The notes under the pieces: generated by a model
Databases searched by the model: none
What the model saw: the letters and a program-made list of their open reading frames with translations, nothing else
Told to the model about the DNA's origin: nothing
Assembly (NCBI GenBank): GCA_036376135.1
Contig: DASVAW010000146.1
Location: 1 to 39,176, forward strand
Reading direction: 5' to 3'
Source of the DNA: Candidatus Polarisedimenticolaceae bacterium
GTDB lineage: Bacteria > Acidobacteriota > Polarisedimenticolia > Polarisedimenticolales > DASRJG01
DNA: 39,176 nucleotides
In this document: piece by piece, positions 1-39,176 of the stretch
How positions within the stretch are numbered: the stretch's first letter is position 1
Layout: the number at the start of each line of letters is the position of its first letter
Translations under genes and position numbers: made by a program

Positions 1-47
1 CCCCCCCCGGTGAGGTCACGGCGCAGCAGGGCGCCCGTCGGCTCCAT
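1..47 (-). CDS. Possible 5' end of a leftward gene cut by the window edge
   Basis: An ATG at 47-45 on the minus strand opens a frame (M-E-P-T-G-A-L-L-R-R) that stays open to base 1. It begins 36 bases after the arsS stop, on the same strand, so it could be the next gene of the arsenosugar operon. Only 15 codons are visible, there is no clear Shine-Dalgarno, and an ATG two bases upstream in another frame stops quickly. No family can be assigned. Confidence 0.3.
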   Translation of the reverse strand, partial: MEPTGALLRRDLTGG

Positions 48-83
48 CCATGAGCCGGCGGGCGTTCGTCTTTTCGGGGGGTC

Positions 84-1109
<1,026 letters not shown>

Positions 1110-1125
1110 CGGGGCCTGTGCTCGC

Positions 1126-1458
1126 TCACATCCCGATCTTGGTCGCGATGTTGCGCATCTGGACGCCGTGGACGAGGGAGGCCCCGCCGCGGATCGCGTT
1201 CGCGACGTGGATCGCTTCGGTCATCTGGTCGAGGTCGGCCCCCTTCTGGAGGCTGGCCTGCGTGTAGGCGTCGATGCAGTACGGGCACTGGACCGCGGAG
1301 GCGACGGCGAGGGCGATCAGCGCCTTCTCGCGCTCGCTGAGGGCGCCGTCCTCGAACACCGCCCCGTAGTAGGCCATGTACTTCTCCCACAGCTCCGGGC
1401 GGTTCTTTCCCATGTCGCCGAATTTGGCGAGGTCGTGCGGGCAGTAATACGTCTCCAT
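1126..1458 (-). CDS. Arsenosugar-associated peroxidase-like (AhpD/carboxymuconolactone decarboxylase fold) protein
   Basis: A 110-residue all-helical protein of the carboxymuconolactone decarboxylase/AhpD family. It carries the redox pair C58-P-Y-C61 followed by [12 protein letters not shown], with the downstream His of the AhpD motif in [12 protein letters not shown]. Proteins of exactly this size, starting METYY and ending with NIATKIGM-like sequence, are regular neighbours of ArsS; their chemistry is not well established. The frame is open further upstream (to 1695), but the ATG at 1458 is preceded by TGGGGGA at good spacing and begins the conserved METYYCP, so the longer reading is rejected. 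It is the first gene of the leftward operon with arsS. Confidence 0.85.
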
Positions 1459-1494
1459 CGTTCCCCCAACGGCCGGACGCCGGCCCGACGGGCA

Positions 1495-1541
1495 GGGTAA
1501 ACCCATTCGGTTTGCAGGCGTTCCGGCCGTTCCGGTACATT
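1495..1541 (+). promoter_or_regulatory. Candidate sigma70-type promoter of the aconitase operon with an overlapping inverted repeat
   Basis: TTGCAG (1512-1517) and TACATT (1536-1541) are separated by 18 bases, giving a predicted start near 1548 and a leader of about 40 nt that ends in GGAGGA before the ATG at 1589. An imperfect inverted repeat, GTAAACC-cattc-GGTTTGC (1497-1515), overlaps the -35 box and could be an operator. A second small dyad, GGCCGG-acg-CCGGCC (1471-1485), lies closer to the leftward gene. The promoter is read directly from sequence; the operator role is a guess. Confidence 0.45.
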
Positions 1542-1588
1542 GCGATGCCGCTGACCCGTCCAGCGTTTCCCGCCGCCGGAGGACCCGT

Positions 1589-3865
1589 ATGCACACGATC
1601 GAGTCCACCCCCGAGTTCGTCGCCGAGGCGTACGCCAGGATCGCCCGGCGCCTGGAGTCGATCCGGCGCCGGCTGGGCCGGCCGCTGACCCTCACCGAGA
1701 AGATCCTCCTCGGTCACCTCGACGATCCCGAGACGGCCGACCTGCGCCCCGGCGAGAGCTACCTCCAGCTGCGCCCCGACCGCGTGGCCATGCAGGACGC
1801 GACGGCGCAGATGGCGCTCCTCCAGTTCGCGCAGGCGGACATCCCGAAGGTCGCGGTTCCGACGACGGTGCACTGCGATCACCTGATCCGGGCGCAGGAG
1901 GGGGCGCAGGCCGACACGCTGCGGGCCCTCGACGAGAACGCCGAGGTGTACGAGTTCCTGCGGACGGCGTCGAACCGCTACGGCATCGGGTTCTGGAAAC
2001 CGGGGGCGGGGATCATCCACCAGGTGGTCCTGGAGAACTACGCCTTCCCCGGCGGGATGATGATCGGCACCGACTCCCATACCCCCAACGCGGGGGGCCT
2101 CGGCATGTTCGCCTCCGGCGTCGGCGGCGCCGACGCGGTGGACGTGATGGCCGGGTTCCCGTGGGAGGTGAAGTACCCGAAGCTGATCGGGGTGAAGCTC
2201 ACGGGGGCGTTGTCCGGTTGGGCGGCGCCGAAGGACGTGATCCTGAAGCTCCTCGGCATCCTCACCGTCAAGGGCGGCACGAACGCGGTCATCGAGTATT
2301 TCGGTCCCGGCGTCAGGTCGATCTCCTGCACCGGCAAGGGAACGATCGCGAACATGGGTGCCGAGCTCGGCGCCACGACGTCGGTCTTCCCCTTCGACGC
2401 CGCGATGGAACGTTACCTGCGCGGGACCGACCGCGCGGCGCTCGCCGATCTCGCCGCGAAGCACCGGACCCTCCTCGAGGCCGACCCCGAGGTCGAGACG
2501 AGCCCCGAGAAGTACTTCTCGAGGGTGATCACGATCGACCTCTCCACCCTCGAGCCGCACCTCGTCGGCCCGCACACCCCCGACCTCGCCCGCCCGATCT
2601 CCGAGGTCGCCGCGGCCGTCGCGAGGGAGGGGTACCCCGAGCCGATCTCCGTGGCCCTCATCGGCTCGTGCACCAACTCGTCGTACGAGGACATCGGCCG
2701 GGTGACCGACGTCGTCCTCCAGGCGAAGGCCAAGGGGGTCCGGACGGCGACGCCGTTCCTCGTGACGCCGGGCTCCGAGCAGATCCGCCGCACGATCGTG
2801 CGCGACGGCCAGATGGGCGAGATCGAATCGGTCGGGGGCCAGGTGCTCGCGAACGCCTGCGGCCCGTGCATCGGGCAGTGGCGGCGGACCGAGCTGAAGG
2901 CGGGAACGAAGAACACGATCGTGACCTCGTTCAACCGGAACTTCCCGGCGCGCAACGACGGGAACGCCGAGACGCTCGCCTTCATCGCGAGCCCGGAGAT
3001 CGTCGCGGCGTACGCGCTCGCGGGGAAGCTCACCTTCAACCCGCTCACCGACGCGCTGCGCGCGGCGGACGGGTCGACCTTCAAGCTCGCCGCGCCGGCC
3101 CCGGCGCCCGATCTCCCCAAGGCCGGCTTCGTGAAGGACGACGTCGGCTACCTCGCCCCCGCGGCCGACGGCTCGAAGGTCGAGGTGCGCGTCGCCCCCG
3201 ACTCGAAGCGGCTGCAGCTTCTGACCCCGTTCGCCGCGTGGGACGGGAAGGACTTCGAGAAGGTGCCGCTGCTGCTCAAGGCGAAGGGGAAGTGCACGAC
3301 CGACCACATCTCCCCCGCCGGTCCCTGGCTGAAGTTCCGCGGCCATCTCGACAACATCTCCGACAACATGTTCACCGGAGCGATCAACGCCTTCACCGCG
3401 GAGGCGGGAAAGACCCGCAACCTGCTCACCGGCGAGGCCGGTCAGCCGATCCCGGCGGTCGCGCGGGCCTACAAGGCGAAGGGCTCCCGCTGGGTCGTGG
3501 TCGGCGACGAGAACTACGGGGAAGGCTCGAGCCGCGAGCACGCCGCGATGTCCCCCCGGCACCTCGGCGCGGCCGCGGTGATCGTCCGGTCCTTCGCGCG
3601 GATCCACGAGTCGAACCTGAAGAAGCAGGGGATCCTGCCGCTGACCTTCGCGGACGCCGCCGACTACGACAAGGTCCGCGAGACCGATCGCGTGAGCGTC
3701 CTGGGGCTCGCGGGCCTCGCCCCGGGGAGAGACCTCGCCGTCGTGCTCCACCACGAGGACGGGAGCGAGGAGCGCTTCGCGGTGAAGCACACCCTGAACG
3801 CCGAACAGATCGGGTGGTTCCGCGCCGGGTCGGCGCTGAACGTGATCAAGGGGAAGACCGCATGA
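1589..3865 (+). CDS. acn: Aconitate hydratase, mitochondrial-type
   Basis: Aconitase of 758 residues interconverting citrate and isocitrate in the TCA cycle. The three cluster ligands are visible: C361 ([11 protein letters not shown]), C424 and C427 ([11 protein letters not shown]). Other hallmarks are the N-terminal HCDHLI and [12 protein letters not shown] blocks, and the swivel domain near the C terminus with [15 protein letters not shown]. The length and [22 protein letters not shown] resemble the mitochondrial/AcnA-like 750-780 aa group rather than AcnB (about 865 aa). The ATG at 1589 has GGAGGA upstream. It is the first gene of a tightly packed rightward set: its TGA overlaps the ATG of the following cytochrome c (ATGA). 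The pairing of aconitase with a small cytochrome c is unusual. Confidence 0.96.
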
Positions 3866-4197
3866 AGCTCGCGCTCGTCGTTGCCGCCGCCCTCGCCGCC
3901 GGAGCCGCCTCCGCGCAGCAGGCGACCGGAGAGGCGTTGTTCAAGAAGGCCAACTGCCAGGTGTGCCACGGCGCCGAGCGCAAGGGCAGCACGCTCGCGC
4001 CGCCGCTTCTGGGCCTGTCCAAGCGCTGGGAAGCCGACCGGCTCGCCGCCTACCTCGCGGACCCCTACAAGGTCTCGAGGGGAGACGCCCGCCTCGAGGA
4101 ACTCGAGAAACGCTTCCCGGCGGTGATGCCGCCTTACGGCGCACCGGACGCCGACCGGAAGGTGCTGGCGGCGTGGCTGCTCGAGGCCGGGAAGTAG
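3862..4197 (+). CDS. Periplasmic monohaem cytochrome c
   Basis: A 111-residue class I-type cytochrome c. Residues 1-18 form a signal peptide ending ASA-QQ. The haem motif is C32-Q-V-C35-H36, and the likely distal Met lies in AVMPPYG near residue 92. The spacing between haem motif and Met, and the C-terminal helix ([13 protein letters not shown]), fit a small cytochrome c fold. Its ATG overlaps the aconitase stop by four bases, so translation is probably coupled. The kinase gene downstream starts inside its last codons. The redox partner cannot be told from sequence. Confidence 0.88.
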
Positions 4198-5603
4198 CCT
4201 CGCGGCTGTTCGTCGTCCTCGACCAGGGGGGGCGCTCCTCCCGCGCGCTCGTGTTCGACGAGGCGGGGACGGTCGTCGCTTCCGCGCGCCGGTCCGTTCG
4301 CGAGACCCGCGCGGGACCGCGCGTGGAGCTTCCGGCCGAGGCGCTCGTCCGGTCGCTCGAAACGTGCCTCGAGAAGGTGCGACGCGAACTGGGGGGCAAC
4401 GCCGCCCGCGTCGCGTCGGCCGCCCTCGCCACCCAGCGCGCCACCATCGTCGCGTGGGATCGGACGACAGGACGCGCGCTGACCCCGGCGATCAGCTGGC
4501 AGGACCGGCGGGCGGCGGCGTGGCTTCGGCGCCTCGAGCCCCGGGCCCGGGAGATCGCGACGATCACGGGGCTGCGGCTGTCCCCCCACTACGGGGCCAA
4601 CAAGCTGCGCTGGTGCCTCGCGCGCCTTCCGGAGGTCCGCCGCGCGCGCCGCGAAGGACGCCTGGCGATCGGACCGCTCTCGAGTTTCCTCACCTTTCGG
4701 CTGACCCGCGAGGGCGCGTGCGTCGCCGACCCGGCGAACGCCGGGCGCACGTTGCTCGTGGACGCGCGGCGCGGGGACTGGAGCCCCGCGCTCCTCGACG
4801 CGTTCGGAATCCCGCGCGACGTGCTCCCCGAGATCGTCCCGACGCGCGCCGCCCACGGGACGATCGCGTGGGGAACACGAGCGCTTCCCCTGCAGGTCGT
4901 CTCCGGCGACCAGTCCTGCGCGTTGTTCGCGTTCGGCGAGCCGGACCCCGAGGTCGCGGTCGTCAACTTCGGCACGGGGGCGTTCGTGCAGCGACCGGTC
5001 GGATGGATGCCCCGCGATCGGCGGGGACTCCTGTCGAGCGTCGTGTTCGCGGACCGCGCACGGACGGTGCGCGTGCTCGAGGGGACGGTGAACGGCGGCG
5101 CGGCGGCGATCGACCTCGTCGCGGACCGTCTGGGCATGCGCGATCCGCGCCGGGCGCTCGACGCGCTGCCGGACGCGGACGGCCCCCTGGTCCTCAACGC
5201 CGTCTCGGGGCTGGCGGCCCCGTTCTGGCGCCCCGACGCGACGTCGGTGTTCGTCGGCCGCGGCACGCCGGTCGAGAAGCTGCGCGCGGTCGCCGAGAGC
5301 ATCGTTTTTCTCGTCGCGGTCAACCTCGAGCGGATCGACGCCCTCGCGGGACGCACCCGCTCGATCGTCGCGACGGGCGGCCTCTCGCGCGTCGACGCCT
5401 TGTGCCGGGGGCTCGCCGACCTGACCGGACGCGTCGTCACCCGGCCCGCGGAGGTCGAGGCGACGGCGCAGGGGGCGGCGTTCCTGCTCGGCGCCCGCGC
5501 CCCCGACCGGGTCGGGGACGACTTCGACCCGCGCGACGGCGCCGCGCTCCGCCGACGGTTCCGCCGCTGGCGGCGGGAGCTCGACCGGCGGTTAGGAGCC
5601 TAA
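4173..5603 (+). CDS. FGGY-family carbohydrate kinase, glycerol kinase-like
   Basis: An ATP-dependent kinase of the FGGY family (about 476 aa), closest in motif pattern to glycerol kinase. Visible are the N-terminal phosphate loop LDQGGRSSRALVFD (GlpK has DQGTTSSRA), ISWQDRR, the catalytic Asp in SGDQSCALFAFG, NFGTGAF, and the second nucleotide-binding block ATGGLSRVDALCRGLADLTG. No ATG fits. The best start is GTG at 4173, with GGAAGG about 11 bases upstream, which places the start 25 bases inside the preceding cytochrome gene. The 3' end overlaps the convergent glycerol-3-phosphate dehydrogenase gene by 12 bases, supporting glycerol as substrate. The GG replacing TT in the phosphate loop leaves some doubt about the exact sugar. 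Confidence 0.8.
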   Translation: MAARGREVASRLFVVLDQGGRSSRALVFDEAGTVVASARRSVRETRAGPRVELPAEALVRSLETCLEKVRRELGGNAARVASAALATQRATIVAWDRTTGRALTPAISWQDRRAAAWLRRLEPRAREIATITGLRLSPHYGANKLRWCLARLPEVRRARREGRLAIGPLSSFLTFRLTREGACVADPANAGRTLLVDARRGDWSPALLDAFGIPRDVLPEIVPTRAAHGTIAWGTRALPLQVVSGDQSCALFAFGEPDPEVAVVNFGTGAFVQRPVGWMPRDRRGLLSSVVFADRARTVRVLEGTVNGGAAAIDLVADRLGMRDPRRALDALPDADGPLVLNAVSGLAAPFWRPDATSVFVGRGTPVEKLRAVAESIVFLVAVNLERIDALAGRTRSIVATGGLSRVDALCRGLADLTGRVVTRPAEVEATAQGAAFLLGARAPDRVGDDFDPRDGAALRRRFRRWRRELDRRLGA

Positions 5604-6740
5604 CGGGATCGTCGCGGTGTCGCGCCCCGTCCTCGCGGGAAGCGACGGCGCCGCCAGCCGCATCACCTTCCCCGCGGTCTCGCGATAGGTGGTCAGCTTG
5701 CCGCCGCACACCGCGATCCAGCGGGGCGCCGCCGGCTCGTCCGTGACGAACATCGTGCCGCGGCGGCGCGCGTTCGGATCGGTCGCCGAGCGCGGGAGGA
5801 CCCTCAGCCCCGCCCACGCCCCCGTCCGCCTTCCGCGGAACTCCGGGACGTACCGCCGGAGCGTCGCCTCGAGGTAGTCGATCTCTCCCGGAAGCGGGGT
5901 CACGTCGTCGGGGTTGCCGCGGAACAGCGTCTCGGTCGTGCCGACGAGCGTGCCGCCCCGCCACGGCAGGAGAAAAACCGGCCGACGGTCGACGGGAGAC
6001 TCGACGTAGATCGCGCCCTCGGAGATCGGGGCGTCGTATTCGACGTGCGCCCCCTGGACGAGCTCGACGTCCACGGCGGGAAGCCCCGCGCGGCGCTGGA
6101 CCTGCGCCACCCACGGACCCGCCGCGTTGACGACGACCGAGGCGAAGCGCTCGGTGCCGTCGGCGAGCCGCAGCACCCAGCCGTCCTCCCGACGCGACGC
6201 CGATTCGAGGCGGGCGGGCATCTCGACCGTCGCGCCGAGCGCCTTCGCGGAGTCGAGGACCGCGCGCACGAGCGCGGCGTCGTCGGCCCGCGCGTCCCGG
6301 TAGGCGAAGACGGCGCGCAGCCCCTCGTGGCTCAGCGGGCCGAGCGATCCCCACGCCGCCCGCGGAAGCGACCGGAACCGCATCGCCGGCGCGAGTCCGC
6401 CGAGGAGCGCGTACAGCGACAGCCCCGCGCGCATGGTGAGCGGTCCGCGGGCCATCGAGGCGTAGACGGGGATGTAGAACGGCAGGCGCGTGACGAGCCC
6501 CGGCGCCAGGCGCAGCAGCAGCTCCCGCTCCCGGAGCGACTCGCGCACGAGACCGAACTGCGGGGTCTCGAGGTAGCGCAGGCCGCCGTGGATGAGCTTG
6601 CTCGACTTCGACGAGGTCCCCGCGGCGGGCTCCGACTTCTCGAGGACGAGCACGCGGTGCCCCGCCGCCGCGGCCGCTTGCGCGACGCCGGCGCCGTGGA
6701 TGCCGGCGCCGATCACGGCGACGTCGTAACGGGGGGCCAT
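5592..6740 (-). CDS. glpD: FAD-dependent glycerol-3-phosphate dehydrogenase, short form
   Basis: A 382-residue flavoprotein that oxidises glycerol 3-phosphate to dihydroxyacetone phosphate, probably passing electrons to quinone. It starts with the FAD-binding Rossmann motif (VIGAGIHGAGVAQAAAAAG) and continues with EKSEPAAGTSSKSSKLIHGGLRYLE, the family signature. Later blocks are VNAAGPW, GTLVGTTET and the closing CGGKLTTYRETAGKV. It ends soon after that motif, so the C-terminal helical domain present in roughly 500-residue GlpD enzymes is missing. This may be a natural short form, because the gene ends cleanly. It is convergent with the FGGY kinase. The ATG at 6740 lacks a Shine-Dalgarno but sits 9 bases after TATACT. 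Confidence 0.88.
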   Translation of the reverse strand: MAPRYDVAVIGAGIHGAGVAQAAAAAGHRVLVLEKSEPAAGTSSKSSKLIHGGLRYLETPQFGLVRESLRERELLLRLAPGLVTRLPFYIPVYASMARGPLTMRAGLSLYALLGGLAPAMRFRSLPRAAWGSLGPLSHEGLRAVFAYRDARADDAALVRAVLDSAKALGATVEMPARLESASRREDGWVLRLADGTERFASVVVNAAGPWVAQVQRRAGLPAVDVELVQGAHVEYDAPISEGAIYVESPVDRRPVFLLPWRGGTLVGTTETLFRGNPDDVTPLPGEIDYLEATLRRYVPEFRGRRTGAWAGLRVLPRSATDPNARRRGTMFVTDEPAAPRWIAVCGGKLTTYRETAGKVMRLAAPSLPARTGRDTATIPLGS

Positions 6741-6749
6741 CGGCGGGGG

Positions 6750-6755
6750 AGTATA
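6750..6755 (-). promoter_or_regulatory. -10-like box (TATACT) of glpD, leaderless arrangement
   Basis: TATACT on the minus strand ends 9 bases before the glpD ATG, so transcription would start about 2 bases before or at the start codon. The gap is C/G-rich (CCCCCGCCG) and holds no Shine-Dalgarno. No convincing -35 box is visible. Confidence 0.4.
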
Positions 6756-6799
6756 TCGGGCGGACGGCGTGATAACGTCGCGCGCACGGGGAGGTCGGC

Positions 6800-7237
6800 A
6801 TGGACCAGGAGGCCGTCGCCGCGCTCGGGCTCGCCACCATCGGCGCCTTCGTCGTGATGGTCCTGCTCGTCGTGCTCGCGATCAACGTCGTCGTCTGCGC
6901 CCTGTTGTACGGCTGCCTCAAGCGTGTCCCCGCCGAGCACCGCAAGCTCGACGCGGGGCTGGTGTGGCTCCTGCTGATCCCGTGTTTCAACGCCGTCTGG
7001 AACTTCTTCGTCTTCCCGCGCCTCGCGCAGTCGTACCAGTCGTATTTCCGGGCGGCGGGACGGAACGACCTCGGCGACTGCGGCGCGGGGTTCGGCTGGG
7101 CGTACGCCGGGTGCATCCTCGGCGCCCACCTTCCGCTCCCGTTCGTCCCGTTCGGGGTCGGCTTCGCGGCGTTGATCCTGCTGATCCTCTTCCTCGTGAA
7201 GGCGCTGCAGCTCAAGAACCTCATCCCCGCGGCGTGA
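6800..7237 (+). CDS. Hypothetical four-helix membrane protein
   Basis: A 145-residue protein with a hydrophobic helix at about 10-40, a second at about 53-70 (VWLLLIPCFNAVWNFFVF), and one or two more in the C-terminal half (AYAGCILGAHLPLPF and ALILLILFLVKAL). A short soluble stretch around 75-95 (QSYQSYFRAAGRND) separates them. I do not recognise a family with certainty. GGGGAGG sits six bases before the ATG at 6800. It is the first gene of a three-gene membrane-protein operon; the next gene starts eight bases after its stop. GATAAC at 6771-6776 may be part of its promoter. No function can be given. Confidence 0.75.
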   Translation: MDQEAVAALGLATIGAFVVMVLLVVLAINVVVCALLYGCLKRVPAEHRKLDAGLVWLLLIPCFNAVWNFFVFPRLAQSYQSYFRAAGRNDLGDCGAGFGWAYAGCILGAHLPLPFVPFGVGFAALILLILFLVKALQLKNLIPAA

Positions 7238-7244
7238 GGTCGTC

Positions 7245-7613
7245 GTGTATTGCCCCCGTTGCGGAGCGCCCCACCCCGACGGTGTCGCCGCGTGCCGGGC
7301 CTGCGGCACGGTGTTCCACGAGACGGTCTCCCCCTACGCGCCTCCGGCCTCGACTCCCCTGACCGGCGGGAAGATCCCGAACTACCTCGTGCAGGCGATC
7401 CTGGTGACCCTTTGCTGCTGCCTTCCCGCGGGGATCGTGGCGATCGTCTACGCCGCGCAGGTGGACGGGAAGGTGGCGCTCGGCGATCTCGAGACCGCTC
7501 GGCGGTATTCGCGCCTGGCGTACATCTGGTCGTGGGTCTCGTTCGGTTCCGTGCTGCTGATCTACGGGGTGTACCTGATCGTGCTGCTCACGACGAGGAC
7601 CTTGTCGACGTGA
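7245..7613 (+). CDS. Zinc-ribbon plus CD225/dispanin-type membrane protein
   Basis: A 122-residue protein starting with a zinc ribbon (CPRCG...CRACG, four Cys at about 3, 6, 17 and 20). A proline-rich linker follows, then a CD225/dispanin-like region: the first membrane segment is YLVQAILVTLCCCLPAGIVAIVYAAQV and the conserved loop is DGKVALGDLETARRYSRLAYIWSW. A second membrane segment closes the protein. The family is broadly distributed in bacteria without an established role. The start is GTG at 7245 (the GTG-TAT-TGC that places the first CxxC at the N terminus). Its last codon and stop overlap the GTG of the next gene. Confidence 0.8.
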   Translation: MYCPRCGAPHPDGVAACRACGTVFHETVSPYAPPASTPLTGGKIPNYLVQAILVTLCCCLPAGIVAIVYAAQVDGKVALGDLETARRYSRLAYIWSWVSFGSVLLIYGVYLIVLLTTRTLST

Positions 7614-7996
7614 GACCGGGACTCGCCGTCGCCGCGACGCTCGCCCTCGTCGCGATCGCGTGCGTCGACCCGGCGCAGGCACGCTGGTTTCCGGCGTGCC
7701 CGCTGCACGCGGCGACGGGGCTTTTCTGCCCCGGGTGCGGCGCGACCCGCGCCCTCCATGCGCTGGCGCACGGGGACCCGGCCCGGGCGCTCGCCTTCAA
7801 TCCGCTCCTGATCCTCGCGCTCCCCGTTCTCGTTCCGCTCGCGGCGGACGAGGCGTGGCGCGTGGCGACGGGTCGGGCGTGGTTGCGCACACGCGTCCCG
7901 ACGTGGGCGGGATTCACGATCCTCGCCGTGCTCTGCGCCTACGGCGTGTTGCGGAACGTCCCGGGCTTCGAGTGGCTCGGGCCGATTCGCGAATAG
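7610..7996 (+). CDS. DUF2752 family membrane protein
   Basis: A 128-residue membrane protein with the DUF2752 signature: CPLHAATGLFCPGCGATRALHALAHGDPARALAFNPL, here split as a Cys pair in a GLFCPGCG loop followed by TRALHAL and the NPL motif. Hydrophobic segments lie at about 4-20, 62-80 and 95-112. The start is GTG at 7610, overlapping the preceding stop (GTGA), so the two genes are translationally coupled. CD225/dispanin and DUF2752 proteins often sit together in bacterial genomes, and their role is unknown. Confidence 0.85.
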   Translation: MRPGLAVAATLALVAIACVDPAQARWFPACPLHAATGLFCPGCGATRALHALAHGDPARALAFNPLLILALPVLVPLAADEAWRVATGRAWLRTRVPTWAGFTILAVLCAYGVLRNVPGFEWLGPIRE

Positions 7997-8002
7997 TCCG
8001 GG

Positions 8003-10243
8003 CTAACGGGGCGCGAGGACGATCGCCCCGAGCGGAGGCAGGCGCAGCACGAACGACTGGTCGAGGCCGTGCTGGGGAACCGCCTCGGTCTGCACGAAAC
8101 CCGACGACTCGAATCCGCTGCCGCCGAATTCGGGGGCGTCGCTCGAGAAGACGCACTCCCAGCGTCCGGCACGCGGGGCGCCGATCCGGTAGGCCTCGCG
8201 GGGCGTCGGCGTCAGGTTGAGCGCGACGAGCAGCTCCTGCTCGCCGTCGATGCGCCGGAACGAGACGATCGACGCGTCGCGGTCGGAGCAGTCGACCCAG
8301 CGGAACCCCTCCGGCTCGTGGTCGCGGCGCCACAGGCAGGCGTGCTCGTGGTAGAGGCGGCCGAGCGCCGCGAAGTACCGGAAGTACCCCGCGCGGGGCT
8401 CCGCGTCGAGCAGGTGCCAATCGAGGCTCTGGTCGTGGTTCCACTCGGTCCACGGGGCGATCTCGCTCCCCATGAAGAGGAGCTTCTTGCCGGGACGCAG
8501 GTACATGTACGCGAGCAGCAGGCGCAGGTTGGCGAAGCGCTGCCACTCGTCCCCGGGCATCTTCCGGAGCAGCGAGCCCTTCAGGTGCACCACCTCGTCG
8601 TGCGAGAGCGGCATGGTGAAGCGCTCGCTGTACTCGTAGAGCATCGCGAAGGTCAGCTGGTCCTGGTGCCAGCGCCGGTGGATCGGATCCCTCTTGAAGT
8701 ACTCGAGGGTGTCGTGCATCCAGCCCATGTTCCACTTGAACAGGAACCCGAGGCCGCCTTCCTGCGGGGTCTTCGTGACCCCGGGCCACGCGGTCGACTC
8801 CTCGGCGACGGTGAACGCCCCCGGCGACTCCTCGGCCACCACCCGGTTGAGCTCCCGGAAGAACTCGATCGCGTCGAGATTCTCCCGGCCGCCGAAGCGG
8901 TTGGGGACCCACTCCCCGGCCTTGCGCGAGTAGTCGAGGTAGAGCATGGACGCGACGGCGTCGACGCGAAGCCCGTCGACGTGGAACTCCTTCAGCCAGT
9001 ACAGGGCGTTGGCGACGAGGAAGTTCCGGACCTCGGGCCGGCCGTAGTTGAAGATGAGCGTTCCCCAGTCGGGGTGTTCGCCCTGGCGGGGGTCGTCGTG
9101 TTCGTACACCGCGGTGCCGTCGAAGCGGCGCAGCGCGAAGTCGTCCTTGGGGAAATGCGCCGGGACCCAGTCCACGATCACGCCGATCCCCTCGCGGTGC
9201 AGCGTGTCCACCAGGAACCGGAAGTCGTCGGGGGTTCCGAAGCGCGAGGTCGGGGCGTAGTACCCCGAAACCTGGTAGCCCCACGAGCCCGTGAACGGGT
9301 GCTCGGCGACGGGGAGGAACTCGACGTGCGTGAAGCCGAGGTGCTTCGCGTGCGCCGCGAGGCGAGGCGCGACCTCCCGGTAGGTGAGCGGCCGGTTTCC
9401 CTCCTCGGGGACGCGCGCCCACGACCCGAGGTGGACCTCGTAGACCGCCATCGCCTCGCGGGGCCAGTCGCGAGCCGGCCGGCCCTGCATCCATGCGTCG
9501 TCCCCCCAGACGTAGGTCGACTGGATGACGCGCGAGGCCGTCTGCGGCGGCTGCTCCATCGCCTGCGCGAACGGGTCGGTCTTCAGGCGGAGCGCCCCCT
9601 CGCGCGTGAGGATCTCGAACTTGTAGAGGGCCCCCGCGTGCACGCCGGGGACGAAGAGCTCGAAGACTCCGGAGGCCCCCATGCGGCGCATCGGGTAGAG
9701 CCGGCCGTCCCAGCGGCAGAAGTCCCCGACGACGCTCACGCGTTCGGCGTTCGGGGCCCAGACGGCGAACGCCGCCCCCTCCACCCCGTCGATCGCGAGC
9801 GGCCGCGCCCCGAGGACCTCCCACAGCCGCCGGTGGGTCCCTTCGTTGAAGAGGTGGAGATCGATGTCCCCCAGCGTCGGCAGGAAGCGGTAGGGATCGT
9901 CGCGCTCCCAGGTCGCGCCGTTCGGGAAGGTGAATCGGACGCGGTACGCGAGCGGCGGCTTCGCCCCGGCCACGAACGCCTGGAAGACGCCGAGCGCATC
10001 GGTGGGGTGCATCGGGGCGGGATCGTGGCCGGCGACGAGCAGCTCGCAGGACGCAGCCTCCGGGTGGAACGTCCGGACGACCACCCCGGTACGCCGCCCC
10101 TCGCGGGCGGCGTGGGCGCCGAGGAACCGGTGAGGCTCCGCGTGGCGACCCGAGGCGATCGCGGCCGCCTCCTGCGGGTCCGCGGCGGACGCCGGCAGCT
10201 TCGGAGGGTTGCGCCGCGGTTCCCGAGTCGTCGGTGTGGCCAA
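8003..10243 (-). CDS. glgB: 1,4-alpha-glucan branching enzyme
   Basis: GlgB of about 746 residues, forming alpha-1,6 branches in glycogen. An N-terminal carbohydrate-binding region (residues about 35-130, HRFLGAHAAR) precedes the CBM48 domain (AVWAPNAERVSVVGDFCRWDG). The GH13 barrel follows, with VYEVHLGSW, DWVPAHFPKD, nucleophile Asp in DGLRVDAVASMLY, acid/base Glu in VAEESTAWPG and the third acid in SHDEVVH. The usual start is absent: the frame reads upstream without ATG. TTG at 10243 sits seven bases after AGGGGGAA, with the protein beginning M-A-T-P-T-T, and is the best start. The open frame continues far upstream but that part is GC-rich shadow of the regulator gene. No other glycogen gene is nearby. 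Confidence 0.93.
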   Translation of the reverse strand: MATPTTREPRRNPPKLPASAADPQEAAAIASGRHAEPHRFLGAHAAREGRRTGVVVRTFHPEAASCELLVAGHDPAPMHPTDALGVFQAFVAGAKPPLAYRVRFTFPNGATWERDDPYRFLPTLGDIDLHLFNEGTHRRLWEVLGARPLAIDGVEGAAFAVWAPNAERVSVVGDFCRWDGRLYPMRRMGASGVFELFVPGVHAGALYKFEILTREGALRLKTDPFAQAMEQPPQTASRVIQSTYVWGDDAWMQGRPARDWPREAMAVYEVHLGSWARVPEEGNRPLTYREVAPRLAAHAKHLGFTHVEFLPVAEHPFTGSWGYQVSGYYAPTSRFGTPDDFRFLVDTLHREGIGVIVDWVPAHFPKDDFALRRFDGTAVYEHDDPRQGEHPDWGTLIFNYGRPEVRNFLVANALYWLKEFHVDGLRVDAVASMLYLDYSRKAGEWVPNRFGGRENLDAIEFFRELNRVVAEESPGAFTVAEESTAWPGVTKTPQEGGLGFLFKWNMGWMHDTLEYFKRDPIHRRWHQDQLTFAMLYEYSERFTMPLSHDEVVHLKGSLLRKMPGDEWQRFANLRLLLAYMYLRPGKKLLFMGSEIAPWTEWNHDQSLDWHLLDAEPRAGYFRYFAALGRLYHEHACLWRRDHEPEGFRWVDCSDRDASIVSFRRIDGEQELLVALNLTPTPREAYRIGAPRAGRWECVFSSDAPEFGGSGFESSGFVQTEAVPQHGLDQSFVLRLPPLGAIVLAPR

Positions 10244-10296
10244 GTCGTTCCCCCTTCGGCGTCGGGGGACATCGTGACCGTCCGGTCGGACCCCCG

Positions 10297-11280
10297 TCAA
10301 GCCCCGCGTCGGCTCCGCAGCGGCGAGGCCTCCGGCGCATCGAGGCTTCGGGCAAGCTCGGCGCGCAGGCGCTCGAGCGCCTCGGGCGGAACGGTCCACC
10401 GCGCGGAGAGGCGAGGGACCGAGGCGGGAATCCGACCGTCGGTCTCCTCGGAAACCAGAGGCGAGACGCACACTGCAGCGCCGCGCCCCGCCTCGGCGAG
10501 CCTCGCCCTCACGCTCGCGGGGGTCGCGACGAACAGCCGCGCGAGAGACTCCGGCACCCCGCCGATCTGCGCGAGCAGCCGACGGAACGGACGCTCGAAC
10601 GAAAGATCCCGCACGACGAGCACGAGCGGCGCGCGGCCCAGCCGGCGCAGCACGCGTCTGGGGAATTCGCCGTCGAGCGCGACGCGGAACACCGGGACTT
10701 CCGTCGGCGACACCGCCGCGGCGACTTCGGCGTAGTGACAGTCCGTGGTGACGACCGCCGCGGCGCCGACGGTCGTCGCGGGCCGGCTCAGGATCGACGC
10801 CAGCGGCACGCCGCGGGGAGCGACACCCAGCTCGCTTCGAAGGTCGGCGGCGATCAGCCCGATCTGCTCGAGGTTGCACTCCACGACCGCGACGGGGAGA
10901 CCGCGCAGCCCGTCGCCCAGGCATCGATCCACGAACGCCGCGAACGCCCGCGGGGTCATCCCGTGGGTCGCCGCGTCGCGCCGACAACGCTCGACGACGC
11001 GCAAAAGGTCGCCGGCCCCCGCCCCGCGCGCCTCGGGGACCGAACGCGCCGCGACGAAGGTCCCCGACCCCGGCCTGGAGAGGAGGAGCCCCTCGCGAGC
11101 GAGCTCGCGATAGGCACGGTGGATCGTCTTCCGGTTGAGCCCGGTCAGGTCGGCGAGACGGCGCACCGAGGTGACGCGATCGCCGGGAGCGAGCTTTCCC
11201 AGGTGGAGGGAGGTCAGCAGATGATCCCGCACACGATCGGCGCCGAGGCCGACGCGGCGGGCACGGGGGGTCGGGGCCAT
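10297..11280 (-). CDS. GntR-type transcriptional regulator
   Basis: A 327-residue DNA-binding protein. Residues about 15-80 are a GntR winged helix-turn-helix (RVRDHLLTSLHLGKLAPGDRV, then SVRRLADLTGLNRKTIHRAYRE, then LLSRPGSGTFVA, split by me for reading). The remaining roughly 230 residues have alternating alpha/beta character (VAVVECN, AAVVTTDCHYAEV, APLVLVVRDLSF). They could be a ligand-binding or receiver-like sensory domain, but I do not recognise a named family, and it lacks the aminotransferase domain of MocR proteins. The ATG at 11280 has GGAGGA eight bases upstream and is preferred over the ATG at 11343. Its gene precedes glgB by 53 bases on the same strand, so it may share an operon with glycogen metabolism. 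Confidence 0.82.
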   Translation of the reverse strand: MAPTPRARRVGLGADRVRDHLLTSLHLGKLAPGDRVTSVRRLADLTGLNRKTIHRAYRELAREGLLLSRPGSGTFVAARSVPEARGAGAGDLLRVVERCRRDAATHGMTPRAFAAFVDRCLGDGLRGLPVAVVECNLEQIGLIAADLRSELGVAPRGVPLASILSRPATTVGAAAVVTTDCHYAEVAAAVSPTEVPVFRVALDGEFPRRVLRRLGRAPLVLVVRDLSFERPFRRLLAQIGGVPESLARLFVATPASVRARLAEAGRGAAVCVSPLVSEETDGRIPASVPRLSARWTVPPEALERLRAELARSLDAPEASPLRSRRGA

Positions 11281-11352
11281 GGCAAGTTCCTCCGCGCGCT
11301 GCCGGAAACCATACGCCGCGGGGGGTCCCGGCGGTAGCGGCATTCCGCAGAC

Positions 11353-12447
11353 TCAGAAGTAGAGGTGCACCTCCGCGACCACCTCGTCGCCCCGGCCGCC
11401 CGCCGAAGGCGCGGTGCCGGCTCGATCGCGGAAATAGGCTCGGATCTGCAATGCGGGCCATGGCGTCCAGTCGACGCCCACGCCGAGCTGCGTCTGCCCG
11501 TCGCCCGTCGTCGCGTCGTCCGGATCGACCGCGCCCCACCACCCCCGGAGCGTGAAGCCCGGCCGGGGCGTCGCGTCGATCTCCACGTGCGCGGTGGCGC
11601 CGCGCGTCGCGGTCCCGGCGTCGTCCACGTCCCGGAGGATGTCGGCCGCCGCGATCGCCACGATCGGCCCGGCCCTCGCTCCGGCGAACACCCCGGCGAG
11701 CTCGCGTTTCTCGGGGCCCGGCAGGTCGTTCGTCGAGGCGCTCAGACCGGCGCGCCATCCCGCGCGCACGAGCGCCAGCGTTCCGACGAACTGCTTGCCG
11801 TTATCGGCCTCCGCGCCGCCGTCGCGCCCGTTCGTGGCGCTCGCCGCCCAGGACCATCCGCCTGCCAGCCCCCCGAGCTCGACGCCGGTGTCCGACGCCT
11901 CGAACGTGAACCCCGAGCCGCGTCGCGTGGCCGCTTCGTCGTCGAGCAGCCGCAGTCCGTAAGGGAGGAAGAACCTCCCGGCCTTCGCGTACAGTCCGCC
12001 GCGGGTACCCTGAAGCAACACGAACGCTTCGCGGCTGAGGGCCCCGCCGGGAGCGATCCTCTCGTCGGCATAAAGCGTCAGCCGATCCTCCAGGACCTCG
12101 ACGGCGAGATAGACGTTGACCCCCCGGAGGCGGTACTCCCCGACATAGGCCGCATCGTCCTGGAAGTTCCCGACGTACGCCGCGCGGGCGTCGCCGCCGA
12201 TCCGCACCCGGGGATGGATCGAGCCGTCGAAGGCGCCCGCACGCTCCGAACGCGCCGGAGCGGGGAGCTGGGTCGCTCCGTACGACGCCCCGTACGCGGT
12301 CCGTCCCCCGCCCCCGGTCCGGTTGACGTGACACGACGCGCAGGACAATCCGGCGCGAATCGCCAGATGGGGTTCCGCGCGCACTCCCGCCGCGAAGAAA
12401 CCGGCGAGGGTGAGGGCCGCCGAACCCCGCACGACGAGGTCAGTCAT
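11353..12447 (-). CDS. Outer-membrane beta-barrel with an N-terminal single haem c motif
   Basis: A 364-residue exported protein. After a signal sequence (residues 1-24, ending VRA-E) comes LAIRAGLSCASCHVNRTGGG, with C36, C39 and H40 forming one CxxCH. The remaining roughly 300 residues alternate short polar and aromatic strands (GGLYAKAGRFFLPYGLRL, TGVELGGLAGGWSWAASATNG). They end in AEVHLYF, a C-terminal aromatic residue as in outer-membrane barrels. The architecture recalls fused cytochrome-porins such as Cyc2, though the haem region here (CHVNRTGGGGRTAYG) differs from Cyc2. It is the last gene of a leftward cluster with other redox carriers, overlapping the upstream lipoprotein gene by eight bases. 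Predicted to take electrons across the outer membrane; that is inference. Confidence 0.72.
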   Translation of the reverse strand: MTDLVVRGSAALTLAGFFAAGVRAEPHLAIRAGLSCASCHVNRTGGGGRTAYGASYGATQLPAPARSERAGAFDGSIHPRVRIGGDARAAYVGNFQDDAAYVGEYRLRGVNVYLAVEVLEDRLTLYADERIAPGGALSREAFVLLQGTRGGLYAKAGRFFLPYGLRLLDDEAATRRGSGFTFEASDTGVELGGLAGGWSWAASATNGRDGGAEADNGKQFVGTLALVRAGWRAGLSASTNDLPGPEKRELAGVFAGARAGPIVAIAAADILRDVDDAGTATRGATAHVEIDATPRPGFTLRGWWGAVDPDDATTGDGQTQLGVGVDWTPWPALQIRAYFRDRAGTAPSAGGRGDEVVAEVHLYF

Positions 12448-12865
12448 TCGGCGCGCCCGCGAGGATCCACGCCCGGACCGTCGCGATCTCGGCGTCCGAC
12501 AGGTACGGCCCGCCGAACGGCATGCGCTCCCCCACGATGACCGCGTCCCCCTCGAGCTTCAGAAGCAGGTAGGAGCCCGCCGGATCGAACGGCCGGACGC
12601 GATCGAACGCGGCGAGCTCGGTCGAAGGCACGGAGACGATCGACGCGTGCGAAACGCCGGGAGAAAGGTCCATCCCCTGGGCCGGAGCGGGCGCGGCGTG
12701 GCACCCGGCGAGCGCGCAACGGGGGGACAGGATCGCGGCCTGGATCTCCCGGAATCGCGGCGCCGGCGGCGTCGACGGCCCGAGCATCTCGAACGTGCCG
12801 TCGCCGCCGCACCCCGACGCCGCGATCGCCAGGGAGGCGACGAGGAGCCGCCGTTCCCGCTTCAT
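12440..12865 (-). CDS. Lipoprotein with a CX4CH cytochrome c-like motif
   Basis: A 141-residue protein with a lipoprotein signal (ASLAIAASGC, lipidated C19). It then follows a cytochrome-like plan: IQAAILSPRC50-ALAG-C55-H56, later GMDLSPGVSHASIV, SYLLLKLEGD, a candidate distal Met in ERMPFGGP, and DAEIATVRAWILAGAP at the C terminus. Four residues separate the two cysteines instead of two, so haem attachment is not certain; such CX4CH sites occur in related secreted proteins. Both ends overlap neighbours: ATGA with the dihaem cytochrome upstream and eight bases with the beta-barrel downstream. It is therefore surely co-translated with them. Confidence 0.78.
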   Translation of the reverse strand: MKRERRLLVASLAIAASGCGGDGTFEMLGPSTPPAPRFREIQAAILSPRCALAGCHAAPAPAQGMDLSPGVSHASIVSVPSTELAAFDRVRPFDPAGSYLLLKLEGDAVIVGERMPFGGPYLSDAEIATVRAWILAGAPND

Positions 12866-13647
12866 TCGGTCCGGCCCGTTCGGGGATTCGCGCGCACCCA
12901 TCGCGCGAAGGCGTACAAGGCGTCGACTTCGTGGTCGTCGAGCCGCCCACGGTAGGCCGGCATCTTCAACGCCTGCCGCTCCAGGAATCGCCTTGCGACG
13001 GGATGGCCGGCGATGCGTGGCGGCGCGCCGTCGAGCACCCACGCGCGGAACTCCTCCTCGTCCTTCACGAGCTCGGTCCAGTCGTCGCCGTCCCAGGCGG
13101 GGACGTAGCCGGTAAGCGAGCCGGGGTTCCGGACGAGGCCGCGTCCCTCGGGACCGTGGCATCCCAGGCAACCGTTGCGGATCGCCACGTCGCGCCCCTC
13201 CGCCGCGAGCGGCTCGGCGGGGACTCCGAACTGGGAGACCGCGAGCACGTAGGCGACGAGGTCGTCGACCTCCCGATCCGACAGACGGCGTCCGTACGCG
13301 GGCATCCGGAGGAGCGCGCCGGGGTCGGGCTCGCGTCCTTCGGGTCGCCCGGAGACGATCCACGCGCGAACGTCGGACTCGTCCCGGTTCCACATCATCC
13401 AGGTTCCCCCGGGCCACCCGGGGACCTCTCCGGCGCGGGAGCCCGGGTTCGCGATCGGTCGCCCGCCTCCCGGCCCGTGACATCCGAAGCAGCCCATCGC
13501 GTTCGCGAGCGCCTCGCCCCTCACGACCGGAGACGCCTCCGCCGCGGCGACCCGGCGCGCCCGGAAAGCGACGAAGGCCAGCGCCGCGCCTTCCCCGGCC
13601 GCGACGACCGCACAGACCACGAGGAGGAAGCGAGGCCCCGGACGCAT
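12862..13647 (-). CDS. Dihaem cytochrome c, membrane-anchored
   Basis: A 261-residue protein with an N-terminal hydrophobic helix (FLLVVCAVVAAGEGAALAFVAF, about 8-29). Two repeated cytochrome c domains follow. Domain 1 has C53-F-G-C56-H57 with candidate distal M115 (LLRMPAYG); domain 2 has C160-L-G-C163-H164 with a Met in ALKMPAYRG. Each domain ends in a helix (REVDDLVAYVLAV, HEVDALYAFARWV). The two domains share GCxGCHGPxG, NPGS and RMPAY/KMPAY, which indicates internal duplication. The ATG at 13647 is the natural start. Its TGA overlaps the lipoprotein ATG. It probably relays electrons in the periplasm between inner-membrane donors and the outer-membrane proteins encoded next to it. Confidence 0.87.
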   Translation of the reverse strand: MRPGPRFLLVVCAVVAAGEGAALAFVAFRARRVAAAEASPVVRGEALANAMGCFGCHGPGGGRPIANPGSRAGEVPGWPGGTWMMWNRDESDVRAWIVSGRPEGREPDPGALLRMPAYGRRLSDREVDDLVAYVLAVSQFGVPAEPLAAEGRDVAIRNGCLGCHGPEGRGLVRNPGSLTGYVPAWDGDDWTELVKDEEEFRAWVLDGAPPRIAGHPVARRFLERQALKMPAYRGRLDDHEVDALYAFARWVRANPRTGRTE

Positions 13648-13661
13648 GGGCGAGCGACCGC

Positions 13662-14072
13662 TCAACGCGCGACCGGCGTCACCGAGGCGACGAGGAGCAG
13701 CCGCGCGCCGCCCCGCTCCGCCCACGTCCCCTCGACGCGCACCCGTCGGCCGGCATGCGGCCGCAGGCGTGCGTTCGGCGTCTCCATGTCGGCGATCGAC
13801 GCCACCCACACCACCCGCCCGGTCCCGTCCTCGAGAATCGCGAGCGGGATCCCGGCGTCCGCGCACCGTTGCGCGCATTCGCGGTGGCTCTCCCCCTTCG
13901 ACCCGGACTTCACGTAGCAGGCGGAGTCGACGACCTCCCCGGTCACGACCGCCTTGCGCGCGTCGGCGTCGGGGTCCGCGGAGAAAAGGACGGTCGCGGC
14001 AGCGAACGCCGCCGCGACCGCGAATGCGCCGCGCCCGGCCGCCGGAGGGGTCTTACGGTCGACTCGGACCAC
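13662..14072 (-). CDS. Secreted small beta-rich protein of unknown function
   Basis: A 136-residue protein. A hydrophobic stretch at about 16-30 (FAVAAAFAAATVLF) acts as signal or anchor. The rest reads VVTGEVVDSACYVKSGSKG, then HRECAQRCADAGIPLAILEDG, then VVWVASIAD and RRVRVEGTWAERGG. The pattern of short strands suggests an OB-fold-like or small beta-barrel domain with three cysteines (DSACY, RECAQRC). I recall similar sequences only as hypothetical periplasmic proteins near cytochrome genes. It lies 14 bases before the dihaem cytochrome gene and 16 bases after the cupredoxin gene, so it belongs to the same operon. A metal or redox role for its cysteines is possible but unproven. Confidence 0.7.
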   Translation of the reverse strand: MVRVDRKTPPAAGRGAFAVAAAFAAATVLFSADPDADARKAVVTGEVVDSACYVKSGSKGESHRECAQRCADAGIPLAILEDGTGRVVWVASIADMETPNARLRPHAGRRVRVEGTWAERGGARLLLVASVTPVAR

Positions 14073-14088
14073 GGCGCGTACCTCCTCC

Positions 14089-14814
14089 TTACTCGTTGGG
14101 CTGTCGGTTGCGTACGAGGTAGAAGCGAACGGTCGGATCGTTCAGGGCCCCGACGTCGCGCCAGCTGCGTCCCGTCGCACCGCCGTCCGGGTCGACCGTC
14201 TGAGTCGCGGCGGGAGGGAACGCGGGGTCCGACGCGCTCCGTGCGACCTTGAAAGTCTCGCTCCCCGCGATGCCGCCGCCGGTCCATTGCAGGACGGCGT
14301 CCGCGCCGGACTTGTTCACGTCGAGGGCGATCGCGGTCGTGACGCGCAGCGTGCCGCGCATCGTGCCCGTCGTCGGCGTCGCGTGGATCCGACAGTAGTA
14401 GCCGTGGCTGGACGCCGGCGGGAACTGCGAGGTTCCGTAGTGACAGACGATGTCGGGGGTGGGGGTGACGACGTTCCCCGTCTCCCACAGGCACGGCGCC
14501 GGCGCCGGGTTTCCACACAACGCGTCGTCGGGGCAGGTGTTCTGCGACGAGCTGTGCGTCACCCCCGTGGGGGCCCAGGCCACGCACTCGCCGGGCTCGA
14601 TCCGGGGCTCGGAGGGATCGAAGACGAAGTTGACCCCCGACGAGGTCATCAGCACGCGCGGGGTGCGCACCCGGGCGCGCGGGGTGCAACCGGCCGGACC
14701 GGGACTCGGGGCGCACGTCGCCGTGCGGCAGACGGTCTGCGCGCCGGCGGGATCGACGCCGAGCGCGGCGACGGCGAGCGAGGCGACGAGGAGAAGCGGT
14801 CGCGGACGACGCAT
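14089..14814 (-). CDS. Secreted cupredoxin-domain protein
   Basis: A 241-residue exported protein with signal peptide 1-26 (ending AGAQT). Residues about 50-160 form a plastocyanin-like cupredoxin domain with likely type 1 copper ligands H87 (APTGVTHSSS), C141 and H144 (GYYCRIHA) and M152 (TGTMRGTLRV). Several extra cysteines lie between (C94, C100, C108, C124). A C-terminal stretch of about 80 residues (from DVNKSGADAVLQWTGG) looks like a small beta-sandwich domain ending in FYLVRNRQPNE. The gene leads the redox cluster running to 11353. Its Shine-Dalgarno GGGAGG lies nine bases upstream but is buried in a stable hairpin. It would be a soluble copper electron carrier for the cluster. Confidence 0.8.
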   Translation of the reverse strand: MRRPRPLLLVASLAVAALGVDPAGAQTVCRTATCAPSPGPAGCTPRARVRTPRVLMTSSGVNFVFDPSEPRIEPGECVAWAPTGVTHSSSQNTCPDDALCGNPAPAPCLWETGNVVTPTPDIVCHYGTSQFPPASSHGYYCRIHATPTTGTMRGTLRVTTAIALDVNKSGADAVLQWTGGGIAGSETFKVARSASDPAFPPAATQTVDPDGGATGRSWRDVGALNDPTVRFYLVRNRQPNE

Positions 14815-14823
14815 GAAGCAGTG

Positions 14824-14861
14824 CCTCCCGTGCGGGTCGATTCAACGCCCGCCACGGGAGG
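14824..14861 (-). promoter_or_regulatory. Hairpin covering the Shine-Dalgarno of the cupredoxin gene
   Basis: On the minus-strand RNA the arms CCTCCCGTG (14861-14853) and CACGGGAGG (14832-14824) pair perfectly over 9 bp. Four more pairs (CGGG with CCCG) follow after a one-base bulge, closing an 11-nt loop. The 3' arm contains GGGAGG, which is the ribosome-binding site nine bases before the ATG at 14814. The structure could hold translation down until melted or bound. It could instead act as a weak terminator or mRNA stabiliser after the M16 protease gene, but no T-run follows. Confidence 0.55.
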
Positions 14862-14927
14862 TGCGCCATCGCGAGGGGGGTGGGCGGGGGACGGTTTCGG
14901 CGAGTCGCCCCCACCGTCCCCGCCCGA

Positions 14928-17744
<2,817 letters not shown>

Positions 17745-17769
17745 GCGGGCCTCCATGATCGAAGCCGCG

Positions 17770-17858
17770 ATTGTAGCAATCGGCCTAATTCGGACTTAAC
17801 GACTCCGATTATCCTTGACCAATGTCTCTTGGCCCGGTCCGGTGCGGCGGAATATAAG
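17770..17858. promoter_or_regulatory. Divergent promoter region between the M16 protease and the cytochrome operon
   Basis: Leftward: TACAAT on the minus strand (17775-17770) with TTAAGT (17799-17794) 18 bases upstream, giving a start about 20 bases before the preferred M16 ATG. Rightward: TTGGCC (17829-17834) and TATAAG (17853-17858), spacer 18, giving a short leader to the ATG at 17875. A further TTGACC lies at 17815-17820. The 118-base gap is clearly more A/T-rich than its surroundings. Confidence 0.5.
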
Positions 17859-17874
17859 AGCGTCGGGATACAAA

Positions 17875-19059
17875 ATGATGAGACCTTTCGACCCGAAACT
17901 CCTCGTTGCGCCCCTGGCGCTGCTGCTCGCGTGCGGTGCCGTGCCGGCCGTCGCGGGCCCCTCCAACGACGACTGCCTCGGGTGCCACTCCGACGCGGTC
18001 GATGCGAAGGCCTGGGAGGCGTCGATCCACGGCCAGTTGTCGCTGTCGTGCACCGACTGTCACACCGACCTCGCGACGGCGACGGAGTTCCCGCATGCGG
18101 AGAAGCTCCGGCCGGCCGACTGCACCACCTGCCACGGGGATGCCGTGGCCGCCTACGCGAAGGGGGCGCACGCCAAGGCCCGCGAGGCGGGGAAAACCGT
18201 CGCGGCGGCCTGCGTCGACTGCCACGGGAAACACGACATCCTCCCGAAGAGCGACCCGGCCTCCCGGACGTACGTCTTCACGATTCCGCAGACGTGCGGT
18301 CGCTGCCACGGCGAGAAGGCGAAGGAGTACGGCATCCACGAAGGCGACGTGCTGGCCGCGTACGTGAAGAGCGTGCACGGCAAGGGGCTCGTCCAGAGCG
18401 GACTGGCGGTCTCGGCGGAATGCACCGACTGCCACGGCTCCCACGCGATCCTCCCGAAGAGCGATCCCGACAGCACGGTCCACAAGCTCAAGGCGCCGGG
18501 AACCTGCGGGAAGTGCCACCAGGGGATCGAGCCGATCTACGCCAAGAGCATCCACGGCCAGAAGCTCGCCTCGGGCGACCTGAAGGCCCCGGCCTGCTTC
18601 GACTGCCACACCGCGCACGGGATCTCCCAGACCGGGACCGAGCGCTGGAAGCTCGAGGTCCTCGAGGAGTGCGGCAGCTGCCACGAGCAGTCGCTGACGA
18701 CCTACCGGGACACCTTCCACGGCCAGGTGTCCAAGCTCGGCTTCGGTCGCGTCGCGACGTGCGCGGGTTGCCACGGCTCGCACGACATCCTCCCGGAGAC
18801 GCATCCCGCGTCCCGCGTCTCGCCGCAGCGCCGGCAGGAGACCTGCAACCGGTGCCATCCCGGCACGAACGCGAACTTCGCGATGTACGATCCCCACGCC
18901 GACATCCACGACAAGGACCGCAACGCGATGCTCTACTGGACCGGCGTGCTCATGAAGGGCCTGCTCTTCGCCGTGTTCGCCTTCTTCCTGACCCACACCG
19001 CACTTTGGCTGAGCCGTGAGGTGATCGACCGCGCCAAGGGCGGATCCCGGCACTCCTAG
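17875..19059 (+). CDS. Eleven-haem periplasmic cytochrome c with C-terminal membrane anchor
   Basis: A 394-residue multihaem cytochrome. After a signal peptide (to about residue 28) I count eleven CxxCH motifs: CLGCH, CTDCH, CTTCH, CVDCH, CGRCH, CTDCH, CGKCH, CFDCH, CGSCH, CAGCH and CNRCH. Three segments repeat almost word for word (CVDCHGKHDILPKSDPAS, CTDCHGSHAILPKSDPDS, CAGCHGSHDILPETHPAS), showing growth by internal duplication. A hydrophobic helix near 355-376 (LLFAVFAFFLTHTALWL) anchors the C terminus in the inner membrane. The preferred start is ATG at 17875 (an adjacent ATG at 17878 is equally possible). It precedes the cytochrome b and NapC-like genes with an 11-base gap. The set resembles membrane quinol-oxidising c/b complexes of metal-respiring bacteria. 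Confidence 0.9.
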   Translation: MMRPFDPKLLVAPLALLLACGAVPAVAGPSNDDCLGCHSDAVDAKAWEASIHGQLSLSCTDCHTDLATATEFPHAEKLRPADCTTCHGDAVAAYAKGAHAKAREAGKTVAAACVDCHGKHDILPKSDPASRTYVFTIPQTCGRCHGEKAKEYGIHEGDVLAAYVKSVHGKGLVQSGLAVSAECTDCHGSHAILPKSDPDSTVHKLKAPGTCGKCHQGIEPIYAKSIHGQKLASGDLKAPACFDCHTAHGISQTGTERWKLEVLEECGSCHEQSLTTYRDTFHGQVSKLGFGRVATCAGCHGSHDILPETHPASRVSPQRRQETCNRCHPGTNANFAMYDPHADIHDKDRNAMLYWTGVLMKGLLFAVFAFFLTHTALWLSREVIDRAKGGSRHS

Positions 19060-19070
19060 GAGACGAGACG

Positions 19071-19901
19071 ATGAGCGCGCCCCACTCTCCCTCGACCCAG
19101 ATCCTGCGCTTCGACGCGAAGGACCGGCTCGCCCACATCGGCATCGTCATCAGCTTCCTCGGCCTGTCGCTGACGGGCCTGCCGCTGCTGTTCAGCCACT
19201 CGCCGTGGTCGGCGCGGCTGGCGCGCTGGCTCGGCGGCTTCGAGACCGCGGGGTTCGTCCACCGCCTGTGCGCCGGCCTGATGATCGCGGTCTTCGCGTG
19301 GCACGTCGCGCGCCTGCTGAAGCGGATCTTCGTCGAGAAGCGCTACAGCATGTTGTGGGGACCGGACTCGCTCGTCCCCCAGCCCCGCGACGCCGTGCAG
19401 ATGTTCCAGCACATGGCCTACTTCGTGCGGCTCGGTCCGCGGCCGAAGTTCGACCACTTCACCTACTGGGAGAAGTTCGACTACTGGGCGGTCTTCTGGG
19501 GCATGTTCATCATCGGGGGCTCCGGATTGATGCTCTGGTTCCCCGAGTTCTTCTCGTTGTTCCTGCCGGGCTGGGTGTTCAACATCGGACTCGTGATCCA
19601 CGGGGAGGAGGCCCTGCTCGCGACGGGCTTCATCTTCACGATCCACTTCTTCAACGAGAACCTCCGCCCCTCACGCTTCCCGATGAACCTGGTGATGTTC
19701 ACCGGGCGCGAGGAGCTCGAGGAGCTGCAGCACGATCGCCCGGGTGAATACGAGCGGTTCCAGAAGGCCGGAGGCAAGGGATGGGTGGTCGCGCCCCCGC
19801 CTCCGTCGTGGATCCTCCCCTGGGGAAGGGCGTTCGGCACGGTCGCGATCGTGCTGGGCCTGGGCATGCTCGTGCTGATCCTCTGGGCGATGGCCGCATG
19901 A
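19071..19901 (+). CDS. Di-haem b-type cytochrome, cytochrome b561/formate dehydrogenase gamma-like
   Basis: A 276-residue integral membrane protein. Four main helices carry conserved histidines: RLAHIGIVISFLGLSLTG, GFVHRLCAGLMIAVFAWHVARL, the helix around AVFWGMFIIGGSGLMLWF, and VIHGEEALLATGFIFTIHFFNENL. The paired His in helices two and four fit haem b ligation. A C-terminal soluble loop (EELEELQHDRPGEYERF) is followed by a last helix (VAIVLGLGMLVLILWAM). AGGAGACGAG precedes the ATG at 19071. Its TGA overlaps the next ATG. In such operons the b subunit connects the quinone pool with the periplasmic multihaem subunits. Direction of electron flow cannot be read from the sequence. Confidence 0.9.
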   Translation: MSAPHSPSTQILRFDAKDRLAHIGIVISFLGLSLTGLPLLFSHSPWSARLARWLGGFETAGFVHRLCAGLMIAVFAWHVARLLKRIFVEKRYSMLWGPDSLVPQPRDAVQMFQHMAYFVRLGPRPKFDHFTYWEKFDYWAVFWGMFIIGGSGLMLWFPEFFSLFLPGWVFNIGLVIHGEEALLATGFIFTIHFFNENLRPSRFPMNLVMFTGREELEELQHDRPGEYERFQKAGGKGWVVAPPPPSWILPWGRAFGTVAIVLGLGMLVLILWAMAA

Positions 19902-21343
19902 CGACCCCCGGACCGGTCGAGCGGCACTCCGCGTTCCGCGCCTTCCTGACGTCGGTCACCGGCAACACGGTCAGCCTGCTCGGGAGCGCGCTGACGACCG
20001 CGGCCGCGGTGCTCTTCCTGAGCCTCTGGATCATCCAGTCGCTGGGATTCCGCGGCGGCGCCTACCTCGGGATCATCACGTTCCTCGTCCTCCCCGGCAT
20101 CTTCGCCGCCGGGCTCGCGCTGATCCCCCTCGGGGTCGCGCGGGAGAAACGGCGCCGCGCCCGCGTCGGGGACACGACGCAGGCGCGCCTGCCGGTGCTC
20201 GACCTCAACCACGGGCGAACCCGGAATCTCGCGCTGATCTTCCTGGCGGCCACCCTCGTCAACGTCGTGCTCCTGGCCGCGGCGACGTACGAGGGGATCG
20301 AGGTGATGGACTCGACCGAGTTCTGCGGGACGACCTGCCACACCGTGATGGACCCCGAGTTCACCGCCTACAGCCGCTCGCCGCACTCGCGGGTGAAGTG
20401 CGTCGAGTGCCACATCGGGCCCGGCGCCGGCTGGTTCGTGAAGTCCAAGCTCTCCGGCTCCTGGCAGCTCGTTTCGGTCGCGCTCGACCTCTACCCCCGG
20501 CCCATCCCGACGCCGGTCCACAACCTGCGCCCGGCGCGCGAGACCTGCGAGCAGTGCCACTGGCCGACGAAATTCGTGGGCGACCGGCTGCGCGTGCGCA
20601 CCCACTACGAGGAGACCGAGACCAACGACGAGGTCAAGACCGTCCTGATGCTGAGGGTCGGCGGCAAGCTCGGTTCGTCCTCCCACGGCATCCATTGGCA
20701 CGTCGATCCCGGAGTCGAGATCCGCTACCGCTCCGACCCGTCGCGCGAGACGATCTACGAGGTCGAGCTGCGCGACCACGACGGCAACCTCCGGCTGTAC
20801 CGCGGCAAGGACGCCGACTCCGAGGCCGGAAAGGCCGCCGCGGAGTGGCGGACGATGGACTGCGTCGACTGCCACAACCGGCCGACGCACATCTACCGCA
20901 TGCCGATCCCCGAGATCGACCTGGCGCTGCAGGACGGGCGCATCGACCGAGGGCTCCCGTGGATCCGCCGCGAGGGGCTGAAGGCGCTGCAGGGGACCTA
21001 CGACTCGCACGAAGCGGCCCGCGCGGGGATCCTCGAAGCGGTACGAGGCTTCTACCGGCAGAACTACCCGGACCGCGTGCCGGAGTGGGGCGCGCGGATC
21101 GACGCGGCCGCGACGGCGCTGGGCGACATCTGGTGCTCGAACATCTTCCCCAACATGAAGATCACCTGGGGAACGTACCCGAACCACATCGGGCACGAGG
21201 ACTCGCCCGGCTGCTTCCGCTGCCACTCGGGGGAGCTCTCGACGGCGGACGGGCGCACGATCGAGCAGGACTGCTCGACGTGCCACGCGCTGCTTGCGAT
21301 GGGAGAGAAGGACCCCGAGATCCTGAAACAACTCGAGCCCTGA
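19898..21343 (+). CDS. NapC/NirT-type membrane multihaem cytochrome c (six haem motifs)
   Basis: A 481-residue protein with three hydrophobic helices (about 25-50, 55-80 and 112-130) followed by a periplasmic haem domain. Motifs in order are C143-G-T-T-C147-H (three residues between the cysteines), then CVECH, CEQCH, CVDCH, CFRCH and CSTCH. Typical NapC/NirT features are EFCGTTCHTVMDPEFTAY, SPHSRVKCVECHIGPGAGWFVKSK (read in two parts) and the following amphipathic KLSGSWQL. Members of this family oxidise quinol and hand electrons to periplasmic acceptors. The ATG at 19898 overlaps the cytochrome b stop. With its neighbours it should form one inner-membrane complex or relay. It ends 16 bases before the convergent infC gene. 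Confidence 0.9.
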   Translation: MTTPGPVERHSAFRAFLTSVTGNTVSLLGSALTTAAAVLFLSLWIIQSLGFRGGAYLGIITFLVLPGIFAAGLALIPLGVAREKRRRARVGDTTQARLPVLDLNHGRTRNLALIFLAATLVNVVLLAAATYEGIEVMDSTEFCGTTCHTVMDPEFTAYSRSPHSRVKCVECHIGPGAGWFVKSKLSGSWQLVSVALDLYPRPIPTPVHNLRPARETCEQCHWPTKFVGDRLRVRTHYEETETNDEVKTVLMLRVGGKLGSSSHGIHWHVDPGVEIRYRSDPSRETIYEVELRDHDGNLRLYRGKDADSEAGKAAAEWRTMDCVDCHNRPTHIYRMPIPEIDLALQDGRIDRGLPWIRREGLKALQGTYDSHEAARAGILEAVRGFYRQNYPDRVPEWGARIDAAATALGDIWCSNIFPNMKITWGTYPNHIGHEDSPGCFRCHSGELSTADGRTIEQDCSTCHALLAMGEKDPEILKQLEP

Positions 21344-21359
21344 GGGCCCGAGAGGTCGA

Positions 21360-21932
21360 TCAGGCCGTCGGAGGCTGCGCCGGCGGCGGCGTCGGCCGCT
21401 CCGCGGGGCGGGGATGCGCTCCCTTGCGCGGGGCGAGCGTCATGCTCATGTCCCGGTTGACGATCTCGCCGGGCGCCGCCTCGATCGACGACACGTCCTG
21501 AAGCATCGCGATCACCCGGTCGAGCACCTTGCGGCCGTTCTCCGGCCGTCGCAGGTCGCGTCCGCGGAACATGATCGTCACGCGCACCTTGTCGCCGTCG
21601 AGGAGGAAGCGGCGTGCGTGCCCGGCCTTGGTCTCGAGATCGTGATCGTCGATGTTGGGCCGCAGCTTGATCTGCTTGACCTCGATCCGCGTCTCTTTCT
21701 TGCGGGCTTCCTTGGCCTTCTTGGCGATCTCGAACTTGTGCTTGCCCCAGTCCATCAGCTTGACGACGATCGGGCGGGCCTCCGCGGCGACCTCGACGAG
21801 ATCGAGGCCCTGCTCTTCCGCGATGCGGCGGGCTTCTTCGATGGAGAGGACGCCGTACTGGGTACCGTCGGCGCCGATCAGTCGGATGGGACTCAGACGG
21901 ATCTGGTGATTGACCCGGACCTTATCGTCGAT
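21360..21932 (-). CDS. infC: Translation initiation factor IF-3, starting at an ATC codon
   Basis: IF-3 of about 190 residues, binding the 30S subunit and checking initiator tRNA and start codon. The N domain reads DDKVRVNHQIRLSPIRLIG, then QYGVLSIEEARRIAEEQGLDLVEV. The linker and C domain follow (VKLMDWGKHKFEIAKKAKE, IKLRPNIDDHD, KVRVTIMFRGRD). A Pro/Ala-rich tail of about 20 residues ends it. No ATG, GTG or TTG lies between the upstream in-frame TGA and the conserved N domain. GGAGG (minus strand, 21943-21939) sits six bases before ATC at 21932-21930, so ATC must be the start. Rare start codons are the known basis of infC self-control. The usual rpmI-rplT neighbours are absent. Confidence 0.93.
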   Translation of the reverse strand: MDDKVRVNHQIRLSPIRLIGADGTQYGVLSIEEARRIAEEQGLDLVEVAAEARPIVVKLMDWGKHKFEIAKKAKEARKKETRIEVKQIKLRPNIDDHDLETKAGHARRFLLDGDKVRVTIMFRGRDLRRPENGRKVLDRVIAMLQDVSSIEAAPGEIVNRDMSMTLAPRKGAHPRPAERPTPPPAQPPTA

Positions 21933-21988
21933 GCGACACCTCCATCGCGGCGCGTCCCACCCGGGACGTCAGGCCGCCAAGCCCGGGG

Positions 21989-21997
21989 AGTATAACA
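21989..21997 (-). promoter_or_regulatory. Extended -10 promoter of infC
   Basis: The minus strand reads TGTTATACT (21997-21989), an extended -10 element (TGn plus TATACT). Predicted transcription start is near 21982, leaving a leader of about 50 nt before the ATC start codon. No good -35 box is visible, as is common with extended -10 promoters. Confidence 0.55.
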
Positions 21998-22025
21998 CCC
22001 GCCCCCCGGGGATCAGACCGGGAGC

Positions 22026-22424
22026 CTAACGGCGTTTCCGCCCGGAAACGTTGGCGTTCCCGCCCCGGTCCGGCGGTTCATGGGTCGCCCGCACGACCGT
22101 GTGGATGCCGCCGCGGACGTAGAAGTCCCCTTCGATCTCCATCCGGCGGGGGCTCGTCGCCCGTACCAGGTCGTCGAGGATCCGGTTCGTGACCGCCTCG
22201 TGGAAGTGCCCCTCGTTGCGGAACGACCAGAAGTAGAGCTTCAGCGATTTGAGCTCGACGCAGCGGCGGTCGGGGACGTAGCGGATCCGGAACGTGGCGA
22301 AGTCCGGCTGGCCGGTCTTCGGGCACAGGCACGTGAACTCCGGAACGGTGAACTCGATCGTGTAGTCCCGCCCCGGTTCGGGGTTGGGAAAGGTCTCGAG
22401 CTTCCGGTTCGGTCGGCTGGGCAT
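22026..22424 (-). CDS. queF: NADPH-dependent 7-cyano-7-deazaguanine reductase
   Basis: A 132-residue QueF of the short (unimodular) type. It reduces preQ0 to preQ1 in queuosine tRNA modification. The catalytic Cys is C34 in CPKTGQPDF and the acid/base Asp is D41. The QueF signature [20 protein letters not shown] follows. Length and motif spacing match the Bacillus-type enzyme of about 150-165 residues, here with a short N terminus and a basic C-terminal tail. The ATG at 22424 has no Shine-Dalgarno and lies nine bases after TATAGT, suggesting a leaderless mRNA. No other queuosine gene is nearby. Confidence 0.95.
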
Positions 22425-22433
22425 CGAGGGGGC

Positions 22434-22439
22434 ACTATA
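22434..22439 (-). promoter_or_regulatory. -10-like box (TATAGT) of queF
   Basis: TATAGT on the minus strand ends nine bases before the queF ATG, placing the predicted transcription start within about three bases of the start codon. The intervening GCCCCCTCG has no ribosome-binding site. Confidence 0.4.
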
Positions 22440-22442
22440 GCG

Positions 22443-23096
22443 TCAGCCCGAAACGGGCCCGGATGCCGCCGGCTCCCGGCGGGCGGCGGCCTCGGCCGCC
22501 TCGGCGAGCCGCGCGGCGGCCCGGCCGAGGCGCTTGCCGGCTTCTCCCGACTCGCGAAGGTGATGCAGGGCCCTCTCGGTCTCGCCGCGCTCGATCCACT
22601 GCCGCGCCAGCTCGAGGTGCCCGAACAGCGCGGTGAGCGGGCTGTTGATCTCCTCCCCCACCGCCGACGCGAGGGAGGCGAGCGCCTCACGGTGCCGCCC
22701 CCCCTCCCGGGCGTTGCGCACCGCGCGGATGCGCGAGGCGGAGACCGCGCGCGCGGCGATCTCCGCGGGGGTGGAAAGCGGGGACACGACGTCGTCGGCC
22801 CCCGCGTCGAGCGCCGCCAGCAGATCCTGCAGGTTCTCCCGCGCGTCGACGACGACGACGGCGACCGCCCCGAGGAGCGGGTTCGCGCGAACGGCCCGAC
22901 AGGCGGCGAGTCCCGCCTCGCGCGCTCCGCCCCGCTCGATGACGAGGACGCCGGGGCGCAGTCGCGCCACCTCCTCGGGCGCCCGCTCCGCCGAACAGGC
23001 GAACGACGGGAGTCCGAGCTGCGTCAACTTGGCGGAAAGGCGCGGTGCGCTCGCTCCCGCGACGACGGCCGACACCTTCTCGCTCGCGGCATCCAT
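22443..23096 (-). CDS. Degenerate receiver plus HisKA-like signalling protein
   Basis: A 217-residue protein. Residues about 5-120 follow a response-regulator receiver plan (VSAVVAGASAPRLSAKLTQLG, RPGVLVIERGG, AVAVVVVDARENLQDLLAALDAGADDVVSPL). The phosphoacceptor Asp position is E54, and the conserved Lys of the T/S-K-P loop is missing. Residues about 135-200 look like a histidine-kinase dimerisation helix pair: SLASAVGEEINSPLTALFGHLELA. Normal kinases have HEIN; here the His is E148. There is no ATP-binding domain. It is probably a non-catalytic dimeric adaptor or a decoy in a two-component pathway. The ATG at 23096 is used; TAGATT upstream may be its -10. Confidence 0.72.
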   Translation of the reverse strand: MDAASEKVSAVVAGASAPRLSAKLTQLGLPSFACSAERAPEEVARLRPGVLVIERGGAREAGLAACRAVRANPLLGAVAVVVVDARENLQDLLAALDAGADDVVSPLSTPAEIAARAVSASRIRAVRNAREGGRHREALASLASAVGEEINSPLTALFGHLELARQWIERGETERALHHLRESGEAGKRLGRAAARLAEAAEAAARREPAASGPVSG

Positions 23097-23161
23097 CCGA
23101 TCGGAGCCCCCCGGACCGGCGCGAATCTAGGCGGAGGAGCCGGCCGGCGCAACCCCCCGGA

Positions 23162-24280
23162 TCAGCGGGCCGCCTCCAGCCGGACCGCGACCTTTCGGGT
23201 TTCGTCCCCCCGGCGCACGGTCAACGTGACCGTCTTCCCGATCCCGGCCTCCTCGAAGGCCCACAGCAGGTCGTCGAGGGTGTCGACCTTCTTGCCGTCG
23301 ACCGCGAGGATGATGTCCCCCCAGCGGAAGCGACGACGGTCCAGCCGCTCGATCCCGACGAGTCCCGCACGATCCGCCGGGGAGCCTTCCGAGACCTCGT
23401 AGATCGCGATCCCTTCGGGAACGCCGCGGTAGCGGGCCACGCGGTCGGGAACGGGGCTGAACCCGATGATCGGCCGCTCGATCTTCCCCGTCTTGATCAA
23501 CTGCGGCACGATCCGCGCGATGACGTCGATCGGGACGGCGAAACCGATGCCGGCCGACGCCCCCGACGGGGTGTAGATCGCCGTGTTCACGCCGACGACC
23601 CGCGCGCTCGAGTCGAGCAGCGGCCCGCCGGAGTTGCCGGGGTTGATCGCGGCGTCGGTCTGGATCACGTCGCGGATCGTCCTGTTGTTGGGAGAGGTCA
23701 GCTCGCGCCCCAGGGCGCTGACGACGCCTACGGTGAGCGAGTGGTCGAACCCGAAGGGGTTCCCCACCGCGAAGACCTTCTGGCCGACCAGAAGCGACGA
23801 CGAGCGTCCCAGCGAGACCGGCTGCAGCCGGTCGGCAGGGGCATCGATCTTGAGGACGGCGCAGTCCTTGTCGGGAGTGGACCCGACGTATCGGGCTTCC
23901 CAGTCGCTCCCGTCCGCCAGTCGCACGGTGAGCCTCTGCGCGTTCTCGACGACGTGGAAGTTCGTGACGACGTGACCGTCCTTGTCCCACACGAAGCCGC
24001 TGCCGCTCCCCTGCGGGATCTCCTGGACGTTCATGGAGAAAAGATCGCGCTGAAGCACCGACGAGGTGATGAACACGACCGAAGGGGAGGAGCGCCGGAA
24101 CACGTCGATGTCCCGGCGCTCCTCGGCGCTCAGGCCGGAGGCGGCCTCGCCCGACGCGCCGCCCGCCGCCGCCCCGGGTTCCGCGGGGGGAGGGCTGGCG
24201 TTACCCACCGGCGTTCCCTGCCCGCAGGCGAAGCCCAATACGAACGTGAGGACGGCGAGCGCCGCCATGCGAAGCTTCAT
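23162..24280 (-). CDS. HtrA/DegP-type periplasmic serine protease with one PDZ domain
   Basis: A 372-residue protein quality-control protease. The signal region ends near LGFAC19, possibly a lipoprotein site although the lipobox is imperfect. A low-complexity Ala/Gly/Pro linker (about 20-50) leads to the trypsin-like domain with H109 (TNFHVVENA), D139 (PDKDCAVLKI) and S217 (INPGNSGGPLLD). One PDZ domain occupies about 275-370 (YEVSEGSPADRAGL, WGDIILAVDGKKV, VTLTVRRGD). It is DegS-like in having a single PDZ but shows no clear membrane helix apart from the signal. Expected substrates are misfolded envelope proteins. It is transcribed alone or with the small cytochrome gene behind it. Confidence 0.93.
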   Translation of the reverse strand: MKLRMAALAVLTFVLGFACGQGTPVGNASPPPAEPGAAAGGASGEAASGLSAEERRDIDVFRRSSPSVVFITSSVLQRDLFSMNVQEIPQGSGSGFVWDKDGHVVTNFHVVENAQRLTVRLADGSDWEARYVGSTPDKDCAVLKIDAPADRLQPVSLGRSSSLLVGQKVFAVGNPFGFDHSLTVGVVSALGRELTSPNNRTIRDVIQTDAAINPGNSGGPLLDSSARVVGVNTAIYTPSGASAGIGFAVPIDVIARIVPQLIKTGKIERPIIGFSPVPDRVARYRGVPEGIAIYEVSEGSPADRAGLVGIERLDRRRFRWGDIILAVDGKKVDTLDDLLWAFEEAGIGKTVTLTVRRGDETRKVAVRLEAAR

Positions 24281-24308
24281 CGTCGAACCTCCGTCGGAAA
24301 CCTGGAGA

Positions 24309-24620
24309 CTACTTCAGGGTCTTGACGTGCGCCGCGATGGCCTGGATGTCGGCCGCGGACAACTTGTCCTTGTAGGCCGGCATCTTGTTCTTGCCCTCGC
24401 TGGCGACCTTCGCGATCGCGGCGGCGTCGTTCGCCTTCTGAAACGCCGGATCGTTGAAGTTGGCCGAACCTTTCGCCATCGGCTTGGCGACGCCGTCCTT
24501 GCCGTGGCACATCGCGCACTTGGACTCGTAGAGCGCCTTGCCGTCGGGCTCCGCGAACGCGGGGACGGCGAACAAGAAGAGGAACGCGGACCCGATGGAA
24601 AGCGCGAGACAGCGGCGCAT
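24309..24620 (-). CDS. Small periplasmic monohaem cytochrome c
   Basis: A 103-residue class I cytochrome c. Signal peptide 1-23 (ending AFA-E), haem motif C35-A-M-C38-H39 (YESKCAMCHGKDG) and distal Met in KNKMPAYKDKLS. The final helix AADIQAIAAHVKTLK is typical of c551/c552-like carriers. Good Shine-Dalgarno AAAGGAG lies before the ATG at 24620. It lies 28 bases upstream of the HtrA start on the same strand, so it may be co-transcribed with that gene. A soluble electron shuttle is the likely role, with partner unknown. Confidence 0.92.
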   Translation of the reverse strand: MRRCLALSIGSAFLFLFAVPAFAEPDGKALYESKCAMCHGKDGVAKPMAKGSANFNDPAFQKANDAAAIAKVASEGKNKMPAYKDKLSAADIQAIAAHVKTLK

Positions 24621-24653
24621 GACCGGGGCTCCTTTCGGTACCCCGGCGGAGGA

Positions 24654-25157
24654 TCACGCCGGGGGCGGCGGCGTGGGCGACTCCACGCCCCGCGCCGCGC
24701 ATTTAACCACTAGCACGGGGCATGCCGCTTCCCGTAACACCCGTTCCGCCACGGAGCCGAAGACGAGCTTCCGCCACCCGGCCCAACCGTGCGTCGCCAG
24801 GACGATCAGGTCGGCACCGATTCCCTCCGATGCGCGCACGAGCTCGCGGGCGGGGTCCCCCACGCCCACCCGGACCTCGCACCCGGCGGTGCCCGCGAAG
24901 TGCTCCGCCGCGAGCGTTTCCAGCCTTCGGGAGACCTCCGCGCGCAGCTTCCCCAGATACTCGGCCGCCGGCACGACCGACAGCCCGAAATCCACGTACG
25001 GCGGGATCTCCCAGGGAGTCGGCGGCTCGTCCGGGAGGACGTGCATGAGAACGACCCGGGAGGCGGTCCCCACCGCGATCGCGCGCGCCGTCGCGAACGC
25101 CTGCACGGACTCGGAGCTGAAGTCGGTGGCGACGAGAATCGTTCGGAAGGGCAACAT
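24654..25157 (-). CDS. Universal stress protein (UspA family)
   Basis: A 167-residue single Usp domain. It begins FRTILVATDFSSESVQAFATA, has LMHVLPDEPP after the first strand pair, and closes with the nucleotide-binding stretch LIVLATHGWAGWRKLVFGSVAERVLREAACPVLVV (G-x2-G near the C terminus, then GS). These residues fit the ATP-binding subclass. Cytoplasmic, usually induced by starvation or redox stress. It precedes the small cytochrome c gene by 33 bases on the same strand. The ATG at 25157 gives the canonical start. Confidence 0.92.
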   Translation of the reverse strand: MLPFRTILVATDFSSESVQAFATARAIAVGTASRVVLMHVLPDEPPTPWEIPPYVDFGLSVVPAAEYLGKLRAEVSRRLETLAAEHFAGTAGCEVRVGVGDPARELVRASEGIGADLIVLATHGWAGWRKLVFGSVAERVLREAACPVLVVKCAARGVESPTPPPPA

Positions 25158-25219
25158 GCGACGCCCTCGCCTTCGCCGAGCAGGCTAGCGCCGCATCCCC
25201 CGGACGGCCTTGAGCAACG

Positions 25220-25528
25220 TCAATCCCGTCCCCCCTCGGGGACGGGGCGTCCCGGCGCGGGGACGGCCCTCCGTGAGCGGCGGGCCTCGAACCAGGCCCC
25301 GCTCGCCACCGCGACGAGGACCAGCGAGAAGCAGAGGAAGAAACCGGTCACGAATCCGCCGCTGTAGGCCTCCCCCACGGCGAGGTAGTACTCGTTGGAC
25401 GGGATTCGCGGGAACGTCGCCAACTCGTTGTTGAACACCCGTCCGACGAATACCCCGAGCGCCCCGAGGCAGAACAGGGCCCCGGGGACTCCGATCAACA
25501 AGGCCGCGAAGCGGTCGCGTCGACTCAT
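25220..25528 (-). CDS. Hypothetical two-helix membrane protein
   Basis: A 102-residue protein with two hydrophobic helices at about 8-28 (ALLIGVPGALFCLGALGVFVG) and 57-78 (FVTGFFLCFSLVLVAVASGAW). The loop between is polar (FNNELATFPRIPSNEYY) and the tail is basic and proline-rich. I do not recognise a family. The ATG at 25528 has no Shine-Dalgarno but follows GATACT by eight bases, like other leaderless candidates in this window. It ends 62 bases before the Usp gene on the same strand. No function is proposed. Confidence 0.65.
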   Translation of the reverse strand: MSRRDRFAALLIGVPGALFCLGALGVFVGRVFNNELATFPRIPSNEYYLAVGEAYSGGFVTGFFLCFSLVLVAVASGAWFEARRSRRAVPAPGRPVPEGGRD

Positions 25529-25607
25529 GGGTCCGGAGTATCCGGTCAGGCGCCCGGCGCGACCATCCCCAAATGCGGCGGGGGAGGCACGAAGATGCCT
25601 CGGCGCC

Positions 25608-25613
25608 TAGAAT
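25608..25613 (+). promoter_or_regulatory. -10-like box (TAGAAT) upstream of ispG
   Basis: TAGAAT lies 36 bases before the ispG ATG, with GGAGGG in the predicted leader. No clear -35 box is visible. Confidence 0.3.
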
Positions 25614-25649
25614 GTCGGCGCTTTCGGCAGCGGTGGAGGGCCTCGCACC

Positions 25650-27620
25650 ATGAGCTTCGAACCGGGCCTCGCGGCCTACCGCCGCCGCCCCACGCGCGTC
25701 GTGAACGTCGGCGACGTCCCTCTCGGGGGGGACCACCCGATCCGCGTGCAGTCCATGACGACCCCCGCGACGACCGATACCGCGGCGACGGTCGCGCAGA
25801 TCGTGCGTCTCGTCGAAGCCGGGTGCGAAATCGTCCGCGTCACCGTCCCGACCTCCAACGACGCCGACAACCTGCCGAACATCCGCGCCGAGCTGAAACG
25901 GCGCTCGATCCGCGTTCCGCTCGTCGCCGACATCCACTTCACGCCCGCGGCCGCGATGAAGGCGGTCGAGCACGTCGAGAAGATCCGGGTGAACCCGGGG
26001 AACTTCGCGGACAAGAAGCGTTTCGCGGTCCGCGAGTACACGGAGTCGGAGTATGCCGCCGAGCTCGAGCGCATCGCGAAGGTCTTCTCCCCGCTCGTGC
26101 GCCGCTGCGTCGAGCTGGGAGTGGCGATGCGGATCGGCACCAACCACGGGTCGCTGTCCGACAGGATCCTGAACCGGTTCGGGGACACCCCCGAAGGGAT
26201 GGTCGAATCGGCGCTCGAGTTCGTCGCGATCTGCGAGGCGTACGGCTACCGCGACCTCGTCCTCTCGATGAAGGCGTCGAATCCGAAGGTCGTGCTCGAG
26301 GCCTATCGCCTGCTCGCGCGACGCATGGACGCGCAGGGTCGCGACTACCCGCTGCACCTCGGCGTCACCGAGGCCGGGGACGGCGAGGACGGCCGCATCA
26401 AGTCCGCGATCGGCATGGGAGCGCTCCTCGAGGAAGGGCTCGGGGACACCGTGCGCGTCTCGCTCACCGAGGACCCCGTCGCGGAGGTCCCGGTGGCGTT
26501 CGCGCTCGTCGCCCCCTACAACCGGGCGAGACCCCGCCCCGCGACGGAGCCGATCCCCGAGATCGTCTCCCCTCCCCCCCGGAAGGGGACCGTGGCGGTG
26601 GAGGTCCCGCTCCGGTCGCCGATCTCGGACGTCGACGCCCTGCGCCGCGAGATCGACGGCGAGGCGGGGGTGCGCGTTCCCGAGGACACCCGCGCCGACG
26701 TGGTGTCGATCGACGCGTCGACCTGGAACGACGTGGCGGGAGTCGAGCGGCTGCGAGCCTCCCTCGCGCTCGTCGCCCCGCGGCTCCGGCTCTCGGCCCG
26801 CGTCCCCGCGGCCCTCGTCGCCGGCGCCGACGACCCTGCGCTCGACTCCCTCGCCCGCGCGGCGCACCGGATCCACGTCCGCGCTGCGGCGCCGCTCGCC
26901 GCCGCCGCGATCGAATCGCTTCGCGCGCTCGCGCGGCGCACGACCGTGCTCGTGGAAGCCGGCGGAGGCGTCGAGCCCGCGATCGACCTCGCGATCGGGG
27001 TCGCGCGGGGCGGCGGGAACGTGGCCGTCGCGATGGACCCGACCCTCGAAACCGGGCCGCTGTTCGCCAACCGCGCCCTCGCCGCCCGCCTGCTCGCCGA
27101 GGACCTGCGGGCGCCCCACGTGCTGATCGACCGACCCGCGCTTCGCGGGGCCGACCTTTCGCTCGGGCCCGCCGCGCACCTCGGCGGGCTGCTGTGCGAG
27201 GGGATCGGGGACGCCGTCCACGTCGACGCCGGCGACGCCGCCTCCTCGCGGAGGCTCGGCTTCAACATCCTGCAGGGAGCGCGCGTCCGGATCACGAGGA
27301 CCGAGTTCATCTCGTGCCCGTCCTGCGGGCGGACGTTGTTCGACCTCGAGTCGACCACCGCGACGATCAAGGCGCGCACCGCGCACCTGAAGGGGCTCAA
27401 GATCGCCGTGATGGGATGCGTGGTGAACGGCCCGGGGGAGATGGCCGACGCCGACTTCGGCTACGTCGGCTGGGGGGACGAGAAGATCGCCCTGTTCGTC
27501 GGGAAGGAGATGGTCGAGAAGGACATCCCCACCGGCGAGGCGGCCGATCGGCTCGTCGCGCTCATCAAGCGCCACGGGAAATGGGTGGAGCCTCCGTCGA
27601 CGGCGAAGGCTTCGCCCTGA
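25650..27620 (+). CDS. ispG: 4-hydroxy-3-methylbut-2-enyl diphosphate synthase, large form
   Basis: IspG (GcpE) of 656 residues, the penultimate step of the MEP isoprenoid pathway. The N-terminal TIM barrel starts VNVGDVPLGGDHPIRVQSMTTP and includes RVNPGNF and RIGTNHGSLSDR. The C-terminal iron-sulfur domain holds ligands C556 and C559 (ISCPSCGRTLFD) and C590 (MGCVVNGPGE). At 656 residues it is far longer than the roughly 370-residue E. coli enzyme. The extra 250-260 residues lie between the barrel and cluster domain, as in the large type known from plants, Chlamydiae and Bacteroidetes. The ATG at 25650 is preceded by GGAGGG. Its 3' end overlaps convergent cstA by 56 bases. Confidence 0.95.
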   Translation: MSFEPGLAAYRRRPTRVVNVGDVPLGGDHPIRVQSMTTPATTDTAATVAQIVRLVEAGCEIVRVTVPTSNDADNLPNIRAELKRRSIRVPLVADIHFTPAAAMKAVEHVEKIRVNPGNFADKKRFAVREYTESEYAAELERIAKVFSPLVRRCVELGVAMRIGTNHGSLSDRILNRFGDTPEGMVESALEFVAICEAYGYRDLVLSMKASNPKVVLEAYRLLARRMDAQGRDYPLHLGVTEAGDGEDGRIKSAIGMGALLEEGLGDTVRVSLTEDPVAEVPVAFALVAPYNRARPRPATEPIPEIVSPPPRKGTVAVEVPLRSPISDVDALRREIDGEAGVRVPEDTRADVVSIDASTWNDVAGVERLRASLALVAPRLRLSARVPAALVAGADDPALDSLARAAHRIHVRAAAPLAAAAIESLRALARRTTVLVEAGGGVEPAIDLAIGVARGGGNVAVAMDPTLETGPLFANRALAARLLAEDLRAPHVLIDRPALRGADLSLGPAAHLGGLLCEGIGDAVHVDAGDAASSRRLGFNILQGARVRITRTEFISCPSCGRTLFDLESTTATIKARTAHLKGLKIAVMGCVVNGPGEMADADFGYVGWGDEKIALFVGKEMVEKDIPTGEAADRLVALIKRHGKWVEPPSTAKASP

Positions 27621-29259
27621 GCGCACGGACCGCCGCGAGCGCCACGTAGCCCGCAAGGGCGAGGAGCGCCGCCGCCGCCGCCGCGTTGAACGCCGCGGCG
27701 TCGAACCCCGACGAGCGGCGCCCCTGGGCCCACACGATCGCGCCGAGCGCCCACACGGTGATCACGAGGACGAACGCGCTGGGGATGGCGGTGAACCAGC
27801 CGCTGCGGCCGGTGCGGCGGAACCACACCGTCAGGGCGACGAGCGTCAGCGCCGCGAGGAGCTGGTTCGAGGCGCCGAACAGCGTCCAGAACGAGCGCCA
27901 TCCCCCGGAGCCGGCGGCCGTCAGGACGAGCGCGGGGGGGAGCGCCGTCACGAGCGTCGCCGCGAGGGCTCCCGCCCTTCCCCGAAGCCCCGTCAGCTCC
28001 TGCACGAGGTAACGACCGAGCCGCATCGCGACGTCGAGGGTGTCGAAGACGAACGTCGAGAAGGCCATCGCGCCGAACGTCGTCGCGACGGCGAGGTTCT
28101 CCTCGCCGACCACGAGCGTGAGGAACCGCCCGATTCCCTCCCCGTAGATCTTCCCGGGCGCCACGCCCCGCACCGCGTCGCTCGTCGCGATCATCACCGT
28201 CGCGAGCGCGATCAGCGCGACGAACGCCTCCGCGAGCATCGCCCCGAACCCCACGGGACGGCAGTGCGACTCCCGGTCGATCTGCTTCGAGGTCGTCCCC
28301 GAGCAGACGAGCCCGTGGAACCCCGAACACGCCCCGCAGGCGATCGTGACGAAGAGGAACGGGAACAACGCCCCCGCGAACCCGCCCGTGTCCCAGGTCT
28401 TGAACGCGGGCTGCACGACCGCGTGACCGCCGAAGAAGATCCCGAGGACGCCCGCCCCGATCGCCGCGTACAGGATGAACCCGCCGAGGTACCCGCGCGG
28501 CTGCAGCAGGTAGCGCACCGGCGTGAGCGAGGCGACGACGCAGTAGCCGACGATCAGCAGGGTCCAGCCGGCGTGGTCGAGGACCAGCAGGTGGGACACC
28601 CACGTCCCCGCCCACGCCGCGCCGAAGGCGAGCGGGACGAACACGACCGTCGAGATCCAGAGCGGCGGCGCGAGCCACCGCCCGACGAGCCCCATCGCCA
28701 CCGCCACGCCGAGGTACATCACGCTCGCGGCGGCGACCGCCCCCCCCGGGTTGAAGGTGCGTCCCGCCGCCTCGAGCTCGTCGGTCCCCGAGACGAACGC
28801 CGCGGCCGTCATGTCGGTGAACGCGACGATGACGTAGACCAGGGCGATCCAGATGAACGCCATCATCGCGCGCCCCGCGCTTGGCCCGAGCCATCGGGAG
28901 GCGATCTGCGCCACCGACGAGGCGTCGTGGCGCACCGAGCCGGCCAGGCTCGCGAAGTCGTGGACCGCGCCCACGAAGACCACGCCGAACCCGATCCACA
29001 GCAGGCACGGAAGCCACCCGAAGGCGTCGCACGCGAGGATCGGGCCGGCGATCGGTCCGGCCGCCGCGATCGCGGAGAAGTGCTGCCCGAAGAGGTAGAA
29101 GGGCTTCGTCGGCTCGAAATCGGTGCCGTCGCGTCGCGTGTGCGCGGGCGTCGGGCGCGAATCGTCCAGGGCGAGGCGGCGCGCGACGAACGCCCCGTAG
29201 AAGCGGTACCCGAGGGCGAGCAGGACCAGGAACGCCCCCGCGATCAGGGGCAGGCTCAC
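27565..29259 (-). CDS. cstA: Carbon starvation protein CstA family transporter
   Basis: A 564-residue polytopic membrane protein of the CstA/BtsT family, which take up pyruvate or peptides. Family signatures include YRFYGAFVARRLALDD, GQHFSAIAAAGPIAGPILA, GAVHDFASL, and GACSGFHGLVCSGTTSKQ (around residue 310). At least 14 hydrophobic segments are visible. It is shorter than the roughly 700-residue E. coli proteins. The preferred start is GTG at 29259, which overlaps the YciI stop (GTGA) and has GAGGG upstream. The last 56 bases are antisense to the 3' end of ispG. It is the third gene of an overlapping leftward operon. Confidence 0.92.
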   Translation of the reverse strand: MSLPLIAGAFLVLLALGYRFYGAFVARRLALDDSRPTPAHTRRDGTDFEPTKPFYLFGQHFSAIAAAGPIAGPILACDAFGWLPCLLWIGFGVVFVGAVHDFASLAGSVRHDASSVAQIASRWLGPSAGRAMMAFIWIALVYVIVAFTDMTAAAFVSGTDELEAAGRTFNPGGAVAAASVMYLGVAVAMGLVGRWLAPPLWISTVVFVPLAFGAAWAGTWVSHLLVLDHAGWTLLIVGYCVVASLTPVRYLLQPRGYLGGFILYAAIGAGVLGIFFGGHAVVQPAFKTWDTGGFAGALFPFLFVTIACGACSGFHGLVCSGTTSKQIDRESHCRPVGFGAMLAEAFVALIALATVMIATSDAVRGVAPGKIYGEGIGRFLTLVVGEENLAVATTFGAMAFSTFVFDTLDVAMRLGRYLVQELTGLRGRAGALAATLVTALPPALVLTAAGSGGWRSFWTLFGASNQLLAALTLVALTVWFRRTGRSGWFTAIPSAFVLVITVWALGAIVWAQGRRSSGFDAAAFNAAAAAALLALAGYVALAAVRALRAKPSPSTEAPPISRGA

Positions 29260-29528
29260 GGACCGCCCTCGATCTCGCGCCACTCCCGGACCGTCCACGC
29301 GCACAGTCCTTCCTCGACCAGGGGGCTCGACCTCGCCAGCGCCTCCGCCTCGAGGAGGTCTTTCGCTTCGAAGATGTCCAGGAAGCCGTCGTCGTTCCGG
29401 AACGACCCGGCGACGCGAAGGCGCCCCTCCCGGCGCAGGGCGCGGAGGTGCTCCACGTGCCGCTCGATCGCGGGCGCGGCGTCCGCCGGCAGCGCCGTCA
29501 CCACGATCGTGCGCGCCCAGAGCGTCAT
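29256..29528 (-). CDS. YciI-like (YCII-related) protein
   Basis: A 90-residue ferredoxin-like alpha/beta protein of the YCII family. It starts ARTIVVTALPADAAPAIERHVEHLRALRREGRL, has GSFRNDDGFLDIFEA in the middle and LARSSPLVEEGLCAWTVREW at the end. YciI homologues bind small aromatic or dienelactone-like compounds, but their role is mostly unknown. It overlaps both neighbours: ATGA with the beta-CASP hydrolase upstream and GTGA with cstA downstream, so the three are translated as a unit. Confidence 0.85.
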   Translation of the reverse strand: MTLWARTIVVTALPADAAPAIERHVEHLRALRREGRLRVAGSFRNDDGFLDIFEAKDLLEAEALARSSPLVEEGLCAWTVREWREIEGGP

Positions 29529-30931
29529 TCGATCTCGACCCTGGAGGCGTAGTCGGGGCGATTCGCCCCGATCCCCCGCCGCTCCTTCAGCAGGTCCGCG
29601 AGGGCGTCGCGCGCATCCGGCTCGCCGTGCACGAGGTGCACGCGCGCGGGAGAGCGTTCGGCGCCGGCGAGCCAGCCGAGGATCTCCCCCCGGTCGGCGT
29701 GCGCGGACAAGCCGTCGATCGTCGCGACCCGGGCGCGGACGGGAACCGTGCGGCCGTGCATCCGGAGCTCCTTCACGCCGTCCTGCAGCGCCCGACCGCG
29801 GGTGCCCACGCCCTGGTACCCGACGAACAGCACCGTCGTGCGATGGTCGGGGAGCTTGAAGAACAGGTGGTGCAGGATGCGGCCGCCTTCCGCCATCCCC
29901 GAGGCCGAGATGATGATCGCGGGGTAGCGGATGTCGTTCAGGCGCTTGGAGTCCTCGACGGTGCTCGCGCACTTCACGCCGTTTTCCAGGCCGAGCGGGT
30001 CGGCGCCGTGCGAGTTGGCGCGGCGCATCTCGCCGTCGACCGCCTCGGGGTGGTCGAGCGTGATGCGCGTCGCCTCGATCGCCATCGGGCTGTCCATGTA
30101 GATCGGGACGTCGGTCGGGAGCCTCCCCTCGTGCCTGAGCTCGCGCAGAAGCCACAACAGGTGCTGCGTGCGTCCGACGGCGAACGACGGGATCAGGAGC
30201 GTTCCCCCCGCCTGGATCGTCTCCATCGCGACGCGGAGGAGCACGTCCTTCGGGTCCTCCTCGGGGTGATCCCGATTGCCGTACGTGCTTTCGAGCAGCA
30301 GGTGGTCGCACGCGGGGAGGGGCGAGGGGTCCGGGAGGATCGGCTGGCCGTTGCGGCCGAGGTCCCCCGAGAAGACGACCGTCCGGTCACCGCCGTCGCG
30401 CCCAGCCTTCTTGAGGACGACTTCGATGAAGGCGGCGCCGACGATGTGTCCGGCGGGAAGGAACCGGATCGTGACGGCGTCGTGCACCTGGAGCGGCCGG
30501 CTCCAGGGATGCGGGTCGAGCCGCTCGAGCGCGTCCCTCGCGTCGGCCTCGGTGTACAGCGGCAGCGCCGGCTTGTGTTTCGAGGCGCCGCGCCAGTTCA
30601 GGTACCGCGCGTCCTCTTCCTGCAGGTGCCCCGAGTCGGGGAGGATGATCCCGCACAGGTCGCGGGTCGCCGGGGTGCAGACGACGCGCCCTGCGTACCC
30701 GAACTTCAGCAGCCGCGGGAGCCACCCCGTGTGGTCGAGGTGGGCGTGCGTGAGAACGACGAGATCGAGCGTGCCGACGTCGAACGGCGGCTCCGCCCAG
30801 TTCCGGAGGCGCAGGTCCTTGAGCCCCTGGAACAGGCCGCAGTCCACGAGCATCCGGAACCCCCGGTGCTCGAGCAGGTACTTCGAACCGGTCACGGTGC
30901 CGGTCGCGCCGAAGAACGAGAGGGTTGCCAT
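29525..30931 (-). CDS. Metallo-beta-lactamase / beta-CASP family RNase-like hydrolase
   Basis: A 468-residue protein with the metallo-beta-lactamase zinc motif THAHLDHTGWLP (HxHxDH). The further His/Asp ligands lie in PAGHIVGAAF and FSGDLGRNGQP. The beta-CASP insert follows (LLLESTYGNRDHP, PSFAVGRTQHLLWLL, MDSPMAIEAT), then the C-terminal RMMBL-like block (ISASGMAEGGRILHHL, QDGVKELRMHGRTVPVRARV, GLSAHADRGEIL). This layout is that of CPSF73-like RNA nucleases of archaea and bacteria. The ATG at 30931 starts MATLSFFGATGTVTGSKY, the usual family beginning; an ATG nine bases earlier is also in frame. First gene of the operon with yciI-like and cstA, divergent from the selenoprotein gene. Confidence 0.93.
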   Translation of the reverse strand: MATLSFFGATGTVTGSKYLLEHRGFRMLVDCGLFQGLKDLRLRNWAEPPFDVGTLDLVVLTHAHLDHTGWLPRLLKFGYAGRVVCTPATRDLCGIILPDSGHLQEEDARYLNWRGASKHKPALPLYTEADARDALERLDPHPWSRPLQVHDAVTIRFLPAGHIVGAAFIEVVLKKAGRDGGDRTVVFSGDLGRNGQPILPDPSPLPACDHLLLESTYGNRDHPEEDPKDVLLRVAMETIQAGGTLLIPSFAVGRTQHLLWLLRELRHEGRLPTDVPIYMDSPMAIEATRITLDHPEAVDGEMRRANSHGADPLGLENGVKCASTVEDSKRLNDIRYPAIIISASGMAEGGRILHHLFFKLPDHRTTVLFVGYQGVGTRGRALQDGVKELRMHGRTVPVRARVATIDGLSAHADRGEILGWLAGAERSPARVHLVHGEPDARDALADLLKERRGIGANRPDYASRVEIE

Positions 30932-30959
30932 GGGGCGCATCGTCTTTCGGGGCGCCGTC

Positions 30960-30990
30960 TTGGTCAAGCCCCGCCGCCGTTTGGTACGAT
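30960..30990 (+). promoter_or_regulatory. Candidate promoter of the selenoprotein operon
   Basis: TTGGTC (30960-30965) and TACGAT (30985-30990), spacer 19, give a predicted start near 30997 and a leader of about 22 nt with GGAGGA seven bases before the ATG at 31019. It lies in the 87-base gap divergent to the beta-CASP gene. Confidence 0.4.
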
Positions 30991-31018
30991 GCCCGCCTTT
31001 TCCATGGAGGATCCGCCG

Positions 31019-31240
31019 ATGCGCGTTCAGATCGAATACTGCACCTCCTGAGGGTATCTCCCCAAGGCCGCCGGTCTGGCGGCCGAGCTGAAGAAGAAGT
31101 TCGACGTCGACGCCGAGCTGGTCCCGTCCTCGGGAGGGGTTTTCGAGATCTCCGTGGACGGCGCCAAGGTGTTCTCGAAGAAGGAACTGGGTCGTTTCCC
31201 CGTCGAGGGCGAGGTCGACGAGATCTTCCGCGCCCGCTAG
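31019..31240 (+). CDS. SelW/Rdx-family selenoprotein with in-frame TGA (Sec11)
   Basis: Reading TGA at 31049-31051 as selenocysteine gives a complete 73-residue protein. It begins M-R-V-Q-I-E-Y-C8-T-S-U11-G-Y-L-P-K and continues LAAELKKKFDVDAELVPSSG, GVFEISVDGAKVFSKKELG and RFPVEGEVDEIFRAR before TAG. This is the thioredoxin-like Rdx (SelW/SelT/SelH) fold, with the C-x-x-U motif after the first strand and the GGVFEI...FSKK signature after it. GGAGGA seven bases before the ATG at 31019 fixes the start (an ATG at 31004 is less likely). A SECIS-type hairpin lies 15 bases past the TGA. Proline dehydrogenase follows after seven bases. A thiol/selenol redox role is expected. Confidence 0.92.
31066..31084 (+). 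promoter_or_regulatory. Bacterial SECIS-like hairpin
   Basis: GGCCGCC (31066-31072) and GGCGGCC (31078-31084) pair perfectly over 7 bp around the loop GGTCT. The loop begins 22 bases after the TGA, inside the coding sequence, where bacterial SECIS elements lie. As I recall, the E. coli fdhF SECIS apical loop also contains GGUCU, the part contacted by SelB. The bulged U seen in the fdhF stem is not present here. Confidence 0.8.
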
Positions 31241-31247
31241 GGATTCC

Positions 31248-32153
31248 ATGAGCCTGCTCGATCGCGCGGTCGTCCACGGTCTGCCGTTCGTCCCCAAGCC
31301 GATCGTCGGCATGTTCTCGAAGCGGTACATCGCGGGGCCGCGGATGCAGGACGCCTTCCGCGTCGCCCGGGAGCTCGAGGGCGAGGGGGCGATGTCGACG
31401 ATCGACATCCTCGGCGAGTTCATCAAGAACCTCGACGAAGGGGATGCCAACGCCGACCAGTACATCGACCTCGTCCGTCGCATCGCCGGCGAGCGCTTCG
31501 CGGACGTCAACGTCTCGGTGAAGCTGACCGCGCTCGGCCTCACCCTCGACAAGGCGCGATGCCTCGCGAACATGCGCCGGCTGATGGCGGTGGCCCGGGA
31601 GGCGGGGTTGTTCGTCCGGATCGACATGGAAGACTCGCCGTGGACCGACGTCACCTGCGAGATCTACCGGACGTTGCGCTCCGAGTTCCCGGGGAAGGTC
31701 GGCGTGGCGATCCAGTCGCGCCTGCGGCGGACGATGGACGACGTCGAGTCGCTCACCGCCGAGCCCGCGAACTTCAGGCTGTGCAAGGGAATCTACCTCG
31801 AGCCGCGCCCGATCGCGTGGACCGACCCGGAGCTGATCCGGCGGAACTTCACGCTCGCCCTCGAGCGGATGCTCGAGCGCGGGGCCTACGTCGGGATCGC
31901 CACCCACGACGAGCAGCTGGTGTGGGAAGCGCTGCGCCTGGTGCGCCGCTTCGGCCTCACCCGCGAGAGGTACGAGTTCCAGATGCTGCTCGGGGTGGAC
32001 GAGGAGCTGCGGCGGATCCTGCTCGGGGCCGGGCACCGTCTGCGCGTGTACGTCCCTTACGGCGAGCGCTGGTACGCGTATTCGGTGCGGCGGCTGCGCG
32101 AGAACCCGCAGATCGCCAAACACGCGCTGCGGGCGATCCTCAAGGGAGCCTGA
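31248..32153 (+). CDS. Proline dehydrogenase (stand-alone)
   Basis: A 301-residue monofunctional proline dehydrogenase (PRODH), oxidising proline to pyrroline-5-carboxylate with FAD. Key blocks are VNVSVKLTALGL, FVRIDMEDSPWTD, VGVAIQSRLRRTMDD, FRLCKGIYLEP, YVGIATHDEQLVWEAL, FEFQ-like YEFQMLLGV and the substrate-binding YVPYGERWYAYSVRRLRENP (the Y..RR motif). It belongs to the short bacterial type of about 300 residues rather than the PutA fusion; no P5C dehydrogenase gene is next to it. It starts seven bases after the selenoprotein stop, so the two are co-transcribed. Its last 14 bases overlap the convergent DUF2231 gene. Confidence 0.93.
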   Translation: MSLLDRAVVHGLPFVPKPIVGMFSKRYIAGPRMQDAFRVARELEGEGAMSTIDILGEFIKNLDEGDANADQYIDLVRRIAGERFADVNVSVKLTALGLTLDKARCLANMRRLMAVAREAGLFVRIDMEDSPWTDVTCEIYRTLRSEFPGKVGVAIQSRLRRTMDDVESLTAEPANFRLCKGIYLEPRPIAWTDPELIRRNFTLALERMLERGAYVGIATHDEQLVWEALRLVRRFGLTRERYEFQMLLGVDEELRRILLGAGHRLRVYVPYGERWYAYSVRRLRENPQIAKHALRAILKGA

Positions 32154-32565
32154 CGCCCACCCCGTGCGCGTAGACGACGGCGCCGCCCAGCCACGCGGTG
32201 CCGATCCCCATCGCGACGCCGCCCAGGAGCGCGATCGCGTAGATCGGCCGCTGGGCTTCGGGAATCCGTCCCCGGTGCCAGCCCTTCCACAACGCCAGCG
32301 CCAGGAAGGTCCCGAGCAGCACGATACCCATCCGCTCGTGGGCGCCCATGGCCTCTTCCGACCCCGCGTGCAGCGTCACGACGTTGAGCGCCAGGAAGCC
32401 GCTCGCGACCGTCGGGACCAGGACGAGCGTGCCGAGGACCACGAGGATCGCGCCGAACCGTTCGGCACGCTCGCGGCTCGCGAGGATCCCGATCGATTCC
32501 GCGAGGCCGCCGGCGACGAGGAAGGCGATCGCGAAGTGGACGAGAGCCGGATGGAGGAGGTGCAT
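32140..32565 (-). CDS. DUF2231-type four-helix membrane protein
   Basis: A 141-residue membrane protein that starts MHLLHPALVHFAIAFLVAGGLAE, the usual DUF2231 opening in which the His residues sit in the first helix. Four hydrophobic helices follow the pattern 8-25, 40-60 (ILVVLGTLVLVPTVASGFLAL), 82-98 and 112-135. The short loop HAGSEEAMGAHERMG lies between helices two and three. Function is unknown; the helical histidines could bind haem or metal. The ATG at 32565 has no Shine-Dalgarno and lies nine bases after TATTCT. The 3' end overlaps the convergent proline dehydrogenase by 14 bases. Confidence 0.85.
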   Translation of the reverse strand: MHLLHPALVHFAIAFLVAGGLAESIGILASRERAERFGAILVVLGTLVLVPTVASGFLALNVVTLHAGSEEAMGAHERMGIVLLGTFLALALWKGWHRGRIPEAQRPIYAIALLGGVAMGIGTAWLGGAVVYAHGVGVRLP

Positions 32566-32574
32566 CGGCGCGGG

Positions 32575-32580
32575 AGAATA
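32575..32580 (-). promoter_or_regulatory. -10-like box (TATTCT) of the DUF2231 gene
   Basis: TATTCT on the minus strand ends nine bases before the ATG at 32565. The spacer CCCGCGCCG resembles the glpD spacer (CCCCCGCCG) and has no ribosome-binding site. The box lies in the 20-base gap after the DnaJ-class gene, so it could also be only a chance match. Confidence 0.3.
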
Positions 32581-32585
32581 CCCTC

Positions 32586-33476
32586 TCACGCCCCCGGATG
32601 CCGCGTCGCCAGTTCCTCGAGCAGCGCCTTCGACCGCGCGTCCAGGTCCTTGGGCGGCACGATCTGCACCACGACGAGGAGGTCCCCGGCCCTGCGGGAG
32701 CCGTGCGCGGGAACGCCGCGTCCGCGCAGCCGCAGCTTCTGCCCGCTGCGCGTCGCCGGCGGGATCTCGATCGTCGCCCTGCCGTCGAGCGTCGGGACGT
32801 CCACGCGGCCGCCGAGGGTGGCCTTCACGATGCCCACGGGGACCTCGCACAGCAGGTGCGGGCCGTCCCGCCGGAACAGCGGGTGCGGCTCCACGTGCAC
32901 GCGGAGGTAGGCATCCCCGGCGGTGCCGCCGCCGTGCCCCGCTTCGCCCCGGCCCGCCACCCGGACGCGGGCCCCGTCCTCGATCCCGGGAGGGATCCGC
33001 ACCTTGACCCGTTCGCCGGCGCCGCGCGCGCCCCCGCGGGGAATCGTCACCTCGATCGTGTGACCGGTGATCGCCTGCACGAAGGGGATCGTCATCTCGA
33101 ACTCGAGGTCGCCGCCTCGCGCACGACCTCGGGGACGCGCGCCGCGGGCGGCGCTCCCGAACAGCGACTCGAACAGATCCGAAAAGCCGCCGAAGTCGAA
33201 CGCCTCGGCCTGCTCGCGGCTCATGCCGGCGAAGGGATCGAAGCCGGTGCCGAACGCCTCGCGACCGCCGCGATCGTACCGGGCGCGCTTGTCCGGATCG
33301 CCGAGCACGGCGAACGCCTCCGCGACCTCCTTGAAACGATCCTCGGCCCCCGAGTCTCCGGGATTCACGTCGGGATGGAACTTGCGCGCGAGTTTCCGGT
33401 AGGCGGCCTTGATCTCCTTCTCGGTCGCGGACCGGCCGACTCCGAGCACCTCGTAGTAGTCGCGATTCGACGTCAT
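32586..33476 (-). CDS. DnaJ-class co-chaperone without zinc finger (CbpA type)
   Basis: A 296-residue J-domain protein. Residues 1-70 are the J domain (DYYEVLGVGRSATEKEIKAAYRKLARKFHPDVNPGD) with the HPD triplet that stimulates DnaK ATPase. A Gly/Phe-rich stretch follows (GGREAFGTGFDPFAG, FDFGGFSDLFESLFG). The C-terminal substrate-binding domains begin at about 110 (GGDLEFEMTIPFVQAITGHTIEV) and there is no CxxCxGxG zinc finger, so it is CbpA/DjlA-like rather than DnaJ. Ends with the usual EELATRHPG. The ATG at 33476 has GGAA close upstream and CATACC nine bases away. It is the gene preceding DUF2231 on the same strand. Confidence 0.93.
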   Translation of the reverse strand: MTSNRDYYEVLGVGRSATEKEIKAAYRKLARKFHPDVNPGDSGAEDRFKEVAEAFAVLGDPDKRARYDRGGREAFGTGFDPFAGMSREQAEAFDFGGFSDLFESLFGSAARGARPRGRARGGDLEFEMTIPFVQAITGHTIEVTIPRGGARGAGERVKVRIPPGIEDGARVRVAGRGEAGHGGGTAGDAYLRVHVEPHPLFRRDGPHLLCEVPVGIVKATLGGRVDVPTLDGRATIEIPPATRSGQKLRLRGRGVPAHGSRRAGDLLVVVQIVPPKDLDARSKALLEELATRHPGA

Positions 33477-33527
33477 GTTCCGGGGGGTATGTCGTACGGA
33501 TCGACGGGCGTGTCAAGCGGCCCCCGC

Positions 33528-33533
33528 TACAAT
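33528..33533 (+). promoter_or_regulatory. -10 box (TACAAT), leaderless arrangement
   Basis: TACAAT ends six bases before the GTG at 33540, so transcription would start on the start codon itself. There is no Shine-Dalgarno and no -35 at standard spacing. Confidence 0.45.
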
Positions 33534-33539
33534 GGCCGC

Positions 33540-34472
33540 GTGTCCCTCCTGCGCCCGATCCTCGTCCTGCTCCTCGCCCCCGCGGTCGCCGCGCAGCAGG
33601 AGCCCCCTCCGAGCCCCCTCAAGCCGCCGCCGCCGGCGATCCGCCCGAAGCCTCCCGCGAAGGGGGAGCCGCTGCAGGACAGCGGGTCCGCGGACGACAC
33701 CTGGCCGGGGCTCGACGCGGAGCTCGCGGACAAGCTCGCGGCGAGCGCCGAGCGTTACCGGGAATACGCCGTCCGGTTCACGACCGACGAGTCGGTCCGC
33801 GCGGCGCGCTACACCGACGGCGAGGCGACCTCCGAGGAGCTGCGCCGGTACGGCTACCTCCTCGACCGCGGGGAGGGACCGTTCGACCTCCGCGAGTTCC
33901 GGCAGAAGCTGAAGGCGGACGGCTCGCTCGCGCGCGGCGAGGTGAAGGACGAAGAGCCCTTCCCCCCCGCATACGGCTGGGTGTTCCTCTTCAGCCGGTT
34001 CCACCAGCCGTTCTTCGCCTACCGCGATCTGGGGGAGCGCTTCGAGGGTTTCGACCTGGTGCGCGAGATCCGCTTCCGCGGCGCGCTCCCCTACACCGAC
34101 GGCCGCGACATCCGGCAGTGGGAAGGGACCGTCCTCGTCGACGTCACGACGGGGTCGCCCGTCGAGATCCGCGCGGAGCCCAGCCGCCAGACGGAGCGGA
34201 TCCGCTGGATGTTCGACCGCTGGGCGCAGGCGTTCAACATCATCGGATTCCGCACCGCGCCGCGGCCGTTCGGCCATCGCTGCCGCGTGGCGTTCGGCCT
34301 GCGGCAGGACCGTCTGAGCTTCCCGACGGAGCTTCGGTACGACACCTTCCGCGCGGTCAGCTCGAAGTCGCAGATTCCCTGGAGCGCATCGATCCGCACC
34401 TACGAGGGATATCGCTTCTTCAAGACGGCGACCGAGGAGACCCCCGGCGAGACGGTGCGGCCCGGGCGCTGA
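33540..34472 (+). CDS. Secreted protein of unknown function
   Basis: A 310-residue protein with signal peptide (V-S-L-L-R-P-I-L-V-L-L-L-A-P-A-V-A-A), then a proline-rich linker (about 20-45: PPPSPLKPPPPAIRPKPPAK). A soluble domain of about 250 residues follows (ASAERYREYAVRFTTDESVR, YGWVFLFSRFHQPFFAYRDLG, WEGTVLVDVTTGSPVEIRAE, FPTELRYDTFRAV). The later part, with LVDVTTGSPVEI and FGLRQDRLSFPTELRYDTF, recalls outer-membrane lipoprotein-sorting or LolA-like beta sheets, but I cannot name the family. No ATG fits; GTG at 33540 matches the signal peptide and sits directly behind a -10 box. It is convergent with the SurA-like gene (3-base gap). Confidence 0.7.
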   Translation: MSLLRPILVLLLAPAVAAQQEPPPSPLKPPPPAIRPKPPAKGEPLQDSGSADDTWPGLDAELADKLAASAERYREYAVRFTTDESVRAARYTDGEATSEELRRYGYLLDRGEGPFDLREFRQKLKADGSLARGEVKDEEPFPPAYGWVFLFSRFHQPFFAYRDLGERFEGFDLVREIRFRGALPYTDGRDIRQWEGTVLVDVTTGSPVEIRAEPSRQTERIRWMFDRWAQAFNIIGFRTAPRPFGHRCRVAFGLRQDRLSFPTELRYDTFRAVSSKSQIPWSASIRTYEGYRFFKTATEETPGETVRPGR

Positions 34473-34475
34473 CTC

Positions 34476-35612
34476 CTACTTCGCCGCGGGAGGCGGTTGC
34501 GTCCCGCCCGGGGCGGCGCCCGTCGGGGCCGCGGCGGGAACCGCCGGCTTCAGGAACGCCTCGTCGACGATCTTCACCTGCGCGGCCTGACTGAGCTGCT
34601 GCACCTTCTGCTGGACCGCGGCGGCGTCCTTGGCGCGCCCCATGTCGAGCGCGAGCCGGGCCTTGACGTCGTCGAAGGGGAGCACGCGGGCCGGCTGCTT
34701 CTCGGTGATCTTCATGAAGTTCAGGCCCGTGGGGGTGTCGAAGATCGGCGTGATCTGACCGACCGGCGTCGAGAAGCCGAGATCCTCGATCCGCGGGAAG
34801 ACCGGGTTCGCCGTCTCGCCGCGGTGGAACCAGCCGAGGTCGCCCCCGTTGCCGGCGTTGGGCACCTGGGAGTACTCCTTGGCGATCGCGGCGAAGTCCT
34901 CGCCGGCGAGGGCGCGTTTGCGGGCCTCCTCGATCCGCTTGCGCGCGTCGGCCTTGAGGGGCTCGGCGTCGTCCGGCTTGGACAGGACGACCACGATCTG
35001 CGCGCGGACCTTCTCGGGCTCGCGGAACATCTCGGGATTCGCGTCGTAGAACTTCTTCACCTCGGCCTCGGGGACCGCGGCGTTGCCGGCGACGGACTTC
35101 ATGTACTTGCGCGTGATCACGCGCAGCGTCGCCTCGTTGCGGAGATCGGCGTCGGTGAGCTGGGCCTCGGCGAGGAACTTCCGGAACGCCTGCTCGTCCG
35201 GAAAGCCCGTCCGGGCGCCCTGGAGCTCCTGCGCGATCTCCTCCTCGCTGGCCTGGATCCCCGTCTTCTCCGCGTCCTGGCGGATGAGCTCGTTGGCGAT
35301 GAACGCCTCGAGCGCCGCCTGGCGGAGCGCCACCTCGGCATCGGGCTGCACCGCGCGTCCCTGCGCACGCATGCGCATCTTGGTCATCTCGATTTCCTGG
35401 AGCAGGCGGCGCGACTTGATCGGCCGGCCGTTCACCTCCGCGATCACGGTGTCGGGAGGCAGTTGCACCGGCTCGGCTTCGGGGGCCCCGCCCGGAGCCG
35501 CGTCCCGACCTTCGGCCGCCGGGGCCGGCTCCTTCGCGCCGCCGCAGGCGGCCAGGAAAACGACGAACGCGACGAGAACCGCCGGCGCGGTTCGGGCGAA
35601 CGAGCGGCGCAT
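34476..35612 (-). CDS. Peptidyl-prolyl cis-trans isomerase lipoprotein (SurA/PpiC-parvulin type)
   Basis: A 378-residue periplasmic foldase. The lipoprotein signal is VVFLAAC-GG (lipid Cys near 23). An Ala/Pro-rich linker is followed by a SurA_N-like helical region (VIAEVNGRPIKSRRLLQEIE, ALEAFIANELIRQDAEKTGI). The parvulin domain, about 210-310, is recognised by VRAQIVVVLSKPDD, GEDFAAIAKEYSQ, GGDLGWFHRGE and FSTPVGQITPIFDTPTGLNFMKI. A C-terminal tail is Pro/Ala-rich. The ATG at 35612 with GGAGG four bases upstream is preferred over the longer frame from 35654. It assists outer-membrane protein folding, fitting the beta-barrel gene elsewhere in this window. Confidence 0.92.
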   Translation of the reverse strand: MRRSFARTAPAVLVAFVVFLAACGGAKEPAPAAEGRDAAPGGAPEAEPVQLPPDTVIAEVNGRPIKSRRLLQEIEMTKMRMRAQGRAVQPDAEVALRQAALEAFIANELIRQDAEKTGIQASEEEIAQELQGARTGFPDEQAFRKFLAEAQLTDADLRNEATLRVITRKYMKSVAGNAAVPEAEVKKFYDANPEMFREPEKVRAQIVVVLSKPDDAEPLKADARKRIEEARKRALAGEDFAAIAKEYSQVPNAGNGGDLGWFHRGETANPVFPRIEDLGFSTPVGQITPIFDTPTGLNFMKITEKQPARVLPFDDVKARLALDMGRAKDAAAVQQKVQQLSQAAQVKIVDEAFLKPAVPAAAPTGAAPGGTQPPPAAK

Positions 35613-35655
35613 GGAACCTCCAGGGATCGAAGTCGATCCGGACGAAGCGCCCATC

Positions 35656-37032
35656 TTACGAGGAGGACCCCGACCCGTCGAGCCGAACCCGCGACGCTCC
35701 GCGGCGGACGACGGCGGCGAGCCGGAGCAGGAGGATCGCCGCGACGACCGCGAGGGAGATCACGAGCCCCTGCCAGACCCCCGCCGGCCCCGACCCGTGA
35801 CGGAACGCCAGCCAGGCGCCGATCGGAAGCCCGAGCGCCCAGTACCCCACGACGTTGGCGACCGCCGGGAGGTGGACGTCCCCCGCGCCGCGCAGCGCGC
35901 CGAAGCAGACCACCTGCGTCCCGTCGAACAGCTGGAACGCCCCCGCCAGGGGGAGCAGCACCGCGGCGAGCGCCACGACCTCGGGATCGGAGGTGTAGAG
36001 CCCGGTCAGAAGGCCCGGGAGGAACACGAACAACCCGGCGGGCAGGGTCATCATGGCGGCCCCCGCCGCGACGGCGGTCCACGCGGTGCGCGACCAGGGC
36101 AAGGACGCACCGACCAGGTTCCCCACCCGCGTCGCGGTCGCCGCGGCGAGCCCGTTGGGCAACATGAACGACAGGGTCGCGAGGTTCATCGCCACCGCGT
36201 GCGCCGCGATCGCGCGCGCGCCGAACACGCCCATCATCAGGCCCGCCGCGTGGAAGGCCCACACCTCGAGGGCGAAGGTGAGCCCGAGCGGAACGCCGAT
36301 CGCCAGCAGCCGTCCGAGCGGCCGGAGCTCGAACATCCCGGCCGCCCCGGGCCAGTGGTCGCGCAGGATCGGGCGCGCGAGGCGCACGATGGCCGCGAGC
36401 ATGAACCACTCCCCCGCCGCGCTCGCGAGCGCGCACCCCACGGCGCCGAGTCGGGGCGCCCCCAGGTTCCCGTACATGAGGACCCAGTTCAGGAAGACGT
36501 TGACGAGGTTCGCCGCGAGCACGGCGACCGTCGCCTCGCGCATGCGCCCCAGGGCCGCCAGGAACTGCCGGACCACCACGAACCCCATGAGGGCGGGGAC
36601 CCCGGCGACTCTCGCGAGGGCGTACCCCGCGGCATCGGGGATCAGGGCGTCGGGCTGGCCGAGCAGCCTCAACCCCGGCCCGGCGAACGCGAGCATCGTG
36701 GCGATGGGGACCGCGAGCAGCATCCCCATCGCGACGCCACGGCTCAGGCCGAGCCCCACGCCGCGCCGGTCCCCCGCGCCGAACGCCTGGGCGACGACCG
36801 GATCCAGGGCCCGCGCCGCCCCGAAGGCGACGATGCTCACCGCGACGTGCCACAGCGCCCCGAGCGCGACCGCCGCCATCGTCTCCGCGCCGAGCCGGCC
36901 CGCCATGACGGTGTCGACCGTCGAGAGCGACACGCTCCCGATGTAGGCGACCGAGACCGGCCAGGCGAGGCCGAACAGCCGCTTGAGCTCGACGCGCGTG
37001 CCGGTCCAGGGCTCGATGCCGCGGGGGTTCAT
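35656..37032 (-). CDS. MATE-family multidrug/cation exporter
   Basis: A 458-residue membrane transporter with about twelve hydrophobic helices in two halves. It starts LKRLFGLAWPVSVAYIGSVSLSTVDTVMAGRLG, the MATE N-terminal motif. The second half repeats it (LRPLGRLLAIGVPLGLTFALEVWAF). It exports drugs or cationic compounds using H+ or Na+ gradients. The ATG at 37032 starts MNPRGIEP. It is not in an obvious operon: it lies divergent from the Smr gene 23 bases away and 43 bases before the SurA-like gene on the same strand, with which it may be transcribed. A substrate cannot be predicted. Confidence 0.92.
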   Translation of the reverse strand: MNPRGIEPWTGTRVELKRLFGLAWPVSVAYIGSVSLSTVDTVMAGRLGAETMAAVALGALWHVAVSIVAFGAARALDPVVAQAFGAGDRRGVGLGLSRGVAMGMLLAVPIATMLAFAGPGLRLLGQPDALIPDAAGYALARVAGVPALMGFVVVRQFLAALGRMREATVAVLAANLVNVFLNWVLMYGNLGAPRLGAVGCALASAAGEWFMLAAIVRLARPILRDHWPGAAGMFELRPLGRLLAIGVPLGLTFALEVWAFHAAGLMMGVFGARAIAAHAVAMNLATLSFMLPNGLAAATATRVGNLVGASLPWSRTAWTAVAAGAAMMTLPAGLFVFLPGLLTGLYTSDPEVVALAAVLLPLAGAFQLFDGTQVVCFGALRGAGDVHLPAVANVVGYWALGLPIGAWLAFRHGSGPAGVWQGLVISLAVVAAILLLRLAAVVRRGASRVRLDGSGSSS

Positions 37033-37042
37033 CCGGACATGG

Positions 37043-37048
37043 TAGAAG
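37043..37048 (+). promoter_or_regulatory. Weak -10-like box (TAGAAG) close to the Smr start
   Basis: TAGAAG ends seven bases before the Smr ATG, in the 23-base divergent gap. No Shine-Dalgarno is present between. Confidence 0.2.
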
Positions 37049-37055
37049 ACGGGTC

Positions 37056-37349
37056 ATGACCGACGACGAGCCGCCCCCCGACGAGGTCGAGATCCCGATC
37101 GAGGACCACCTCGACCTCCACGCGTTCGCGCCGCGCGACGTGACCGGGGTGGTGGAGTCGTACCTCGAGGCGGCGATCGAGCGGGGTTTCTCCGAGGTGC
37201 GCCTCATCCACGGAAAGGGGATCGGGGTGCAACGGGCCGCCGTGCGGCGCCTTCTGGACCGTCATCCGGGCGTGGCGGGGTACCGCGACGACGACGCCCT
37301 GCGCGGCGGATGGGGGGCGACGATCGTGATCCTGCGCCGGGAACGTTGA
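37056..37349 (+). CDS. Stand-alone Smr-domain protein
   Basis: A 97-residue Smr (MutS2 C-terminal-like) domain. It has the entry motif DHLDLHAFAP (LDLH) and the loop VRLIHGKGIGVQRAAVR (HGKG), followed by the closing strand GGWGATIVIL. Smr domains are DNA or RNA nicking endonucleases, in bacteria often linked to ribosome rescue or recombination control. The N terminus is a short acidic tail (TDDEPPPDEVEIP). There is no sign that it was cut from a longer MutS2, so it appears to be a complete protein. It is followed after 43 bases by the small CxxC gene on the same strand. Confidence 0.92.
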   Translation: MTDDEPPPDEVEIPIEDHLDLHAFAPRDVTGVVESYLEAAIERGFSEVRLIHGKGIGVQRAAVRRLLDRHPGVAGYRDDDALRGGWGATIVILRRER

Positions 37350-37392
37350 CCCGGAGCGGCCGGGAACCCACAATGGCCGCGGAGAAGCGACC

Positions 37393-37683
37393 ATGAGCGA
37401 TCCCCTGCGCATCACCTGCCCGTGCTGTTCGACCCGGCTCGCGGTCGATCGCGCCAGCGGCGAGATCCTGTCCGAGGAGCGCCCCAAGGCCGACCCCGAA
37501 GCCACCTTCGAGCAGGCGATGCAGGCCGTGCGCTCCGGCGGCCAGCGCCGCGAGGACGCCTTCTCCAAGGCCTTCGAGCGGACCAGGAACCTCGACGACG
37601 TGCTCTCGAAGAAGTTCGACGAGGCCAAACGCAAGGCCGCGGAAGATTCCACCCCCTGGCGCAACCCGCTCGACAACGAATGA
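37393..37683 (+). CDS. Small CxCC protein, hypothetical
   Basis: A 96-residue protein with an N-terminal Cys cluster RITCPCCSTRLAVDRASGEIL, half of a possible zinc ribbon. A highly charged helical middle follows (QAVRSGGQRREDAFSKAFER, DVLSKKFDEAKRKAAE), probably a coiled coil. I recognise no named family; similar small proteins are annotated as hypothetical in deep bacterial lineages. GCGGAG eight bases before the ATG at 37393 is a fair ribosome-binding site, and CACAAT around 37368 may be its -10. Its stop overlaps the ATG of the carboxypeptidase gene (ATGA). Confidence 0.7.
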   Translation: MSDPLRITCPCCSTRLAVDRASGEILSEERPKADPEATFEQAMQAVRSGGQRREDAFSKAFERTRNLDDVLSKKFDEAKRKAAEDSTPWRNPLDNE

Positions 37684-39023
37684 CCATTTCCCGCGTGCGG
37701 CGCTCCTCGATCCTCGTCGTCTTCCTCCTCGCGGCACTCGTCGCGACCGACGCCTCGGCGGCCCCCGCCAAGAAGAAGCGCGCGAAACCCCGCCGGCCGG
37801 TGACCCCGCCGTCGCTCGTCTGGCACGTCGAGACCATGGACGGCCAGGTGATCTCGACGAATCGCGGCGACGAGTCGGTCAATCCCGCGTCGGTCGTCAA
37901 GGCCGCGACGACCTTGTGGGCCCTCGAGCGCCTCGGTCCGGATCACCGCTTCGAGACCACCGTGCATGCGCGCGGGACCGTGGACGCCAAGACGCGCACG
38001 CTCGTCGGCGATCTCGTCGTGCGCGGCGGCGGCGATCCCGACTTCCAGTCCGAGAACGTCTTCCTCGTGGCCGAGGCGCTCAACGCCCGCGGCATCCGGA
38101 AGGTGTCGGGGCGGCTCGTCGTCGACCAACGATTCTGGATCGGTTGGGAGGGAGGCTCCGAGGGGCCGGCCCTCACCGCCGAGCGGCGCGCGTGGATGAT
38201 GGGTGAACGTCTCCGCCGCGCCCTGGACCCGGCGCGGTGGACGCGGGCGCAACACGCCGCGTGGCGGGCCTTCGCCGCCGCGGAAGGACGCCAGGTCTCC
38301 CGGCCGCCGGGGGTGCTCGTGCGCGGCGGCGTGAAGTTCGAGGCCGACGGGTCCGAGTACGCGGGGACGACCGTGGCGATCCACCGGTCCAAGCCGCTCG
38401 TCGACACGCTCCGGCGCTTCAACTGTTTCTCGAACAACGACATCGAACGGGTCGGCGGCGAGATCGGCGCCGCGGACGAGCTCGGCGCCGAGCTGAGCGG
38501 GCGCCTGGCGGAAGCGGGTGCCGGCGTCCAGCTCTCGACCACCTCGGGTCTGGGCGAGAACCGGCTCACCCCCCGCCAGATGGTCGGGCTCATGCGCGAG
38601 CTGCGCTCGACGGCGGGGAACCACGGCCTCGGGGTCGAGGAGATCCTCCCGGTCGCCGGCTGCGACCCCGGTACCGTGACCCGCTTCTTCCCGCGACTGT
38701 CCACCGGCAGCAACGCGACCGCGCTCGTGGGAAAGACCGGGACGTTGACGGCGACCGACGGCGGGATCGCCGTGCTCGCGGGGTTCCTCAACACCGGCGA
38801 GGGGGAATTCGTGTTCGCCGTCGCGGCGCCGCGTGCCGCAGGGAAGCTGCGGCTCGCCCGGCGCGTCGAGGAGCAGTGGCTGCTCGACCTGCTCGCGCGC
38901 CACGGCGGCGCGCGTCCGCGGACCTGCGCCGGCCCCCTCGCGGGCCCCGCCGACGGCGCGGCGATCGTCGAGGGGCCGCAAGCGCAGTCGACGGCCGGTG
39001 CCGGAGCGGCGTCGCAGCACTGA
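37680..39023 (+). CDS. D-alanyl-D-alanine carboxypeptidase/endopeptidase, PBP4 (S13) type
   Basis: A 447-residue class C penicillin-binding protein with signal peptide (about 1-28, ending ASAAP) acting on peptidoglycan stem peptides in the periplasm. The three active-site motifs are S71-V-V-K74 (NPASVVKAATT), S251-N-N (FNCFSNNDIE) and K352-T-G (LVGKTGTL). GDLVVRGGGDPDF near residue 110 is a PBP4 landmark. The ATG at 37680 overlaps the preceding stop. The C-terminal tail is Ala/Gly-rich and disordered. It fits the DacB group, which trims or opens cross-links during growth. Confidence 0.9.
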   Translation: MTISRVRRSSILVVFLLAALVATDASAAPAKKKRAKPRRPVTPPSLVWHVETMDGQVISTNRGDESVNPASVVKAATTLWALERLGPDHRFETTVHARGTVDAKTRTLVGDLVVRGGGDPDFQSENVFLVAEALNARGIRKVSGRLVVDQRFWIGWEGGSEGPALTAERRAWMMGERLRRALDPARWTRAQHAAWRAFAAAEGRQVSRPPGVLVRGGVKFEADGSEYAGTTVAIHRSKPLVDTLRRFNCFSNNDIERVGGEIGAADELGAELSGRLAEAGAGVQLSTTSGLGENRLTPRQMVGLMRELRSTAGNHGLGVEEILPVAGCDPGTVTRFFPRLSTGSNATALVGKTGTLTATDGGIAVLAGFLNTGEGEFVFAVAAPRAAGKLRLARRVEEQWLLDLLARHGGARPRTCAGPLAGPADGAAIVEGPQAQSTAGAGAASQH

Positions 39024-39036
39024 GCCGTCGATCCGA

Positions 39037-39064
39037 TTGACATCCCCACTCCGGATGCAACAAT
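39037..39064 (+). promoter_or_regulatory. Promoter with consensus TTGACA
   Basis: TTGACA (39037-39042) and AACAAT (39059-39064) are 16 bases apart. The predicted start is near 39071, giving a leader of about 29 nt with GGAAAGGAG nine bases before the ATG at 39100. It is the best -35 match I saw in this window. Confidence 0.65.
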
Positions 39065-39099
39065 GCGGCCCGAGGTTGAGGGGAAAGGAGTCTCTGAAG

Positions 39100-39176
39100 A
39101 TGCGGATCTGGAAGTACGCGGTGGTCTTCGCTCTCGCGGCGCTCTCGTGCGGAGCCGCGCTGGCCCAGTCCCCGGT
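39100..39176 (+). CDS. N terminus of a secreted protein, cut by the window end
   Basis: The ATG at 39100 begins a signal peptide (M-R-I-W-K-Y then VVFALAALSCGAALAQ), open to the last base. GGAAAGGAG lies nine bases upstream and a consensus-like promoter precedes it, so this is a genuine, probably well-expressed gene. Only 25 codons are visible, so the mature protein cannot be identified. Confidence 0.75.
   Translation, partial: MRIWKYAVVFALAALSCGAALAQSP

Follow-up and report, generated by a model that had tools for sequence, protein, structure and literature searches.

A predicted SelW-like selenoprotein gene with an internal SECIS-like hairpin precedes a proline dehydrogenase gene in an acidobacterial order

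Results

A SelW-like gene with an in-frame UGA codon. We analyzed a stretch of 39,176 nucleotides from Candidatus Polarisedimenticolaceae bacterium (contig DASVAW010000146.1), called the window below. The locus of interest comprises the following features.

29525-30931, minus strand: beta-CASP metallo-hydrolase gene, divergent, upstream of the SelW-like gene
31006-31011, plus strand: Shine-Dalgarno sequence GGAGGA
31019-31240, plus strand: predicted SelW-like (Rdx family) selenoprotein gene, 73 residues, with Sec at residue 11 in C8-T-S-U11
31049-31051, plus strand: UGA codon predicted to be read as selenocysteine
31066-31084, plus strand: putative bacterial SECIS (bSECIS) hairpin GGCCGCC-GGUCU-GGCGGCC, inside the coding sequence, with covariation in 23 sequences
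31248-32153, plus strand: proline dehydrogenase gene (Pro_dh; PF01619, E 8.9e-29), 7 nt after the selenoprotein stop codon
32586-33476, minus strand: DnaJ-like gene, after the proline dehydrogenase gene

The SelW-like gene starts at an ATG (31019) separated by a 7-nt spacer from GGAGGA. Its codon 11 is TGA, and from there the frame remains open for 62 sense codons up to a TAG (31238-31240), all as described in an earlier, sequence-only reading of this DNA. With Sec at the UGA, the translation is MRVQIEYCTSUGYLPKAAGLAAELKKKFDVDAELVPSSGGVFEISVDGAKVFSKKELGRFPVEGEVDEIFRAR. Since 62 consecutive codons stay open by chance with a probability of about 33% at 71% GC, the open frame is weak evidence by itself; homology and comparison are therefore needed, and it is homology that carries the case for the gene. 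In profile searches the protein scored 73.4 bits (E 1.7e-20) with the Pfam Rdx family PF10262, 98.4 bits with NCBIfam NF041051 (SelT/SelW/SelH family (seleno)protein) and 65.9 bits with TIGR02174, the respective cut-offs being 22.6, 88 and 34.2 bits, which bears out the Rdx-family signatures noticed past the TGA in the sequence-only reading. Its solved relatives are named SelT/SelW/SelH or selenoprotein W, 2npb among them, and the in-frame UGA of the C-x-x-U motif occupies the position of a Cys in homologues.

Conservation of the TGA codon. We surveyed 60 related genomes, including that of the window. An Rdx match was found in 37, and 30 of these, own genome counted, carry an in-frame TGA, which is the U of C-x-x-U in every gene whose start was read residue by residue. 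Because 30 Rdx genomes share it, the TGA cannot be put down to a TGC misread in a single assembly. The seven Rdx genomes without TGA are confined to one family, f8. Six of them have another subfamily, CTQCRWLLRAAW, and in the seventh the match is short and partial. Cys homologues at position 11, suggested earlier as a check, were thus found in the aligned column of this separate CxxC subfamily. In the tree, a single branch with 100/100 support separates the 24 Sec rows from the 6 Cys rows. Downstream of the TGA, dN (0.23 to 0.41) was lower than dS (0.54 to 1.67) against each relative compared, indicating that these codons are under purifying selection. A small local oddity is that GGG follows the UGA in this gene, where the other Sec orthologues aligned have AAY. 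A search for phage homologues found none.

Six relatives also contain a further Rdx-type gene, more divergent in sequence, that has CxxU and an in-frame TGA (loci L060 to L065, in G018, G029, G041, G006, G004 and G008), exemplified by MQPVTIRYCEQUGFRPRAARVAALL. The four examples tested fall below the NF041051 cut-off, and in several of the six genes a GCGAGU(C/U)U-type hairpin follows the TGA. The genes possibly form a separate SelW-like subfamily. By eye, a TusA/SirA-like frame comes next at L060.

A covarying hairpin downstream of the UGA. The hairpin at 31066-31084 has seven pairs and lies just downstream of the UGA, spanning 15 to 33 nt after it, with a G in the apical loop. Across 23 sequences, 91% of cells are paired and five of the seven pairs show changes on both sides; the closing loop pair switches from C-G to G-C in eight sequences. 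The covariation score was 0.322, versus 0.02 to 0.07 when the hairpin was slid. The loop reads GGUCU or AGUCU in most sequences, and GGUCU in the window. The evidence for the hairpin is this covariation, because the single-sequence folding energy (z -1.88) is not significant enough alone. An Rfam search of the window gave no match, so no curated RNA family covers the element, whose features are as expected for a bacterial SECIS. The hairpin reported previously just past the TGA is in fact one of two: that at 31066-31084 is conserved, whereas folding of relatives showed no counterpart of a smaller one immediately after the TGA (31049-31064).

Sec-decoding machinery. The same genome encodes SelA (507 bits), SelB (310.5 bits) and SelD (370 bits), all over cut-off, and a tRNA-Sec above the Rfam gathering score, which ARAGORN also reports as tRNA-SeC with anticodon TCA. 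All four components whose absence would have spoken against the sequence-only reading are therefore present. Across the class, selA was found in 39 of 41 genomes and a tRNA-Sec match in 38 of 41. Among draft assemblies that carry the TGA gene, selA had no match in G018 and G023, and tRNA-Sec had none in G004 and G020, the filters of the RNA search being strict.

The selD gene (L048, G000:C135:1369-2307) has one in-frame TGA, and SelD is thus probably a selenoprotein too. A second SelB-like match (G000:C38:4641-5807; 198 bits, below cut-off) contains one in-frame TAG and has two tRNA-like matches near it on the same contig; it probably encodes a standard elongation factor, for instance Tu.

Linkage to proline dehydrogenase. 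Judging from their arrangement in the window, the SelW-like and proline dehydrogenase genes are likely co-transcribed. Proline dehydrogenase is present in all 10 genomes of the order to which the window belongs, probably Polarisedimenticolales (Acidobacteriota), and in nine of them, representing three families, SelW lies directly upstream of it, often with a gap of 3 to 34 nt (the gap value for L029 is meaningless, as the stop search overran the true end). In G005, a single-contig assembly, proline dehydrogenase is encoded elsewhere and not at SelW, and its SelW groups with another family in the tree. Among 80 proline dehydrogenase loci from named genomes, SelW occurs only at that of Polarisedimenticola svalbardensis, classified by NCBI in Acidobacteriota, Polarisedimenticolia, Polarisedimenticolales. 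The beta-CASP and DnaJ neighbors are also kept in several genomes of the order, and the SelW-proline dehydrogenase pair may for that reason be simple synteny. Of the eight papers listed by a literature search for a link between SelW and proline dehydrogenase, none was relevant.

Discussion

From the sequence comparisons we infer that Sec is inserted at this UGA. The locus encodes a small cytoplasmic protein of thioredoxin-like fold, of the SelW/Rdx family, in which SelB and tRNA-Sec would decode codon 11 as selenocysteine under the direction of the bSECIS hairpin within the coding sequence. By analogy with the family, the C-x-x-U pair most likely has a redox function as a thiol/selenol center; it would form a selenenylsulfide and reduce a disulfide or peroxide of a partner, perhaps at the expense of glutathione or another thiol. 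Gene order suggests that SelW and the downstream proline dehydrogenase are probably expressed together in this order. We consider this account as a whole close to certain. It agrees with the earlier proposal of a SelW-like selenoprotein with Sec in C-x-x-U, which the family scores, the machinery, the conservation of the TGA and the hairpin covariation all support. No finding speaks against Sec coding.

A single base change would turn the TGA into a Cys codon, and Cys homologues exist in family f8, so that one might suspect that a Cys-type gene (TGC or TGT) had been misread in sequencing or had mutated recently, or that the gene is a pseudogene. However, the in-frame TGA recurs in 29 other genomes, the Cys forms make up a separate, fully supported clade, the coding part past the TGA is conserved and the hairpin covaries. 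The earlier judgment that mutation or decay was unlikely has thus held up, and the independent genomes exclude this explanation for practical purposes. Readthrough of the UGA as another residue, e.g., Trp by near-cognate suppression, is likewise very improbable in view of the complete Sec machinery in the genome, the bSECIS-like covariation and the Cys that homologues have in the aligned column, and nothing specific speaks for it.

Granting that the gene encodes a selenoprotein, it might serve the adjacent proline dehydrogenase specifically, protecting this flavoenzyme or acting as its redox partner, rather than be a general redox protein. Their adjacency in nine of the 10 genomes and the short gaps speak for such a role, but the conserved beta-CASP and DnaJ neighbors perhaps indicate plain synteny, the link is absent in G005, proline dehydrogenase was not seen at other SelW loci in the class nor SelW at the more distant proline dehydrogenase loci retrieved, and SelW is widespread without proline dehydrogenase. 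We therefore regard a dedicated partnership as unlikely. That the two genes form a functional operon in this order, with the selenoprotein working for the flavoenzyme, is, in our estimation, distinctly improbable; if true, it would give a bacterial SelW-like selenoprotein its first specific role. The conserved pair represents a small testable lead on the role of the family.

The prokaryotic SelW-like selenoprotein family has been known since 2005 (Zhang and Gladyshev 2005, 2006). No other selenoprotein family was as abundant in the Sargasso Sea set, the study of which described its CXXU motif and bacterial SECIS elements (PMC1088965). Another study listed SelW-like proteins in bacteria and noted that Sec-using organisms had few Cys homologues; for Acidobacteria it listed four selenoproteins of three families (PMC1794560). 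A 2026 census includes SELENOW-like proteins (PF10262, CxxU) among its high-confidence predictions (PMC13188914). The surprise implied when the gene was first noticed is thus unwarranted: as the family was already described, the finding is correct but ordinary. The gene is a clean case of one truncated or missed by standard callers, although NF041051, a model from NCBI, would recognize its product, and SelW-like selenoproteins with a covarying bSECIS are common across this poorly studied acidobacterial class.

The predicted protein shares with prokaryotic SelW-like selenoproteins (PF10262, NF041051, TIGR02174) its length, the C-x-x-U after the first strand and a bSECIS with a G in the apical loop, and it passes the curated family scores. 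It differs in the Gly-Tyr that follows the UGA, Asn-Tyr in the other aligned orthologues, and in its position upstream of proline dehydrogenase in its order. Cys-type bacterial SelT/SelW/SelH proteins, such as PDB 2fa8 and 2obk, are alike in domain and in the position of the redox motif; the f8 members of the class, in contrast, have CxxC followed by R-W-L-L and a slightly longer middle part, and branch as a clade of their own in the tree. The CxxU motif and Rdx fold are also found in eukaryotic selenoprotein W (PDB 2npb), to which the window protein has a weak sequence match (E 2.6e-4). The SECIS of eukaryotic SelW is located in the 3′ UTR, whereas the hairpin of the window gene lies inside the coding sequence.
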